From an uncultured Clostridia bacterium (GTDB lineage: Bacteria > Bacillota > Clostridia > Peptostreptococcales > Anaerovoracaceae), in NCBI GenBank assembly GCA_944386095.1, contig CALWZU010000001.1:1-64000 (forward strand): DNA of 64,000 nt, written 5' to 3'. The notes under the pieces are model-generated. The model was given only the letters and a program-made list of their open reading frames with translations, was not told where the DNA came from and did no database searches. Numbering within the stretch: position 1 is the first letter of the stretch; each line of letters opens with the position of its first letter. Both the position numbers and the translations under genes were made by a program. Below are positions 1 through 64,000 of this stretch, piece after piece.

Positions 1-100
1 CATGAGCGATGAATTGATCCCCTATAACCGCACGTCCTGGTATTGTCCGGTATCGGTCCTGTAAATTGTTTGGCGGAAAAATCATAAGAAGAAACCGATT

Positions 101-155
101 GCCGTGGGGTATGCTGCCCCGCGGCATTTCTGGTCGTGCGCCTGGCGGCGCACGA
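101..155 (+). other. Two adjacent strong hairpins at the left edge
   Basis: Two inverted repeats sit side by side: about 101-125 (9-bp arms with one G-U pair) and 134-155 (arms tcgtgcgcc / ggcgcacga, 9 perfect pairs, 4-base loop). The terminator at 159-193 follows directly. The group could be the 3' end of a structured RNA or the 3' UTR of a plus-strand gene beginning left of the window. I could not match it to a known RNA family, and no convincing coding frame runs through it. Confidence 0.4.
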
Positions 156-158
156 CAG

Positions 159-193
159 AAAAAAGAGGAGGCATAAAACCTCCTCTTTTTTCT
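159..193. terminator. Bidirectional rho-independent terminator
   Basis: The arms aaaaagagga and tcctcttttt flank a short loop, with T-runs on both strands. It would end transcription of the stalk/TolC-like gene that stops at 216 on the minus strand, and of anything entering from the left on the plus strand. Confidence 0.8.
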
Positions 194-215
194 ATTGTCA
201 TTAAAGCATGAATCA

Positions 216-1700
216 TTATCCTGCGGAAGCATACTCCGGATACAGATAAGGGATCTCAAACAGTACCTTCATCTGCCCATACTGCACCTGCAGCTTTTCC
301 ATTTCCAGGATCGTTTCCCGGATTGTCTGCTTCAGCTCTTTGATGGGATACGCTGTAATCAAACCGGCATCATACTGCTTTTCTGCTGTCTCCAGCTGCT
401 GCACAAGTGATTTCAGCCCGATTTGCATCCCTTCATACGATACCGTCAGCTGCTGCAGCTGATTGTATCTTTTTTCTATCACCGTCTCCAGATCCTCTGC
501 CATCTTTTCCGCATTGGTTTTTGCTTCACTCAGATCCAATTTTACCGATGTATAGCTTTCTCCTCCCATATTGTAGTTAATGTTGTAGTCATAGGTCAGC
601 AGACCATACTCCTTCAGCTCTACTGTCTGTTGGGCATACCATACATACGGATCGTCTGCAAGGGCTTCTTTGATTTTTTCTTCCAGTTCTTCTTCCGTTA
701 CTTCTTCTATACTGCTCTTGTATTCAAAGGTTTCATATTGGGAAACGTCTTCCCCTAAAGCGCTGCTGAGAGAAAGCAGTTTCCCCTCCAACGTCTTTTC
801 CAGGCTTTGATGGGTCGATTCACTTTGTTCCTTCTCCAAAACCGCACTCTCATATGTCGCTTTGCTGGTCAGCCCTGCCTTATATTTTAATGTTTCCAGC
901 CGCAGGTTCTCTTCTGACAACGCCACCTTTTCCTTTGCAGTTTCCGCTTCTTTACGGGTAAGGGTAATATCATCCATCTGATTTTTGATCTCATTTCCCA
1001 CCACCTGAGGGATCAGCTCCAGATTGATCTGAGCCCATTTTTCCTGCGTATTCAGCTCTTTTTTCGCCAGAACCTCTTTGGCGATATAGGTATGAGAGCT
1101 GACATAGTAATTTTCATTGGTATCCTCGATCCGGGATAGTGCCCTCTGGGCGCTGAGGAAGCTGCTGTTGTTCCTGACTCCCTGATTGATCGCCTGTTCG
1201 TAGGTCAGAATCTTTTTTCCCGCGCCTTCTTCCTGCCCGGTTTCTTCCTGTTTGGTGTTTATGAATACGGTCTTTGTCTTATTGTCCCACTCTACTTCAT
1301 ATCCCAGGCTTTCTCCTACCATCCGCAGGGGAACCATAGTCGTACCTCCCTCTAAAAAGGGAGGCTGCTCCAGATACACCAGCATTCCGTTTTGGCTGGC
1401 ATAAGGTGCTCCGATCTGAAAGTAAATGCTGCTGTCCTCTTTTTCTGCCAGCACGCTTCTTTCTTCCCCGTTCCACTGTACAGAAGCGCCAAAGGCCTCA
1501 AAGACAGCCCGCATGGGGACGTATACGGTACCATCCACATTGACCGGTTGTATCTCATATTCCTGTAAGACTTCATCGATACAGACAGAAATGCCGGAAA
1601 CTGAAAGGGACGTACCAGAAGCGCCATGTGCAAAGACAAAAGAGATGCCCGCAAACAAAAGAACCAGCATCAGCATGATATATCGTTTTGTGTTTCTCAT
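216..1700 (-). CDS. Secreted protein: copper-amine-oxidase-like stalk domain plus TolC-like coiled coil
   Basis: 494 residues. Residues 1-27 form a signal peptide (basic start, hydrophobic core, A-H-G-A-S near the cleavage site). Residues about 35-155 are a copper amine oxidase N-terminal-type domain, recognised by the paired VYVPMRAVFEAFGA and TMVPLRMVGESLGY motifs; these act as stalk or wall-facing modules and carry no catalytic site. Residues about 170-485 are mostly long amphipathic helices with periodic E/K/L/Q, arranged as in TolC-family efflux proteins. A Gram-positive cell has no outer membrane, so a TolC channel role is unlikely; a surface scaffold or adaptor is more plausible, but the function is unknown. 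The start is preceded by GGGAGAATACAA. The gene lies 13 bp after the 236-residue stalk protein and is probably co-transcribed with it. Confidence 0.75.
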   Translation of the reverse strand: MRNTKRYIMLMLVLLFAGISFVFAHGASGTSLSVSGISVCIDEVLQEYEIQPVNVDGTVYVPMRAVFEAFGASVQWNGEERSVLAEKEDSSIYFQIGAPYASQNGMLVYLEQPPFLEGGTTMVPLRMVGESLGYEVEWDNKTKTVFINTKQEETGQEEGAGKKILTYEQAINQGVRNNSSFLSAQRALSRIEDTNENYYVSSHTYIAKEVLAKKELNTQEKWAQINLELIPQVVGNEIKNQMDDITLTRKEAETAKEKVALSEENLRLETLKYKAGLTSKATYESAVLEKEQSESTHQSLEKTLEGKLLSLSSALGEDVSQYETFEYKSSIEEVTEEELEEKIKEALADDPYVWYAQQTVELKEYGLLTYDYNINYNMGGESYTSVKLDLSEAKTNAEKMAEDLETVIEKRYNQLQQLTVSYEGMQIGLKSLVQQLETAEKQYDAGLITAYPIKELKQTIRETILEMEKLQVQYGQMKVLFEIPYLYPEYASAG

Positions 1701-1713
1701 TTGTATTCTCCCG

Positions 1714-2424
1714 CTACTTCAGTGCGATATGGAAGGTTTCCTGATGGGTGCTGCTTGTTCCCGATACCTGGCTGGTCTGACGGATAAAAAGAGTGAGATC
1801 CAGTTTTTCCGGATCCTGAATGCTGACAGGAAGCAGGATAAATCCCTCCACTTCCTGATCCTTGCCGATGTCGTTGTACCAGCGTTTATCAAAATCCGAT
1901 GCCTGGCTGGTATTTATTTTGTAATCCACCCCATCCGCTGTAATCTTTGTGGCAATCTGATCCAATTGAATGGGCGCGTCCTGCTTGTTCTTCAATACCA
2001 CCCAAATCCGGTCTCCCTTGCTGTCCTTTCCGTACATCTTTACGGTAATCTCATAATCGGAGGTATATTTCATCACAGGAAGAGCCTGATACTGGGTCTG
2101 ATCCTGTGGATCTTCTTCGTCCGGAACCTGGGGCGTCTCCTGATCTTCCAACGTGATATTTACGATTTTTCCTTCCTCATCCCACTGTACCTGTGCGCCC
2201 AGTTGTTCGGCCAGAAAACGGGCAGGCAGATAGGAGCGTCCTTCATAGCTTAAAATATGCGAGTCCTCCGGTACCGCTACTTCCTCTCCGTTTATTACAA
2301 ACTGAAAGTCATCCCGGATATATGCGGTGATCTTTTCTACCAAAGGCTGGGCAAAGACACTTACCGTCAATGTCCCTGCCATTCCCAGAGCAATGCCTGC
2401 GGCAAAGACCTTCTTTCCTTTCAT
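1714..2424 (-). CDS. Secreted stalk-domain protein (copper-amine-oxidase-like N-terminal domain)
   Basis: 236 residues. It has a signal peptide (MKGKKVFAAGIALGMAG, then V-F-A-Q), a stalk domain at about residues 40-95 (INGEEVAVPEDS ... RSYLPARFLAEQLGAQVQWDE), an acidic linker rich in D/E/P/Q, and a beta-rich C-terminal region (about 110-236) that I do not recognise. No enzyme motif is visible. The SD is AGGAAAAG, 4 bp before ATG. It follows the terminator of the large surface-protein gene (2449-2480) with no room for its own promoter, so it probably depends on read-through. It is likely a minor cell-surface component of the same locus. Confidence 0.7.
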   Translation of the reverse strand: MKGKKVFAAGIALGMAGTLTVSVFAQPLVEKITAYIRDDFQFVINGEEVAVPEDSHILSYEGRSYLPARFLAEQLGAQVQWDEEGKIVNITLEDQETPQVPDEEDPQDQTQYQALPVMKYTSDYEITVKMYGKDSKGDRIWVVLKNKQDAPIQLDQIATKITADGVDYKINTSQASDFDKRWYNDIGKDQEVEGFILLPVSIQDPEKLDLTLFIRQTSQVSGTSSTHQETFHIALK

Positions 2425-2448
2425 CTTGCTTTTCCTTTCCTGTATCTG

Positions 2449-2480
2449 AAAAAAGCGGGGTACCTGAAAGGCCCCCGCTC
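2449..2480 (-). terminator. Terminator after the large surface-protein gene
   Basis: On the minus strand the arms GCGGGG and CCCCGC enclose a 12-base loop and run into TTTTTT. It lies between the 747-residue protein and the next minus-strand gene, whose start is only 25 bp further on. It is therefore probably a partial terminator that lowers expression of the two downstream stalk-protein genes. Confidence 0.75.
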
Positions 2481-2517
2481 TGTTTCAGACGCTTTGTGAA
2501 ACGCTTCTTTTAGAATA

Positions 2518-4761
2518 TTATGCAAGTCCTGTAGATGCATTCAGAGTAACGGTCAATGTTTCCTGATCCCATGCTACGTCTGCGCCAAGAGCATTGGCAA
2601 CATATCTCATGGGTACGTAGATTCTGTCATTTACAACAACCGCTACAGTATCCATCGGAACAACTGCTCCGTTTACGGTCATGTTCGCATCGCCGGCCTT
2701 CAGCACGCATACTCTGTCGCCCTTGAAGAAGGTTGCTGTCTGTGCTGCCTGATTCCAAACGATGTTGTTATCGGATACACCAAGAGCATTGGCAACGTAT
2801 CTCATGGGTACCATAGTTCTGTCATTCTGATCTACATACGGTGCAACGTCCATGTCTCTTGTCTGCAGTTCACCGTTTACGAGAACAGTGTAGGAATTCT
2901 GACCGATCACGAATTTTGCTTCTCCGTATACATTACCGTCAGCAGGTGTGATAATGTTCACATAATCTGCAGATACAGCGCTTCCATCGAAGTCTCCATC
3001 GTTGTAGAAACCATTATCGATAACGGCTTCACCCCAAATATCTACTCCATATTTACCTTCCGGCAGAGTTCTGTCCAGAGTGATTTCTACGCCGGAAATC
3101 TTGATCTCAGCAGGTGTTTTGATGGAGGTTCTGTCAACTTCGATTACTACATTTCCTCCTCTTACTTCTGCTTTGCCCAGTTCCATGTCGCCGGCAACCA
3201 GTTCGATGGTTGCTTCATCAAACTGCATTCCGCCGCCGAATCCCAGATTGTCGATTGTAAGAATGATGTCTTCGCCTTCTCTAACAACGCCTGCAGCTGT
3301 TTCTTTGATGACGATTTCTCCGCCGGCCTGGTTCTGGATACCGGTTCTCAGGTCAGCCAATTTTACTTCTGCAGTGATCGGCTGTTCGATCTTTGCAACT
3401 ACCAGTGAAGTTTCAATCACGCCAGCTCTGGATCCGTCTACTGTGAGCTCCAGATCTCCGGAATGACCTGCTTCAACCGTTACCGGGAAGGTAAAGGTAT
3501 ATTTCTGTGTTGTGTTTGCTGCATTAGCCGGTACGGACCATTCCCAAGAGGAATTATCATCTTCTGCTGTTCCGACTACATCATTTTCTGCGTCGGGGCC
3601 TTCCACTTCGATCGCTGCACCAGATACCAGCTGAACCCATTCCGGGAAGGTGAAGTCAACGAATTTTCCATCGATCAGGGAATTGGGCAGAACCTCTTCC
3701 AGAGTGACTTCTACCGTATATTCATCACCGTCTTCATCAAATTCATAGCCAGCATAAATGGTAGGCAGATCTTCTTCGTCTACTGTCGTTACGGTTACAT
3801 CTTCATCTCCGTAAACCGCTACAACAAGGCCGCTTTCCTTATTGATATCTCCGTCTACATTTCTGATTGCAACAGCGACATCGCCTTTGGCAGCATCTTT
3901 ACCAACATTGATGCAGGGGGTGATTACCAGAACTTCTCTTCTTGCGGCATCTCCTGCTGCATTGAAGGTGATGGTTAAGTCTCTGTCATCCGTTCCGCCA
4001 ATTACAGCATTTAACCCTGTTCCAACCATATTGCCGGAAATATATGTAGCTTCCTTATCCTCCATATCCTGATTCCAGGATACGCCTTTGGGAAGAGTCA
4101 GCTTGATTGACTGCGCACCAGCTACAGAATTAACAGAAGCTTCTCTTACCTCGATTGCAGCTGCTTCAAAAGCAGTTGATCTTCCTGTTTTCTTAGGATC
4201 ACCATTTACAGTTGCAACAGTTTCACCGCCGGCTACTACTGCTACCGTATAGGAACCGCTGCTGATTCTGCTGTCAAGACCTTCTACATTGACCTTTACT
4301 TCGCCAGCTTCTTCACCAGCTTCCAGTCCCAAGGTTAATTTGATGTATTCGTCTTTTGCGATAGCTACACTGCTTTGAATAGAAATTTCGGCATAGTCAT
4401 CGCCTACAGAGATTCCAGCTACAGTAAGCGCCGCGCCTGATGCATTTGTTTCAACACCGATACCGGCTGCTGTGGCATTTGCTAATGCACCGGCTTGAAC
4501 AATATCATCCTTTGTAGGATCTTCCATTGCCCATACAGCGTTGTCGAGGCTCAGCTTGATCTGTTGTACTTCGCCAGCAGGGATTCCATCTGCATCACTT
4601 GCTGTGAAAGTCATGGTTGTGATCGGCATTACTTCTTCTGCTTCTACTGTCGGTACACTTGCCACTTTATTGTCTGTTGTCGCAAATGCACTGGCAGGAA
4701 TCAAAGTCAGCACCAAAGCGAGAGCCAACATCAAAGCAATGCCTTTTCTGTTTTGTTTCAT
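2518..4761 (-). CDS. Large secreted surface protein with C-terminal copper-amine-oxidase-like stalk domain
   Basis: 747 residues. The signal peptide is basic, then hydrophobic, and ends near A-S-A-F-A. The mature protein is acidic and rich in A, V, G, D, E and T, with repeated beta-rich segments and few aromatic residues. The C-terminal part (about 630-740) holds two stalk motifs, DRTMVPMRYVANALGV and DRIYVPMRYVANALGA. No SLH, LPXTG or catalytic motif is seen. The strong SD (AAAGGAGG), tandem promoters, a leader of about 135 nt and its own terminator all point to an abundant product, for example an S-layer-like or major surface protein. That role is inference. Confidence 0.75.
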   Translation of the reverse strand: MKQNRKGIALMLALALVLTLIPASAFATTDNKVASVPTVEAEEVMPITTMTFTASDADGIPAGEVQQIKLSLDNAVWAMEDPTKDDIVQAGALANATAAGIGVETNASGAALTVAGISVGDDYAEISIQSSVAIAKDEYIKLTLGLEAGEEAGEVKVNVEGLDSRISSGSYTVAVVAGGETVATVNGDPKKTGRSTAFEAAAIEVREASVNSVAGAQSIKLTLPKGVSWNQDMEDKEATYISGNMVGTGLNAVIGGTDDRDLTITFNAAGDAARREVLVITPCINVGKDAAKGDVAVAIRNVDGDINKESGLVVAVYGDEDVTVTTVDEEDLPTIYAGYEFDEDGDEYTVEVTLEEVLPNSLIDGKFVDFTFPEWVQLVSGAAIEVEGPDAENDVVGTAEDDNSSWEWSVPANAANTTQKYTFTFPVTVEAGHSGDLELTVDGSRAGVIETSLVVAKIEQPITAEVKLADLRTGIQNQAGGEIVIKETAAGVVREGEDIILTIDNLGFGGGMQFDEATIELVAGDMELGKAEVRGGNVVIEVDRTSIKTPAEIKISGVEITLDRTLPEGKYGVDIWGEAVIDNGFYNDGDFDGSAVSADYVNIITPADGNVYGEAKFVIGQNSYTVLVNGELQTRDMDVAPYVDQNDRTMVPMRYVANALGVSDNNIVWNQAAQTATFFKGDRVCVLKAGDANMTVNGAVVPMDTVAVVVNDRIYVPMRYVANALGADVAWDQETLTVTLNASTGLA

Positions 4762-4902
4762 CTTTGTTTCCTCCTTTAAAATACTCTTCGAAGGGGGTTG
4801 TTATATTGTGTTTTAAACCAAACCATCTCCCCCTTCTGAAGATAATTTGACATTTAATATAGAAAGGCATAGGAAATATTCCTAGCGCATTCTATCATTG
4901 CC

Positions 4903-4931
4903 ATTATACCGTCAGGCCTTTGTTCCGTCAA
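4903..4931 (-). promoter_or_regulatory. Proximal sigma-A promoter of the large surface-protein gene
   Basis: On the minus strand TTGACG, a 17-bp spacer and a perfect TATAAT. The predicted transcript starts near 4896, giving a 5' leader of about 135 nt before the ATG at 4761. Confidence 0.75.
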
Positions 4932-4938
4932 TTCTTCA

Positions 4939-4955
4939 TCGTATTTGTAATACGA
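4939..4955. promoter_or_regulatory. Inverted repeat between the tandem promoters, possible operator
   Basis: tcgtatt-tgt-aatacga has 7-bp perfect arms and a 3-bp centre. It lies 8 bp upstream of the proximal -35 hexamer and downstream of the distal start site, where a bound regulator could affect both promoters. The cognate protein is unknown. Confidence 0.4.
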
Positions 4956-5005
4956 ATGTAACATAAAATTCAGGAACAAAAACCCTCTTGTATCAGCATG
5001 GTTTC

Positions 5006-5033
5006 ATTATACCGGAATATCCGAAAATGTCCA
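5006..5033 (-). promoter_or_regulatory. Distal sigma-A promoter of the large surface-protein gene
   Basis: On the minus strand TGGACA, a 16-bp spacer and a perfect TATAAT, about 100 bp upstream of the proximal promoter. Confidence 0.6.
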
Positions 5034-5178
5034 TTACATCAGTGTTACAAGAACATTAACAAACCTTAAAGGTACATTTTGGCAGCCCTTTAAAGACACA
5101 AAAACTTAAGAGACGTCGCTGGTTTTTCTTTCCCTTCTTAAGAAAAATCCCTGCCGCCAGACTTTTCTTCTTTCACTG

Positions 5179-5216
5179 AAAAAGGCCCTCCCCGGTTTTT
5201 CCCCGGGAAAGGCCTT
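5179..5216 (-). terminator. Terminator of the SLH-protein gene
   Basis: On the minus strand a GC-rich stem (AGGCCTTTCCCGGGG / CCGGGGAGGGCCT, imperfect) with an AAAAA loop is followed by TTTTT. It stands about 125 bp after the stop of the SLH gene, so that mRNA has a long GC-rich 3' UTR. Confidence 0.8.
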
Positions 5217-5341
5217 CCTTCCTTCCTCTTTTTCTGATTTATCTGCCTGTGCAAATTCCGCCCCCTGCGGCGGAAGCGTCCGCCGGATGGGATGCAGGCC
5301 GGTCAGCGCATAAGGCTGCCTTGCCGGCTTACGGATCCTGC

Positions 5342-7420
5342 TTATCTGTTGATAACGCTGGAAGCGTCCGAAATATCCGAATCTACATACAAAGAGGTTT
5401 CCCCGGCGATAGCCCTGACGCGGAACTTGAAATCGCCGCCGCTTTGAACATCCTCTGTCAGATCCAGCCTCAGGCCGGTGGTGGTTTCGGTTTTGTATTC
5501 AACGGAATCCTTGTACAAAAGCACCTCGTAGTGATCCGCACGGCTGTCGCCGTCCCACTGGGCTACTGCGCCGCTCCAGGACAGGTCCGTCGGCGTGGAC
5601 AGCGAGCTGATCCTCTGCTGGGTAGAGGTTTCCACCGCCGCGCTGTGAGCATACTTGCTCAAATCCCCTTTATTGGTAATAGCGGCGGTATATGTCCCCA
5701 CGCCGTTTTCCCTCATGGTATCCAGCACGTTCAGTTCGGTTTTCTCGTGAGCCCTGACCTCCAGCTCCTCTACCTGCTTGCCGTTTTTATAGATCGTAAC
5801 ATAATACCCATAGGTTCTGTCAGGCTTGGTCCAGCTCAGAACGCCGTTTCCGCTCCACTTAAAATCTTCTACCTCTTCATTCTGATCCATGGTCTTGATC
5901 TGATAGCCCCTGACGCTGCTGCCGTCCTCAGACTTAATCAGAAGATAGTCTCCCTGGGAACTTTTTGTGGAAGAAGCTTTTACGTTCAAATCGTCAAACT
6001 TGGCGACGGTGTTGACGGATTTTCCCTTTTCTTCGGAAGCCACCTTGACCTCTGCGTAGGGATGATACTCCAGATTATCCAGGAAATCGCCTACCGTCAG
6101 GGATTCCGTCACCGCCTGCCGGGCGCTGGAAATGGTTCTGCTTGTTCCGTTTGCCGTTATGGCGTAAACCTCGCTTTCCACGGTGGTATCGTTGCTGGGC
6201 TCCGCCCGCAGAACCGTGGTATGGAAGGTTTTCTCTTCCGTATAGCCGTTGTTTTCCAGAGTGGCCGTCAGGGTAACAGATACGTCCCTGCCGTCGGTGT
6301 AATAGGGTCTGGTTACGGTGGCCCGTCCCTCGGTGATGCTGATGATATCGGTATTGCTGGAAGTCCAGGTGATTTTGGAGCCTTCGTCTCCCCGGGTGGG
6401 CAGGTTCAGATTGCCCGTAATTTCATCCAGGCTTTCATCCTGGTAAAAAAGCGTGATACTGTCCTCGGTCAGGTCATTGTAGTCGGAACGGATGGCCCGC
6501 TGAGCGGCGGAGTCCACTACGTTCACATCGATCACAAACTGGGTGGTTTCATAGCCTTCCTTGCTTAAGGTCAGGGTGATCCTGGTGACCCCGGCCTTGG
6601 AGCCGGTATTCAGGGTCATCTTGGAGCTGAAAGCCTCCACAGTCAGAAGGTCGTTATTGGTTTCCGCCTTAACGGTTACATCTGATGGCGTGGTGCTGTA
6701 GCGGATGATATAATTTTCAGCGTTGATGGCCACATCGGTGGTGACGGGAAGATCAATGGTGATCTCATCGCTTTCCTCCGGCGCAGGAGACGGGGTATAG
6801 CCCTCTGAGCTCTTGGAAAGCAGCACGACCGCTTCTGCCCGGGTCAGATTCTTGGTGGGATTGAAGTTGCCCAGGTCATCCCCCTTCATAAAGGTGGCCT
6901 CTGCTACCGCGCCTATGTAGGGCTTGCTCCAGGCTTCGATGGAAGCGCTGTCCTTAAAGCCTACCGCCTTGCTGGCATCCGGCGTCAGGTTGTTGAGCTT
7001 TGTGATCACCACCGCCGCTTCCTGACGGCTGATAGGATCATTGGGCCGCATGGTGCCGTCGTCATATCCGGAAATATAGCCTGCCGCCACGGCGATGCGC
7101 ACAGGGGTGTAATACCAGATGGAAACCCCGTTGGCGTCTGTGGCCGAAACGTCGGTGAAGCTGATGTCCGCCGGCGTTACGCTTTCGTTGAAGCCGTAGG
7201 CCCGATTGACGATGTACATGAATTCTGCTCTTGTAATCGCATTGTCCGGCCGGAAGGTGCCATCGTCATACCCGGAAATCAGACCTTCCTCCACCCAGGT
7301 ATAGATATAGTCCCTCGCCCAGTGGTCGCTTAAATCCGACATCTCCGCTCCAAAGGCCGCCGTCGTGCTTAAGCTTATGGCCAGAAAAAATGCAATTGCG
7401 GTTTTACAGGATTTTTTCAT
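5342..7420 (-). CDS. S-layer homology (SLH) domain surface protein
   Basis: 692 residues from the ATG at 7420, chosen for the SD GGAGGTAAAACA; the frame is open six codons further upstream. It has a signal peptide (KKSCKTAIAFFLAISLSTT, then A-F-G-A). Three SLH repeats lie at about residues 25-200, shown by YIYTWVEEGLISGYDDGTFRP, YISGYDDGTMRP with ISRQEA, and MKGDDLGNFNPTKNLTRAEA. SLH domains bind pyruvylated secondary wall polymer. The remaining 490 residues look like successive Ig-like/fibronectin-like beta modules (WTSSNTDIISI, LSWTKPDRTYGYYVTIY), with no catalytic motif. It is a wall-anchored surface or S-layer-associated protein; the ligand is unknown. It lies 59 bp after the S41 peptidase gene. 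Confidence 0.9.
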   Translation of the reverse strand: MKKSCKTAIAFFLAISLSTTAAFGAEMSDLSDHWARDYIYTWVEEGLISGYDDGTFRPDNAITRAEFMYIVNRAYGFNESVTPADISFTDVSATDANGVSIWYYTPVRIAVAAGYISGYDDGTMRPNDPISRQEAAVVITKLNNLTPDASKAVGFKDSASIEAWSKPYIGAVAEATFMKGDDLGNFNPTKNLTRAEAVVLLSKSSEGYTPSPAPEESDEITIDLPVTTDVAINAENYIIRYSTTPSDVTVKAETNNDLLTVEAFSSKMTLNTGSKAGVTRITLTLSKEGYETTQFVIDVNVVDSAAQRAIRSDYNDLTEDSITLFYQDESLDEITGNLNLPTRGDEGSKITWTSSNTDIISITEGRATVTRPYYTDGRDVSVTLTATLENNGYTEEKTFHTTVLRAEPSNDTTVESEVYAITANGTSRTISSARQAVTESLTVGDFLDNLEYHPYAEVKVASEEKGKSVNTVAKFDDLNVKASSTKSSQGDYLLIKSEDGSSVRGYQIKTMDQNEEVEDFKWSGNGVLSWTKPDRTYGYYVTIYKNGKQVEELEVRAHEKTELNVLDTMRENGVGTYTAAITNKGDLSKYAHSAAVETSTQQRISSLSTPTDLSWSGAVAQWDGDSRADHYEVLLYKDSVEYKTETTTGLRLDLTEDVQSGGDFKFRVRAIAGETSLYVDSDISDASSVINR

Positions 7421-7479
7421 TGTTTTACCTCCTTGCAAACGAAAGAATTATACCGCCGTTTTCCGGCAATTCAGCCTGT

Positions 7480-8967
7480 TTATTGCAAAAGCTCGATCGC
7501 TTTATAAAACTGGTCGTCCCTTTCCGCCCCGAATATTTCCATGGCAATGGCCTCTTCCAGGGCCTCCATCGTGGCGTAATCCAAAACCCCATAGGGATAA
7601 AGCCCTTCCTTTTCCTGAAAACGCTCTACCGCCCGGAAGGTTTCCTCATCCATTTTTCCCGTAGGAACCAGGGCGCTTTCCCCCAGAATGATCAGTCTTT
7701 GCTGAGCGCCAAACACATTCAGCCCGCTTTCTCCCCTGCCGTATTTCTTTTCCTCCGACATGGGCGCCAGGGTTCCGACAGAATGAAGCTTTTCCTCCAC
7801 CTCCGCTTCGCTGCTGTTGTGGATCGTAATATCCGGACTTACGCCGACCTGATGGATCAGATTCCCCTCAGGGGACAGAAAATGATAAACCGTCAGCTTT
7901 AAGGACGCACCGTTTTCCAGGCTGTATACCACCTGAGCCGCACCCTTGCCGTAGGTGGTGTCTCCTACCACCGTCGCTGCGTGATGATCCTTCAGCGCCG
8001 CCGCGAAAATTTCCGCCGCGCTGGCGGTGTTTTCATTTACAAGAACTACTGTGGGGACATCGATCTCCATCCCCTCTGTGGCTTCAAAGGTAGCGATGAT
8101 CTCTCCTCTTTTTTCATAATGCATGATGGCTTTTCCCTGATCCAGAAACAAATCCGCCGTCCGGACCGCCGCGTTGACAAGGCCGCCCGGATTATCCCGG
8201 ATGTCCACCACAAGGCCCTTCACCTGCGGACATTCTTCCTGAATGGCTTCCCACATAGCCCTCACATCGCCGTCGGTTGCCTCATAAAAATTGGAGATGC
8301 TCATATACCCGATATCCTCTCCCACGATACCCGCTGTGACGGAATGCAAAAGCACCTTGGCCCGGACCGCCTGGAAGGTAAGGTTTTCTTCCCCCCGGCG
8401 CACCTGTACATGGACCACGCTGCCCAGATCCCCCCGCAAAAGCTCTGTAGCCTCTGTAAGGCTGGCGTCCATTACGCTCACGCCGTCAATGGAAACAATA
8501 TAATCGCCGATGGCAAGCCCCGCCCTTTCGCCGGAGGAATTACCATAAAAATCAGCGATCTTTATGCCCTGCTCGTCCTTTACCAGCTGAACCCCAAGGC
8601 CGTAAATCACGCCTGAGGCGACCTGTGAAAAGCTCTCCCCGTCCTCGGCGGCTACATAATATACGCTGTAGGGATCAAGGCTTTCCAAAACGCCCTGATA
8701 CGCCCCATTCATCAATTCCTGCCGGGAAATCTCATCTACATAATTTTCTTCAATAAACCGGATCAGATCCTCCAGGGTTTTCAGATCCCCCGGTATTTCC
8801 CCGCTTTCCTCCAGAACGTCCTGGGCCGCGAAAACCCGCTGTCCTCCAGGAGCGTTGGGATCCGACTGTGCGAAAACCATAAAGGAAAAGGTAGAAATCA
8901 CCAGGGCGATAACCAGGATCCAGATCAGGATAATCGCAATCCCTCTGAGTTTTTTCTGATTGAACAT
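7480..8967 (-). CDS. S41-family carboxyl-terminal processing peptidase with peptidoglycan-binding domain
   Basis: 495 residues. An N-terminal membrane anchor or signal lies at about residues 8-32 (IAIILIWILVIALVISTFSF). A PDZ-like domain follows at about 110-190 (GLGVQLVKDEQGIKI ... GDYIVSIDGVSV). The S41 catalytic core lies at about 200-385, with Ser in ENTASAAEIFAAAL and Lys in TTYGKGAAQ forming the expected Ser/Lys dyad. The C-terminus (about 415-480) resembles peptidoglycan-binding domain 1 (GAQQRLI ... MDEETFRAVERFQ). CtpA/CtpB-type enzymes trim secreted proteins, and in sporulation CtpB processes SpoIVFA; which role applies here is not shown. It is 5 bp after the DUF1934 gene, in a probable ddl-DUF1934-ctp operon. 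Confidence 0.9.
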   Translation of the reverse strand: MFNQKKLRGIAIILIWILVIALVISTFSFMVFAQSDPNAPGGQRVFAAQDVLEESGEIPGDLKTLEDLIRFIEENYVDEISRQELMNGAYQGVLESLDPYSVYYVAAEDGESFSQVASGVIYGLGVQLVKDEQGIKIADFYGNSSGERAGLAIGDYIVSIDGVSVMDASLTEATELLRGDLGSVVHVQVRRGEENLTFQAVRAKVLLHSVTAGIVGEDIGYMSISNFYEATDGDVRAMWEAIQEECPQVKGLVVDIRDNPGGLVNAAVRTADLFLDQGKAIMHYEKRGEIIATFEATEGMEIDVPTVVLVNENTASAAEIFAAALKDHHAATVVGDTTYGKGAAQVVYSLENGASLKLTVYHFLSPEGNLIHQVGVSPDITIHNSSEAEVEEKLHSVGTLAPMSEEKKYGRGESGLNVFGAQQRLIILGESALVPTGKMDEETFRAVERFQEKEGLYPYGVLDYATMEALEEAIAMEIFGAERDDQFYKAIELLQ

Positions 8968-8972
8968 TTGCT

Positions 8973-9407
8973 TTATTCTTCCTTCTTTTCTGCAATCTCG
9001 ATCAACAGCTTGTTTCTGGCCTCCATCAGGCCCCGCAGACTGATTTCGTATTCAACGTCCACCGTTCCCGTCGCCGTTTTTTCATCCAGCTTGGGCGCTA
9101 CCAGGTCTGTCAGGATTTCCATTTCCGTACAGCCCATAGGGGTTTCATACATCCCCAGATACTTTTTCCCTTCTTCAAAAATCAGCTCCTGATTGGCAGC
9201 TCCATAGCGTTTCAGGCTTACCTTGTTTTTCTGGATGATCAGAGTGGTAACACAGCCGTCCATGCCGGAAAGCTCCGACTCTTCATAGACCAGGTAAAAG
9301 GCGCCGTCCTTTCGGTACATTTTGGCCTCTGTCACAAGCTCCATAACGTCTTCTTCGCCCTGGTCGTTATGCTGTCTGGCGTTGATTTTCAAAATGACTC
9401 TGTCCAT
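8973..9407 (-). CDS. DUF1934 domain protein (YwiB-like, calycin fold)
   Basis: 144 residues from the ATG at 9407. That start has the SD GGAGAAAATCG and leaves a 25-bp gap to ddl. An upstream in-frame ATG at 9467 would overlap ddl and lacks an SD. The sequence matches the small beta-barrel DUF1934 family: MDRVILKINARQHNDQGEED, then VTEAKMYRKDGAFYLVYEESELSGM, and YETPMGCTEMEILTDL in the C-terminal half. It should be a soluble cytoplasmic protein of unknown biochemical role. Confidence 0.8.
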   Translation of the reverse strand: MDRVILKINARQHNDQGEEDVMELVTEAKMYRKDGAFYLVYEESELSGMDGCVTTLIIQKNKVSLKRYGAANQELIFEEGKKYLGMYETPMGCTEMEILTDLVAPKLDEKTATGTVDVEYEISLRGLMEARNKLLIEIAEKKEE

Positions 9408-9432
9408 ATCGATTTTCTCCGAATTAACGTCT

Positions 9433-10485
9433 TTATTTTTCCATTGCATAGCCCACCAGCCTGTCAATCAGTTCGGCATACTCCAGCCCCGCCTGCTTCC
9501 ACAGCGTGGGAAACATGCTGAAGCGGGTAAAGCCCGGAAGCGTATTGATTTCGTTGAGATAAATTTTGCCCGTATTTTTTTCAAGAAAAAAATCCACCCT
9601 GGAACAGCCTCTGCAATCCAGCGCTTTATAGGCCCGGATGGCGATATCCTTGATCTCTTTGGCCTGTTCGGAGGTAATGGGAGCGGGCACCAGAATCTGA
9701 GATTTTCCCCCATCCCCGTATTTGGCTTCATAATCGTAAAATTCCTTAGAGGGAATGATCTCCCCCACCGCCGCGGCAAGAGGCACCGCGTTTCCGATAA
9801 TGCCGGTTTCCACTTCCCTGCAGTTGATGCTTTCCTCTATGACGATCCTTCTGTCGTAAACGGCAGCCTCCCTGATGGCCTCTTTCAAAGCCTGTCTGTC
9901 CTCCGCCTTCGATACGCCCACGCTGGAGCCCATATTGGCCGGCTTGACAAAAACCGGATAAGGGAACGCCGCCTCTGTTTTTTCGCAGCATTTTGTCAGA
10001 TCGTCAGAAACCTCATCCCGGGTAAAGGCTACGTATTTACATACAGGCAGTCTTTCCCGTTCAAATATTTTTTTGGATGCGATCTTGTCCATGGCCAGGC
10101 TGGAGCCCAAAACGCCGCAGCCCACATAGGGTACGCCCAAAAGCTCCAGCAGTCCCTGCACTGTTCCGTCTTCACCCATAGGCCCGTGAAGCACGGGAAA
10201 GACCACATCCACCAGATCCTTCAGGCTCCGGGTGCTTCCCAGGACCGTCAAATCATAGGCCTCCGGGTCGGACAAGAGCTTCAGCTTGGCGTAATCCTCC
10301 CATTCGCCGGTTTCGATCATATCCACCGGGCCATCATACAAAAGCCATTTCCCTTCCTTTGTTATGCCCACGGCAACGATCTGATATTTGCTTTTATCTG
10401 CGGCGTGAATCACTGACGTGGCTGACATCAGGGAAATTTCATGCTCGCCGGATTGTCCTCCGAAAATGATCCCAAGTTTGGTCAT
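9433..10485 (-). CDS. ddl: D-alanine--D-alanine ligase
   Basis: 350 residues from the ATG at 10485 (SD AAAGGAAAAG); a longer frame opens nine codons upstream without an SD. It joins two D-Ala with ATP to make the dipeptide at the end of the peptidoglycan stem peptide. ATP-grasp motifs visible: GGQSGEHEISLMSA at the N-terminus, HGPMGEDGTVQGLLELLGVPYVG, PVFVKPANMGSSVGVSKA, and near the C-terminus CSRVDFFLEKNTGKIYLNEINTLPGFT with the metal-binding E-N. Length fits the family. It heads an apparent operon with DUF1934 and the S41 peptidase and has a long leader. Confidence 0.95.
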   Translation of the reverse strand: MTKLGIIFGGQSGEHEISLMSATSVIHAADKSKYQIVAVGITKEGKWLLYDGPVDMIETGEWEDYAKLKLLSDPEAYDLTVLGSTRSLKDLVDVVFPVLHGPMGEDGTVQGLLELLGVPYVGCGVLGSSLAMDKIASKKIFERERLPVCKYVAFTRDEVSDDLTKCCEKTEAAFPYPVFVKPANMGSSVGVSKAEDRQALKEAIREAAVYDRRIVIEESINCREVETGIIGNAVPLAAAVGEIIPSKEFYDYEAKYGDGGKSQILVPAPITSEQAKEIKDIAIRAYKALDCRGCSRVDFFLEKNTGKIYLNEINTLPGFTRFSMFPTLWKQAGLEYAELIDRLVGYAMEK

Positions 10486-10705
10486 TTGCTTTTCCTTTCT
10501 TTGTTGTTTCAAAAATGTTTTATAAACGATTCTTTCGATTATTTTTAAGAGCTATCGTTTTTTAAGCTTTGGCCCCTTTGATTTTCCAAGGCTAAAGCTT
10601 TCTTGTCTGCTTACAGAATCCGGCCGGCTTTCTCTTTATTTTTGAAAAAATTCACCAGAATTTTCCAGCCACTTCTGCTAAAGACAATTTTCATTCATTA
10701 TAACA
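10486..10705 (-). promoter_or_regulatory. Extended -10 promoter and about 200-nt structured leader of ddl
   Basis: TGTTATAAT (extended -10) lies on the minus strand at 10697-10705; no good -35 is visible. The predicted transcript carries about 200 nt before ddl. It includes an 11-bp stem (AAGCTTTAGCC / GGCCAAAGCTT, one G-U pair) near 10564-10600 and a smaller AACGAT/ATCGTT stem near the gene. I do not recognise a known riboswitch or T-box. Confidence 0.4.
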
Positions 10706-10745
10706 GATAAGCCCGGAGGACAGAATATGATATTCTAAATTTAAA

Positions 10746-11462
10746 CTAATTGTAAAAAAGTCTTTTTTCAATGGTTTTCGCCACTTCCGCCGTTTTAAAT
10801 TTCAGCACCAGAGGCTCTCCTCTCCGGGCGCTTTCGATCAAAGGCTCATACTTTCCGGCGATAAAACGGCTCATCTCCTGTTCCAAATCCCGGATTGCTT
10901 CCTCTTTCTCCCCCTCCTTGCCCTCATCGATCAGGCATAAAGGGGGAAACAATACACACCACCAGTTCTGTCCCCGGGCCCTGCCGATCTCCACGGTAAA
11001 CGCCTCATACACCCCCGCCGGAAAAGTAACGCTGCCATAGGTTTTTTCCGGAATCCATCGAAGCCCCAGGCTGGTTCGCACCTCATCCTTCACCCCTGCT
11101 TCTTCCAGGGCCGCTTTTGCCACCTGCCGGATCCGGTCTTTGTTCTCTTCAATATATGCCCGGGTATTTTCCATAGACGTCATTTCCATCAGATCCGGCG
11201 TAAGCCGGGCTAAAACCGCATCCCTGACCTTCAGCTTTACCGCCTGATCCTCAGGGCTGTCGCTGTCGGCGATCACATGAAACCGGATGAAATCCTCCCT
11301 GCCAAGAGGCTCCGGCGACCGGCCCGCTAAAACGGCCAGGACAAGGCTTAAAAGCAAAAGGCACAGACTGGCGGAAAGCCAGAAAACCCACTGCCCCTTT
11401 ATGGGAAAGCCCATTGGCGCACTTACTGTTTCTTTGAAAAAATGCGGTTTTTTATATCTCAT
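10746..11462 (-). CDS. spoIIR: Stage II sporulation protein R
   Basis: 238 residues from the ATG at 11462 (SD GAAGGGGGC). SpoIIR is a forespore-made signalling protein secreted into the intermembrane space, where it triggers SpoIIGA to process pro-sigma-E. A membrane or signal segment lies at about residues 20-47 (WVFWLSASLCLLLLSLVLAV). Family motifs follow: FIRFHVIADSDSPEDQAVKLKVRD, LGLRWIPEKTYGSVTFPAG, then YEAFTVEIGRARGQNWWCVLFPPLC. Expected regulation is by sigma-F, but I did not find a clear sigma-F promoter. It lies 116 bp after ispE on the same strand. Confidence 0.9.
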   Translation of the reverse strand: MRYKKPHFFKETVSAPMGFPIKGQWVFWLSASLCLLLLSLVLAVLAGRSPEPLGREDFIRFHVIADSDSPEDQAVKLKVRDAVLARLTPDLMEMTSMENTRAYIEENKDRIRQVAKAALEEAGVKDEVRTSLGLRWIPEKTYGSVTFPAGVYEAFTVEIGRARGQNWWCVLFPPLCLIDEGKEGEKEEAIRDLEQEMSRFIAGKYEPLIESARRGEPLVLKFKTAEVAKTIEKRLFYN

Positions 11463-11578
11463 AAAAAAGCCCCCTTCATATGCTCTTTTCAAACATTGTG
11501 AACGGGGCTTTCTTATTTTAAACTCTTTTGTTTGCGAAATTTTAAATCCTGCAAACGGTTAAATGATAGGATCTTCCA

Positions 11579-12502
11579 TTATTCCTGCCCCTCCTGAGGC
11601 CGTACCACATAGGTCTTTGGATAGATCTTTTCCATTTTTTCATAAGCCTGAACCGCCTTTTCCCCATCGGAAAACAAGCCGTAGACCGCCGGGCCGCTGC
11701 CGCTCATCAGTACGGCGTCTGCCCCGAAGCCGGAAAGGGCTTCCTTCACCTGCCGGATCTGAGGATGGATCGTCGCGGATATATATTCCAGCACGTTCAC
11801 CATATACGCCTGCCAATCCGCAGAAGGCAGCTGTCCCTCTTCCAGCCGTTCCCTGAGAGCGTCGATGTTCGGATGCTTTTCTTTTTTCAGCTCTTCCAGC
11901 CGGGAGGAATACGCCTCATAGGTTTCCTTTGTGGAAATGCTGAAATCCGGCTTGCACAAAACGATCACACATTTGGACGAAAGGCTTTTGACAGGCGTGA
12001 GCTTTTCGCCGATCCCCTCCGCCTGGGCGGCGCCCCCCATGATGCAAAAAGGCACGTCGGCCCCAACCCAGGCGCCCATTTGAGAAAGTTCCTGAAGGGA
12101 CAGGCCTTTGTCAAACAGCGCCCGCATAGCAAGCAGCACCGCCGCTGCGTCTGCGCTGCCCCCCGCCAGGCCCGCGCCCATAGGTATCCTTTTTTCAATA
12201 TGGATGGTGATGTCCTCCTGGATCCCATAGGTATCCTTAAACAGCTTCGCCGCCCGCCAGGCCAGATTCTGTTTTCCGGTAGGCAATACCGGCGGCTCTA
12301 CCGTCAAATAAATGCCTTCCTCGGCGGCTCCGTCGCCCTTTCCGCACTCGCTGCTTTTTCCCACCCATACATCATCGTAAAGGCCGATCTGCTGCAGTAC
12401 GGTGCGGATTTCATGATAGCCGTTAGGCAGCCTTTTCAGCACGTCAAGGGCCAGATTGATTTTCGCGTATGCTTTCTGATGGATCATCCGTTCCCGTTCC
12501 AT
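11579..12502 (-). CDS. ispE: 4-diphosphocytidyl-2-C-methyl-D-erythritol kinase
   Basis: 307 residues. A GHMP-family kinase that phosphorylates CDP-methylerythritol in the non-mevalonate isoprenoid pathway. Motifs: AYAKINLALDVLKRLPNGYHEI at the N-terminus, the ATP-binding glycine-rich loop PMGAGLAGGSADAAAVL, and near the C-terminus ADAVLMSGSGPAVYGLF. The ATG at 12502 has the SD GGAAGGTG; an alternative ATG five codons downstream has GGAACGGG, so the start is uncertain by a few residues. Adjacency of ispE and spoIIR is common in Clostridia. Confidence 0.93.
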   Translation of the reverse strand: MERERMIHQKAYAKINLALDVLKRLPNGYHEIRTVLQQIGLYDDVWVGKSSECGKGDGAAEEGIYLTVEPPVLPTGKQNLAWRAAKLFKDTYGIQEDITIHIEKRIPMGAGLAGGSADAAAVLLAMRALFDKGLSLQELSQMGAWVGADVPFCIMGGAAQAEGIGEKLTPVKSLSSKCVIVLCKPDFSISTKETYEAYSSRLEELKKEKHPNIDALRERLEEGQLPSADWQAYMVNVLEYISATIHPQIRQVKEALSGFGADAVLMSGSGPAVYGLFSDGEKAVQAYEKMEKIYPKTYVVRPQEGQE

Positions 12503-12769
12503 TATATATACACCTTCCTTCCTCCCTGCCGGGACAGGGCCGGAAAGGGCCTTTCGCCCCTTCTTTCGATCCGGCTTTTCTTCATTTTGTTTTCACAGCG
12601 TTCTTGACTGTTCTATTTGATGATTTCTGATTATATCACGTTTGCCTTTTCACAACAACTTTGCCCGCCCCGGCAGAACAGGAGAACCCCTTTCAAAAAC
12701 ACGAACGTTCCCCTCCGAAAATTTTACTAAATTTCCTCCTTCCTCCCCGTTTTTATTCCCTTCCCTTTC

Positions 12770-12798
12770 TTGAAAGAGGGGGAATTTTCTGATAGAAT
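12770..12798 (+). promoter_or_regulatory. Sigma-A promoter of the purine cluster
   Basis: TTGAAA, a 17-bp spacer and TAGAAT. The predicted start is near 12805, giving a leader of about 80 nt before the purL ATG at 12886. Confidence 0.65.
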
Positions 12799-12802
12799 AA
12801 GG

Positions 12803-12869
12803 ATATTCGGCGAAAAACTCTCTTAAAATCGAATATTTTTAATTATTTCCACTTTAATATACGTATATT
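12803..12869 (+). promoter_or_regulatory. Two inverted repeats in the purL leader, possible operators
   Basis: The first repeat has arms atattcg (12803-12809) and cgaatat (12830-12836) separated by 20 bp, straddling the predicted transcription start. The second is the perfect palindrome aatatacgtatatt (12856-12869), six bases before the RBS. The CGAAT half-sites recall the CGAA core of PurR boxes, but they face the opposite way to the Bacillus arrangement, so a PurR assignment is not supported. Confidence 0.35.
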
Positions 12870-12885
12870 TCAATGGAGGTCCAAA

Positions 12886-15800
12886 ATGGTTTACCGCGTA
12901 TATGTTGAAAAAAAACCGGGCTTTGATGTAGAAGCAAAGAGCCTTCTGGAGGAGCTGAAAGAAAATCTGGGGCTGAGCCACCTTGAAGGGCTCCGGCTCT
13001 TCAATCGCTACGACATCGAAGGAGTGGATCGCAGCACCTATGAATCGGCCAAATACACGGTGTTTGCCGAGGCTCCCGCGGACACCGCCTATGATGAAAG
13101 CATCCGTCTGGAAGAGGACGCCCTGTATTTCGCCGTGGAGTACCTGCCCGGACAGTACGACCAGCGGGCGGATTCCGCAGCCCAGTGCATCAAGCTGATC
13201 AATATCGGCGCGCAGCCTACCGTCCGCTACGCTAAAGTGATCGCCCTTTACGGGGATCTCTCCCCGGAAGATCTGCAGGCGGTCAAGGCGTATTATATCA
13301 ATCCGGTGGACTCTCAGGAGGCATCCCTTGAAAAGCCCCAAACCCTGAACATGGATATGCCCAAACCTGAAAAGGTAGCGCGCATCGAGGGCTTTATCTC
13401 CATGAGCCCTCAGCAAATCGAAAGCCTGCGGACAGAAAACGGTTTTGCCATGAGCCGGCAGGACCTGCTGTTTGTTCAGCGCTATTTCGCAGACGAGCAA
13501 AGAGACCCCACCATCACCGAGCTGAAGGTGATCGATACCTATTGGTCCGACCACTGCCGTCACACCACCTTCCTGACGGAAATCACCCAGGTGGATTTTG
13601 AGGATTCAGCCTACGGCCACCTTCTCAAAAATGCCTATGAGGATTATCTTTCCATGCGCCGGGAGGTTTACGGCGAAAAAGACCGGCCCATAAGCCTGAT
13701 GGATCTGGCGGTCATCGGAACCAAATATTTAAAAAGGCAGGGCCTTTGCGATGATCTTGACGAATCGGAAGAGGTCAACGCCTGCAGCATCCGGGTCAAG
13801 GCGGATATGAACGGCAAGGAAGAAAACTGGCTGGTTATGTTCAAAAACGAAACCCATAACCATCCCACCGAAATCGAGCCCTTTGGCGGCGCGGCCACCT
13901 GTCTTGGAGGCGCCATCCGGGATCCCCTTTCCGGCAGAGCCTATGTTTATCAGGCGATGCGTATCACCGGCAGCGGCGATCCCCGCTCCGGCATCAAAGA
14001 TACCCTCCCCGGCAAGCTTCCCCAACGCAAAATCACTAAAGAAGCGGCAAAGGGCTACAGCTCCTACGGCAATCAGATCGGACTTTCCACCGGCCTTGTA
14101 GACGAGATCTACCATCCCGGCTATGTGGCAAAGCGTATGGAGGTAGGCGCGGTCATCGCCGCTGCGCCTGAAGAAAACGTCCTGCGCAAACGGCCCGCTG
14201 CCGGGGATGCGGTCATCCTGGTGGGCGGCAGGACCGGCAGGGACGGCTGCGGCGGGGCCACCGGTTCTTCCAAGGAGCATACCCAGGATTCCATTTTGAC
14301 CTGCGGGGCAGAAGTACAAAAGGGCAATCCGCCGGTAGAACGCAATCTGCAAAGGCTGTTCCGGCAAAAGGACGCTGCCCAAATGATCAAGCGCTGCAAC
14401 GACTTCGGAGCGGGAGGCGTTTCCGTTGCTATAGGAGAGCTTGCCGACAGCCTGGATGTGGATCTTGACCTGGTTTTGAAAAAATACGAAGGGCTCGACG
14501 GTACAGAGCTTGCCATTTCCGAATCCCAGGAACGAATGGCCGTCGTCGTGTCCCATGAAGATAAAGACCGTTTTATCCGGCTTGCCCGGGAGGAAAATCT
14601 GGAAGCCGTGGCGGTGGCAAAGGTCACGGACTCCGGCCGGTTCCGCATGTTCTGGCAGGGAGATCTGATTTTGGATCTGAGCCGCGAATTCCTCAATACA
14701 AACGGCGTCAGACAACAAACAACGGCCTTTGCGGCCGCCCTGACAGAACAATCTCCAGACCGGCTGTTTGCTTCCAGGGAGCCTCTCCCGGCAAACCCGG
14801 ATCAAAAGACCCTTCTTTCCAGGCTGAAAAAAGAAGCGGCTTCTCTGAACTGCTGCAGCAAAAAAGGCCTGATCGAAATGTTCGACAGCACCATCGGGGC
14901 TGCCACAGTCCTGATGCCTCTTGGCGGAAAGCACCAGCTGACGCCGGCTCTGGGCATGGCGGCCAAGCTTCCTCTCACTCAGGGCGATACCCAAACCGCC
15001 ACCCTGATGACCTACGGCTTTGATCCGGAGCTTTCCTCGGAAAGCCCCTATCACGGCGCCCTTTACGCAGTGATCGATTCCGCCGCCAAAATCGCCGGAA
15101 TGGGCGGCGATCCTTCCCGGGCCCGCCTGTCCTTTCAGGAATATTTCGAACACCTGGGCTCGGATCCAAAGCGCTGGGGCAAGCCTCTCAGCGCCCTTCT
15201 AGGCGCGCTGCGCGCCCAAAAGGAGCTGGGCATTCCCTCTATCGGCGGAAAAGACAGCATGTCCGGTACCTTTATGGATCTGCATGTGCCCCCCACTTTG
15301 ATTTCCTTTGCGGTAGGCACGGCTTCTGCGGGCAGCATCCTTTCCCCTGAAATCAAAGGGCCCGGCCATCAGCTGGCCCTGGTCTACGCCGAAAGAGACA
15401 GCCAGGGAATCATCGATTTTGCACAGTTTAATGCCAATATGCGATCTGTATCCCAGGCGATCTCCCAGGGCAGGATCCTGTCCGCCTCGACGGTGGGCTT
15501 TGGAGGCCTGTTTATGAGCCTGTTGAAAATGTGCGCCGGAAACGGCTTCGGCGCCCGGATCACCTGGCCGGCGGAAACCCTCCTTGACAAAAATTACGGC
15601 GCGCTGGTAGTAGAGCTGGCTGAGGGCAAGGCCCCCGAGGAAGCCCTGGAAGGCGCCTGCTTCCGCCTGATCGGCGCCAGCCTGGAGCAGGCGGAGCTTG
15701 TAATAAACGGCAGCGCCCTTTCCCTGGATCAGCTTCTGGAAAGCTGGCAGTCCACTCTTGAACCTGTGTTCCCGTCGGCGGCCGCGGTGGACAAGACCCG

Positions 15801-16659
15801 GCCAGTCAGCCAGAGCCTTTATACGCACAAAAGCACCGCCAAACCCGCCGTACTTACCGCCCGGCCCCGGGTCTTCATCCCCGCCTTCCCGGGCACCAAC
15901 TGCGAAATGGACTCCAAGCGAGCCTTTGAAAAGGCCGGCGCCCAGGCCCATATCCATATCCTGAAAAATCTGACGCCCGCCGAATTGGAACAGTCCATCA
16001 GCCAGATGGCAAAGCAGATCCGGCAAAGCCAGATCATCATGATTCCCGGCGGCTTCAGCGGCGGAGATGAACCGGACGGCTCGGCCAAATTCATCACAGC
16101 GGTTTTCCGCAACCCCTACATCAGCGAAGCCGTCACCGATCTTCTGGAAAACAGAGACGGCCTGATGCTGGGTATCTGCAACGGCTTCCAGGCTCTGATC
16201 AAGCTGGGGCTTCTGCCCTTTGGCCGGATCGGAGAAATCCAAACGGACAGCCCCACCCTGACCTACAATGCCATCGGACGGCATGTTTCCCGTCTGGTCA
16301 CCACCCGGGTGACGTCGGTCAAATCCCCCTGGCTTTCCCTTTGCAGTCCCGGTCAGCTTCATACCCTTGCCGTTTCCCACGGCGAAGGCCGCTTTGTCGC
16401 CAGCGGGGAAACCCTTCAGGCTTTAATGGAAAACGGTCAAATCGCCACCCAGTATGTGGATCCCCAGGGAAAGGCCACCATGGATCCTTTGTATAATCCC
16501 AATGATTCTCTGTGGGCCATCGAGGGCATCACCTCTCCCGACGGCAGGATCCTGGGTAAGATGGGCCATTCCGAACGGATCGGCGAAAATGTTTACCGCA
16601 ACGTCCCCGGCGACAAAGATCAGAAGCTCTTTGAAGCCGGTGTGCGATATTTTCTGTAA
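12886..16659 (+). CDS. purL: Phosphoribosylformylglycinamidine synthase, single-chain (large PurL)
   Basis: 1257 residues, the length of the fused enzyme, so separate purS and purQ are not needed. It converts FGAR, glutamine and ATP to FGAM. In order: an N-terminal PurS-like region, a linker with the signature DTYWSDHCRHTTF (near residue 220), two AIRS-type synthase halves (including FKNETHNHPTEIEPFGGAAT in the first), and a C-terminal class I glutaminase domain with Cys in LGICNGFQALIKLG and His/Glu in HGEGR. All key motifs look intact. First gene of the purine cluster, with RBS TGGAGGT; the next gene (purE) starts 55 bp later. Confidence 0.96.
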   Translation: MVYRVYVEKKPGFDVEAKSLLEELKENLGLSHLEGLRLFNRYDIEGVDRSTYESAKYTVFAEAPADTAYDESIRLEEDALYFAVEYLPGQYDQRADSAAQCIKLINIGAQPTVRYAKVIALYGDLSPEDLQAVKAYYINPVDSQEASLEKPQTLNMDMPKPEKVARIEGFISMSPQQIESLRTENGFAMSRQDLLFVQRYFADEQRDPTITELKVIDTYWSDHCRHTTFLTEITQVDFEDSAYGHLLKNAYEDYLSMRREVYGEKDRPISLMDLAVIGTKYLKRQGLCDDLDESEEVNACSIRVKADMNGKEENWLVMFKNETHNHPTEIEPFGGAATCLGGAIRDPLSGRAYVYQAMRITGSGDPRSGIKDTLPGKLPQRKITKEAAKGYSSYGNQIGLSTGLVDEIYHPGYVAKRMEVGAVIAAAPEENVLRKRPAAGDAVILVGGRTGRDGCGGATGSSKEHTQDSILTCGAEVQKGNPPVERNLQRLFRQKDAAQMIKRCNDFGAGGVSVAIGELADSLDVDLDLVLKKYEGLDGTELAISESQERMAVVVSHEDKDRFIRLAREENLEAVAVAKVTDSGRFRMFWQGDLILDLSREFLNTNGVRQQTTAFAAALTEQSPDRLFASREPLPANPDQKTLLSRLKKEAASLNCCSKKGLIEMFDSTIGAATVLMPLGGKHQLTPALGMAAKLPLTQGDTQTATLMTYGFDPELSSESPYHGALYAVIDSAAKIAGMGGDPSRARLSFQEYFEHLGSDPKRWGKPLSALLGALRAQKELGIPSIGGKDSMSGTFMDLHVPPTLISFAVGTASAGSILSPEIKGPGHQLALVYAERDSQGIIDFAQFNANMRSVSQAISQGRILSASTVGFGGLFMSLLKMCAGNGFGARITWPAETLLDKNYGALVVELAEGKAPEEALEGACFRLIGASLEQAELVINGSALSLDQLLESWQSTLEPVFPSAAAVDKTRPVSQSLYTHKSTAKPAVLTARPRVFIPAFPGTNCEMDSKRAFEKAGAQAHIHILKNLTPAELEQSISQMAKQIRQSQIIMIPGGFSGGDEPDGSAKFITAVFRNPYISEAVTDLLENRDGLMLGICNGFQALIKLGLLPFGRIGEIQTDSPTLTYNAIGRHVSRLVTTRVTSVKSPWLSLCSPGQLHTLAVSHGEGRFVASGETLQALMENGQIATQYVDPQGKATMDPLYNPNDSLWAIEGITSPDGRILGKMGHSERIGENVYRNVPGDKDQKLFEAGVRYFL

Positions 16660-16714
16660 TACAATACCCTGCCGGTGCCTTTGAGAGCCGGCTGTCAAAA
16701 AGGAGGATATTCCC

Positions 16715-17206
16715 ATGAAAGCAGCGATCGTTATGGGCAGCAAATCCGATCTGCCCGTTGTGGAAAGAGCCCGGGGCATCCTGAAGGATTTCGGCGTAGA
16801 ATGCCAGATGCGGGTCATTTCCGCTCACAGGACCCCTCAGACCGCAGAGGCTTTTGCCAAACATGCGGAAGAAGAGGGCATTGAGGTCATCATTGCCGCC
16901 GCGGGCAAGGCGGCGCATCTGGGCGGCGTTCTGGCAGCCTATACCCCCCTTCCCGTTATCGGTCTTCCCATCAAGTCCTCTACGATGGACGGCCTGGATT
17001 CCCTTCTTTCCATCGTTCAGATGCCAAAGGGCGTCCCCGTGGCGACGGTTGCCATCGACGGAGCGGAAAACGCGGGTCTTCTGGCGGTACAGATTCTTTC
17101 CGTCAAATATCCGCTTCTTCGGGAACAAATGAAGGCTTATAAACAAAAAATGGCCGAGGATGTGCTCCGGGCCGATCAGGAGCTGCAGGAAAGCATCCGG
17201 GGCTAG
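16715..17206 (+). CDS. purE: 5-(carboxyamino)imidazole ribonucleotide mutase
   Basis: 163 residues. The N-terminal motif VMGSKSDLPVV and VISAHRTPQ define PurE. The segment AAAGKAAHLGGVLAAYTPLP and SLLSIVQMPKGVPVATVAID resemble class I PurE, which rearranges N5-CAIR made by PurK. No purK lies in the cluster, so either purK is elsewhere or the enzyme carboxylates AIR directly. RBS AGGAGG. Confidence 0.95.
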   Translation: MKAAIVMGSKSDLPVVERARGILKDFGVECQMRVISAHRTPQTAEAFAKHAEEEGIEVIIAAAGKAAHLGGVLAAYTPLPVIGLPIKSSTMDGLDSLLSIVQMPKGVPVATVAIDGAENAGLLAVQILSVKYPLLREQMKAYKQKMAEDVLRADQELQESIRG

Positions 17207-17242
17207 CTTGCCGAAAGGTTACGTCAGGAAAGGAGAAAACAT

Positions 17243-17950
17243 ATGCAAAAGTTAGAAATGCTTTACGAAGGGAAGGCCAAAAAGGTCTTTAAAACCGATG
17301 ATCCCAAACTTCTCATCGTAGATTACAAGGATGACGCCACCGCCTTCAACGGCGAAAAGAAGGGCAGCATCGCTTCAAAGGGCATCGTCAACAACACCAT
17401 GTCCGACATCATTTTTGAAATGCTGGAGCAAAAGGGTATCCCCACCCATTTTGTCAAAATGCTCAGCGACAGTGAAACCCTTGTAAAGGCCGTAGAGATC
17501 GTTCCTCTTGAGGTCATCATGCGCAACGTGGCCGCAGGCTCCTTTTCAAAGCGCTACGGCGTGGAAGAGGGCCGGCCTTTGGCAAGACCGGCCCTGGAGT
17601 TCTCTTTGAAAAACGACGATCTGGGCGATCCTCTGATCAATGATGATCATATCCTGGCTTTGGAACTTGCCACGGAAGAAGAGCTTTCCGCTATCAAGGA
17701 TTACGCCAGAAAGGTCAATGAGGCTTTGAAGGAGTTTTTCCTTGGCATCGGCCTGAAGCTGATCGATTTCAAGATCGAATTCGGAAGATGCGAGGGCAGG
17801 ATCCTGCTGGCAGACGAAATCTCTCCGGATACCTGCCGGCTGTGGGATGTAAAAACCAACGAAAAAATGGATAAGGACAGATTCCGCAGAGATCTGGGCC
17901 ATGTAGAGGAAACCTATCAGGAAGTGCTGAAGCGGGTAAAATCCCGGTAG
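17243..17950 (+). CDS. purC: Phosphoribosylaminoimidazole-succinocarboxamide synthase
   Basis: 235 residues, normal length. It condenses CAIR with aspartate using ATP. Motifs: [15 protein letters not shown] at the N-terminus, the central [21 protein letters not shown] and [17 protein letters not shown], and [13 protein letters not shown] with the aspartate/metal-site segment [14 protein letters not shown]. It lies 36 bp after purE with RBS AGGAAAGGAG. Confidence 0.97.
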
Positions 17951-17981
17951 GCCTTTTCCCTGCCCTTAAGGAGGAGCAACA

Positions 17982-19013
17982 GTGAAAGAAAAAATTACCT
18001 ACAAGGACGCCGGGGTGGATACCAAGGAAGGCGAAAGAGCCGTCAGCCTGATGAAGGAGCACGTTAAGAAAACCTTCAACGAAAACGTCCTCACCGGGCT
18101 GGGCAGCTTCGGAAGCCTGTTCCGGCTGGATGTAAGCGGTATGGAGCGGCCGGTTCTGGTGGCGGGCAGCGACGGCGTAGGCACCAAGCTGAAAATCGCA
18201 TTTCTGATGGACAAGCATGACACTGTGGGACAGGATTGCGTGGCCATGTGCGTCAACGATATTTTATGTCAGGGCGCAAAGCCTTTGTTTTTCCTGGACT
18301 ATATCGCTACCGGCCATGTTCAGGCCGAACGGATCGCGGAAATCGTCAAGGGCGTAGCCGACGGCTGCCTGCTGGGGCAGTGCGCCCTGGTCGGAGGCGA
18401 AACAGCGGAAATGCCGGACTTTTACAGCCCCGGCGAATACGATATGGCCGGTTTTGCCGTAGGCGTTGTGGATCAGTCCAAAATGATCGACGGCTCCCGG
18501 ATCCAAAAGGGCGATGTGGTCATCGGCATCCCCTCCAGCGGATTTCACAGCAACGGCTATTCTCTTGTGAGAAAGGTCTTTTTTGAAAAAATGGGAGCCA
18601 CCGTGGATACCTATGTGGATGAGCTGGGAGAAACCCTGGGAGAAGCCCTGCTGCGGCCTACGAAAATCTACACCGGCGTCTGCATGAAGGTGCTGGAAAA
18701 GGCTCAGGTAAACGGCATTGTCCATATTACCGGCGGCGGCTTTTTCGAAAACATCCCCCGCATCCTGCCCCAGGGCCTTGGCGTGGAAATTTCCCTGGGC
18801 AGCTGGCAGGTTCCCGCTCTGTTTAAATATGTAGCAAGCTGCGCCAATATCGAAGAAGAGGATCTGTTTGCCACCTTCAATATGGGCATCGGCTTGATCA
18901 TGATCGTTTCCCGGGAAGAAACAGAGCTTGTGATGGAGCTGATCCGCCAGGGAGGCGAAACACCCTGCGTAATCGGCAAGGTTGTAGAGGGAAAAGGAGT
19001 CAGCTTATGTTAA
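17982..19013 (+). CDS. purM: Phosphoribosylformylglycinamidine cyclo-ligase (AIR synthase)
   Basis: 343 residues with a GTG start behind AAGGAGGAGC. It closes FGAM to AIR with ATP. Signatures: TYKDAGVDTKEG at the N-terminus, LVAGSDGVGTKLKIAF, the metal/ATP segment DCVAMCVNDILCQGAKPLFFLDY, LVGGETAEMPDFY and GIPSSGFHSNGYSLVR. Its last 7 bases overlap the start of purN, suggesting translational coupling. Confidence 0.97.
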   Translation: MKEKITYKDAGVDTKEGERAVSLMKEHVKKTFNENVLTGLGSFGSLFRLDVSGMERPVLVAGSDGVGTKLKIAFLMDKHDTVGQDCVAMCVNDILCQGAKPLFFLDYIATGHVQAERIAEIVKGVADGCLLGQCALVGGETAEMPDFYSPGEYDMAGFAVGVVDQSKMIDGSRIQKGDVVIGIPSSGFHSNGYSLVRKVFFEKMGATVDTYVDELGETLGEALLRPTKIYTGVCMKVLEKAQVNGIVHITGGGFFENIPRILPQGLGVEISLGSWQVPALFKYVASCANIEEEDLFATFNMGIGLIMIVSREETELVMELIRQGGETPCVIGKVVEGKGVSLC

Positions 19014-19618
19014 ACATTTCCGTTCTGGTTTCCGGAGGCGGCACCAATCTGCAGGCGATCATCGACGCCGTGGCGGACGGACGGATTCCCCGGGCAAGAA
19101 TCGTTCAGGTTATTTCCAGCAATGCAAAAGCCTATTCTCTGGAAAGAGCAAAGGCAGGGGGTATTCCTGCCGGCGTTATCGGTAAGGAAAATTTTCCGGA
19201 TCAGGCAAAACGGACCCAGGCTCTTATCAGGGCCCTTCAGGACTGCAATACGGATCTTGTGGTCCTGGCAGGCTATATGAGCGTTCTGGAGCCGGCTTTC
19301 ATCGCTGCGTTTCGGGGCAGGATCATCAATATCCACCCCTCTTTGATCCCTAAATTCTGCGGAAAGGGCTTTTATGGAAAGCGGGTGCATCAGGCGGTAT
19401 TGGACGCGGGAGAAACCGTTTCAGGAGCCACCGTTCACTATGTGGATGAAGGAGTGGATACCGGCCCGATCATTCTTCAGCGGCAGGTTGCCGTTTTACC
19501 GGAAGATACGGCGGACACGCTGGCGGCAAGGGTGCTGGAGGTAGAACACGAAATCCTCGTGGAGGCGATTATCAGCCTGGCGGAGGAAATAAACCGGGAA
19601 AAGGCTTCCCGGTCATAA
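19007..19618 (+). CDS. purN: Phosphoribosylglycinamide formyltransferase (folate-dependent)
   Basis: 203 residues. It transfers a formyl group from 10-formyl-THF to GAR. Motifs: VLVSGGGTNLQAIIDA at the N-terminus, LAGYMSVLEPAFI, the catalytic segment INIHPSLIPKF with the Asn-His pair, and VHYVDEGVDTGPIILQ with the active-site Asp. ATG follows AAAAGGAG inside the end of purM. Confidence 0.96.
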   Translation: MLNISVLVSGGGTNLQAIIDAVADGRIPRARIVQVISSNAKAYSLERAKAGGIPAGVIGKENFPDQAKRTQALIRALQDCNTDLVVLAGYMSVLEPAFIAAFRGRIINIHPSLIPKFCGKGFYGKRVHQAVLDAGETVSGATVHYVDEGVDTGPIILQRQVAVLPEDTADTLAARVLEVEHEILVEAIISLAEEINREKASRS

Positions 19619-19687
19619 AATATCCGGTTCAAAAACCTGGGAGTCATACAAAATGGATGTTTTGGTTAAGGAAAAAGGAGGCAAGCC

Positions 19688-21109
19688 ATGGGCGGTTTAT
19701 TCGGCGCAGTGTCAAAAAACGATTGTGTGATGGATCTGTTTTTCGGAACGGACTACCATTCCCACCTGGGAACGAAAACAGGAGGTATGTGCGTTTACGG
19801 ACCATCGGGCTTTGACAGGGCCATTCACAGCATAGAGAATTCCCCCTTCCGGACAAAATTTGAAAAGGAAGCGGACACCATGAAAGGAAACATGGGTATC
19901 GGCAGCATCAGCGATACGGAACCCCAGCCGCTGACGGTTTACAGCCGGCAGGGTCATTTTTCCATCGGCACGGTGGGGGTCATCAACAATAAAACCCAGC
20001 TGGTTCAGGAGCTGATCCAGCATAAGGATACCCAGTTCATGTCCATGAGCGGGGGCGAGATCAACAACACCGAGCTTGTGGCGGCCCTGATTTCCACCGG
20101 AAAGGATCTGGTATCCGGCATCCGCTATGCTCAAAAACGCATAGAGGGCTCTCTGACCATGCTGGTACTGACGCCAAAGGCCCTGTATGCCGCCCGGGAT
20201 TTCCGAGGCCGTACGCCTTTGATCATCGGGAAAAAAGCCGACGGCTATTGCGTCGCTTCCGAATCCTTTTCCTTTGTGAATCTGGGCTATAAATATGAAA
20301 CGGAGCTGGGCGCAGGGGAAATCGTCAAAATCACAGACACCGGCTATGAAACCGTCGCGGAAAAACAGGAGGAAATGCGGATCTGTTCCTTCCTTTGGAC
20401 TTATTTCGGTTATCCTACCTCCGTCTATGAGGGAGAAAATGTGGAAAATACCCGCTATCGAAACGGCGCCAGCATCGCCAACGCAGATAAGGACGATCCT
20501 GCCCTGGAAGAGGTGGATTATGTGGCGGGCGTTCCGGACAGCGGCGTGGCCCATGCCCTTGGCTATGCCCAGCAATCCCATATTCCCTATGCCCGTCCTC
20601 TGATCAAATACACCCCCACCTGGCCCAGAAGCTTTATGCCCCAAAACCAAAAGGCCCGCAATCTGATCGCTAAAATGAAACTGATTCCTGTCAATCAGAT
20701 CATCGAGGGCAAAAAGTTCGTTTTGGTAGACGATTCTATCGTCAGAGGCACCCAGCTTTCAGAAACCCTGAAATACCTCAAGGAAAACGGGGCGGAAAAA
20801 ATCCATGTCCGCTCCGCCTGCCCGCCGATCATGTACGGCTGTAAATTCCTGAACTTTTCCCGCTCCGTCAGCGATATGGATCTGATTACCAGAAGGGTCA
20901 TCGCCGAGCTTGAGCCGGGAGAGGTCACCGAGGAAATCCTTCAGGAATATGTGGACAGCCATTCGGAGCGTCACCGGAGGATGGTGGAACGGATCCGGGA
21001 GCTTCTGGATTTTGACAGCCTGAAATATCAGGATCTGCACGAAGCCGTCAAGGCCATCGGCGTAGATCCCTGTTGTCTGTGTACTTATTGTTGGAATGGA
21101 AAGGAGTAA
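19688..21109 (+). CDS. purF: Amidophosphoribosyltransferase-like protein with degenerate glutaminase domain
   Basis: 473 residues. The phosphoribosyltransferase half is intact, with the PRPP loop [13 protein letters not shown] at 344-356. All four cysteines that ligate the structural iron-sulfur cluster in Bacillus PurF have counterparts (C233 in RICSFLW, C385, and two of the C462-x-x-C465-x-x-C468 group). The N-terminus, however, reads M-G-G-L-F-G where the canonical mature enzyme starts C-G. The RYST motif reads G-S-I-S, and the oxyanion Asn-Gly-Asn reads V-G-V. The glutaminase should be inactive, so ammonia would have to come from free NH3 or a partner. The start is firm (SD GGAGGCAAGCC). 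Its cluster position, between purN and purH, is where PurF belongs. Confidence 0.85.
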
Positions 21110-21113
21110 TCTC

Positions 21114-22733
21114 ATGAGAGCATTGATCAGCGTATCTGATAAAACCGGCGTGGTAGAGCTGGCAAAGGCTCTGGAGGAGCTTGGCTGCACAGTGATTTCC
21201 ACAGGGGGGACCGCCAGGACTCTTTCGGAAAACGGCGTAAATGTGGTAGGGATTTCCGATGTAACAGGCTTTCCCGAATGCCTGGACGGACGGGTCAAAA
21301 CCCTTCATCCCGCAGTTCACGGGGGCATTTTGGCTATGCGTGACAAAAAAGAGCACATGGATCAGCTAAAGGAGCTTGGCATTCAAACCATCGACATCGT
21401 TGCCATCAACCTTTATCCCTTCCGCCAGACCGTCTCCAAGCCCGGGGTCACAATGGAAGAGGCTATTGAAAACATCGACATCGGAGGCCCCACCATGCTT
21501 CGCTCTGCGGCGAAAAACCACAGGGATGTGGTGGTCCTGTGCGACCCGGCTGATTACGAGCCGGTTCTTTCCGAGCTGAAGGAAAAGGGAAGCGTTTCCT
21601 ATGAAACCAAATACCGTCTGGCCCTTAAGGTCTTTCAGCATACGGCCGCTTACGACGCCTTGATCGCCGATTATCTGCGGGTCCAGGGAGGCTACGATCT
21701 GCCCGACAATCTTACCATGACCTTTGAAAAGGTGCAGGATCTGCGCTATGGGGAAAATCCTCATCAGAAGGCTTATTATTACAAAGAGCTTCTGGCGCCG
21801 GATTCCGCCCTGGTCAACGCCCGCCAGATCAACGGAAAAGAGCTTTCCTTCAACAATATCAACGACACCAACGCCGCCCTGTCCGCGGTAAGAGAATTTA
21901 AGGATCCCGCCATCGTGGCCGTCAAACACGCCAATCCCTGCGGCATCGGCGTGGCGGATAATTTATACGACGCATATAAAAAAGCCTATGACGCTGATCC
22001 CATTTCCATCTTCGGGGGTATCATCGCTTCCAACCGGGTTATCGACGGCGCCGTGGCAGCGGAGATCAACAAGATCTTTCTGGAAATCGTTATCGCGCCC
22101 GGTTTCTCTCCGGAAGCGCTGGAAATCCTCATGCTGAAAAAGAATCTGCGGCTTCTGAGCCTGCCCTCCATGATGAAGGACGCCCCCTGTCATAAGATGA
22201 AGGCCGCTTCCGGGCAGGCGCCCCAGGAGGCGGAAGAAAAAGAAAGCTCCCAGACGGAAAAGGGTATCTCTCTTGACGCCCTGGATCTGAAAAAGGTTTC
22301 CGGCGGGCTTTTGGTGCAGCAACTGGATCAAGAGCTGTATCAGGAGGAAGAACTGAAGGTGGTCACCAAACGCACCCCCACGCTGAAAGAATGGGAAGAT
22401 CTGAAATTTGCCATGATCGCCGTCAAACACATCAAATCAAACGGCATCGTTTTGGCCAAGGATGAAAAAACCATCGGCATGGGCCCCGGTCAGACCAACC
22501 GGATCTGGGCGGTGGAACACGCCATCAAGCAGGCCACAGAAGATACAAAGGGCGCGGTCCTGGCCTCAGACGCTTTCTTCCCCTTTGACGACTGCGTTAC
22601 AGCCGCCGCTGCCGCGGGCATTACCGCCATCATCCAGCCCGGCGGCTCCATCCGGGATGAGGATTCTATCCGAAAAGCCGACCAGTGCGGCATCGCTATG
22701 GTCTTTACCGGTATGCGCCATTTCAGACATTAA
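21114..22733 (+). CDS. purH: Bifunctional AICAR formyltransferase / IMP cyclohydrolase
   Basis: 539 residues from the ATG at 21114 (SD AAGGAGTAATC), 4 bp after purF. It carries out the last two steps to IMP. The N-terminal MGS-like cyclohydrolase domain (about 1-195) starts [20 protein letters not shown] and includes STGGTARTL. The transformylase domain contains RYGENPHQ, the Lys-His pair in [23 protein letters not shown], and the C-terminal [14 protein letters not shown] ... MRHFRH. It is longer than usual because of a polar insertion of roughly 30 residues near residues 352-395, rich in E, Q, S and K, where most homologues have a short loop. Confidence 0.96.
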
Positions 22734-22750
22734 TCCAGGAGTATTGAAAT

Positions 22751-24025
22751 ATGAAAAAGAATGTTTTAGTGGTAGGCGGCGGCGGAAGAGAACACGCCAT
22801 CTGCTGGAAGCTTTCCCAAAGTCCCAAGGTAGGCCGGATCTACTGCCTTCCCGGTAACGCCGGGATCGCAAAAACGGCGCAGTGCGTTCCCATCAAAGCC
22901 GAGGATCTGGATGGTATCTGCCGTTTCGCAAAGGAAAATCCCGTTGATTTTGCCGTGATCGGCCCGGAAGTGCCTCTTTCCATGGGCATTGTGGACAGGC
23001 TGCAGGCCCTTGGGATCCCTGCCTTCGGCCCCAATCAAAAATGCGCCCGGCTGGAAGCCAGCAAAGCCTTTACCAAAGCCTTCCTGCTGCGTCATAACAT
23101 CCCCACAGCGGGCTACCGGGAATTTACTGACAAGGAAGCGCTTCGCGACGCCATCGGCATTTTCGGCTTTCCTATGGTCATCAAGGCCGACGGGCTGGCT
23201 GCCGGTAAAGGGGTGGTCATCGCCCAAGACCGGGAGGAAGCGGAAAAAGCCATTGACGAAATGATGGGACAGAGAATTTTCGGAGATGCCGGCGACCGGG
23301 TCGTGGTAGAGGAATATCTTACCGGCATAGAAGCTTCCATGCTTTGCTTTGTAGATCAAAACACCATCGTGCCAATGGAATCCGCCCAGGACTATAAAAG
23401 GATTTTCGATGGAGACGAAGGCCCCAATACAGGCGGCATGGGCTCCTATTCTCCCAGCCTGGTCTTTACGCCCCAGCTGGAAGAGCAGATCCGAAGGGAG
23501 ATTTTAGATCCCACGCTAAAGGGCTTTCAGGGGGATGGCCTGGATTTCAAGGGCGTTCTTTTTATCGGCCTGATGATTTCCAAGGACGGCCCCAAGGTAA
23601 TCGAATTCAATAATCGTTTCGGCGATCCTGAGACCCAGTCGGTTCTTGCCCGGCTGGAAACGGATCTGTTCGACATTATGACGGCGGTTGTGGAAAACCG
23701 CCTGTCCCGGCAGGAAATCCGCTGGAGCGACCGGCGGGCCGTCTGCGTGGTTCTTGCCTCAGGCGGCTATCCCGGCAGCTATGAAAAGGGAAAGCCCATT
23801 TCCGGGCTGGCGGATGTAGAGCCTGACATCACGGTCTTTCATGCCGGTACCAGACTGGCGGAGGACGGCCTCACCGTCCTGACGGACGGAGGCAGAGTCC
23901 TGGGGGTGACCGCCACAGGGGCCACCCACCAGGAAGCAAGGGAAAAAGCCTTTGCCAACGCCAAACGCATTCACTTTGAGGGAATGCAGTACCGAAAGGA
24001 TATCGGCCTGGTCCGGGGCCTTTAA
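22751..24025 (+). CDS. purD: Phosphoribosylamine--glycine ligase
   Basis: 424 residues. ATP-grasp enzyme joining phosphoribosylamine and glycine to GAR. Motifs: VLVVGGGGREHAICWKL at the N-terminus, VIGPEVPLSMGI, IKADGLAAGKGVVIA (ATP-binding), GPNTGGMGSYSP and EFNNRFGDPETQ (metal-binding region). Last gene of the cluster, 17 bp after purH, followed by a strong terminator. Confidence 0.97.
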   Translation: MKKNVLVVGGGGREHAICWKLSQSPKVGRIYCLPGNAGIAKTAQCVPIKAEDLDGICRFAKENPVDFAVIGPEVPLSMGIVDRLQALGIPAFGPNQKCARLEASKAFTKAFLLRHNIPTAGYREFTDKEALRDAIGIFGFPMVIKADGLAAGKGVVIAQDREEAEKAIDEMMGQRIFGDAGDRVVVEEYLTGIEASMLCFVDQNTIVPMESAQDYKRIFDGDEGPNTGGMGSYSPSLVFTPQLEEQIRREILDPTLKGFQGDGLDFKGVLFIGLMISKDGPKVIEFNNRFGDPETQSVLARLETDLFDIMTAVVENRLSRQEIRWSDRRAVCVVLASGGYPGSYEKGKPISGLADVEPDITVFHAGTRLAEDGLTVLTDGGRVLGVTATGATHQEAREKAFANAKRIHFEGMQYRKDIGLVRGL

Positions 24026-24047
24026 AAAGCATCATATAAAATCCGTT

Positions 24048-24097
24048 AAAAAAGAGCATCCCCTTGGTTTTTTGCAACCTTTGGGATACTCTTTTTT
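24048..24097. terminator. Bidirectional terminator between purD and sipL
   Basis: Arms aaaaaagagcatccc and gggatactctttttt (one mismatch) around an 18-20-base loop, with T-runs on both strands. It ends the plus-strand purine cluster and the minus-strand sipL gene, which converge here. Confidence 0.85.
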
Positions 24098-24133
24098 GAT
24101 TTCCCGCTGCTTTTATAAACAAAAGGGGGTTTT

Positions 24134-25729
24134 CTAGCACCACAGCAAAAGCCGGCTTCCCGCAGCCGGCTCCTCTTCCGGCTCAAGCGCATTGGCGGCC
24201 CGAATCTGCGCGGCAGGCGTCCGGTAGCGTTTACCGATATCCCAAACCCCTTCTCCTTCCTTTACTACATACAAGACCACCCGGGTCTCATTTTCATCGG
24301 CCACGGGCAGATCCTCAAACACGTCTGCAGAGCAGATAAAGCGCTGCGTTTCTCTTTCCCGGGCGCTTACATTCAGATCGATCCGGGCATAAAGCTCGAT
24401 CTGATGATCGCTGACGATCTCACAGCCGATTTCCTTTACAAAAAAATCCGCCTGCATTTCCATTTCTTCTGTCAAACCGGGAAGCTCTGTCATGCCCCGG
24501 AAAGGAATTTCCCCCCTGTAGCTGCGAATCACCGGCTCTCCTGTTTCCCCCTGATTCATAAGGCCTTCCTTTTCTCCGCAGCGATAGATTACCTGAAACT
24601 CCAAAAGCCCTTCCATTATGCTCCCCTCCGCTCCGATTTCGCAGCCGGTTCCAAGGGCGTCTGCCGAAAGATACACGATCTGATCCAAAGGCTCTCCGCC
24701 GGAAGGGGCGATGTTGACGGTTTCTCTGACAGTCAGCTCAGTTTTGGCGCTGCCTGTTCTATAGCTCCAGGCAAGCTGATCATATTCCAGATCCAGGGCT
24801 TTTTGACTGTGATAAGCGTCCAGGGTCAAAAGAGCCGTCCTTTCACAATAGGTATCCACGGTGGTGGCGATGTCCGCGGTAATTTCAAACAGCGTCATAT
24901 TTTCATCCCCGTCCTGCCTGGGTACGATCCGGATATCCTCCACCCGCATCCAGACGTCGGCCTGCTTTATCTCCTGGGCCGGCTCCAGACGGATAAACTG
25001 GGTAAAATCCACACGGCCCTGAAAAAACACCGGCGCCGGCTGGGCTTCGTCGCTGAGGTACAAGATATGATAGTAAAGGGCGCCGTTTAAAATCAGCTTA
25101 TCCGATGAAAGCTGCCGGTAGGTTTCCCCTGCCCATCCATCATATTTCAAAATTTTTCCGATCTCCGGCATTCCCTCCCGGATCGCCGCTTCCTCCTTTA
25201 CCTGGATCAGATCCTGTTTTTGCTGATCCAGATCGGTATATGTTACGGTTTTCGTCAAAAGCTCCAGGGGTTCATCCTGAAAGCCTTCAAACAGGGTTTT
25301 TTCACAGGACAGATATTCCCTTGCACTCAGAGCCAAAATCGCCTTGACCCGGAGCTTTCTTTCATTGATAAGGCTGCAGGTAAGTTGGGCCAGGCTGACC
25401 GACAGAAAAAGCTGCCCCGTTTGCTCTTCCTCCAGCGCCTCCTCATGATGAAAGGGCGTACGCACCTCCATTCGCTCCAGCGGCGCCGGATCTTCTCCGG
25501 AAGAAGAGGGCACATATAAGATATCCAGGGAAATCTCTCCCTTCACCCGTAAAACCCCTCCGGCCTGTTCCTTTTCTCCAAGCCTCGCTCTGCCGTCTGC
25601 GCAGACGATCCTCTCCACGTCCGGCTTGCTGTCGGGAACCAGAAAATCCTCTTCTATGAAAATCTGCTGCTGTGGCTTTTCCCTGCAATCGGTAAGCCTG
25701 CATACTTTTCTGATCATATCCGCCGCCAT
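24134..25729 (-). CDS. sipL: SipL-like spore morphogenesis protein (SPOCS/DUF3794 and LysM)
   Basis: 531 residues. Tandem DUF3794 (SPOCS) modules span about 30-460, recognised by the repeated pattern of a VKGEISLDILYV-type strand, an FxxE/DFTQFI segment and EVxAxI strands. A LysM domain closes the protein (YVVKEGEGVWDIGKRY ... AAQIRAANALEPEE, about 480-531). In Clostridioides difficile SipL uses its LysM domain to bind SpoIVA, attaching the coat to the forespore. SD GGGAGG, 8 bp from ATG. It forms a single-gene unit, bounded by terminators at both ends. No promoter type could be assigned. Confidence 0.85.
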   Translation of the reverse strand: MAADMIRKVCRLTDCREKPQQQIFIEEDFLVPDSKPDVERIVCADGRARLGEKEQAGGVLRVKGEISLDILYVPSSSGEDPAPLERMEVRTPFHHEEALEEEQTGQLFLSVSLAQLTCSLINERKLRVKAILALSAREYLSCEKTLFEGFQDEPLELLTKTVTYTDLDQQKQDLIQVKEEAAIREGMPEIGKILKYDGWAGETYRQLSSDKLILNGALYYHILYLSDEAQPAPVFFQGRVDFTQFIRLEPAQEIKQADVWMRVEDIRIVPRQDGDENMTLFEITADIATTVDTYCERTALLTLDAYHSQKALDLEYDQLAWSYRTGSAKTELTVRETVNIAPSGGEPLDQIVYLSADALGTGCEIGAEGSIMEGLLEFQVIYRCGEKEGLMNQGETGEPVIRSYRGEIPFRGMTELPGLTEEMEMQADFFVKEIGCEIVSDHQIELYARIDLNVSARERETQRFICSADVFEDLPVADENETRVVLYVVKEGEGVWDIGKRYRTPAAQIRAANALEPEEEPAAGSRLLLWC

Positions 25730-25785
25730 AAAACCTTACCTCCCTTTTAACGCAAAAACTGATTCCAAGACAGTATATGGGGACA

Positions 25786-25850
25786 AAAAGAAAAAAGAAC
25801 CGTCTTTTGCCTTCCCGGCCTTTTCCAGACGGTTCTGTTCTTTTTTCTTT
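25786..25850. terminator. Bidirectional terminator after the thiolase gene
   Basis: Arms agaaccgtct (25796-25805) and agacggttct (25827-25836) with long A and T runs outside them. On the minus strand it ends the thiolase transcript about 105 bp after its stop, just upstream of sipL. Confidence 0.8.
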
Positions 25851-25954
25851 TTATGGGCTTGTTTTTTATGGCAGCCTTTCAAAGGGATTTTTGTGTGAAA
25901 AGCCTTTTCCCTCTGAAGCTTTTTCTGCTCTTTTAAAACAGCCGGAGAGAAGCC

Positions 25955-27133
25955 TTACATTTCGATGATCATGGCCGTTCCCATACCGCCGCCGATACAC
26001 AGGGTCGCCAGTCCCCTTTTGGCGTTTCTCTTTTTCATTTCATAAATCAGAGAACACAGGATCCTGCCGCCGGAAGCGCCAATAGGATGACCCAGGGCGA
26101 TAGCGCCGCCGTTTACGTTGGTTTTTTCCGGATCCAGCCCCAGCTCTCTGCCTACGACGATGCACTGGGATGCAAAGGCTTCGTTTGCCTCAAACAGGTC
26201 GATGTCGTCAACAGTCAGACCGGCCTTTTCCAGGGCCTTCCTGGAAGCGGGAATGGGGCCCACACCCATGATGGCAGGATCCACGCCGGCGGAGGCATAG
26301 GATTTAATGGTGCAAAGAGGTGTAATGCCCAGCTGATCCGCTTTTTCCTTTGACATGACCACAAAGGCAGCCGCGCCGTCATTGATGCCGGAAGCATTGG
26401 CGGCGGTTACGCCCCCCTCCTTGATAAACGCGGGCTTAAGCTTGGAAACCTTTTCCATGGTAGTTCCGAACTTGGGAAATTCATCTGTATCAAAAACGAT
26501 GGGATCTCCTTTTTTCTGCGGAACCTCTACCGGAACGATCTCGTCCTTGAATCGGCCGGATTTAACGGCGGCTTCCGCTCTTTGCTGGGATCTGACGGAA
26601 AATTCATCCATTTCCTCTCTGGATACGCCATACTGTTTCGCCACGTTTTCAGCGGTCACGCCCATATGATACTGATGGAAAGCATCGCTGAGACCATCCT
26701 TGATCATCATATCCACAACCTTCACATCGTTCATTCTGGCGCCCCATCTCTGGTTGGGCAGGGTATAGGGACTCATGCTCATGCTTTCCGTTCCCCCCGC
26801 CACTACGATATCCGCGTCTCCCGCCTTGATCAGCTGCGCCGCCAGGCTGACGGTTCTAAGACCTGAGCCGCACACCTTATTTACCGTCATAGCCGGTACT
26901 TCCTGAGGGATCCCTGCGTTGATCAATACCTGCCTTGCTACATTCTGGCCAAGGCCGCCCTGCAAAACGCAGCCAAAGACCAGCTCGTCCACATCCTCGC
27001 CTTTGATGCCGGCTCTTTCCAGAGCGCTTCTCACAACCACTTCGCCCAGCTTCACCGCCGAAACGTTTTTCAGAGTGCCGCCGAAGCTCCCTACCGGCGT
27101 TCTTACAGCGCTTGCGATTACCACTTCTCTCAT
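25955..27133 (-). CDS. thlA: Acetyl-CoA C-acetyltransferase (thiolase)
   Basis: 392 residues from the ATG at 27133 (SD AAAAGGAGAGC); the frame stays open for 27 more codons with no SD. It condenses two acetyl-CoA to acetoacetyl-CoA, the entry to butyrate/butanol or ketone metabolism. The nucleophile Cys88 is in [10 protein letters not shown]. The C-terminal motifs [19 protein letters not shown] (His) and [14 protein letters not shown] (second Cys) are intact. It stands alone here, without the usual hbd, crt and bcd neighbours. Length is exactly typical of ThlA. Confidence 0.95.
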
Positions 27134-27224
27134 TTCTGCTCTCCTTTTCTGTTTCCTGATATTTTCTGCAAAGGCCCTTTTTCCGTATTGCAAAGGTTTT
27201 CTGCCTTTTTCCAACTTTGTTTAA

Positions 27225-27253
27225 ATTTTAACTATTAAACAGGGGAAAAGCAA
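27225..27253 (-). promoter_or_regulatory. Candidate promoter of the thiolase gene
   Basis: On the minus strand TTGCTT, a 17-bp spacer and TAAAAT. It lies in the 156-bp gap upstream of the thiolase start and gives a leader of about 85 nt. Confidence 0.4.
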
Positions 27254-27289
27254 GTGCTTTTTTCCTTTAAACCTGGTTCTCCCGGAAAT

Positions 27290-27841
27290 TTATTTTACCA
27301 GCTTGGAAATCTGTTTGAATTCCTCAGCCTTGCACCAGCCCAAAAGCTCAAAGAGGATCGATTCGTAGGTGGTGATGACTGCTCCCGCCTCGCCCATTCT
27401 CTTCAGGGCCACGTCTCTGTCAAAGGCGCTTCTGGAGCTGACGCAGTCCGCCGCCACATAAACGGTATAGCCCTCCTCTAAAAGATCCAAAACCGTCTGC
27501 TGTTCGCACACATGGGCTTCGATTCCCACCACCACAGCCGTATTTCTCCGGCGTTTTTTGAATTCCGTAACAAAGTTTTCATCGCCCCAGGCGCTGAAGG
27601 TAAGCTTATCGATATAAACCGCTTCTTCTCCCGCCGCCTGGCGGATCTCTTCAATGGTTTCTCCCAGGCCCTTGGTATACTGCTGGGTAAAAAGCACCGG
27701 CAGACTTAGAATTCCAAAGCCCCGTACCAGCCGCTCCGTTTTCTGGATCAGGCTTTCCTTTTCATACATGGCGGGCACCAGCTTTTCCTGATAATCGATC
27801 GCTACCAGGATACAATCGTCCCGTGTGAGTCTTTTTGCCAT
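27290..27841 (-). CDS. Isochorismatase-family cysteine hydrolase
   Basis: 183 residues. The fold is shown by the N-terminal catalytic Asp in VAIDYQEKLVPAM, a Lys in the central DKLTFSAWGD segment, and the catalytic Cys in VVGIEAHVCEQQTVLDLLEEGYTVYV followed by ADCVSSRS. This family includes nicotinamidases and other amide or ester hydrolases, and the substrate cannot be told from sequence alone. It lies between surE and the thiolase, all on the minus strand, and 66 bp after surE. Confidence 0.88.
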   Translation of the reverse strand: MAKRLTRDDCILVAIDYQEKLVPAMYEKESLIQKTERLVRGFGILSLPVLFTQQYTKGLGETIEEIRQAAGEEAVYIDKLTFSAWGDENFVTEFKKRRRNTAVVVGIEAHVCEQQTVLDLLEEGYTVYVAADCVSSRSAFDRDVALKRMGEAGAVITTYESILFELLGWCKAEEFKQISKLVK

Positions 27842-27907
27842 TTCTTCCTCCTTTTTATTACTGCTTTTGTCTGCAATAGTATCCTTATATCCCTGATCCG
27901 GGCTCGT

Positions 27908-28669
27908 TTACAGCTCAAGCCGCCAGTCTTTCAGCTCCTCCAGGGTTTCCCTGCTGGTCAGATCAAAGGCCATAGGCGTAATGGAAATATGTTTCGCCCG
28001 GATCGCCTCCACATCCACATCCTCAGGCTGCCTTGTTCGGATCAGATTTCCGCCATACCAGTAATATTCCTGGCCGAAGGGAGATTTCGCTATTTCGAAA
28101 AGCTCGTCATACTGCATCACGCCCTGCCGGGTCAGCCTGACGCCGGCGATTTCCTCTGGAGGTAAATTGGGAATATTGATGTTCAGCATGATCCCTTCCT
28201 TAAGGCCCTTTTCCATGATCTGCTTTCCCGCAAGAACGGCGATGTTTCCCGCCGGCTCAAACCATCCCGGCTCGTGGCTGCAAATGGAAACCGCCACTGC
28301 GGGCTTGCCGCAGAATACCCCTTCCGCCGCGCCGCCTACGGTCCCGGAATAAAAAGCATCGTTTCCCAGATTCGCGCCGTGATTGATTCCGGAAAACACC
28401 ATGTGGATACCCCCCTGAGGCGCCAGCCGTCTCACACCCAGCTTAACGCAGTCCGCCGGGGTTCCGGTAATGCTCCAGGCCCGCTTCGCAAAGGGCACCT
28501 GGCGCTCCTTGACCATAATCGGCGTATGCATGGTAATGCCGTGGCCGCAGGCGCTTTTCTGGGTATCCGGTGCACATACGTAAACCTCTCCCAGCTGGGA
28601 AAGAGCCTTTACCAGAGTCTGTATCCCCTGAGCGCCAATACCATCGTCATTGGTTACTAATATATTCAT
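27908..28669 (-). CDS. surE: 5'/3'-nucleotidase SurE
   Basis: 253 residues from the ATG at 28669, chosen because it overlaps the DUF951 stop as ATGA and has the SD GAAGGTG; the frame is open 25 codons further without an SD. SurE is a metal-dependent phosphatase acting on nucleoside monophosphates and short polyphosphate. Motifs: the metal-binding NDDG in ILVTNDDGIGAQG, APDTQKSACGHG, and VFSGINHGANLG. Translational coupling with DUF951 is likely. Confidence 0.95.
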   Translation of the reverse strand: MNILVTNDDGIGAQGIQTLVKALSQLGEVYVCAPDTQKSACGHGITMHTPIMVKERQVPFAKRAWSITGTPADCVKLGVRRLAPQGGIHMVFSGINHGANLGNDAFYSGTVGGAAEGVFCGKPAVAVSICSHEPGWFEPAGNIAVLAGKQIMEKGLKEGIMLNINIPNLPPEEIAGVRLTRQGVMQYDELFEIAKSPFGQEYYWYGGNLIRTRQPEDVDVEAIRAKHISITPMAFDLTSRETLEELKDWRLEL

Positions 28670-28851
28670 GTTCGCGTCACCTTCTTTATTCTTTTTTCCA
28701 GCTTTACCCGGGAAATCCAGATCTGGGTCCCGCAGGTAAGGCATTTCATCCGAAAATCCATGCCTGTCCGGACGATTTCAAAGGTATTTCCCCCGCAGGG
28801 ATGGGCTTTTTTCAGCTCCAGAATATCCCCTTCCTTTAAATCCATCGCCAT
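28666..28851 (-). CDS. DUF951 small zinc-ribbon-like protein (YyzM family)
   Basis: 61 residues. It matches DUF951: DLKEGDILELKKAHPCGG near the start, then MKCLTCGTQIWISR. Cys residues in HPCGG and CLTCG could bind a metal ion. The function is not established; it may bind nucleic acid. The SD AAAGGATG precedes ATG. It overlaps surE by 4 bp and follows cvpA after 6 bp, so cvpA, DUF951 and surE form one operon. Confidence 0.85.
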   Translation of the reverse strand: MAMDLKEGDILELKKAHPCGGNTFEIVRTGMDFRMKCLTCGTQIWISRVKLEKRIKKVTRT

Positions 28852-28857
28852 GATTCA

Positions 28858-29526
28858 TCATCCTTTCCAAAGCAGGAATATGGGATTGTTTTCGTAAAGA
28901 TACGGTGTGAGAACGGCGTTTTCATAGGCCTCCTGTATCAGCTTCTGGTCGGAAACCGCAAGAACCGGTACCAGCAGCATCAGCAAAAGAAAAATGATGA
29001 TGGCCCCCTTCAGGGCGCCCATTCCCATACCTAAAAAAGCGTTCACCGTACTGATGACCGGCGCCTTTCCCGCCGTGTCGAATATCTTGATCAGAAAATT
29101 CGTAAGGATCTTTGCCAACAGAACGACCACCAGAAACGCCAGAATGCTCAGGCACAGGCCGGAAAGACTCTGGGCGATAGGCAGGGCCGTCTGTTCTCCC
29201 GCCTGGGCCAGCATCCCGGAAAGCGCATCCATCAGCCTTCCCGGAATACTCATGATCCCGCTGTCCCCGATGGCATCCACCAGGCTTTCCGCCGTATCAG
29301 AGGAGGCGGTCAGCTCCAGGATTTTTTTCTGGATCAAAAGGGTAAAATCGCTTGTCAGCTCCAAATGCTCGTCCATAAAATCCCGCACCGGCCTCCAGGC
29401 GTACCAGGCAAAGCACAGGGAAAAAATCCAGCCTGCCAGATAAACAAAATTTTTCAGAAAGCCTTTTTCGTATCCTCTCCATAAAAAAAACACAAAAATA
29501 GCGATTATGATGGCGTCGATCCACAT
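28858..29526 (-). CDS. CvpA-family membrane protein
   Basis: 222 residues from the ATG at 29526 (SD GGGAGGC). Hydrophobic segments at about 2-20 (WIDAIIIAIFVFFLW), 28-45, about 95-130 (PIAQSLSGLCLSILAFLVVVLLA) and about 155-185 (GMGALKGAIIIFLLLMLLVPVLAV) give a four-helix membrane protein. The RGYEKGF motif after helix 1 is typical of CvpA/colicin V production family. The true cellular role in Firmicutes is unclear. Confidence 0.85.
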   Translation of the reverse strand: MWIDAIIIAIFVFFLWRGYEKGFLKNFVYLAGWIFSLCFAWYAWRPVRDFMDEHLELTSDFTLLIQKKILELTASSDTAESLVDAIGDSGIMSIPGRLMDALSGMLAQAGEQTALPIAQSLSGLCLSILAFLVVVLLAKILTNFLIKIFDTAGKAPVISTVNAFLGMGMGALKGAIIIFLLLMLLVPVLAVSDQKLIQEAYENAVLTPYLYENNPIFLLWKG

Positions 29527-29626
29527 GTGAAAGCCTCCCAAATATAACTATATTAACAATACGGATCGTGAAAATCCATGCGTTTGCGGCCAATGGGCAG
29601 ATAAGGGGACAACCCGTCCCGGGGAT

Positions 29627-30499
29627 TTACCGCAGGGAAAGACCGTTTGCGATCCGGGCAAATTCCTCCAGGCTCAGGGTTTCCGCCCTGCGTCCCGGAT
29701 CAATGTCCTTTGAAAGCAAAAATTCCCGCATTTCTTCCTTGCCAAGCTGTTCAAGGCCGGAAAGGGCGTTTAAAAGGGTTTTTCTTCTCTGGCTGAAGCC
29801 TGCTCTGACCACTTTGAAAAACATGGCTTCATCTGTCAGCGAAACCGGTTTTTCTTCCCGTATATCAAGGCGCAGCACGGTGGAGTCCACCTTGGGAACG
29901 GGAACAAAAGCTTCCCTGGAAACCTGCAGAATCTCCCTTACCTGGCAATAATACTGTACCGCCACGGAAATCGCGCCGAAGGTCCGGCTTCCCGGCGCCG
30001 CCATCAGCCTTTGCGCTACCTCCCTTTGCATCATGACCGTGATGCTTTTGGCCCGGACGCCCTCCTCCAAAAGCTTCATGATGATCGGCGTGGTGATATA
30101 ATAAGGCAGATTTCCTACGATTTTCAGATTTTCCAGCTGGGGATGGGTTTCCAGAAGCAGGCTGTGGAGCTGATCGATCTGGGTTTTCAAAATATCCTGG
30201 TGAAGGATCCTCACATTGTCAAAGCCCTCTACCGCTTTTTTCAGCATGGGAATCAGGGATCCGTCGATTTCCACCGCCGTCACATAGCCCGCCCGCCGGG
30301 CCAGCTCACAGGTTAGAACGCCGATACCGGGGCCGATTTCTACTACATGATCCTTTTCCGTCAGACAGGCGCCTTCCCCGATTTCCTGGATCACCCCCTG
30401 GTCGGCCAGAAAGTTTTGTCCCAGTTTTTTCGAAAAGCCTGCATGATGCCGGCTCATGGTCTTTATGATCTGGGTTTTACCGTCATTGTTGCCTTTCAT
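29627..30499 (-). CDS. rsmA: 16S rRNA (adenine-1518/1519-N6)-dimethyltransferase
   Basis: 290 residues. It dimethylates two adjacent adenines near the 3' end of 16S rRNA. Motifs: KKLGQNFLADQGVI, the SAM-binding VEIGPGIGVLTCELA, and the catalytic NLPYYITTPIIMKLL. The start ATG overlaps the rnmV stop (ATGA), so translation is probably coupled. The pairing with RNase M5 is a conserved Firmicutes arrangement, since both act on rRNA. Confidence 0.96.
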   Translation of the reverse strand: MKGNNDGKTQIIKTMSRHHAGFSKKLGQNFLADQGVIQEIGEGACLTEKDHVVEIGPGIGVLTCELARRAGYVTAVEIDGSLIPMLKKAVEGFDNVRILHQDILKTQIDQLHSLLLETHPQLENLKIVGNLPYYITTPIIMKLLEEGVRAKSITVMMQREVAQRLMAAPGSRTFGAISVAVQYYCQVREILQVSREAFVPVPKVDSTVLRLDIREEKPVSLTDEAMFFKVVRAGFSQRRKTLLNALSGLEQLGKEEMREFLLSKDIDPGRRAETLSLEEFARIANGLSLR

Positions 30500-31098
30500 T
30501 TGTCCGCCTCTTTTTCATCCGTTTTATTCAGGGCTTTCCCCTCTTTCGGCTCCTTTGGCGCCTTCAGCTTTTGCAGCCCCTCCTGCCATTCCCGGCGGGT
30601 AATGCCATAATGATTCAGCCTTTTTAAAAAAGTCTTTGCGTTTCCATAGCCTATGCCCAGGACTGCGCCCAGCTTGTCCCTTTTTTCTGAAGCTGCCGGT
30701 GTGCCCAAAAGACCCTCCGCCGCCAGATCCTTCATAGAAAAAACCGGGGGCCTGTTTTCCTCCCGCAGCCCGCATCTGGCGCCTTCCAGGGCTTTCCGGA
30801 TAGCCTGGGCAGAAGCGTTTTCCACGCCGATATCTCCTTTTTTCATGCCTTCTTCCCGGGAAATAAAGGCGTGCTTTGCCATGGGATAACGCTTTGCAAG
30901 ACGGGCTCTGATTTTTTCTCCTGCGTAATCAGGGTCTGTCAGGATAATAATACCCTGTTTTTCATAAGCCTTATCTATACGGGAAAAAATTTCCCTGCTG
31001 GTGCCAAAGCCGCTGAGCAGGATGGTTTCACATTCCACCGCTTTTTTTACGGCATCCTCGTCTCCTCTTCCCTCCACTACGATGATTTCATAAATCAT
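30496..31098 (-). CDS. rnmV: Ribonuclease M5
   Basis: 200 residues. A Toprim-domain nuclease maturing 5S rRNA. Toprim motifs: VVEGRGDEDAVKKAVECE with the catalytic Glu, and ILTDPDYAGEKIRARL with the D-x-D pair. A C-terminal domain (about 95-200) contains GIGYGNAKTFLKRLNHYGI. The start overlaps the divIC-like stop by 4 bp. Typical length for the family. Confidence 0.94.
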   Translation of the reverse strand: MIYEIIVVEGRGDEDAVKKAVECETILLSGFGTSREIFSRIDKAYEKQGIIILTDPDYAGEKIRARLAKRYPMAKHAFISREEGMKKGDIGVENASAQAIRKALEGARCGLREENRPPVFSMKDLAAEGLLGTPAASEKRDKLGAVLGIGYGNAKTFLKRLNHYGITRREWQEGLQKLKAPKEPKEGKALNKTDEKEADK

Positions 31099-31706
31099 CT
31101 TTCCTCTGCCCCGCTTTCCGCTTCTCCGCCGGCTTCCTGCTGCGAAGCGTTTCCCTCTCCGGCTTCTTTTTCGTCTGCCGGCGCTTCTTCATCGGAAGCA
31201 CCGCCCTCATTTTCCTGTATGGCGCTTTCCGTGGTATCTTTGGGTTCCTGCTGAGGAAGGGTATCCGGAACGACGATTTCCTTTTCCTGCAATACGTCTT
31301 CGGAGGCGTTTTCCTCTTCCTCCTCCAGAATGTACAGGATCTCTCCCGGCTTTACCATTTTAAACAGGTCTCTTGCGGTCTGTTCGATATATTCATCCGA
31401 AGAAATGTACTGCTGCATTCTTTCCAGCTTTTCCACTTCTTCTGTTTTGGCCTGATAGTTTTGCTCGGTTTCTTTTTGCTGCTGCTTTAAAGAAAGAATA
31501 TCAAAAATGCCCATAAAAACGATAATGACCAAAATCACGCAAAAAGCCAGCGCCATCCATCTGCCCGCCTTGCCCGGCGTCAGTAAAAGGCCGATGCTTT
31601 TGCCGTTTCTTCTTCGCAGCACCATCTTTTTTCCCTGGGGCCTGGCCTTTCCCTCCGGCAGTTTTTTTCCTTTCTTTTCTGTTTTTCCTATCGGTTTTTT
31701 TGCCAT
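31095..31706 (-). CDS. DivIC/FtsB-like septum formation initiator with long acidic tail
   Basis: 203 residues. A basic N-terminus (about 40 residues, K/R/P-rich) is followed by one membrane segment (about 49-70, WMALAFCVILVIIVFMGIF), a coiled coil (LSLKQQQKETEQNYQAKTEEVEKLERM, about 71-100) and the DivIC-type motif ARDLFKMVKPGEILYI. These proteins bridge FtsL and the divisome outside the membrane. The last 70 or so residues are an acidic, low-complexity tail rich in E, D, A, G and Q that ordinary DivIC (about 100-130 residues) lacks. It sits after yabP-yabQ, a neighbourhood typical of divIC. Confidence 0.85.
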   Translation of the reverse strand: MAKKPIGKTEKKGKKLPEGKARPQGKKMVLRRRNGKSIGLLLTPGKAGRWMALAFCVILVIIVFMGIFDILSLKQQQKETEQNYQAKTEEVEKLERMQQYISSDEYIEQTARDLFKMVKPGEILYILEEEEENASEDVLQEKEIVVPDTLPQQEPKDTTESAIQENEGGASDEEAPADEKEAGEGNASQQEAGGEAESGAEER

Positions 31707-31738
31707 TTTTATTCCTTCTCTTCCTGGTTATCTAGCTG

Positions 31739-31767
31739 ATTATACCATGAAGAGAAGTCAATCACAA
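31739..31767 (-). promoter_or_regulatory. Promoter of the divIC-like gene within the end of yabQ
   Basis: On the minus strand TTGTGA, a 17-bp spacer, then extended -10 TGGTATAAT. The -35 hexamer overlaps the yabQ stop codon. It would let divIC, rnmV and rsmA be expressed in vegetative cells independently of the sporulation genes upstream. Confidence 0.6.
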
Positions 31768-32031
31768 CACCGCTCTGGAAACCGGATACCCAAGTAAAAA
31801 CCCGGCCGCCGTGTACCAGCCGATCTCGCCAAAGGCTGTCAATTCAAGGATCCATCCTGTCAAAAGCCCCGCAAACACAAAAAATGCCAGCTCCTGGCAG
31901 AAGGCAATCTTAAGAGAAACGTCATATTTTTCCAGATACCGGCGTAAAAGGCCATACAGAAAAAAAAGAGCCGTTCCCAGATAAAACATCGTGCAAAACT
32001 GATAAAACTGTTCCTGGATCAGCTCTGTCAT
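31762..32031 (-). CDS. yabQ: Spore cortex protein YabQ
   Basis: 89 residues, slightly short for the family. Hydrophobic segments at about 12-28 (FCTMFYLGTALFFLYGLL), 45-65 (ELAFFVFAGLLTGWILEL) and 68-85 show a small integral membrane protein, matching YabQ. In Bacillus YabQ is made in the mother cell and is needed for cortex formation. Its ATG overlaps the yabP stop as ATGA. Confidence 0.8.
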   Translation of the reverse strand: MTELIQEQFYQFCTMFYLGTALFFLYGLLRRYLEKYDVSLKIAFCQELAFFVFAGLLTGWILELTAFGEIGWYTAAGFLLGYPVSRAVL

Positions 32032-32309
32032 CGGAACATTTTCCCAAGAAGGCTCTGCTGTGTTTTTTCGCCTTTATCGGTAAAGTTTAAGCAATAGATC
32101 AAGCCGGTCACCGCCACCTCTCCCGCTTCTACATCCAGCTTCTGCACTTTCAGCTCCCGCCCCTTTACCAAAAGCCCTCCCCTTTCCGTATTCATCTGCA
32201 CCTGTTCCTCCGAAAAGGATTGAATTTCCCGCACACCTGTCAGCGTCAGCCTTTCCCGGTTTTCCAAAACCAATGACTGCCGGCCCTTGGAAAGATGATT
32301 TTCTTCCAT
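32028..32309 (-). CDS. yabP: Sporulation protein YabP
   Basis: 93 residues from the ATG at 32309 (SD GGAGGCGG). It is recognised by LENRERLTLTGVREIQSFSEEQVQMNT and GELKVQKLDVEAGEVAVTGLI-like strands of the YabP/YqfC family. The family is involved in spore coat or cortex assembly under sigma-E in Bacillus. It lies downstream of the walRK terminator. I did not identify a sigma-E promoter with confidence. Confidence 0.85.
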   Translation of the reverse strand: MEENHLSKGRQSLVLENRERLTLTGVREIQSFSEEQVQMNTERGGLLVKGRELKVQKLDVEAGEVAVTGLIYCLNFTDKGEKTQQSLLGKMFR

Positions 32310-32332
32310 GGATCCCGCCTCCTTCCTTTCAT

Positions 32333-32367
32333 AAAAAATATGCACAGGATCCTTTCCTATGCATATT
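32333..32367 (-). terminator. Terminator after walK
   Basis: On the minus strand arms AAATATGCA and TGCATATTT with T6 in the run-out. It lies between the walK stop (32442) and the yabP RBS, separating the two units. Confidence 0.7.
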
Positions 32368-32441
32368 TCTCTCTGCCCTGCAGGAGGCCTTTATGCTTTT
32401 ACGGCAAAAGCAGCCGCCGTTTTTGCTCATCCGTCCCGGCT

Positions 32442-34262
32442 TCACGCCGGCCCTGCCGCCTGATCGATGGGAAGGGTAACGATGACCGTCGTACCCCGGC
32501 CCTCCTTGCTTTCGATCACGATGCTGCCCTCATGCTCCTCGATGATCTGCTTGGCGATGGAAAGCCCCAGCCCGGTTCCTCCCATAGAGCGGGATCTGGC
32601 CTTATCCACCCGATAAAACCGTTCAAACAGACGGGGAAGCTCCTTTTCGGAAATGCCGATGCCGTTATCCATGACGATGATCTGGACCTGGGTCCTTTTG
32701 GGCACGATATCGATATCGATCCTTCCGTTTTCCTCGGTGTATTTAATCGCGTTGATCAGAAGATTCATCAGCGCCTGTTCGATTTTATCGCTGTCCACAA
32801 AGACCATCACCTGCGCCTCGGAAGGAAACAGCCGGTTTAAATGCTGATTCTTCTGAATCGCATTGATTTCGATTTTCATAACGACATTTTCCACGATCTT
32901 GACCAGATCCTGCCTGGTCTTATTCCAGGTTTCTCTTTGGTATTCCAGCCGGGACAGCTGCAAAAGATCCTTGACGATCCGGCTCATCCGTTCCGCTTCG
33001 CTGTCGATGACCTTTAAAAACTGATGGGTGATCTCACTGGGCCCCAGAAGCTCTTCCGAATCCAGGATCGTTTCCGTATAGCTTTTTATGGTAGTCAGGG
33101 GGGTATTCAGCTCATGAGACACATTGGCCACAAAATCCCTTTGCATGCTTTCCAGCTTCTGACGCTGGGTAATATCCTGAACGATCAGCACCACCCCGAT
33201 TTCCGAGGCGAGCTGCTGGCGGAAAACCGCATGCCGCGCGTAAAAAATCGAGCCCTCCCATTCGAAAATTTCAGAGCCCTCCCATTGATCCTGGGGTTTT
33301 TTGCGGATCCGGTCGGTGGTCAGATCCGGGCAAAACCGTTCGATCAGCTTATTGTAGGATTGGTTTTCCGTTTCTTCCTGGGTAAGGCGCAGCATCTGCA
33401 TGGCGGCGGGATTTACATGAATGATCTTGCCGGACATATCCGCCGCGATCAATCCGTCGGCCATGGTGCGCAAAATAATTTCGAACTTGTTTTTTTCCTC
33501 GGAAATTTCAAGAAGGGTACCGGCAAGACGGGTACCCATGATATTAAACATTTCTCCCAGTCTTCCGATTTCATCGTGGGATTTGATTTCCACCTGGCTG
33601 CTGAAATCCCCCTGGGACATGGCCACGGCCTTTTCCGTTACCTCGTTGATGGGCCGGATGATGCTTCTTGACACGATACTGCCCAGCACCACCGTTACAA
33701 GAAGGGCTACCGCCATAGCCTGGATCAGGATCAGCTTGGCCTGATCCATGGTTTGATACAGGCTGGAAAGATCCGCCCGCATATATAAAACCCCGATGAC
33801 CTTTTCCCCGTTCTGGATGGGAAAAACCATGTTTTTCACGGGAATCTTCTGGGTATCGATCATACCGTCCGATTCTGTTACCCGGCCTTCCATACCCTTC
33901 AAAATCAAAGCCTCATCCAGATTCCCCACCGCCGAGCGGTCTGTCAGTCCGGAATTGCTGGAGGCCACGATCTGAAGGCTGGTATCGATGACGAAAATTT
34001 CTTCCTGAATGGAGGAATGCCACATGTCGATGGCGCTTTGAATCTGACTTTTATGCTCTGATAAGGGCACATAGGTGCCAAAACGCTCCAGCGCACCTTC
34101 ATCTACACTTTTTGTCAGGTTGTCCCGTATGGTGTTCATATGATAGGCTTCCAGCTGCTGCATAAGAAACACCCCAACGATGGTCAGGGCGATAAAAACC
34201 ATAAGGAAAAACGTAACCGTGATTTTCCAGCCAATGCTGGATTTTTTCCGGGATCTGAACAT
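32442..34262 (-). CDS. walK: Sensor histidine kinase WalK
   Basis: 606 residues. TM1 at about 14-34, an extracytoplasmic domain 35-174, TM2 at about 175-200, HAMP at about 200-252, a PAS domain at about 258-362, HisKA with the phospho-acceptor His383 (FVANVSHELNTPLTTIKSY), and HATPase with NLLINAIKYT, DNGIGI and GGTGLGLSIAK. It senses cell-wall status and phosphorylates WalR. It is 3 bp after walR. The YycH/YycI regulators that follow walK in Bacillus are not here; a terminator and yabP follow instead. Confidence 0.93.
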   Translation of the reverse strand: MFRSRKKSSIGWKITVTFFLMVFIALTIVGVFLMQQLEAYHMNTIRDNLTKSVDEGALERFGTYVPLSEHKSQIQSAIDMWHSSIQEEIFVIDTSLQIVASSNSGLTDRSAVGNLDEALILKGMEGRVTESDGMIDTQKIPVKNMVFPIQNGEKVIGVLYMRADLSSLYQTMDQAKLILIQAMAVALLVTVVLGSIVSRSIIRPINEVTEKAVAMSQGDFSSQVEIKSHDEIGRLGEMFNIMGTRLAGTLLEISEEKNKFEIILRTMADGLIAADMSGKIIHVNPAAMQMLRLTQEETENQSYNKLIERFCPDLTTDRIRKKPQDQWEGSEIFEWEGSIFYARHAVFRQQLASEIGVVLIVQDITQRQKLESMQRDFVANVSHELNTPLTTIKSYTETILDSEELLGPSEITHQFLKVIDSEAERMSRIVKDLLQLSRLEYQRETWNKTRQDLVKIVENVVMKIEINAIQKNQHLNRLFPSEAQVMVFVDSDKIEQALMNLLINAIKYTEENGRIDIDIVPKRTQVQIIVMDNGIGISEKELPRLFERFYRVDKARSRSMGGTGLGLSIAKQIIEEHEGSIVIESKEGRGTTVIVTLPIDQAAGPA

Positions 34263-34265
34263 GAA

Positions 34266-34976
34266 TTAAGGCCTCCTGAAGAAATAGCCGATCCCTCTTT
34301 TTGTCATGATGTACTTCGGGTCTCCAGGATCATCCTCTACTTTTTCCCGCAATCTTCTCACCGTCACGTCAACGGTCCGGATATCTCCGTAATATTCATA
34401 GCCCCAGACCTCCTCCAGAAGCTGTTCTCTGGAAAAGACCTGATTTTCCTGTTCCGCCAGATATTTCAAAAGCTCGAATTCTCTCAGGGTCAGCTCCAGC
34501 ACCCGTTCATCCTTTCTGACCTCGTATTTGGTCATATCGATGGTCAGATTGCCATAGGTGGAAATTTTTCCATGATGCTCCTTGCTGGCCTCGGCTTCTC
34601 CCATCATAAAGCTGGTCCTGCGGATATTGGCCTTGATTCTGGCGATCAGCTCTCTCATGCCAAAGGGCTTTGTGATATAATCGTCCGCTCCCAGCTCAAG
34701 ACCCAGGATCTTGTCCACTTCTTCTTCCTTTGCCGTCAGCATGATGATCGGTACATTATTTGATTCCCGGATTTTTTTGCAAACCTGAAATCCATCCATT
34801 ACCGGCAGCATAATATCCAAAAGCACCAGATCCGGATTGACGGTAAGCGCCTTGTTCAGTCCTTCCTCTCCGTCATAGGCGGTTTCGATCTCGTAGCCTT
34901 CTTTTGTCAGATTAAATTTGATAATATCGGATATGGATTTTTCATCTTCTATAATCAGTACTTTTTTCGCCTTCAT
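34266..34976 (-). CDS. walR: Response regulator WalR
   Basis: 236 residues from the ATG at 34976 (SD AGGAGGTG, somewhat long spacing). OmpR-family: the receiver domain begins KVLIIEDEKSISDIIKFNL, with the phospho-acceptor Asp in LVLLDIMLPVMDGFQ and the Lys in DDYITKPFGMRELIARI. The C-terminal winged helix includes LTLREFELLKYLAEQ, VWGYEYYGDIRTVDVTVRRLREKVE and MTKRGIGYFF. This closely follows the WalR pattern. It controls cell-wall metabolism genes. Confidence 0.94.
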   Translation of the reverse strand: MKAKKVLIIEDEKSISDIIKFNLTKEGYEIETAYDGEEGLNKALTVNPDLVLLDIMLPVMDGFQVCKKIRESNNVPIIMLTAKEEEVDKILGLELGADDYITKPFGMRELIARIKANIRRTSFMMGEAEASKEHHGKISTYGNLTIDMTKYEVRKDERVLELTLREFELLKYLAEQENQVFSREQLLEEVWGYEYYGDIRTVDVTVRRLREKVEDDPGDPKYIMTKRGIGYFFRRP

Positions 34977-35013
34977 GGCATGAAGCACCTCCTTATTCTC
35001 ATAATCCCACATC

Positions 35014-35022
35014 ATTTTACCA
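35014..35022 (-). promoter_or_regulatory. Extended -10 promoter of walRK
   Basis: On the minus strand TGGTAAAAT (extended -10). No good -35 lies upstream. The leader would be about 30 nt. Confidence 0.45.
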
Positions 35023-35077
35023 CAAAAGCCACTTTCAGAAAACCGAAAAAAAATCTTCCCTGTCGGAAAAAAAGATT

Positions 35078-35095
35078 TCTACAATATATTGTAGA
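35078..35095. promoter_or_regulatory. Perfect 18-bp palindrome in the walR / dnaD-like divergent region
   Basis: tctacaata-tattgtaga, a perfect palindrome with A-rich and T-rich flanks that extend the pairing after a 2-bp mismatch. It may be an operator shared by the divergent genes, or a bidirectional insulating terminator. Confidence 0.5.
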
Positions 35096-35154
35096 TTTTT
35101 TTTGACCGGCGCTTTTTTCCACTATCTGTTCGCCGCCGGCCTTTTTCCTCTAAT

Positions 35155-35183
35155 TTGTTTCCCCCCGGTTTTTTTGGTATAAT
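35155..35183 (+). promoter_or_regulatory. Promoter of the dnaD-like gene
   Basis: TTGTTT, a 17-bp spacer and a perfect TATAAT. The -35 match is weak. The predicted start near 35190 gives a short leader before the ATG at 35218. Confidence 0.5.
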
Positions 35184-35217
35184 AAATGTCCATGAACACG
35201 AAGCAGGAGGGGAAACG

Positions 35218-36471
35218 ATGAGATTTTACCAAAGCAAAACGGATTTATACCTGGAAAACACCGCCATCGAAAACCTGTTTATCTATGAATATATGATCCC
35301 GGCCAAAGGAGACGATGTAAAGATCTACCTGCTTGCCCGCATGTACGCCCAGCGGGACGAGCCGGTTTCTAACGACGAGCTTGCCAAGGAGCTTGGCCTT
35401 TCTCTGGGAGATGTGCTCAACGCCTGGGATTACTGGGAATCAAAAAAGGTCATTATCAAACGCTTCCACTCCAAAAGTAAAAAAGACTTCGATATCGAAT
35501 TCGTTTCTCTGAAAAACCTCATGTTCGGCTCCGGCCGCTCTCCTGCGGAAAAAGGGGAACTGAAAAAGCTTAATGCCTCCTCTGCCTCTCCCGCTCTCTT
35601 AAATCTGCTCTCCCAGCTGGAACAGCTTTCCGGCCGCACCCTCAGCGGAAAGGAATTTCATGATGTAAAGCTTTGGACAGAGGACTGGGGCATGGAGCCG
35701 GAAGTGATCCTTCAGGCCTGCCGCCAGTGTGATAAAAACAAAAAAAGAGGCGATCACGCCTATTTGAGCGCCATTGTCCGAAGCTGGTACGAAAAAGGGT
35801 TGTTTGATCTGAATACGCTGGAAAGCTATCTGGAAGAAAACGATAAACGCCATAATCTTTATAAACGGATCTTCCGGGCGCTGGGCTTTCGAGGCAGGTA
35901 TCCCTCTGAGGAGGAAGCCCGGATCATGGATATCTGGTTTGACGAATATCTGTTTGATATTTCCACGATCCTGGATGCCTGCAAAAAAACCGCCGGTATT
36001 TCCAGCCCCAGCATCAGCTATATCCACGCCGTTTTAAAATCCTGGTATGAGGAAGGGAAGGCTCCCTCCGGCAAGGGTCCGGCAGGCTCTGCCAAAAAAC
36101 GCCAGCTTTCCGATATTATGAGATCCTACGAGTCCCTGCGGGAGGAAAACAAAAAAAAGCATCAGCAGAGGCTGAAGGACATCTACCACGCTTTCCCCAG
36201 GATCAGCGAAATCGATCTGGATATCAAGGAGCTCAATCCCAAAATGTTGCAAATGCTTTTAGGCGGCCAAAGCAGAACCTCTACCTACCGTACGATGGAA
36301 CGGGAGCTGGCGGATCTGCGAAAGGAAAAAATCCACATCCTTACGGCCAACGGATATCCCGAAGATTACCTGGATCCCATTTATGCCTGTAAAAAATGCA
36401 AAGACACCGGATTTTTAGACAATGGAGAAAAATGCGTGTGCTTTTTGGAAAAAATGAACGCCGGTCAGTGA
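35218..36471 (+). CDS. DnaD-type primosome protein fused to a DnaC/DnaI-like zinc region, no AAA+ domain
   Basis: 417 residues from the ATG at 35218 (SD AGGAGGGG). Residues about 1-100 form a DnaD-type winged-helix region. Two DnaD C-terminal (DDBH2) modules lie at about 120-200 and 210-285, with YLSAIVRSWYEKG and YIHAVLKSWYEEG. From about 300 a helical segment is followed by ILTANGYPEDYLDPIYACKK and C391/C394/C406/C408 (CxxC, CxC). That end resembles the N-terminal region of clostridial DnaC/DnaI helicase loaders, which normally continues into an AAA+ ATPase. Here the gene stops at once and a terminator follows. DnaD-like proteins help load the replicative helicase; the fusion reading is inference. 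Confidence 0.8.
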   Translation: MRFYQSKTDLYLENTAIENLFIYEYMIPAKGDDVKIYLLARMYAQRDEPVSNDELAKELGLSLGDVLNAWDYWESKKVIIKRFHSKSKKDFDIEFVSLKNLMFGSGRSPAEKGELKKLNASSASPALLNLLSQLEQLSGRTLSGKEFHDVKLWTEDWGMEPEVILQACRQCDKNKKRGDHAYLSAIVRSWYEKGLFDLNTLESYLEENDKRHNLYKRIFRALGFRGRYPSEEEARIMDIWFDEYLFDISTILDACKKTAGISSPSISYIHAVLKSWYEEGKAPSGKGPAGSAKKRQLSDIMRSYESLREENKKKHQQRLKDIYHAFPRISEIDLDIKELNPKMLQMLLGGQSRTSTYRTMERELADLRKEKIHILTANGYPEDYLDPIYACKKCKDTGFLDNGEKCVCFLEKMNAGQ

Positions 36472-36500
36472 TACAAAGCTGCCGGCGTCTTTTCTTTTAT
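36458..36500. terminator. Bidirectional terminator between the dnaD-like gene and purA
   Basis: Arms acgccgg (36458-36464) and ccggcgt (36482-36488) with T-rich run-outs on both strands. It overlaps the dnaD-like stop codon and also serves the converging purA gene. Confidence 0.75.
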
Positions 36501-36502
36501 TT

Positions 36503-37831
<1,329 letters not shown>

Positions 37832-37931
37832 TTACGCCTTACTTTTTTGCTTCTCTTATTTCTCTTCATTTCATTTTACGGGACAGCCCTTCATGAGGGA
37901 ATACGCCTTTTCCAGAAAGCTTTTTTATCCT

Positions 37932-39275
37932 CTAGGCCTGCATATAGCTCTTGTCTCCGAATTTTGTATATTGACCCAGCCAGGTCAAAACCACCTCTCC
38001 GGTCGCTCCGTTTCTGTGCTTGGCCAAAATCACATCGCATTCGTTGGGTCTTTGGGTCTCTTCTTTGGTATAATACTCATCCCTGTATAGGAAAATAACC
38101 AGATCTGCGTCCTGTTCAATAGAGCCCGACTCTCTCAGATCCGATAAAATCGGCTTTTTTTTGTCTCCCTGTCTGGCCTCCGTCGCGCGGGAAAGCTGGG
38201 AAAGAACGATAATGGGACATTCCATTTCCCTGGCAAGCTGCTTAAGAAACCGGGTCAGAGCCGAAATTTCCAGCTGCCGGCTTTCCGCTCTGCCTTCAAA
38301 GCTCATCAGCTGTAAATAATCCACAAGGATCAGATCCAGCCCCTTTTCCATTTTGATCCGCCTGCACTTATTGCGCATTTCTATAGCGGTGATCCCCGGG
38401 GTATCATCGATCATAATATCCGCCTGCTCCAAACGGACGACCGCTTCCGACAGCTTGGACCAGTCCTCATCCTCCAGGCTTCCTTCCCGCATTTTTTGGA
38501 TTTCCACCAGAGCCTCTGTGCTGAGGATCCTTTCTGTCAGCTGCTCCTGGGACATTTCCAGGCTGAAGATCAAAACCTTTGCCCCCGCCTTCATCGCAGC
38601 GTTTCTGGCGATGTTTAAAGCCAAGGCGGTTTTTCCCATAGAAGGTCTTGCCGCCAGAATAATCAGATCGGATTTCTGAAGGCCTGAGGTCATTTTGTCC
38701 AGATCCCGAAAGCCGGTGGTCAGCCCCCGCAGCTCGCCCTTTTTCTGGGCCAAAAGCTGAAGCATATCCAAATTTTTAGCTAAAACCTCCCGAATCTGGG
38801 AAACGGTTTTTTTCTGCCGCTTCTGGGAAATCTCAAAAACCCGCTGCTCCGCATCCTCCAATACCTGAGCTGCGGTTTTATCTGCCGCGAAGCCTTCCTC
38901 CATGATTTCCGACGAAGCCCGGATCAGCTTTCGCAGGATGGATTTTTCCTCAACGATCCTGGCATATTGCATAACGTTGGCGGTAGAGGGCACTTCTGCG
39001 GACAACAGCCCAAGATAAGCCCTTCCCCCTGCCATATCCAGGTTTTTCCTGCGTTTTAATTCTTCTGCTACCGTCAAAATATCCACCGGCTCGTTTTTCC
39101 GATAAAGGCTCACAATGGCGTCGTAAATTTCCCTGTGAGCCTCTTTATAGAAATCCTCCGGCCGGAGAATATCCGTCACCTCAAGGAGCGCGTCCTGGTC
39201 AATCAGCGCCGCTCCCAAAACCGAGCGTTCCGCTTCGTCGTTTTGGGGCGGAATTCTTTCCGTGGCTGCTTTCAT
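37932..39275 (-). CDS. dnaB: Replicative DNA helicase
   Basis: 447 residues from the ATG at 39275 (SD GGGAGGAAATG); a frame start five codons upstream has no SD. Hexameric fork helicase (called DnaC in Bacillus subtilis). N-terminal domain: PPQNDEAERSVLGAALID. RecA-like ATPase: LIILAARPSMGKTALALNIARNA (Walker A), LDLILVDYLQLM (Walker B), and PIIVLSQLSRATE. Lies 49 bp after rplI. Its loader is not in the window unless the dnaD-like fusion takes part. Confidence 0.96.
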   Translation of the reverse strand: MKAATERIPPQNDEAERSVLGAALIDQDALLEVTDILRPEDFYKEAHREIYDAIVSLYRKNEPVDILTVAEELKRRKNLDMAGGRAYLGLLSAEVPSTANVMQYARIVEEKSILRKLIRASSEIMEEGFAADKTAAQVLEDAEQRVFEISQKRQKKTVSQIREVLAKNLDMLQLLAQKKGELRGLTTGFRDLDKMTSGLQKSDLIILAARPSMGKTALALNIARNAAMKAGAKVLIFSLEMSQEQLTERILSTEALVEIQKMREGSLEDEDWSKLSEAVVRLEQADIMIDDTPGITAIEMRNKCRRIKMEKGLDLILVDYLQLMSFEGRAESRQLEISALTRFLKQLAREMECPIIVLSQLSRATEARQGDKKKPILSDLRESGSIEQDADLVIFLYRDEYYTKEETQRPNECDVILAKHRNGATGEVVLTWLGQYTKFGDKSYMQA

Positions 39276-39324
39276 GACATTTCCTCCCATTCTATTTACA
39301 GAAACTGTTTTTCAAGCCGGTTCT

Positions 39325-39771
39325 TTAAAGAGCCTTCACGTTTACCTTCAGCTTTACGGCCACCTCATGATACAGCTTCGCTTCGATTTCATAAGAACCG
39401 GTCTGTTTGATCGGACCGTCTAGATCGATCTTTTTCTTATCGATTTCCACGCCATGCTGCGCCTTTAATGCGTCGGAAATATCCTTGGCTGTGATGGAGC
39501 CGAAAATCCTGCCTCCCTCTCCTGCCTTTGTAACCACTTCCGTTTCCAGCTTTTCCAGCTTCGCCTTCAGAGCCTCTGCGCTGGCTTTATCGGTAGCTCT
39601 TCTTTCCGCCTCCGCCGCCTTCTGCTTTTCCAGCTCTTTTAAATTAGCGGCAGTGGCTTCCATTACGATGCCCTTGGGAATCAGAAAATTCCTGGCATAG
39701 CCGTCGCTGACCTGGATGGTATCCCCTTTTTTTCCTACGTTTTTCGTATCCTTTAAAACAATGACCTTCAT
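39325..39771 (-). CDS. rplI: 50S ribosomal protein L9
   Basis: 148 residues. The N-terminal rRNA-binding part is recognised by [40 protein letters not shown], followed by the long connecting helix ([20 protein letters not shown]) and the C-terminal domain with [12 protein letters not shown]. The ATG overlaps the gdpP stop by 4 bp (ATGA), the usual gdpP-rplI coupling in Firmicutes. Confidence 0.97.
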
Positions 39772-41759
39772 TCTCTTTTTCCTTCCTTTTCTTCGATTTC
39801 TTCAGCCACAATGGCCTTCACCTGGCGGACCGCTTCTTCCACAGGCATTCTGACCTGGGCGCCCGCCATGTTCAAATGACCGCCGCCGCCTATTTTTTCC
39901 ATCATCACCTGCACATTGATCTCTCCCAGAGACCTGGCGCTGATGACAGTCCTTCCTCCTCCGTCGCCGCCGCATACGATCGCAGCCCGCATTCCTTTGA
40001 TCTCCAGCATTTCATCCGCTGCAAGAGCCGTTACAAGCCCGATATTGGCATCCGCCTCATCACACCGGGAAACAGCGATCCTGCCCGGCAGGATTTCCGC
40101 ATCTACGATCGCTTTGGCCTTTCTCCTGAACAGGGTCTGGTCCACCTGGAAAAACTGCCGCACAACCCCCGGATCGGTTCCCACTCTTCTCAGATAGGAA
40201 GCCGCCTCAAAGGTTCTGACCCCGCATTTTGTGGAAAAATGCTTGGTATCAAGGGTAATGCCCGCCAGCAGGGCTTCCGCATCCACCTTGCTGATCAGGG
40301 TTTTTTCTCCGGTATATTGCAGAATCTCCGTTACCAGCTCGCAGGCGGAAGAGGCATAAGGCTCCATATACGCCAGGGTGGTATTTTCTATCATCCTTTC
40401 CATTCTTCTGTGATGATCGATCAGAACGACCTTTTCCACCCGGGACAAAAGCTCCGGACATTCCACGTATTCTGCGCTGTGGGTATCCACTACCACCAGG
40501 AGGGTTTCCTTGTCTACTACGGAAAGGGCCGTCTCCGAATCGAAAATCGTATAGCCCTTGTTTTTCATGGCATAATCATATAAAGCCTGAAGGGATTCCC
40601 CAACAAAATCGATGACGATCCCCACCTGCTTGCCCCTGTCCTTTGCCATGGCATATATGCCGACAGCAGCGCCGAAGGCGTCCATATCAGGATTTTTATG
40701 ACCCATGATCATCACGCTTGAGGCCTGATCCATCAGCTGCCGGATCGCATGGGACATAATCCGGGATTTACCCTTATTGCGTTTTTCCACCGCCTGCATC
40801 CGGCCGCCGTAATAGCTGATTTTGGACAGGCGCTTTACCACAGCCTGATCGCCGCCTCTGCCAAGGGCCAGATCCAAGGCCGCTTCCGCATATTCGTCGT
40901 TTTGCATCAGGTTCTTTCCGCCGGTTCCCACGCCCATGCTCAGGGAAATCGGAAAATCCGCTTCCGTTTCGATTTCCCGGATTTCATCCAAAATGGAAAA
41001 CTTTCCTTCTTCCAGCTTTTCCAGCTGCTTATTGTCTACGATGATGATGTATTTATCATCATCGTACTTGATCACCGCGCCAAAATTTTTCTGGCCGAAC
41101 TGACGGATCTTCACCTCGATCTGTGAGGAAATGATCGCCCTTCTTTCTTCGGAAGATTTTGCCAGCAGCTCCTCGTAATTATCCACATCCACATAGATAA
41201 AGCAGGGTTTTTCGTCCCGGTACATCTCCTTCAGCTCTTCAAAGCCCGTAACATCGATCCAGTAAACCACGATCATTTCACTGTCGCCGCTGTCCTCGCT
41301 TACATCGCTGTGCACCAGCTTGAACCGGCGATCGTTAAGGGAAACGATCAGAGGCTTATCCTTATGATGAAAAAGCTGCTCCATTTTGATCCCCGGTACC
41401 AGCTGCTTCAGATGGGCCTCGATCAGATCCGTCTGAGAAAACAGCTCTCCGAAATTTTTGTTATACCAGGTGATGCTTCCTTTTTTCTGCAAGATGCAAA
41501 TGGGAATCGGATTGGTGACGATGTTTTTCTTAACGGTCATATCCATGCCGCTGGTGAGATTTTCAATATACTGGGCCAGCTCCTTTTTCCGGAGCTTGGA
41601 AGCCCGCCACTCATAGGCCGCGCTGACGCCCAAAGCCACAAGCCCGCCAAGAGCCAGCGGCCTGCTGTAAAAAAACAGGACGATCACCAGGCACAGGCCT
41701 ACTATCAACGCCGTCTGTATGGCTCCGCCGGCCAGTCGATCCACAGGTTTTTGTTTCAT
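39768..41759 (-). CDS. gdpP: Cyclic-di-AMP phosphodiesterase GdpP
   Basis: 663 residues from the ATG at 41759 (SD AAGGAATG), 4 bp after DUF2232; a longer frame start has no SD. Two membrane segments at about 12-50, a PAS-like domain (about 60-150), a degenerate GGDEF domain (about 150-300), then DHH ([38 protein letters not shown]) and DHHA1 ([14 protein letters not shown]). It hydrolyses c-di-AMP to pApA and so affects potassium homeostasis and wall stress. The metal ligands of the DHH motifs are present. Confidence 0.95.
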
Positions 41760-41763
41760 ACGA

Positions 41764-42705
41764 TCATTCCTTATCCCGGCTGCTTCTGTCCCGGAACCGG
41801 GCAAATATATCCAGAAGCCCCACAATAAACAATATGATGGTCCCGATCATGCTGATCAAAAGGATTCCCAGAAAAAGCGCCGACAGCACCGCCGGAAACC
41901 TCATCCTCCGGCATAAAAAGGCGGTCACGGCCGTCCCCTGCAGGGCGAATAAAAACCAGAGAATGATCAGCAAATTCAGATACAGCACCTGCCCGTCCCC
42001 TATGCCCAGAAGATCAGAGACCCAGGCGCAGGCGTAAAGGACAAAGCTTCCGAAAACCAGCTGCCGGGAAAAGGAAAAAAGAATAAAAGGCTCGTAATTT
42101 TCTATCGCCATTCCCCGCCGGATCAAAATGCCGCATCCGATATAATATATTAATAATACCACAATTACCGTCCATAGGAAAATAATTGATGGCATTGCTT
42201 TCAACATCATTTCATAGGACTGAGCCAAAAGCTCCGCCCCGTGCCGGGTAATTTCCCCCTGATCAAGAGCCTTCTGAACGGGCTGACGCAGAATTTCCCT
42301 GACGCTTTGGGCCATGGGGCTGCCCCACATAACATACTGAGCGGCAGCAGCGGCCAGCTGACATAAAATTCCCGCGATCACGCCTTTTGCCAGGATCTCC
42401 TTTTGCCTTCGGCCAAGCCTTGACAGCTCTCCCATCATAACCGCCGGCAGGAGCGCGCTCAAAACGTCAAAGATCGCATTGACAAATCCGGATAATACCC
42501 CTGCGAAAATATATGCCATACAGACAAAGGCCAGGACAAAATGAAATCCATATTTTCTCGTGACAAGAAAAAAAGGAATGCCCGCCAGATATATGAAAAG
42601 ACCCGCCAAAGGAATCACCGTGCTCATTACCTGTAAAATGATAACCAAAACCGTCGCTGTAATACCTTCCTTTACCGCAGCGGGCCCTTTTTCCTGTAAA
42701 TTCAT
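41764..42705 (-). CDS. DUF2232 membrane protein (YybS-like)
   Basis: 313 residues with about eight hydrophobic segments (for example ATVLVIILQVMSTVIPLAGL, FHFVLAFVCMAYIFAGVL, IIFLWTVIVVLLIYYIGCG, VLSALFLGILLISMIGTII). It fits the DUF2232/YybS integral membrane family, whose fold suggests an ECF-like S component; no substrate is known. SD GAGGGAAAT. First gene of the DUF2232-gdpP-rplI-dnaB-purA series, after the rpsR terminator. Confidence 0.88.
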   Translation of the reverse strand: MNLQEKGPAAVKEGITATVLVIILQVMSTVIPLAGLFIYLAGIPFFLVTRKYGFHFVLAFVCMAYIFAGVLSGFVNAIFDVLSALLPAVMMGELSRLGRRQKEILAKGVIAGILCQLAAAAAQYVMWGSPMAQSVREILRQPVQKALDQGEITRHGAELLAQSYEMMLKAMPSIIFLWTVIVVLLIYYIGCGILIRRGMAIENYEPFILFSFSRQLVFGSFVLYACAWVSDLLGIGDGQVLYLNLLIILWFLFALQGTAVTAFLCRRMRFPAVLSALFLGILLISMIGTIILFIVGLLDIFARFRDRSSRDKE

Positions 42706-42722
42706 ATTTCCCTCTTTCCCTG

Positions 42723-42753
42723 AAAAACAGAAAGAAGCGATTGCTCGCTTCTT
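42723..42753 (-). terminator. Terminator after rpsR
   Basis: On the minus strand a stem with arms AAGAAGCG and CGCTTCTT (6-base loop) runs into TCTGTTTTT, directly after the rpsR stop. It separates the ribosomal/ssb operon from DUF2232-gdpP. Confidence 0.75.
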
Positions 42754-42760
42754 TTGTTTG

Positions 42761-42988
42761 TTAGTCCTGTGTATATGGAAGCAACGCTACCATTCTGGCT
42801 CTTTTGATCGCCGTTGTCACTTCTCTTTGATGAATGGCACAGGTGCCGGTGATCCTCTTGGGCAGGATCTTGCCTCTGTCAGTGACATATTTCTTCAGTT
42901 TTTCAACATCTTTATAATCGATCGTTTCTGTTTTATCGGCACAGAACTGACACACTTTTTTTCTTCTCATGCGTCTTTTATCCATCAT
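42761..42988 (-). CDS. rpsR: 30S ribosomal protein S18
   Basis: 75 residues from the first ATG of the ATG-ATG pair at 42988, which has GGAGG at a 9-bp spacing; an upstream in-frame ATG would overlap the SD. Motifs: [21 protein letters not shown] with a CxxC pair, and [25 protein letters not shown]. Last gene of the rpsF-ssb-rpsR operon. S18 binds S6 on the 30S platform. Confidence 0.97.
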
Positions 42989-43005
42989 GCTTCTCATCCT
43001 CCTAT

Positions 43006-43452
43006 CTAAAATGGAATATTGTCGTCGTCCTCGTCGTCAAAGGCCTGGAATCCATCGGGAATGCTGCCCATGCCGCCGCCCTGATCAAAGGGGGACTGAA
43101 AATCCTGTCTTTGCTGTCTGGGAGCGCCCTGGCCCTGCCCGCCGGCCTTTTGTAAAAATTCAACCCGATCGGCGATAATATCGGTGGTATAGCGCTTTTC
43201 ACCGGTTTTTGTTTCATAGGAACCTGTCTGAATTCTGCCCTGAACGGCTACCTGGCTTCCCTTTGACAAATAGGTCGCGCAGTTTTCAGCGGATTTTCCG
43301 TATACGACGATTCTCAGAAAATCAGCGCCGCCGTCTTTCGCGTAGGGTCTGTCTACTGCCAGCGTAAAGGTGGTGACAGCTCTCTGGTTTTCAGAAAAAT
43401 ATCTGATTTCCGGGTCTCTTGTGAGCCTTCCTACTAAAATGACTGAATTCAT
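43006..43452 (-). CDS. ssb: Single-stranded DNA-binding protein
   Basis: 148 residues. OB fold at about 1-105 ([54 protein letters not shown]), a G/Q-rich linker, and the acidic tip DEDDDNIPF that docks partner proteins. It lies between rpsF and rpsR, as in most Firmicutes. Confidence 0.97.
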
Positions 43453-43461
43453 AGCATTCTC

Positions 43462-43749
43462 CTATTTTTCTTCTTTACAGATGATAAGCTGTCTCATAAC
43501 GCCGTCTGCGATCCTCAGTCTTCTTTCCAGCTCTCTGGGAAGCTCCGGATTCGCGTTGAATTCGAGAACTACGTAATATCCTTCAAATTTCTTCTGGATA
43601 GGATATGCCAGCTTTCTGTTTCCCCAGATGTCTTCCTTTGTGACTTCGCCGTCAGAGGCAATGATTTCCTTTGCCATATCGATCAGCGCGGTTTTCTGCG
43701 CGTCTTCCAAAGAAGCGTCCAGGATAAACATGACTTCATACTTTTTCAT
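43462..43749 (-). CDS. rpsF: 30S ribosomal protein S6
   Basis: 95 residues. MKKYEVMFILDASLEDAQKT at the N-terminus, then WGNRKLAYPIQKKFEGYYVVLEF and LRIADGVMRQLI. SD GGAGGTGA. First gene of the rpsF-ssb-rpsR operon. The leader contains a hairpin (gctcag / ctgagc, 43778-43796) that may take part in autoregulation by S6:S18, but I could not confirm the known binding motif. Confidence 0.97.
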   Translation of the reverse strand: MKKYEVMFILDASLEDAQKTALIDMAKEIIASDGEVTKEDIWGNRKLAYPIQKKFEGYYVVLEFNANPELPRELERRLRIADGVMRQLIICKEEK

Positions 43750-43820
43750 TTTGTTTCACCTCCCTATGGACTGTATGGCTCAGCTTTCTGCTGAGCAGAG
43801 AGCATATTAAATGCCTTGTC

Positions 43821-43848
43821 ATTATATCACAGGCTGAGCAAATTGCAA
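43821..43848 (-). promoter_or_regulatory. Promoter of rpsF-ssb-rpsR
   Basis: On the minus strand TTGCAA, a 16-bp spacer and extended -10 TGATATAAT. The leader is about 65 nt. Confidence 0.65.
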
Positions 43849-43851
43849 CTG

Positions 43852-43878
43852 AAATTTAAAGGGATTTTATAAAATCCC
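43852..43878 (-). terminator. Possible terminator after the aminotransferase gene
   Basis: gggattttataaaatccc is a perfect 18-bp palindrome on either strand, followed on the minus strand by TTTAAATTT. The U-run is broken, so it may be a weak terminator or just a palindrome. Confidence 0.4.
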
Positions 43879-43907
43879 GGCCAGAAGCCTTCTAAAGAGA
43901 TTTTTCC

Positions 43908-45092
43908 CTACAGGGATTTGATAAAGCTTCCGATTTTTTGAAGTCCTTCTTCCAGTTCCTCTGTGCCAAGAGCATAGGAAATCCGAAAATAATCATCCAT
44001 GCCAAAGGCGATACCGGGAACTGCGGCTACGCCTTCCCTTTCCAAAAGCCTGTCGCAAAAGGCCACGGAAAAGGATCCGGCTCCTTTAAAGGCCTCCCTG
44101 TAGGCGCCTGCGTTAATGAATACATAAAACGCGCCGCCGGGCCTGATATAGGTGATCTTGTCCATCTGATCCAGATACTTCATGGCAAGGTCTCTTCTTT
44201 TCCTGTAAACCTCCAGCTGAGCGTTGATTTCGTCTTTACAGTCCTTCAAAGCTTCATAGGCCGCCCATTGAGAAATGGTAGCGGGATGAGAGGTCAGATG
44301 CCCCTGCATGGCGGAAATGGCCGAGGCGATTTTCTTTGTGCTGGCCGTATAACCGATTCTCAGGCCCGTCATGGCCGCCGCCTTGGAAAGGCCGTTGACA
44401 AGAACCGTCATATCCCGGATCTCCCTGGAAAGGCTTCCGATGCTGGTATATGTCCCGTCAAAACAAAATCTCTCATAAACCTCATCGCTCATTATATATA
44501 TCTGTTTTTCCAGACAAAAGGCTGCGATGTCTTCCAGCTCTTTTTTATCATATAAAGCGCCTGCCGGATTGGAAGGGTTGTTTAAAAATAAAAGCTTGGT
44601 TTTTTCTGTCACATATGGCTCCAAATCCCCGGCGCAGATCTTGTAGTCCTTGTGATCCTTTGGATAAACAAAAACGGGAACGCCTCCGCAAAGCTTGATC
44701 ATTTCCGGATAGCTGACCCAGTAGGGAACGGGCACCAGCACCTCTTCCCCAGGATCCACAAGAGCGTTTAGGGTATTCATGATCGCCTGCTTCGCACCGT
44801 TTGTTACAACGATTTCCTCAGGCTCATAGCTTAAATGATTTTCCTGCTGTAATTTTTCGCAGATCGCCTTTCTGAGGGGAACCAGGCCCGGCACCTTATC
44901 ATATTTTGTCCGATTTTCCCGAATCGCAGTAATCGCTTCCTCTTTGGCTTTTTCCGGAACATTGAAATCCGGCTCTCCCACGCTGAAATTGATCACGTGC
45001 TTTCCCTGCTCCCGCAGCTCCGCCACCTTCATGCTGATACCGATGGTATAAGATGGCGTCAGGCTTTCCGTTCTTTTTGCCAAGCTTAACAT
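43908..45092 (-). CDS. Pyridoxal-phosphate aminotransferase (aspartate-type, class I)
   Basis: 394 residues. It resembles the AspB/AspC subgroup Ib. N-terminal LAKRTESLTPSYTIGISMKV, then FSVGEPDFNVPEKAKEEAI; the central NPSNPAGALYDKKEL and the Asp/Tyr of MSDEVYERFCF; the PLP Lys in LVNGLSKAAAMTGLRIGY; and near the C-terminus an Arg in FRISYALGTEELEEG. Exact amino-acid specificity is not determined by sequence. SD AGGAGGAAAAG. It lies 35 bp after trpS on the same strand. Confidence 0.92.
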   Translation of the reverse strand: MLSLAKRTESLTPSYTIGISMKVAELREQGKHVINFSVGEPDFNVPEKAKEEAITAIRENRTKYDKVPGLVPLRKAICEKLQQENHLSYEPEEIVVTNGAKQAIMNTLNALVDPGEEVLVPVPYWVSYPEMIKLCGGVPVFVYPKDHKDYKICAGDLEPYVTEKTKLLFLNNPSNPAGALYDKKELEDIAAFCLEKQIYIMSDEVYERFCFDGTYTSIGSLSREIRDMTVLVNGLSKAAAMTGLRIGYTASTKKIASAISAMQGHLTSHPATISQWAAYEALKDCKDEINAQLEVYRKRRDLAMKYLDQMDKITYIRPGGAFYVFINAGAYREAFKGAGSFSVAFCDRLLEREGVAAVPGIAFGMDDYFRISYALGTEELEEGLQKIGSFIKSL

Positions 45093-45127
45093 TCTCTCTT
45101 TTCCTCCTGTCTGTGTTCGGATAAAAG

Positions 45128-46117
45128 CTACATCCGGATAAACCCTACTTTATCCCGGACCTCTTTCATGGTTTGTTCCGCGATTTCAGAGGCCCTTTCC
45201 CTTCCGTCCTTTAAAATATCCATCAGCTCTTCTGAATTTCGTTTTTCTTCAAAGGCCTTCCGGATCGGCGTCAGGCTCTCGTTGATGATCTCCACCAGAT
45301 CCTTTTTCAGCTGGCCGTAGCCGGCGCCTTCATACTGACCGACGATGTCGTCGATTTTCCGATCCGTAAAGGCGCTGTAGATCGTCAGGAGATTGCTGAC
45401 CCCAGGCTTATTTTCCCAGTCAAGACGAATCACGCCTTCTGAATCCGTCGTCGCTTTCATAATGGATTTTTTCACCTTGTCCGGAGAATCCAGAAGGGAA
45501 ATCCGGCTGTGAATGTTTTCCGCGCTTTTGCTCATTTTCTTTAAAGGATCGTCCAGGGCCATGATCCTGGCTCCAACCTCGATACCCTTATAATCGGGAA
45601 TCACAAAGGTATCCCCGTATTTGTGGTTGAACCGGTTGGCCAGATCTCTGGTGATTTCGATATGCTGTTTCTGGTCGTTTCCCACCGGCACCAGATGGGC
45701 TTTATATAAAAGAATATCCGCCGCCATTAAAATCGGGTAGGTAAACAGCCCCGCTCCCGCAGAATCACTGCCCTTTCCCTTGTCCTTAAACTGGGTCATT
45801 CTTCCCAGCTCTCCCATATAGGCATTACAGGTGAGAATCCAGGAAAGCTCCGCGTGCTGGGGTACGGTGGACTGAACGAAAATAATGGATTTTTTCGGAT
45901 CCAGCCCTACCGCCAGATAAAGAGCCGCCACATCCAGGGTGGTTTCTCTGAGCTGCTTTGGATCCTGCGGCACCGTGATGGAGTGCATGTCCACGATGCA
46001 GTATACGCAGTCCATTTCATCCTGCAAATTCACAAACTGCTTCAAAGCGCCGATATAATTTCCCAGATGAATGTTTCCCGTAGGCTGTACGCCTGAAAAT
46101 ACACGTTTTTTTTCCAT
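45128..46117 (-). CDS. trpS: Tryptophanyl-tRNA synthetase
   Basis: 329 residues. Class I synthetase with the HIGH-type GNIHLGNYIGALKQFV near the N-terminus, the tryptophan pocket YPILMAADILLYKA and the KMSKS loop KKMSKSAENIHSR. SD AGGAGAAAAAG. It is 16 bp after gyrA, with no T-box in the gap, so it is probably read through from gyrA. Confidence 0.96.
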   Translation of the reverse strand: MEKKRVFSGVQPTGNIHLGNYIGALKQFVNLQDEMDCVYCIVDMHSITVPQDPKQLRETTLDVAALYLAVGLDPKKSIIFVQSTVPQHAELSWILTCNAYMGELGRMTQFKDKGKGSDSAGAGLFTYPILMAADILLYKAHLVPVGNDQKQHIEITRDLANRFNHKYGDTFVIPDYKGIEVGARIMALDDPLKKMSKSAENIHSRISLLDSPDKVKKSIMKATTDSEGVIRLDWENKPGVSNLLTIYSAFTDRKIDDIVGQYEGAGYGQLKKDLVEIINESLTPIRKAFEEKRNSEELMDILKDGRERASEIAEQTMKEVRDKVGFIRM

Positions 46118-46133
46118 TTGCTTTTTCTCCTGT

Positions 46134-48611
46134 TTACGCTTTCGGATCCATGGAAATCTGCTGTCCTTCCTGGTCCGGCTCTTCCTCCTGTACTACCTTG
46201 GCAATGGCTACGATATTCGCTTCCTCATCTACCCGCATCAGCTTCACGCCCTGGGTCGCTCTTCCCAGAAGAGACACCTCCGATACACTCATCCGGATGA
46301 TGATGCCCTCAGAATTGATCAGCATGATCTCATCGTTTTCCTTTACCGACAAAGCGCCGATCAGGTCGCCGGTTTTGCGGATTTTGGCTTTGTCATAGGT
46401 GAGCATTCCCTTGCCCCCTCTGGCCTGTACTTTATATTCCTTCATAGGCGTCCGTTTGCCGTAGCCCAGCTCTGTTACCACCAAAAGCTCCTGCTCCGGA
46501 TCCTTCAGCTCCATACCCACTACCTCGTCGTCCTTTTCCAGAAGAATGGCTCTGACGCCTCCGGCTGTCCTGCCCATGGGTCTTACCTCGCTTTCATTAA
46601 AGGTAATGGACTTTCCTCTTCTGGTCACAATGACGATGTCGCTGTTTCCGGTTGTCCTGACAATGCTGATCAGCTGATCTCCTTCCTTCAGGCTGATGGA
46701 GATAATGCCGGATTTTCTTGAGGTATCAAACTGAGAAATTTCCGTTTTCTTGATGATGCCCTGTTTCGTGACGGAAACCAGATATTCATCCTGGCTGAAT
46801 TCCTTAATGGGGATCATGGCCGTGATTTTTTCTCCGGCGGCCAGATTCAGGAAATTCACAATAGGCGTTCCCTTTGAGGTTCTCTGGGCATCAGGTATTT
46901 CATACGCCTTGATCCTGTACATTTTTCCCGTGTTTGTAAAAAACATCAGGTAATTATGGGTAGAGGTGATGATCATCTGCTTGACAAAGTCGTTTTCCCT
47001 GGCCGTCAGACCGGTAATACCTCTGCCGCCCCGCTTCTGACTTTTATAGGTATCGGCGGAAACCCGCTTGATATACCCCAGATGCGTCAGGGTAATCGCC
47101 GCCTCTTCTTCCTGGATCAGATCCTCTTCCTCTATTTCATTGGTATCGGCGGTAATCAGCGTTCTTCTGTCATCTCCGAATTTTTTCTTGATTTCCAAAA
47201 GCTCATCCCGGATGATGCCCATCAAAATGGATTCATCCTTTAAAACTTTCTGATACCACTGGATTTTTTCCATCAGCTCTTTGTACTCCTGCTCCAGCTT
47301 TTCTCTTTCCAGTCCCTGGAGCCTTGCCAGCCGCATGTCCAAAATCGCCTGAGCCTGGATTTCAGAAAGGCCAAAGCGCTGGATAAGCTTTTCCTTGGCG
47401 TCATTATAGCTGGAACGGATGATCCGGATAATTTCATCGATATTATCCAGGGCGATCTGTAATCCTTCCAGTATATGGGCCCGGTCCTGGGCCTTTTTCA
47501 AATCGTATCTGGTTCTTCTTGTAACGATTTCCTTTTGATGGTCGATATAATGGGCCAGCATTTCCTTCAGATTCATCAGCTGGGGTTTTCCATCTGCGAT
47601 AGCCAGCATGATAATGCTGAAGGTATCCTGCATCTGCGTGTGTTTATAAAGCCGGTTTAAAACGATATATGCATTAGCGTCCTTTTTCAGCTCGATCACG
47701 ATCCGCATGCCGCTTCTGTCCGATTCATCTCTCAGATCAGAGATTTGTTCGATTTTTTTATCGGTAACCAGCTCGGCGATTTTTTCCAAAAGCCTGGATT
47801 TATTTACCTGATAGGGAATTTCCGTTACGATGATCTGCTGCCTTCCCTTCCCTGTCTCTTCTATGGTAGCTTTGGCTCTGACGATCACCTTTCCCTGTCC
47901 TGTCCGGTAAGCCTCCCGCAAACCGGCCTTTCCCATAATGATTCCGCCTGTGGGAAAATCCGGGCCCTTGATGCACTGGATCAGCTGATCCACATCCGCC
48001 TGGGGATTTTCGATCAGCTTTACGGTAGCGTCAATGGCCTCGTTTAAATTATGAGGAGGAATCGACGTGGCCATTCCTACCGCGATACCATTAGAGCCGT
48101 TTACAAGCAGATTGGGAAACCAGCAGGGAAGCACCGTAGGCTCTGTCAGATCTTCATCGAAATTCGGCATGAAATCAACGGTATCCTTATCGATATCCCG
48201 CAGCATTTCCAAAGCGAAGGGCGCCATTCTGGCCTCGGTATAACGCATGGCAGCCGCGCTGTCTCCATCCACTGAACCGAAATTTCCATGACCGTCTACC
48301 AAAGGATAACGCATGGAAAAATCCTGAGCCAGCCGGACCATGGCGTCATAAACGGAAGAATCTCCGTGGGGATGATATTTACCTAAAACATCACCCACCA
48401 GTCTGGCGGATTTTTTATAGGGTTTGTCCGGATACATGGAAAGCTCATCCATGGAATAAAGGATCCTTCTGTGTACCGGTTTCAGTCCGTCTCGCACATC
48501 CGGCAGCGCTCTGCCGATGATAACGCTCATGGCATATTCGATATAGGACTGCTCCATCTGTTCATTAATATCTCTATGGAGGATTTTTGTATTATCTATC
48601 ATATTTTCCAT
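46134..48611 (-). CDS. gyrA: DNA gyrase subunit A
   Basis: 825 residues. N-terminal breakage-reunion domain with [21 protein letters not shown], the quinolone-resistance region near [17 protein letters not shown] (Ser and Asp positions as wild type) and the catalytic Tyr in AMRYTEARM. The C-terminal beta-pinwheel contains the GyrA box [20 protein letters not shown]. It lies 9 bp after gyrB. Confidence 0.98.
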
Positions 48612-48620
48612 TTCTTCCTC

Positions 48621-50549
<1,929 letters not shown>

Positions 50550-50673
50550 TTATTTTAGATTCCTGTTTCAATAGGATCGTTGAAATCAATCTATGGAAAA
50601 CGCAGCAAAATTTCAGGTCGTTGAAAAGACGGCCCTCTTTCCGCGTGAATGTTCAAAATGTATATATCAATCT

Positions 50674-50702
50674 ATTTTACCTCTTTTTGGAAAATAAATC
50701 AA
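50674..50702 (-). promoter_or_regulatory. Promoter of gyrBA
   Basis: On the minus strand TTGATT, a 17-bp spacer and TAAAAT, about 135 bp upstream of the gyrB TTG start. The 213-bp recF-gyrB gap has no other clear signal and no remB/yaaB-type gene. Confidence 0.55.
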
Positions 50703-50750
50703 CGGTTTTAAGAGGTTTTATTTTACCTCCCAGACATATTTCTCCTTTTT

Positions 50751-51854
50751 TTATTTTTTTTCGCTTAAAAGGGAAATGACGCCCTTGTCTACATGATATA
50801 GATAATAAGCCCCGATTCTTTCAAGAAGGCTTTCCTTCACCTCTGTGGCAGTTAAAAATATCTGTACATCCTTTAAATAACCGATCAAAAAATCCTGTCT
50901 TTTCTGATCCAGCTCAGACAAAACATCATCCAGTATCAAAACCGGTAATTCTCCTGTTTCTTCTGAAATCAGCCGTATCTCCGCCAGCTTTAAAGAAAGA
51001 GCCGCCGTTCTTTGCTGTCCCTGAGAACCAAAGCGCCTTACATCGATCCCGTTTATGGAAAGCTTCATATCATCCTTATGGGGACCAGCCAGCGTAATCC
51101 TCCTGATTCGTTCTTTTTCACTGTTTTCTTTTAAAGCCTTCAAAAAAACAGCTTTTTGGGAAGCTTCATCGGGCTGAGGTAAAATATCGGCTTCATATTC
51201 GATTTTCAATGTCTCTTTTCCATTTGTGATCGCCCTGTGTATTTCCCCGCTGATCTTATCCAGCCTCTCCAGAAAAGCGTTTCTTTCCAAAATCAGCTTG
51301 GCGCCATAAGCCGCCAGTTCTTCATCCCAGATATCCATCATCATGGACGGGATCCGTTCTTCTCTTAAAAGAGAATTTCTCTGTTCCAGTACCTTTGTAT
51401 ATCGATAAAGAGCCTCATAATATACAGGACGTATCTGACAGAGCTCTCTATTGATAAACCGTCTTCTTTTATCCGGATCCTCCTTTACGATTTTCATATC
51501 ATCAGGAGAAAAAACCACGATATTGATATATAAAGGCAAATCGGAACGCTTCCTTTTTACACCGTTTATCAGAATTTCCTTTCCCGTTTGTGAAAGCTTC
51601 AGCTCTGCCCGAAGACTTCTGTCGTCTCTCGAAAAAACTGTTCGTATAAAGGCAAAGGACTCTCCGAAACGGATCATTTCTTTTTCCCTTGAGGTTCTGA
51701 AAGATCTGGCAAGACACATCATATACAGGGCTTCCGCCAAATTGGTTTTTCCGTTTCCATTATCTCCTGTAATGATATTGACCTTTTCATGAAAGCTTTG
51801 GACGCAATGAATATAGTTTCTGAAATTTCGAAGTTCAATTTCCTTAAAATACAT
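50751..51854 (-). CDS. recF: DNA replication and repair protein RecF
   Basis: 367 residues. An SMC-like ATPase that assists RecA loading at gaps. Walker A in ITGDNGNGKTNLAEALYM, signature LSLKLAEIRL preceded by FGSQGQQRTAA, and Walker B LILDDVLSELDQKRQ. The RBS is weak (GGTGAAAAT). It is separated from dnaN by 139 bp that contain a terminator-like hairpin and a -10 element, rather than the yaaA gene found there in many Firmicutes. Confidence 0.96.
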   Translation of the reverse strand: MYFKEIELRNFRNYIHCVQSFHEKVNIITGDNGNGKTNLAEALYMMCLARSFRTSREKEMIRFGESFAFIRTVFSRDDRSLRAELKLSQTGKEILINGVKRKRSDLPLYINIVVFSPDDMKIVKEDPDKRRRFINRELCQIRPVYYEALYRYTKVLEQRNSLLREERIPSMMMDIWDEELAAYGAKLILERNAFLERLDKISGEIHRAITNGKETLKIEYEADILPQPDEASQKAVFLKALKENSEKERIRRITLAGPHKDDMKLSINGIDVRRFGSQGQQRTAALSLKLAEIRLISEETGELPVLILDDVLSELDQKRQDFLIGYLKDVQIFLTATEVKESLLERIGAYYLYHVDKGVISLLSEKK

Positions 51855-51865
51855 ATTTTCACCAC

Positions 51866-51934
51866 GAAAAAAGAGAGATTACAAACAAAATCTATAACCT
51901 CTCTATTATACAATTTTTTTTACTTCATCAGCAA
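51866..51934 (-). promoter_or_regulatory. Overlapping promoter and terminator hairpin upstream of recF
   Basis: On the minus strand TTGCTG, an 18-bp spacer and TATAAT (51905-51934) are followed at once by a 10-bp stem (AGAGAGGTTA / TAATCTCTCT) and TTTTTT (51866-51904). The predicted start lies inside the 5' arm. Transcripts reading through from dnaN could therefore fold the full hairpin and stop, while local transcripts could not. This is inference from layout. Confidence 0.5.
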
Positions 51935-51993
51935 GAAAAAAATCCTATATGACCTTTGTTTCATTTCATCATACTTTTTAAAATGATCCCAGA

Positions 51994-53103
51994 TCAGTTG
52001 GATGTGATCCTAACCGGTAAAATCAAATAGGTAAACGCTTCCGACTGCTCCGGCGTAACCAGACAGGGCGTCACGTTTGTATTGAATTCCAGGATAATTT
52101 CTTCTTCCTCGCAGGCTTTTAAAACATCGGTTATATATTTTGCGTTAAATCCGATTTCCAGTCCTTCCCCTTCTGTATGAACCGGTACCTCTTCCTTTAC
52201 ATTACCCTCCTCTGACCGGGAAGTAATCACGATTTGTCCCGGCTGTACAGAAAGCTTGATCAGATTGTTTTTTCCCTCTCTGACGATCAAAGAAGCTCTG
52301 TCGATTCCTTCCATCAGATCCCTGCGGCCGGCTCTGACCCGGCAGCTGCTGATTTTGGGAATAATTTCTTTATAATTAATATAATCTCCTTCCAAAAGCC
52401 TGGAAGTAATACGTGTATTTCCAATGATGATCACTGCCTTTTTTTCATCTAGTATCAAAATGAAATCCTCTTCGTTTTCTTCTTCTGAAAGGATTTTATT
52501 GATTTCATTCAGGATCCTGGCGGACAAAATCATCTTCAATTCCTTATCGGAAGAAACCATTTCCCGGGAAATAGCCATTCTAAAGCCGTCCAGGGCTACC
52601 ATGGAAAGGCTGTCCTTTTGCAGCTCAATCAAAACACCGGTAAGTACGCCTCTTGATTCATCTGTGCTGGCGGAAAAGGAAGTCCTTCTGATCATTTTTT
52701 TAAATATTTCCTTGTCCAGAGAAATCCTTTGCAGTTCCTGAATTTCCGTTAAAACCGGAAATTCATCTGACATCTGGCCTACAATGGTGAATTTGGAAGA
52801 ATGACAGGTAATGGTAACAGCTGTGTTTTCTTCCCGGATCTGCACCTCATCATCGGGCAGCTTTCTTACGATTTCCGTAAAAAGACGGGAAGATACCACA
52901 ACAGAGCCCGGCTCTTCGATCTGCGCCGGTATGGTTCGTTCGATGCTGATGTCCAGGTCAGAGGCGGCCAGCTTTAGAGTGTTGTTTTCTCCTGTCTCCA
53001 TCAGGATCCCTTTTAAAATGGGTATGGTGGTTCTGGTGGATACCGCTTTGTAAACGGTGTTTAATGCCTTTGCCAATGCTTGTTGTTCACATTTGATCTT
53101 CAT
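51994..53103 (-). CDS. dnaN: DNA polymerase III sliding clamp (beta subunit)
   Basis: 369 residues, normal length. N-terminal MKIKCEQQALAKALNTVYKA, then ASDLDISIERTIPA, and the C-terminal ITSRSEEGNVKEEVPV ... LILPVRITSN, a standard clamp ending. SD AGGAGACAGG. It follows dnaA after 165 bp that hold the origin unwinding region. Confidence 0.97.
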   Translation of the reverse strand: MKIKCEQQALAKALNTVYKAVSTRTTIPILKGILMETGENNTLKLAASDLDISIERTIPAQIEEPGSVVVSSRLFTEIVRKLPDDEVQIREENTAVTITCHSSKFTIVGQMSDEFPVLTEIQELQRISLDKEIFKKMIRRTSFSASTDESRGVLTGVLIELQKDSLSMVALDGFRMAISREMVSSDKELKMILSARILNEINKILSEEENEEDFILILDEKKAVIIIGNTRITSRLLEGDYINYKEIIPKISSCRVRAGRRDLMEGIDRASLIVREGKNNLIKLSVQPGQIVITSRSEEGNVKEEVPVHTEGEGLEIGFNAKYITDVLKACEEEEIILEFNTNVTPCLVTPEQSEAFTYLILPVRITSN

Positions 53104-53134
53104 GGCCTGTCTCCTTATTCTTTTTTAATACCAG

Positions 53135-53264
53135 AATAGTAGTTTTTAGTATTAGGGGCTGTGAATATGTTGGAAAAGCCTCCAGATAATTGTAATCAGT
53201 GTATTTGTTATGTGTACAAAAATGTTGATAAAAAAGCGCCGTTCTGTGGAAAACCTGTGGACAA
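53135..53264 (-). other. oriC: DnaA-box cluster, GC block and DnaA-trio-like unwinding region
   Basis: On the minus strand, reading from dnaA to dnaN, four near-consensus boxes come first: TTGTCCACA (53256-53264), TTTTCCACA (53245-53253), TTATCAACA (53223-53231) and TTGTACACA (53211-53219). Then ATATTCACA (53160-53168), a GCCCC block (53155-53159) and TAATACTAAAAACTACTATT (53135-53154). The box, GC block and repeated TAC/CTA triplets match the layout of the basal unwinding element of Bacillus subtilis. AT-rich sequence follows up to the dnaN RBS. Confidence 0.65.
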
Positions 53265-53268
53265 ACTT

Positions 53269-54588
53269 TTATGATTTCAGTTCTCTGATCAGATTTTGTA
53301 CAATATCGTTTAAGCTGCTGTTGACTTTGATATCCGCTTCGATTTTTCCGTGGGCGTGCATAACGGTGGTATGGTCTCTGTTTCCGAATTCCTCTCCGAT
53401 TTTAGGAAGGGAAAGCTGGGTCAGCTCCCGGCACAGATACATGGCGATCTGTCTTGGAAAAGCCAGGTTCCGGGATCGTTTAGAGGATTCTATATCGGAA
53501 ACCTTTATATTAAAGTAACGGGAAACCGCTTCCTTGATCGAATCGGATGTGATGGATTTTTCTTTATCCACATAGACGTTTTTCAGAACGTTTTTCGCAA
53601 GATCTCTTGAAATCGGTATATTTTCCAGCTTAGACTGAGCGGATATGCGAATCAAAGCCCCTTCCAGCTCTCTTACGTTATACTGGATTTTTTCGGCGAT
53701 ATAGTCTATGGCATCCATCAGTCCCGGCGTGATTTCCAGGCGTTCCACCTCCGCTTTTTTACGAAGGATCGCGGTTCTGGTTTCTATATCAGGAGGCTGA
53801 ATGTCAGCGATCAGGCTCCAGCCGAAGCGGGATATCAGCCTGTCCTCCATATTTTGCATTTCTTTTGGGGGCTTGTCGCTGGTGATGATGATTTGCTTAT
53901 GATTGTTATAAAGGGCGTTAAAGGTATGGAAAAATTCCTCCTGGGTCCCTTCTTTCTTTTCCAGAAACTGAATATCATCGATGATAAGCACATCCACGTT
54001 TCGATATTTATCCCGAAAGGTACTGTTGGTTTTGTTTTGAATGGATGTAATCATTTCGTTGGTAAAGGTTTCTGAGGAAACGTAAAGAACCTTCAGCTTA
54101 GGCATATTTTCCTGAAGGTAGTTGGCGATAGCGTTGATCAAGTGGGTTTTTCCAAGTCCTGCTCCCCCATAGATAAAAAGAGGATTATAAACGTCCGCAG
54201 GCGCTTTGGCTACGGCTAAAGCGGCCGCATGAGCAAAATTGTTTGCTTTTCCGATTACGAAGTTTTCAAAGGTATATTTTGGATTGAAATCTCCTACGGT
54301 TTTATCTATAGGTCTTTCGGAAGGCTGCGCGAGAGCTTCTGCGGAAACAAAATTCGCCTTTAAGTTAACGCCGCAGACGTCTCTGAGAGCACTTTCGATG
54401 GGAGAAATATGGCGGTCGTTTAACCGTTCCTTGGAATAGTCATTTTCCGCCGCCAATGTAAAGGAAAGGTTTTCAAAATCCAGTTTGATCGGTTTAATTG
54501 GTTTGACAAAGGATTTAAAAGGGGCCTCGGCGATTTCTTCCTTCAGGATCGCAAGGGCCTTTGTCCATATTTCATTCATTTCGTCCAT
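53269..54588 (-). CDS. dnaA: Chromosomal replication initiator protein DnaA
   Basis: 439 residues from the ATG at 54588 (SD GGGAGGAAAG); the frame stays open for 51 codons upstream, through origin sequence, with no SD. Domain I at about 1-80 (MDEMNEIWTKALAIL), a short linker, AAA+ domain III with LFIYGGAGLGKTHLINAI and LIIDDIQFLEKKEGTQEEFF, and domain IV with the DNA-binding GNRDHTTVMHAHGKIE near the C-terminus. Binds DnaA boxes and opens the origin on both sides of its gene. Confidence 0.98.
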   Translation of the reverse strand: MDEMNEIWTKALAILKEEIAEAPFKSFVKPIKPIKLDFENLSFTLAAENDYSKERLNDRHISPIESALRDVCGVNLKANFVSAEALAQPSERPIDKTVGDFNPKYTFENFVIGKANNFAHAAALAVAKAPADVYNPLFIYGGAGLGKTHLINAIANYLQENMPKLKVLYVSSETFTNEMITSIQNKTNSTFRDKYRNVDVLIIDDIQFLEKKEGTQEEFFHTFNALYNNHKQIIITSDKPPKEMQNMEDRLISRFGWSLIADIQPPDIETRTAILRKKAEVERLEITPGLMDAIDYIAEKIQYNVRELEGALIRISAQSKLENIPISRDLAKNVLKNVYVDKEKSITSDSIKEAVSRYFNIKVSDIESSKRSRNLAFPRQIAMYLCRELTQLSLPKIGEEFGNRDHTTVMHAHGKIEADIKVNSSLNDIVQNLIRELKS

Positions 54589-54671
54589 AATTCTTTCCTC
54601 CCACAGGCAAAGGGCCATATAGAAAAAGAGCATGACCGGCTTTGCATGTAACATAATAGTAACATAACAAG

Positions 54672-54755
54672 TTATCCACAGGCAACAGTAAAATATCCAC
54701 AAGAAAAAGGATGGAAAATTCAAAAACCTTGTTTTTTTCAACAGGTTGTGTATAA
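54672..54755. other. oriC: DnaA boxes upstream of dnaA
   Basis: ttatccaca (54672-54680) is a perfect box and atatccaca (54693-54701) has one mismatch, both on the plus strand. tgtgtataa (54747-54755) is a TTATACACA box on the minus strand. They lie in the dnaA promoter region and probably also serve autoregulation. Confidence 0.7.
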
Positions 54756-54853
54756 ATTTTTTTCACATATCAAGATAGAGCATTTCCTTCTGGAAAAGGA
54801 TCAAAAAAATATTTTTGAAAGAAAAAACCGGCTGTTTCCCGGGGAAAAAATCA

Positions 54854-54882
54854 TTGACACTGCCTGTTAGCAAGGGTATAAT
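54854..54882 (+). promoter_or_regulatory. Perfect consensus promoter of the rpmH operon
   Basis: TTGACA, a 17-bp spacer and TATAAT, both hexamers perfect. It gives a leader of about 105 nt before rpmH. Confidence 0.85.
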
Positions 54883-54995
54883 CATAAAGCAGTCTTTTGA
54901 TAAAGTCAAGAGAGGAAATGAAATAAAGATAAACAGAGAGCTTTTAAGTAAAAATCTACCTATATAATATGGAAAAGACGAGGAGGTGTTGAGAT

Positions 54996-55130
54996 ATGAA
55001 AATGACGTACCAGCCGAAAAAAAGACAGAGAAAAAAGGAACACGGTTTCAGAAAAAGAATGCGTACAAAAAACGGTAGAAATGTTTTAAAGAGAAGAAGA
55101 CTCAGAGGAAGAAAAGTATTAACAGCATAA
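54996..55130 (+). CDS. rpmH: 50S ribosomal protein L34
   Basis: 44 residues, the standard length. It starts [10 protein letters not shown] and continues with [20 protein letters not shown], ending GRKVLTA. RBS GAGGAGGTG. First gene of the rpmH-rnpA-yidD-yidC-jag-mnmE operon. A terminator-like hairpin overlaps its stop codon. Confidence 0.97.
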
Positions 55131-55153
55131 GGCCGCGAAAGTGGCCTTTTTGT
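55129..55153 (+). terminator. Attenuating hairpin between rpmH and rnpA
   Basis: aaggccgc-gaaa-gtggcctt has 8 pairs including one G-U and a GAAA tetraloop, followed by tttttg. It should stop most transcripts after rpmH, so that far more L34 mRNA than RNase P protein mRNA is made. Confidence 0.75.
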
Positions 55154-55195
55154 TTCATTCTTCCTGACCGGACAGTTTGAAATGAGGAAAAATAC

Positions 55196-55543
55196 ATGTT
55201 AAAGCCTGAGGTGCTTCGGGGAAAAAAGGATTTTTCTCTGATTTATAATCGGGGAAAATCTCTTGGAGACAGGTTTGTGGTGCTGTTTTACAGAAAAAAC
55301 GGCCTGTCCTATAATAGAATCGCTTTCCTTGCCAGTAAGAAGGTGGGAAAAAGCGTTCGAAGGAATCGGGCCAGAAGACTCATGAAGGAATCCTTCAGAC
55401 AGATCAGGGAAGAGGTCCTGACGGGATACGATTTGGTCATCATCGCAAGAAATACCATAAACGGAGCGGATTTTCTGAAAGTCAAACAGTCTCTTGTACA
55501 TGCTCTTCAGCGTGGGCGATTATGGAAGGGTGAAAAGCAATGA
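55196..55543 (+). CDS. rnpA: Ribonuclease P protein component
   Basis: 115 residues. The basic protein subunit that helps the catalytic RNA cleave tRNA 5' leaders. Motifs: [20 protein letters not shown] near the N-terminus, [23 protein letters not shown] (the RNR motif) and [24 protein letters not shown]. The last 4 bp overlap yidD. Confidence 0.96.
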
Positions 55544-55749
55544 GACAGATTTTGATTTTTTTGGTAAGGATTTATCAGGTTTGCATATCGCCTTTGCTCC
55601 CCAAAACCTGCCGGTTTTATCCCACCTGTTCTGATTACTTTATACAGGCGGTGGAAAAATACGGAGCATTAAAAGGTTCATGGCTTGGCATAAAACGGAT
55701 TTTGAAATGCCATCCCTTTCATCCGGGTGGATATGATCCGTTAAAATAG
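55540..55749 (+). CDS. yidD: Membrane protein insertion efficiency factor YidD
   Basis: 69 residues. It has an amphipathic N-terminal helix and the family motifs [19 protein letters not shown] with three cysteines, [22 protein letters not shown]. It assists YidC-dependent insertion. ATG overlaps the rnpA end as ATGA. Confidence 0.95.
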
Positions 55750-55771
55750 AAAGTCTTCAGGAGGATAACGA

Positions 55772-56734
55772 ATGGAAACATTTATTTCAATATTCGCGCA
55801 GCCCATGGGCATTGTTCTGTTCTGGCTGTATGGTTTTATCGGGGACTATGGTCTTTCTATCATCATCTTTACGATTTTGATCAGAACGATCATCTTTCCT
55901 CTGACCGCTTCCCAGCTTAAGCAGACGGCAAGGACTTCCGAGCTTCAGCCGAAGATGCAAAAGCTGCAAAAGCAATATGGTCATGACAGAGAGCTGTATA
56001 ATCAGAAGATCATGGAATTGTATCAGGAAGAAGGGGTCAATCCCATGAAAGGATGTCTGCCCCTTTTGATTCAGCTGCCGATCATCCTGGGACTGTTTTC
56101 CCTTTTGCGCAATCCCATGGCCTATGTGTCCAATCAGGACATGCTTCTTGTTATCCATGAGTCCTTTTTATGGATCCCGGATTTAAGCCAGCCGGATAAT
56201 TGGATTTTACCGATTCTGGCTGCTATTACTACGTTTTTTTCCTATAAGCTGACTTCCATGAGCAATCCCATGGCCGGGGGGCAGATGAATTCCGCCATGA
56301 AGGTTATGCAGTATATTTTTCCTTTGATGATTCTCTGGTGGGGCAGAACCTTTCCGGCAGGCCTTACGATCTACTGGTTTATCAGCACCCTTTACCAGTG
56401 TCTGCAGCAGCAGTTGATTTATTACCTTATGAGAAAGGAAAAGAAAAAGAAGGAAGAAGAGCAGCAGTATAGAAAAGAGCATCCTGAATTATTCGCCGAT
56501 GAACCGGAAGAAGAAGAAAAAGAGGATGAAAAAGTCATTCAAAAGAAGAAAAAGAAGGGTCTCTTGGTTGAAATGAAGGAAGAGGAAGAAGAGGATTTCT
56601 GGAACGACGGAGAAATTTCCACAGAGGATCTGGATGATTACAGCGACTTTTATACGGAAGAGGAATTGGCGCAAAGAGAAAAGGAGCTGGCTCACGAAAA
56701 GGCGAAGGCGAAGTATAAGAAAAGGAGAACGTAA
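55772..56734 (+). CDS. yidC: Membrane protein insertase YidC
   Basis: 320 residues. Hydrophobic segments at about 10-25, 28-47, 85-110, 140-160 and 180-220 match the five-helix YidC/OxaA core: FTILIRTIIFPLTASQLKQT with the hydrophilic-groove Arg, EGVNPMKGCLPLLIQLPIILGLF, and the C-terminal GLTIYWFISTLYQCLQQQ. I see no lipobox. After about residue 222 there is an unusual tail of roughly 100 residues, strongly charged with alternating K-rich and E/D-rich blocks, where most homologues end in a short basic tail. Confidence 0.93.
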   Translation: METFISIFAQPMGIVLFWLYGFIGDYGLSIIIFTILIRTIIFPLTASQLKQTARTSELQPKMQKLQKQYGHDRELYNQKIMELYQEEGVNPMKGCLPLLIQLPIILGLFSLLRNPMAYVSNQDMLLVIHESFLWIPDLSQPDNWILPILAAITTFFSYKLTSMSNPMAGGQMNSAMKVMQYIFPLMILWWGRTFPAGLTIYWFISTLYQCLQQQLIYYLMRKEKKKKEEEQQYRKEHPELFADEPEEEEKEDEKVIQKKKKKGLLVEMKEEEEEDFWNDGEISTEDLDDYSDFYTEEELAQREKELAHEKAKAKYKKRRT

Positions 56735-56760
56735 ATAACCGAATACAGGAGGGTTGAAAT

Positions 56761-57387
56761 ATGGATGTGGAATTTTCAGAAAAATACGGAAGAACGATTG
56801 AAGAAGCAGCCAGTCTTGCCGCCGCTGATCTGGGGCTGACCCTGGAAGAGGTGGAAATCGAGGTTTTAGAGGAACCTTCCAAAGGCTTTTTAGGACTGGG
56901 GGCAAAATCCGCCAAGGTAAAGGTCGTGCCCAAGCAGACGGCTTTAAAGACAGCGATGGACTTTATGAAGCAGGTCACGGAAAAAATGGGGCTGAGCCTG
57001 AATATGAGCGGCCGGCAGGAGGATAATATCATCTACATTGACGTAGAGGGAGCCGATGCGGGAACGGTCATTGGAAAAAGAGGTCAGACCCTGGATGCGA
57101 TCCAGTATCTGACAAACCTGGCTGTGAACAAGAATTCGGATAAATACATGAAGGTCGTGGTAAACGCGGAAAATTACAGACAAAAGCGTGAAACGACTTT
57201 GGAGCAGTTGGCGATCAGGCTGGCCGGCAAGGTGTATAAAACGAAGAAATCCGTCAGACTGGAGCCGATGAATCCTTACGAAAGAAAGGTGATCCACACC
57301 ACTTTGCAGGATGACGGAAGAGTCAATACCAAAAGCGAGGGAGAAGAGCCCTACAGAAGAGTTATCATCGAGGTCAGAAGAGGATAA
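56761..57387 (+). CDS. jag: RNA-binding protein Jag/KhpB
   Basis: 208 residues. Jag N-terminal domain (about 1-55, EKYGRTIEEAASLAAADL, FLGLGAKSAKVKV), a KH domain at about 78-150 (GTVIGKRGQTLDAIQYLTNL) and an R3H domain at the C-terminus (LEPMNPYERKVIHTTLQ ... RRVIIEVRRG). It binds RNA and influences cell elongation and sporulation in other Firmicutes. ATG follows ACAGGAGGG. Its stop overlaps the mnmE start by one base. Confidence 0.94.
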   Translation: MDVEFSEKYGRTIEEAASLAAADLGLTLEEVEIEVLEEPSKGFLGLGAKSAKVKVVPKQTALKTAMDFMKQVTEKMGLSLNMSGRQEDNIIYIDVEGADAGTVIGKRGQTLDAIQYLTNLAVNKNSDKYMKVVVNAENYRQKRETTLEQLAIRLAGKVYKTKKSVRLEPMNPYERKVIHTTLQDDGRVNTKSEGEEPYRRVIIEVRRG

Positions 57388-58871
57388 TGATCGGTTATTT
57401 GGAAGATACAATCGCAGCGATCGCTACCGCGCCGGGAGAGGGCGGTATCGGTATTGTCAGAATCAGCGGAGAAAAGGCGGAAGCCATTCTCCGTTCTGTT
57501 TTTGTACCGGTTCATATACACCGGCAAAAAGGAGGGCCATCCTTTGAAAAGCAGCCGGGATCTTGTGAAAAGCAAATGTTTTTGCCGGATTCCCTGGCAA
57601 TGAGCACAGGCGGACTGGTGGAAAACCGCAAAATGACCTACGGTTATATTGTGGAATATGACGAAGAGGGAACGGAAAACCGAATCGACGAGGTTCTTGC
57701 CGTTTATATGAAAAAGCCCACCACCTATACCATGGAAGATGTGGTGGAGATATATTGTCACGGCAGTATGATTTCCCTGAAAAAAACCCTGGCCCTGGTT
57801 CTTTCTAACGGAGCGCGGCTGGCAGAGCCCGGAGAATTTACAAAAAGAGCTTTTTTAAACGGCAGGATCGACCTGTCTCAGGCGGAGGCTGTTATCGATT
57901 TGATCCGGGCCAGGTCAGAGAAAGGCTATGAAGCGGCTATGGATCAGCTTTCCGGAAGATTATCCCATAAGGTCAAACAGCTACGCCAGGAGCTGACGGA
58001 ACTGCTCGTGCAAATCGAGGTAAATATCGATTATCCGGATGAGGATATCCAGATCCTTTCCGATCAGAAGCTGAAAGAAGGCCTGGAGGAGCTGAGGGAA
58101 AAACTTTTTCTGCTTAAAAAAACCATGAATACGGGGAAGATTTTCAGGGACGGGCTGAAAACGGTCATCGCGGGAAAGCCAAACGTGGGAAAATCTTCTT
58201 TGATGAACAGCCTTTTAAAGGAAAATCGTTCTATCGTAACCGATATACCGGGAACAACAAGGGATACCATTGAGGAAATGTTCAGCCTTAGGGGGATATA
58301 TCTCCGAATCATCGATACGGCGGGGATCCGAAGGACCGGGGATGTGGTAGAACAGCTGGGTGTGGAAAAAAGCAGAGAAATGTATCAAAACGCAGATCTG
58401 GTACTGCTGCTTTTAGATGGCTCAGCCCCTCTTTCTTCAGAAGATGAAGAGCTGATCCAGGAGCTGAAGGATAAAAAAGCCATCGTTCTGATTAATAAAA
58501 TCGATCAAAAGCGGGTTTTATTTAAAGAAGACCTTCAGAAGAAATTACCGGATAAAAAAATTATCGAAATCTCCGTGCAAAAGGAAATCGGTCTGGATCA
58601 GATGGAAGAGGAAATCTGTCAAATGGTGGAACAGGGAAATGTCCGGTCCCAGGAAGGGGTTGTGGTCACAAACGAAAGGCATGGCGCTCTCCTGGAGCAG
58701 GCGATAAAAGCCATAGAAGACGGGCTTTTTTCCCTGTCTATGGGAGAAGCACCGGAAATCGTTGAAATCGATGTGCGGCAGGCCTGGGAGCTTTTGGGAG
58801 AGATCACGGGAGAAACCGCTACCGACGGTTTGATCGATGAGATTTTTTCCAGGTTCTGCCTGGGGAAATAG
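57387..58871 (+). CDS. mnmE: tRNA modification GTPase MnmE
   Basis: 494 residues, slightly longer than typical. Folate-binding N-terminal domain (DTIAAIATAPGEGGIGIVRIS), a helical domain interrupted by the G domain: GKPNVGKSSLMNSLL (G1), DIPGTTRDTIEE (G2), DTAGIRR (G3), NKID (G4). It ends in FCLGK, the modification Cys. It works with MnmG on the wobble uridine. In Bacillus mnmG, rsmG and noc follow here; in this genome a terminator and an LCP gene follow, so those genes must lie elsewhere. Confidence 0.96.
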   Translation: MIGYLEDTIAAIATAPGEGGIGIVRISGEKAEAILRSVFVPVHIHRQKGGPSFEKQPGSCEKQMFLPDSLAMSTGGLVENRKMTYGYIVEYDEEGTENRIDEVLAVYMKKPTTYTMEDVVEIYCHGSMISLKKTLALVLSNGARLAEPGEFTKRAFLNGRIDLSQAEAVIDLIRARSEKGYEAAMDQLSGRLSHKVKQLRQELTELLVQIEVNIDYPDEDIQILSDQKLKEGLEELREKLFLLKKTMNTGKIFRDGLKTVIAGKPNVGKSSLMNSLLKENRSIVTDIPGTTRDTIEEMFSLRGIYLRIIDTAGIRRTGDVVEQLGVEKSREMYQNADLVLLLLDGSAPLSSEDEELIQELKDKKAIVLINKIDQKRVLFKEDLQKKLPDKKIIEISVQKEIGLDQMEEEICQMVEQGNVRSQEGVVVTNERHGALLEQAIKAIEDGLFSLSMGEAPEIVEIDVRQAWELLGEITGETATDGLIDEIFSRFCLGK

Positions 58872-58897
58872 TTCCTTTTATTTTCATAAAACAAGCT

Positions 58898-58930
58898 AAA
58901 AAGCTGCGTTTCAAAGAAACGCAGCTTTTT
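58898..58930. terminator. Bidirectional terminator after mnmE
   Basis: aaaaagctgcgtttc and gaaacgcagcttttt are perfect 15-bp arms around an aaa loop. It ends the rpmH-mnmE operon and the converging LCP gene. Confidence 0.9.
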
Positions 58931-58988
58931 GTATCGGATATGATTTTTAAAGCTTTGCATACAAGCGACGGATTTCCATCAAGGGAGC

Positions 58989-59984
58989 TTAGGATGGCTC
59001 TGATTGGGAATCGCCTTCGCTGTCGATCGCACTGCCGGAGGAGGTCTGAGGCTGGAGAGAATAAATTTGGGTAAGCATTTCCTCAATACCCTCTTCATCA
59101 GCGAAATAATAGGAAAGATTATCCTGGTATCTGGCTTCTCCGGGCACCGTATAAGTAGCGATAGAGTCGGTGTTGAGTTTGGTAGCGTTTGTGGCGATTT
59201 TAATAGCCGTATCCAGGGTCATGTCGGATTGCACGTTTTCCAGGACCGAGCGGATAACGGAAGGCAGATTTAAGCCGATAGCCTGCTTAAAGGCGGAAAT
59301 CATAAATTCCTGCTGAGCCTGAATCCGGCCGATGTCCCCTTCCCGGTAGCCTTCATAACCGCTGTTGCCCTTTCTGAAGCGCAGGAATTGGATCGCGGTG
59401 TCCTTGTCCAGAACCTGATAGCCTTCCGGTATGTCGATCTTTAAGGGCGGGTCGTCGTAAGGGTCCGTATAATACATATGGAAGGGAATATTCATGGGAA
59501 CGCCGCCCAGGGCTTCCACGATATTGCCTACGCCTTCATAATCGATTTCCATGTAAAAGTTAATGGGAATGCCCATTAAAAGGTCGCTGACAGCGGTAGC
59601 CGTTCCGATGGCGCCTCCGTCATGATAAGCTGCGTTGATTTTTCTGTCCGCGCCGCCGCCCCCCGACTCTCTTTCATAATAGGTGTCCCTTGGAACCGAG
59701 ATCAGATCCACATGCTGCAGGTTCATATCATAGCTGGCCAGCAGAATGGTGTCCGTCAGGTTGGTGTTGATACCCATTAAAAGGACGTTGACCCGTTCGG
59801 AGTTGGTAAAAGCGTCAAAGAAAGGGCTGTTTGGGTCTACCAAGGTAGGCAGATCCTCTGCCAGGATCGTATCGGATTCGAAAATACGAATATCGCCTAC
59901 TTTGTCAAATACGGCAAAGGCAGGCGTAAATATGACGGTGAATATTATCAGCGTCACCAGAAAAAATTTGATAAAATGCTTCAT
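58989..59984 (-). CDS. LytR-CpsA-Psr (LCP) family wall-polymer transferase
   Basis: 331 residues from the ATG at 59984 (SD GGGAAG, 7-8 bp away); the frame is open 29 codons further without an SD. A single N-terminal membrane segment (about 5-25, FFLVTLIIFTVIFTPAFAV), then the extracellular LCP domain: VLLMGINTNLTDTILLASYD, SVPRDTYYERESG, DRKINAAYHDGG with the Arg, and FLRFRKGNSGYEGY. LCP enzymes attach teichoic-acid-like polymers to peptidoglycan. The tail is S/E/Q-rich. Single gene with no obvious operon partner. Confidence 0.9.
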   Translation of the reverse strand: MKHFIKFFLVTLIIFTVIFTPAFAVFDKVGDIRIFESDTILAEDLPTLVDPNSPFFDAFTNSERVNVLLMGINTNLTDTILLASYDMNLQHVDLISVPRDTYYERESGGGGADRKINAAYHDGGAIGTATAVSDLLMGIPINFYMEIDYEGVGNIVEALGGVPMNIPFHMYYTDPYDDPPLKIDIPEGYQVLDKDTAIQFLRFRKGNSGYEGYREGDIGRIQAQQEFMISAFKQAIGLNLPSVIRSVLENVQSDMTLDTAIKIATNATKLNTDSIATYTVPGEARYQDNLSYYFADEEGIEEMLTQIYSLQPQTSSGSAIDSEGDSQSEPS

Positions 59985-60101
59985 AATCATACTTCCCGTA
60001 ATTTGATTTTGAAAGGGAAACCGCTTTTTGGCGGCAGTCCGTAAAACACGAGTATAGTATAGCACAGTCAAATTGAAAAAAAGTTTCTTTTTTATTACAA
60101 T

Positions 60102-62114
60102 TTAAAGAAAAAACCATGACCCGATCTGATAGATCAGAAAAGCGACAACCCAGGCGACGCCGGTCTGAAAAGCCATGACCGCTATTGCCTTCCATATGCT
60201 TCCCAGCTCGTGGCGGACAGCGGAAATAGCCGCCACACAGGGGGTGTAAAGAAGAGTGAACACCAGGAAGGCAAAGGCCGCAAGAGGCGAAAAAATCTGA
60301 GATAAAGCGGCGCCCAGAGAAGCGGCGTCAGCGCCGGTTAGAACAGCAAAGGAGCTGACCACCGCTTCCTTGGCGGTAAAGCCTGTGATCAAAGCGGTGA
60401 CCGCTTCCCAGGATCCAAAGCCAAGAGGAGCGAACAAAGGCGCGATCCAGGCGCCGATGGTGGCGAGGATGCTGTCCGCGCTGGCGGTAACCACGTTCAG
60501 CCTGAAATCAAGGCTCTGAAGGATCCACAAAATCACCGTAGCCCCAAGGATAACCGTAAAGGCTCTTACAACAAAGCCCCAGGCCTTTTCCCACATATGG
60601 ATCAGTACGCTTTTCAGGGCGGGGAGACGGTAGGAGGGAAGCTCCATGACAAAGGGAACCGGATTTCCTTTAAACAGAGAATGCTTAAAAAGGAAACCCA
60701 CAAGGATTCCCATCAGAATCCCGATCAAATACAGTCCTACCATCACAAGAGCCTGATGGCTTTCAAAAAACGCAGCGGTAAACAGGGCGTAAATAGGAAG
60801 CTTGGCGCTACAGGACATAAAGGGAATCAGCAGGATGGTCATTTTCCGGTCTTTTTCACTGGCCAGCGTACGGGTTGCCATAATGGCGGGAACAGAGCAG
60901 CCAAAGCCGATGAGCATAGGGACAAAGGAACGGCCCGTAAGGCCGAATTTTCGCAAAAGCTTATCCATAACAAAGGCGACTCTTGCCATATAACCGCTGT
61001 CCTCCAGAAGGGACAGGAAAAAAAACATGACGACGATCAGGGGCAGGAAGGATAAAACCGTACCCACGCCGGAACAAACCCCTTCTATAATCAGGGCATG
61101 GACCCATGGATTGATGCCGTAGACGGAAAGAAGATCATCCAAAAGAAGGGTCAGACCGTCTATGCCGTAAGCCAGAAGGTCGCTGAGAAAACCGCCGATC
61201 ACGTTAAAGGACAGCCAGAAGATCAGGGCCATGATACCGATAAAAATAGGTATGGAAAAAATCTGGTGCGTCAGGATCCGGTCGATCTGCACCGAACGGA
61301 GATGTTCCTTGGTTTCCCCTTTTCGGCTGACCGCATCCCGGCAGATATGGTCGATGTACTGATAGCGCATATCCGCCAAAGCGGCTTCCCGGTCCGTTTG
61401 AAGGGCCTGCTCCATTTCATCTACTACATGTCCCAGGATATCCTTTTCGTTTTCGTTGATCTGAAGCTCCCGGATCATCAGATCATCTCCCTCCACCAGC
61501 TTGGTGGCGGCAAAACGGGTGGAAACGCCGATATTTTGCGCATGATCCTCTATCAGATGAGCAATGGAGTGGATCGCTCTGTGAACCTCTCCTGTACAAA
61601 AATCCATTTTTTGAGGAGGGATTTTCTGCATGGCGACGGCAATCGCCTTTTGGAGCAGCTCGTCAATGCCTTCATTTTTGCTGGCGGAAATAGGAATGAC
61701 CGGTATGCCCAGATCCTGGCTGAGCTTTTGTACATCGATGCTGTTGCCGCTGGCTCTGACCTCGTCCATCAGGTTCAAAGCCACGACCATGGGAATGCCA
61801 AGCTCGATCAGCTGCAGGGTCAGGTACAGATTCCGTTCGATATTGGTGGCGTCCAGAATGTCGATGACACAGTCCGGTTTTTCTTTTATGAGAAAATCCC
61901 GGGTCACGACCTCTTCCGCCGAGTAAGGGGAAAGGGAATAAATACCCGGGAGATCGACAACGATCATATCCTCGTGTTTTTTCATGCTGCCTTCTTTTTT
62001 TTCCACCGTAACGCCGGGGAAATTGCCAACATGCTGGTTGCTGCCGGTGATCTGATTAAACAGGGTGGTTTTTCCGCTGTTGGGATTGCCGATTAAAGCG
62101 AATGTTTTTGCCAT
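60102..62114 (-). CDS. feoB: Ferrous iron transport protein B
   Basis: 670 residues. The N-terminal GTPase domain has LIGNPNSGKTTLFNQITGS (G1), VDLPGIYSLSPYS (G3) and VALNLMDEV (G4), followed by a helical GDI-like region. The membrane domain begins near residue 285 and includes the Gate motifs FGCSVPAIMATRTL and VHALIIEGVCSGVGTV; the C-terminal half has several more helices. It imports Fe2+. Cys residues of the gate are present. It lies 22 bp after feoA; no feoC is visible. Confidence 0.96.
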   Translation of the reverse strand: MAKTFALIGNPNSGKTTLFNQITGSNQHVGNFPGVTVEKKEGSMKKHEDMIVVDLPGIYSLSPYSAEEVVTRDFLIKEKPDCVIDILDATNIERNLYLTLQLIELGIPMVVALNLMDEVRASGNSIDVQKLSQDLGIPVIPISASKNEGIDELLQKAIAVAMQKIPPQKMDFCTGEVHRAIHSIAHLIEDHAQNIGVSTRFAATKLVEGDDLMIRELQINENEKDILGHVVDEMEQALQTDREAALADMRYQYIDHICRDAVSRKGETKEHLRSVQIDRILTHQIFSIPIFIGIMALIFWLSFNVIGGFLSDLLAYGIDGLTLLLDDLLSVYGINPWVHALIIEGVCSGVGTVLSFLPLIVVMFFFLSLLEDSGYMARVAFVMDKLLRKFGLTGRSFVPMLIGFGCSVPAIMATRTLASEKDRKMTILLIPFMSCSAKLPIYALFTAAFFESHQALVMVGLYLIGILMGILVGFLFKHSLFKGNPVPFVMELPSYRLPALKSVLIHMWEKAWGFVVRAFTVILGATVILWILQSLDFRLNVVTASADSILATIGAWIAPLFAPLGFGSWEAVTALITGFTAKEAVVSSFAVLTGADAASLGAALSQIFSPLAAFAFLVFTLLYTPCVAAISAVRHELGSIWKAIAVMAFQTGVAWVVAFLIYQIGSWFFL

Positions 62115-62136
62115 ATATGGTTTACCTCTGCACGGT

Positions 62137-62415
62137 TTATTTTTTATGGAAACCGGATTTGATCCGGCGATATTCTTCTATCGTTTCACAGACCTGGATT
62201 TTTTTCGCGTCCTCCTGGCGCAGGGTCAGCTCGTAGCTTCTGAGGAAAACCTCGATAGGATCCCCCAAGGGTGCGATTTTGCGGACCAAAACCTCTGTTC
62301 CCGGCGTCAGGCCCATATCCAGAAGCCTTCTCCTGATGGCGCCTTCTCCGCCGACGGAGAGGATGACGCCCTTATGGCCGATTTTGACTTTATCCAAAGA
62401 AATGGTATTTTGCAT
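62137..62415 (-). CDS. feoA: Ferrous iron transport protein A
   Basis: 92 residues from the ATG at 62415 (SD AGGAGG). An SH3-like FeoA domain: SLDKVKIGHKGVILSVGGEG, RRRLLDMGLTPGTEVLV, PLGDPIEVFLRSYELTLRQED. It is longer at the C-terminus (about 17 residues) than most FeoA. It probably binds and regulates FeoB. It is preceded by an operator-like repeat. Confidence 0.94.
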   Translation of the reverse strand: MQNTISLDKVKIGHKGVILSVGGEGAIRRRLLDMGLTPGTEVLVRKIAPLGDPIEVFLRSYELTLRQEDAKKIQVCETIEEYRRIKSGFHKK

Positions 62416-62436
62416 ACTTCCTCCTGAAATCAAAAA

Positions 62437-62454
62437 AGTTAGCGAAAACTAACT
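62437..62454. promoter_or_regulatory. Inverted repeat in the feoAB leader, possible iron-regulator operator
   Basis: agttag-cgaaaa-ctaact is a perfect 6-bp inverted repeat, 18 bp in total, just downstream of the feoAB start site. The GTTAG/CTAAC half-sites resemble DtxR/IdeR-type boxes. Iron repression is the likely meaning but is inference. Confidence 0.5.
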
Positions 62455-62466
62455 CATACATAGTTT

Positions 62467-62495
62467 ATCTTAGCATTTCAAAGGGGTGGTGTCAA
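62467..62495 (-). promoter_or_regulatory. Promoter of feoAB
   Basis: On the minus strand a perfect TTGACA, a 17-bp spacer and TAAGAT. The inverted repeat lies between this promoter and feoA. Confidence 0.6.
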
Positions 62496-62705
62496 TGGGT
62501 TTAGACCTCTTTTATGAAGGAAAAGGTGCCGGCAGATTCCTGTTTCAAACAAAAATTTCAGGAAATTTTCAGATGCCTTTGCTATGATTGACAAAAGAAA
62601 GAGATCTATTCAAAAAAGCCTGTCTGACAAAAAATCTGTCTGGGGATATGAAAATGAAGATGAAAAATACCGGAAAAAGAAAATAAAAGAAAGGGGGGCA
62701 AAGGG

Positions 62706-63380
62706 ATGCGGATTTTGATTATTGAGGATGAGGTTCGGCTTGCGGAAGCTCTGGCGCAGATCCTGCGCCAGCAAAAATACGCGGCGGATGCGGTTTATAC
62801 GGGAGAAGACGGCCTTGCCTACGCTTTGAGCGGGCAGTATGATCTGGTGATTCTGGATGTGATGCTGCCGGGACTGAACGGCTATGAGGTCGTGCAGAAG
62901 ATGCGGCTTCAAAAAAACGCTACGCCCGTTTTGATGCTTACGGCAAAGGATGAAATTTCCGATAAGGTTGCCGGGCTGGATTGCGGAGCGGATGATTATA
63001 TGACAAAGCCCTTTGTAACGGAGGAGCTTTTGGCCAGGGTAAGGGCGCTGGCCAGGCGTCAGGGCGAGGTGGTACTGGAGCAGCTGAGCTTTGGGGATCT
63101 GGTTTTACATCTTTCCACTCATGAGCTTGCCGGAGAAAAAGGATCGATCCATCTGGGCTATAAGGAATTTGAGGTTTTAAAGCTGCTTTTATCTCATCCG
63201 GGAATGGTGGTTACAAAAAGCATGCTGATTGCCAAGGTATGGGGCATGGATTCAGAGGTGGAAGACAATAACGTGGAGGCCTATATTTCATTTTTGAGAA
63301 AAAAGCTTTCCTTCTTACATTCAAGGGTAGAAATCATCACCCTGCGGAAGGTGGGATACCGGCTGGAGGCGTCAAAATGA
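62706..63380 (+). CDS. OmpR/PhoB-family response regulator
   Basis: 224 residues. Receiver with MRILIIEDEVRLAEALAQIL, the phospho-acceptor Asp in LVILDVMLPGLNGYEVV, LTAKDE and the Lys in DDYMTKPFVTEELLARV. The C-terminal winged helix includes GYKEFEVLKLLLSHPG, VWGMDSEVEDNNVEAYISFLRKKL and ITLRKVGYRLEA. It is of the type often paired with an orthodox kinase. The stop overlaps the next gene as ATGA. Targets unknown. Confidence 0.93.
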   Translation: MRILIIEDEVRLAEALAQILRQQKYAADAVYTGEDGLAYALSGQYDLVILDVMLPGLNGYEVVQKMRLQKNATPVLMLTAKDEISDKVAGLDCGADDYMTKPFVTEELLARVRALARRQGEVVLEQLSFGDLVLHLSTHELAGEKGSIHLGYKEFEVLKLLLSHPGMVVTKSMLIAKVWGMDSEVEDNNVEAYISFLRKKLSFLHSRVEIITLRKVGYRLEASK

Positions 63381-64000
63381 TTCAAAAGCTGAAAAAAAAA
63401 TTCATTTTAATCAATATGAGTTTGGTTTTTCTGGTCTTGTTGGCGGTGTTTGGCGTTTTGCTGATTTCCACCTACGGACAGCTTCAGGGGCAGGGCCATA
63501 TGATTTTACAGATGGTCCTGGAGCGGGGATTCCAGCAGGAGGCGTTAGGGCTGGAGGATGCCGGAGAGTTTCCCCCTCCTCAGGATCCGCCGGCTATTAC
63601 GGACAGCCTGCGGGAAGAGGGAGCGCCTTTGATCTCCACCTTTCTGGTGTGGCTGGATCAAGAGGGAGAAATTGTAAAGCTGCAGGAAAATGATTTTTCC
63701 TCGGCCCAGGAATTATCTTCGGAGGCAGTAAGGGCAGCTCTGGAAAACCCCCGTCAGACAGGGGTGCTGGCGGAGCAGCAGCTGCGGTTTCTGAAAAAAG
63801 AAACCCCGGAGGGCATGTTGATCGCCTTTGCTGACAGAAGCAATGAAAGCTACGCCATGAAGCGGTTTTTGATCAATTCCTTTTGCGTAGGGCTGGGCGC
63901 ATTGGCTGCTTTTGCCCTTATCAGTCTGTTTTTGTCTTCCTGGGCCTTAAAGCCGGTGCAGGCGGCCTGGCAGAGACAAAAGCAGTTTGTAGCGGACGCC
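63377..64000 (+). CDS. Sensor histidine kinase, N-terminal part cut by the window end
   Basis: 208 codons are visible from the ATG at 63377. A membrane segment at about 9-31 (FILINMSLVFLVLLAVFGVL), an extracytoplasmic domain of about 130 residues with a P-rich patch, and a second membrane segment at about 165-190 (FLINSFCVGLGALAAFALIS). The frame ends in W-Q-R-Q-K-Q-F-V-A-D-A, exactly where the HisKA box (SHELRTPL) would begin. It is coupled to the response regulator by a 4-bp overlap. Confidence 0.92.
   Translation, partial: MIQKLKKKFILINMSLVFLVLLAVFGVLLISTYGQLQGQGHMILQMVLERGFQQEALGLEDAGEFPPPQDPPAITDSLREEGAPLISTFLVWLDQEGEIVKLQENDFSSAQELSSEAVRAALENPRQTGVLAEQQLRFLKKETPEGMLIAFADRSNESYAMKRFLINSFCVGLGALAAFALISLFLSSWALKPVQAAWQRQKQFVADA

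Follow-up and report, generated by a model that had tools for sequence, protein, structure and literature searches.

The dnaD-dnaC(N) fusion gene

The DNA analysed here is a 64,000-nucleotide stretch of the genome of an uncultured Clostridia bacterium of the family Anaerovoracaceae, called the window throughout. It holds a gene in which a DnaD protein and the N-terminal domain of a clostridial DnaC share one reading frame, with purA and dnaB beside it (Table 1).

Table 1. Features of the dnaD-dnaC(N) locus; positions are those of the window
Feature	Position	Strand	Basis or remark
dnaD-dnaC(N) fusion gene	35218..36471	+	417 aa ORF; ATG start, AGGAGG upstream
Winged-helix/DDBH1 domain of DnaD, residues 1-105	35218..35532	+	Foldseek to B. 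subtilis DnaD
First DnaD/DnaB_2 (DDBH2) domain, residues 131-195, Y182xxxI..W190	35608..35802	+	PF07261, TIGR01446
Second DDBH2 domain, residues 226-280, Y268xxxV..W276	35893..36057	+	PF07261 (two stretches)
Flexible linker, residues 281-293, in place of the C-tail of unfused DnaD	36058..36096	+	pLDDT <50 at 285-292
Helicase-binding (N-terminal) domain of clostridial DnaC, residues 294-413	36097..36456	+	NF005304, hhalign, pLDDT 92.9 as isolated domain
Putative zinc site, C391-x2-C394...C406-x-C408	36388..36441	+	Cysteine conservation
Intrinsic terminator overlapping the stop codon	36458..36494	+	Hairpin ~36458-36485, -18.9 kcal/mol, then T-rich run
purA, convergent neighbour, sits where the AAA+ half would be	36503..37792	-	ORF list; same order in L157
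dnaB replicative helicase, presumed binding partner	37932..39290	-	ORF list
dnaA AAA+ region	53806..54285	-	PF00308 and NF005304 searches of own genome

The part of the protein before the linker belongs to the DnaD/DnaB_2 primosome family, for which we used as criteria a winged-helix (DDBH1) fold, scores above the curated cut-offs of PF07261 and TIGR01446 and a YxxxIxxxW motif in DDBH2, all of them fulfilled. The AlphaFold model of the 417-residue fusion (mean pLDDT 89.1) matched B. subtilis DnaD in Foldseek (9a5c_B, E 3.6e-6), as well as the DnaD N-domain (2v79, probability 1.00, E 0.16) and the DnaD-like structure 2zc2, and on these matches the fold criterion is met. Both profile criteria are met as well, with 75.9 bits for PF07261 (E 1.9e-21, cut-off 22) and 58.2 bits for TIGR01446 (cut-off 24.95). 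A preliminary description of this DNA, made from the sequence alone, had named two DnaD repeats, and PF07261 does match in two stretches, each with a YxxxI/VxxxW motif in which Y182, W190 and Y268 are invariant in 74 fusions. Many positions of residues 1-105 are invariant or nearly so in these 74 homologues, and mean entropy is lowest in the second DDBH2 domain among all segments of the protein.

The gene stops right after the zinc region and a terminator follows, also as described, with the 5′ arm of the hairpin lying within the last codons of the fusion gene. The end of purA, on the opposite strand, lies 31 bp beyond the end of the fusion gene, and the distance of about 1.5 kb to dnaB proved to be 1.46 kb between gene ends. 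The arrangement differs in the one-contig Anaerovoracaceae genome G385 (L151 11834-14931), where dnaB and the fusion share a strand and the fusion follows directly, after about 50 bp, in an apparent parA-parB-yybT-rplI-dnaB run (gene names read from the open reading frames, without a family search), whereas in the window purA lies between the two genes and they are on opposite strands.

Identity of the C-terminal tail

Residues ~293-412 align with positions 2-121 of the 330-position NF005304 profile of clostridial DnaC (PRK06835) at an E value of 2.2e-28. When a profile of 11 fused tails was aligned by hhalign with one of 14 DnaC N-termini from sister families, the probability was 100 and the E value 9e-44 over 119 columns. 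C391, C394, C406 and C408, the CxxC...CxC pattern pointed out earlier, are invariant in the 74 fusions, as they are in 14 DnaC proteins that stand alone. By sequence comparison, the tail is a complete DnaC N-terminal domain in frame behind DnaD, with a resemblance far beyond chance.

The DnaC/DnaI family was defined by two features: a clostridial-type helicase-binding domain at the N-terminus, cysteines included, and an AAA+ domain with Walker A and B motifs, sensors and an arginine finger. The fusion has the former and lacks the latter, as its frame ends after NF005304 position ~122 of 330, and scores in the family are 99-103 bits against a cut-off of 215. The preliminary description was thus right that a helicase-contact part is fused to DnaD and that the AAA+ domain is missing. 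Because this defining domain is absent, we class the fusion as a member of the DnaD family and not of DnaC/DnaI; it may well work like a loader, for which we have no binding or loading data.

The same description had likened the tail to both DnaC and DnaI. The likeness to clostridial DnaC stands on the profile matches above. Neither sequence comparison nor Foldseek (PDB, BFVD) matched the tail to the B. subtilis DnaI N-domain, and no solved helicase-binding domain was recognised, by sequence or fold, for the model of the isolated domain. The relation to DnaI is therefore not demonstrated, and homology of the tail rests on the clostridial DnaC profiles instead. The C. difficile loader itself resembles DnaI mainly in its AAA+ part only (PMC5204125).

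Distribution of the fusion

We surveyed 61 genomes: 37 Anaerovoracaceae (each of another genus), two of a second family of the order (f9) and 22 from ten other families. DnaD and the DnaC N-domain share one reading frame in 36 of the 37 Anaerovoracaceae genera and in both f9 genomes; the sole exception is a metagenome-assembled genome (MAG) that is 80% complete, and two of the 36 matches start inside the protein, near contig ends. In the ten other families the match is divided between a separate DnaD and a separate DnaC. A full DnaC above the curated cut-off was found in all 22 genomes of these families and in none of the 39 from Anaerovoracaceae and f9. Widening the search to 93 family genomes (that of the window and 92 at least 95% complete) gave no intact DnaC.

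The fusion occurs in cultured organisms, including Anaerovorax odorimutans DSM 5092, Emergencia timonensis and [Eubacterium] infirmum NCTC 12940, and also in Bacilliculturomica, Clostridium aminobutyricum and Sinanaerobacter. These named relatives identify the family as Anaerovoracaceae, of the order Peptostreptococcales, after which Lachnospiraceae was dropped as a candidate source. Placement in Anaerovoracaceae was looked up for Anaerovorax and Emergencia only, and the other named relatives were recognised by sequence similarity. G385, a genome of 1.74 Mb in one contig, carries the fusion and lacks a full DnaC; apart from DnaA it gave only two AAA+ hits, both negligible. The fusion is a fixed trait of Anaerovoracaceae and of the sister family. 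What had been presented as a feature of one gene is indeed present there but is not limited to it. The preliminary description would have been refuted by the same tail in all ordinary clostridial DnaD proteins; sister families instead have another C-terminal tail and a separate DnaC.

Fate of the loader ATPase

It had been proposed to search the genome for an AAA+ DnaC/DnaI protein without the N-terminal part. With PF00308 and NF005304, the only strong AAA+ match of the initiator or loader type in the window's own genome was dnaA. DciA (PF05258) was found neither in the fusion protein nor in any of the 61 genomes, and the same search was positive in seven of 14 controls; a takeover by DciA was rejected on this basis.

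Several family genomes do encode, sporadically, AAA+ DnaC-like proteins that lack the N-domain and measure about 260-335 aa. Three of their genes were examined and all are taken as mobile because of their neighbours, whose names were read from open reading frames. Those of G011 and G268 (L152, L154) are on integrative and conjugative elements (ICEs) that hold RepA-type and PcfB-like genes (and a serine recombinase in G268), and that of G031 (L153) is on a prophage, adjoining terminase genes. CD0410 on CTn2 of C. difficile is a parallel (PMC5204125). We note that L152 (7537-9709) and L154 (7891-10330), from two genera, hold nearly alike RepA-type/DnaC-like/PcfB-type blocks of an integrative element, both directly after a gene resembling a 23S rRNA methyltransferase.

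The ATPase had been supposed lost, moved or split off. As the three examined genes all lie on mobile elements, a move of the AAA+ half elsewhere was rejected, and the absence of full DnaC from 93 genomes supports, at the level of sequence searches, loss rather than a move or a split.

A phage origin of the fusion was also rejected: of 11 hits in a phage collection, the four examined (L158-L161) carry dnaD-dnaC pairs, not fusions. These four records (MT837698, MT835471, MT838492, MT837496) are labelled as unverified bacteriophage from human feces; their dnaD-dnaC genes are of the ordinary chromosomal type, and they look like bacterial contigs.

Origin and selection

Unfused dnaD genes of the sister families encode 306-429 aa, and the distance between them and dnaC ranges from -4 to +112 nt. 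Their products (L132-L142) mostly end in a conserved FHxFxxR...YSxEELEKIL tail that is absent from the fusion. This lost tail may normally contact the loader. In a tree of DnaD plus the DnaC N-domain, Anaerovoracaceae and f9 form a single clade (SH-aLRT 86) with the separate genes of the order on the other side, so one event can explain the fusion in both. In an ancestor common to the two families, adjacent dnaD and dnaC would have been joined and the AAA+ half of DnaC deleted.

A sweep of the class turned up this short architecture again in a distant clostridial order (family f44; G117, G162, G092, G140; L147-L150), where a divergent DnaD is fused to a short DnaC N-domain. Eight of 11 genomes of that order had a match, all eight of them fused, and no full DnaC was found in the four genomes tested (G092, G117, G140 and G162). 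This is probably a second, independent loss of the loader ATPase, an argument from parsimony made without a species tree.

The retained domain is under strong purifying selection, judging by codon comparisons of close pairs: dN against dS was, for example, 0.084 against 1.13 and 0.079 against 1.31 in the tail, and 0.049 against 1.01 and 0.048 against 0.82 in the DnaD part of the same pairs. By entropy and by dN/dS, evolution is somewhat faster in the DnaC-derived domain than in the DnaD part.

Discussion

What we observe is that DnaD is fused to the DnaC N-domain, that the AAA+ half has been lost, that this state is fixed in the family and that the domain which remains is under selection. Loss of the ATPase together with survival of the helicase-gripping part on DnaD suggests helicase loading without a dedicated loader ATPase. 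We think, with a probability of roughly two in three, that the product of the gene is a helicase loader that is bound to the origin and has no ATPase; that the retained domain binds DnaB, that it loads DnaB and that no other ATPase stands in are inferences. In this model the winged helix and the two DDBH2 domains make up the DnaD part, which would bind DnaA and origin DNA. The linked DnaC N-terminal domain would hold the DnaB hexamer by its RecA-like domains, help to crack the ring and place it onto single-stranded DNA, and release would follow from DnaB's own ATP cycle and from primase binding.

Published work led us to read the fusion as an origin-tethered loader that needs no ATPase. The helicase-binding domain of E. 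coli DnaC, taken alone, reaches about half of wild-type DnaB loading and comes close to the full protein in stimulating unwinding (PMC8213410), and the N-domains of DnaI make most of the contact between loader and helicase (PMC3791466). In C. difficile, mutation of the loader's Walker A motif abolishes neither helicase binding nor the stimulation of loading nor release (PMC5204125), and the ATPase therefore seems to serve as a lock. In B. subtilis, DnaD is reported to bind DnaA and the origin (PMC10201431, PMC10201434). Since the E. coli and Firmicute domains show no relationship in sequence (PMC3290774), the E. coli precedent is an analogy only. Loading without the ATPase would carry a cost, the loss of the lock, perhaps offset by primase and by DnaD's own control.

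Neither an unrecognised partner ATPase nor self-loading of the helicase is excluded. The ATPase could act in trans, supplied by DnaA, itself closely paralogous to the DnaC AAA+ domain, or by a protein we did not recognise, with the fusion providing helicase contact only. The AAA+ domains of DnaA and DnaC/I are related (PMC3290774), DnaA is retained, and DnaD is reported to be a partner of DnaA in B. subtilis (PMC10201431). We consider this split unlikely, as the family shares no conserved AAA+ gene of the DnaC type, the hits examined being on ICEs or a prophage, and G385 has DnaA and otherwise only very weak AAA+ hits. Still less likely, in our judgement, is a helicase that loads itself or is loaded by the DnaD part alone, which would leave the retained domain as a regulator (a brake, a tether or a switch for primase exchange). 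The C. difficile helicase does show some self-loading and a dependence on primase (PMC5204125), and constraint on the retained domain is slightly weaker than on the DnaD part; against this, the whole family and a distant order have retained the domain with its zinc site, and the isolated E. coli domain can load helicase (PMC8213410).

A further explanation, an assembly or annotation artefact or a recent dnaD-dnaC pseudogene in one MAG, gains a little from the source of the window, an assembly of 128 contigs that is about 94% complete. It is refuted by relatives with the same fusion: the architecture recurs in dozens of independent assemblies, among them one-contig and cultured-strain genomes, with open frames under purifying selection.

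The role of the AAA+ ATPase in DnaC/DnaI loaders is still an open question, given that DnaB can be loaded in vitro by the helicase-binding domain alone. Nature seems to have deleted the ATPase throughout a family of gut and oral bacteria, probably twice, compensating by a tether to the origin factor DnaD. The question thereby becomes testable in a living system, and the fusion points to the DnaA-DnaD-DnaB order of assembly. A stronger proposal, to which we give even odds, is that DnaD with a DnaC-derived ring-opening domain is the sole obligate chromosomal loader of the family, with no loader ATPase, and arose at least twice in Clostridia. A survey of loaders found dna[CI], when present, throughout whole orders or larger groups and a few species with neither loader (PMC5109545); loss of full DnaC at the level of a family contradicts its statement that dna[CI] is in every species of such groups. 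Surveys that score the AAA+ domain alone would count these species as lacking a loader. We found no description of a DnaD-DnaC(N) fusion in the open literature, subscription papers and preprints being outside the search.

Several known systems can be set beside the fusion. DciA, too, would load the helicase without using ATP, in bacteria that lack DnaC/I, but its sequence and architecture are unrelated and the fusion has no DciA domain. The P protein of phage lambda is a loader without an AAA+ domain. P is reported to load DnaB (PMC6391071), and as a ring-opening loader without AAA+ it may work like the fusion; it is phage-encoded and not joined to DnaD, and the sequences were not compared. 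E. coli DnaC and B. subtilis DnaI are AAA+ loaders, whereas the fusion has neither an AAA+ domain nor Walker motifs, and its helicase-binding domain would be delivered by DnaD, in place of self-assembly of the loader. The closest counterpart is in C. difficile, where the DnaD-like protein CD3653 shares with the fusion its domain order (DDBH1-DDBH2-DDBH2) and the YxxxIxxxW motif in both DDBH2 domains (PMC5204125). CD3653 adjoins the DnaC/DnaI-type loader CD3654, like the unfused sister pairs of the order, in a neighbourhood near the replicative helicase of the same kind as that of the fusion (PMC5204125). At the level of published architecture the two systems differ: two proteins in C. difficile, the loader with its AAA+ ATPase, and in the fusion a single protein in which the ATPase is gone and the C-terminal tail of DnaD has been replaced.
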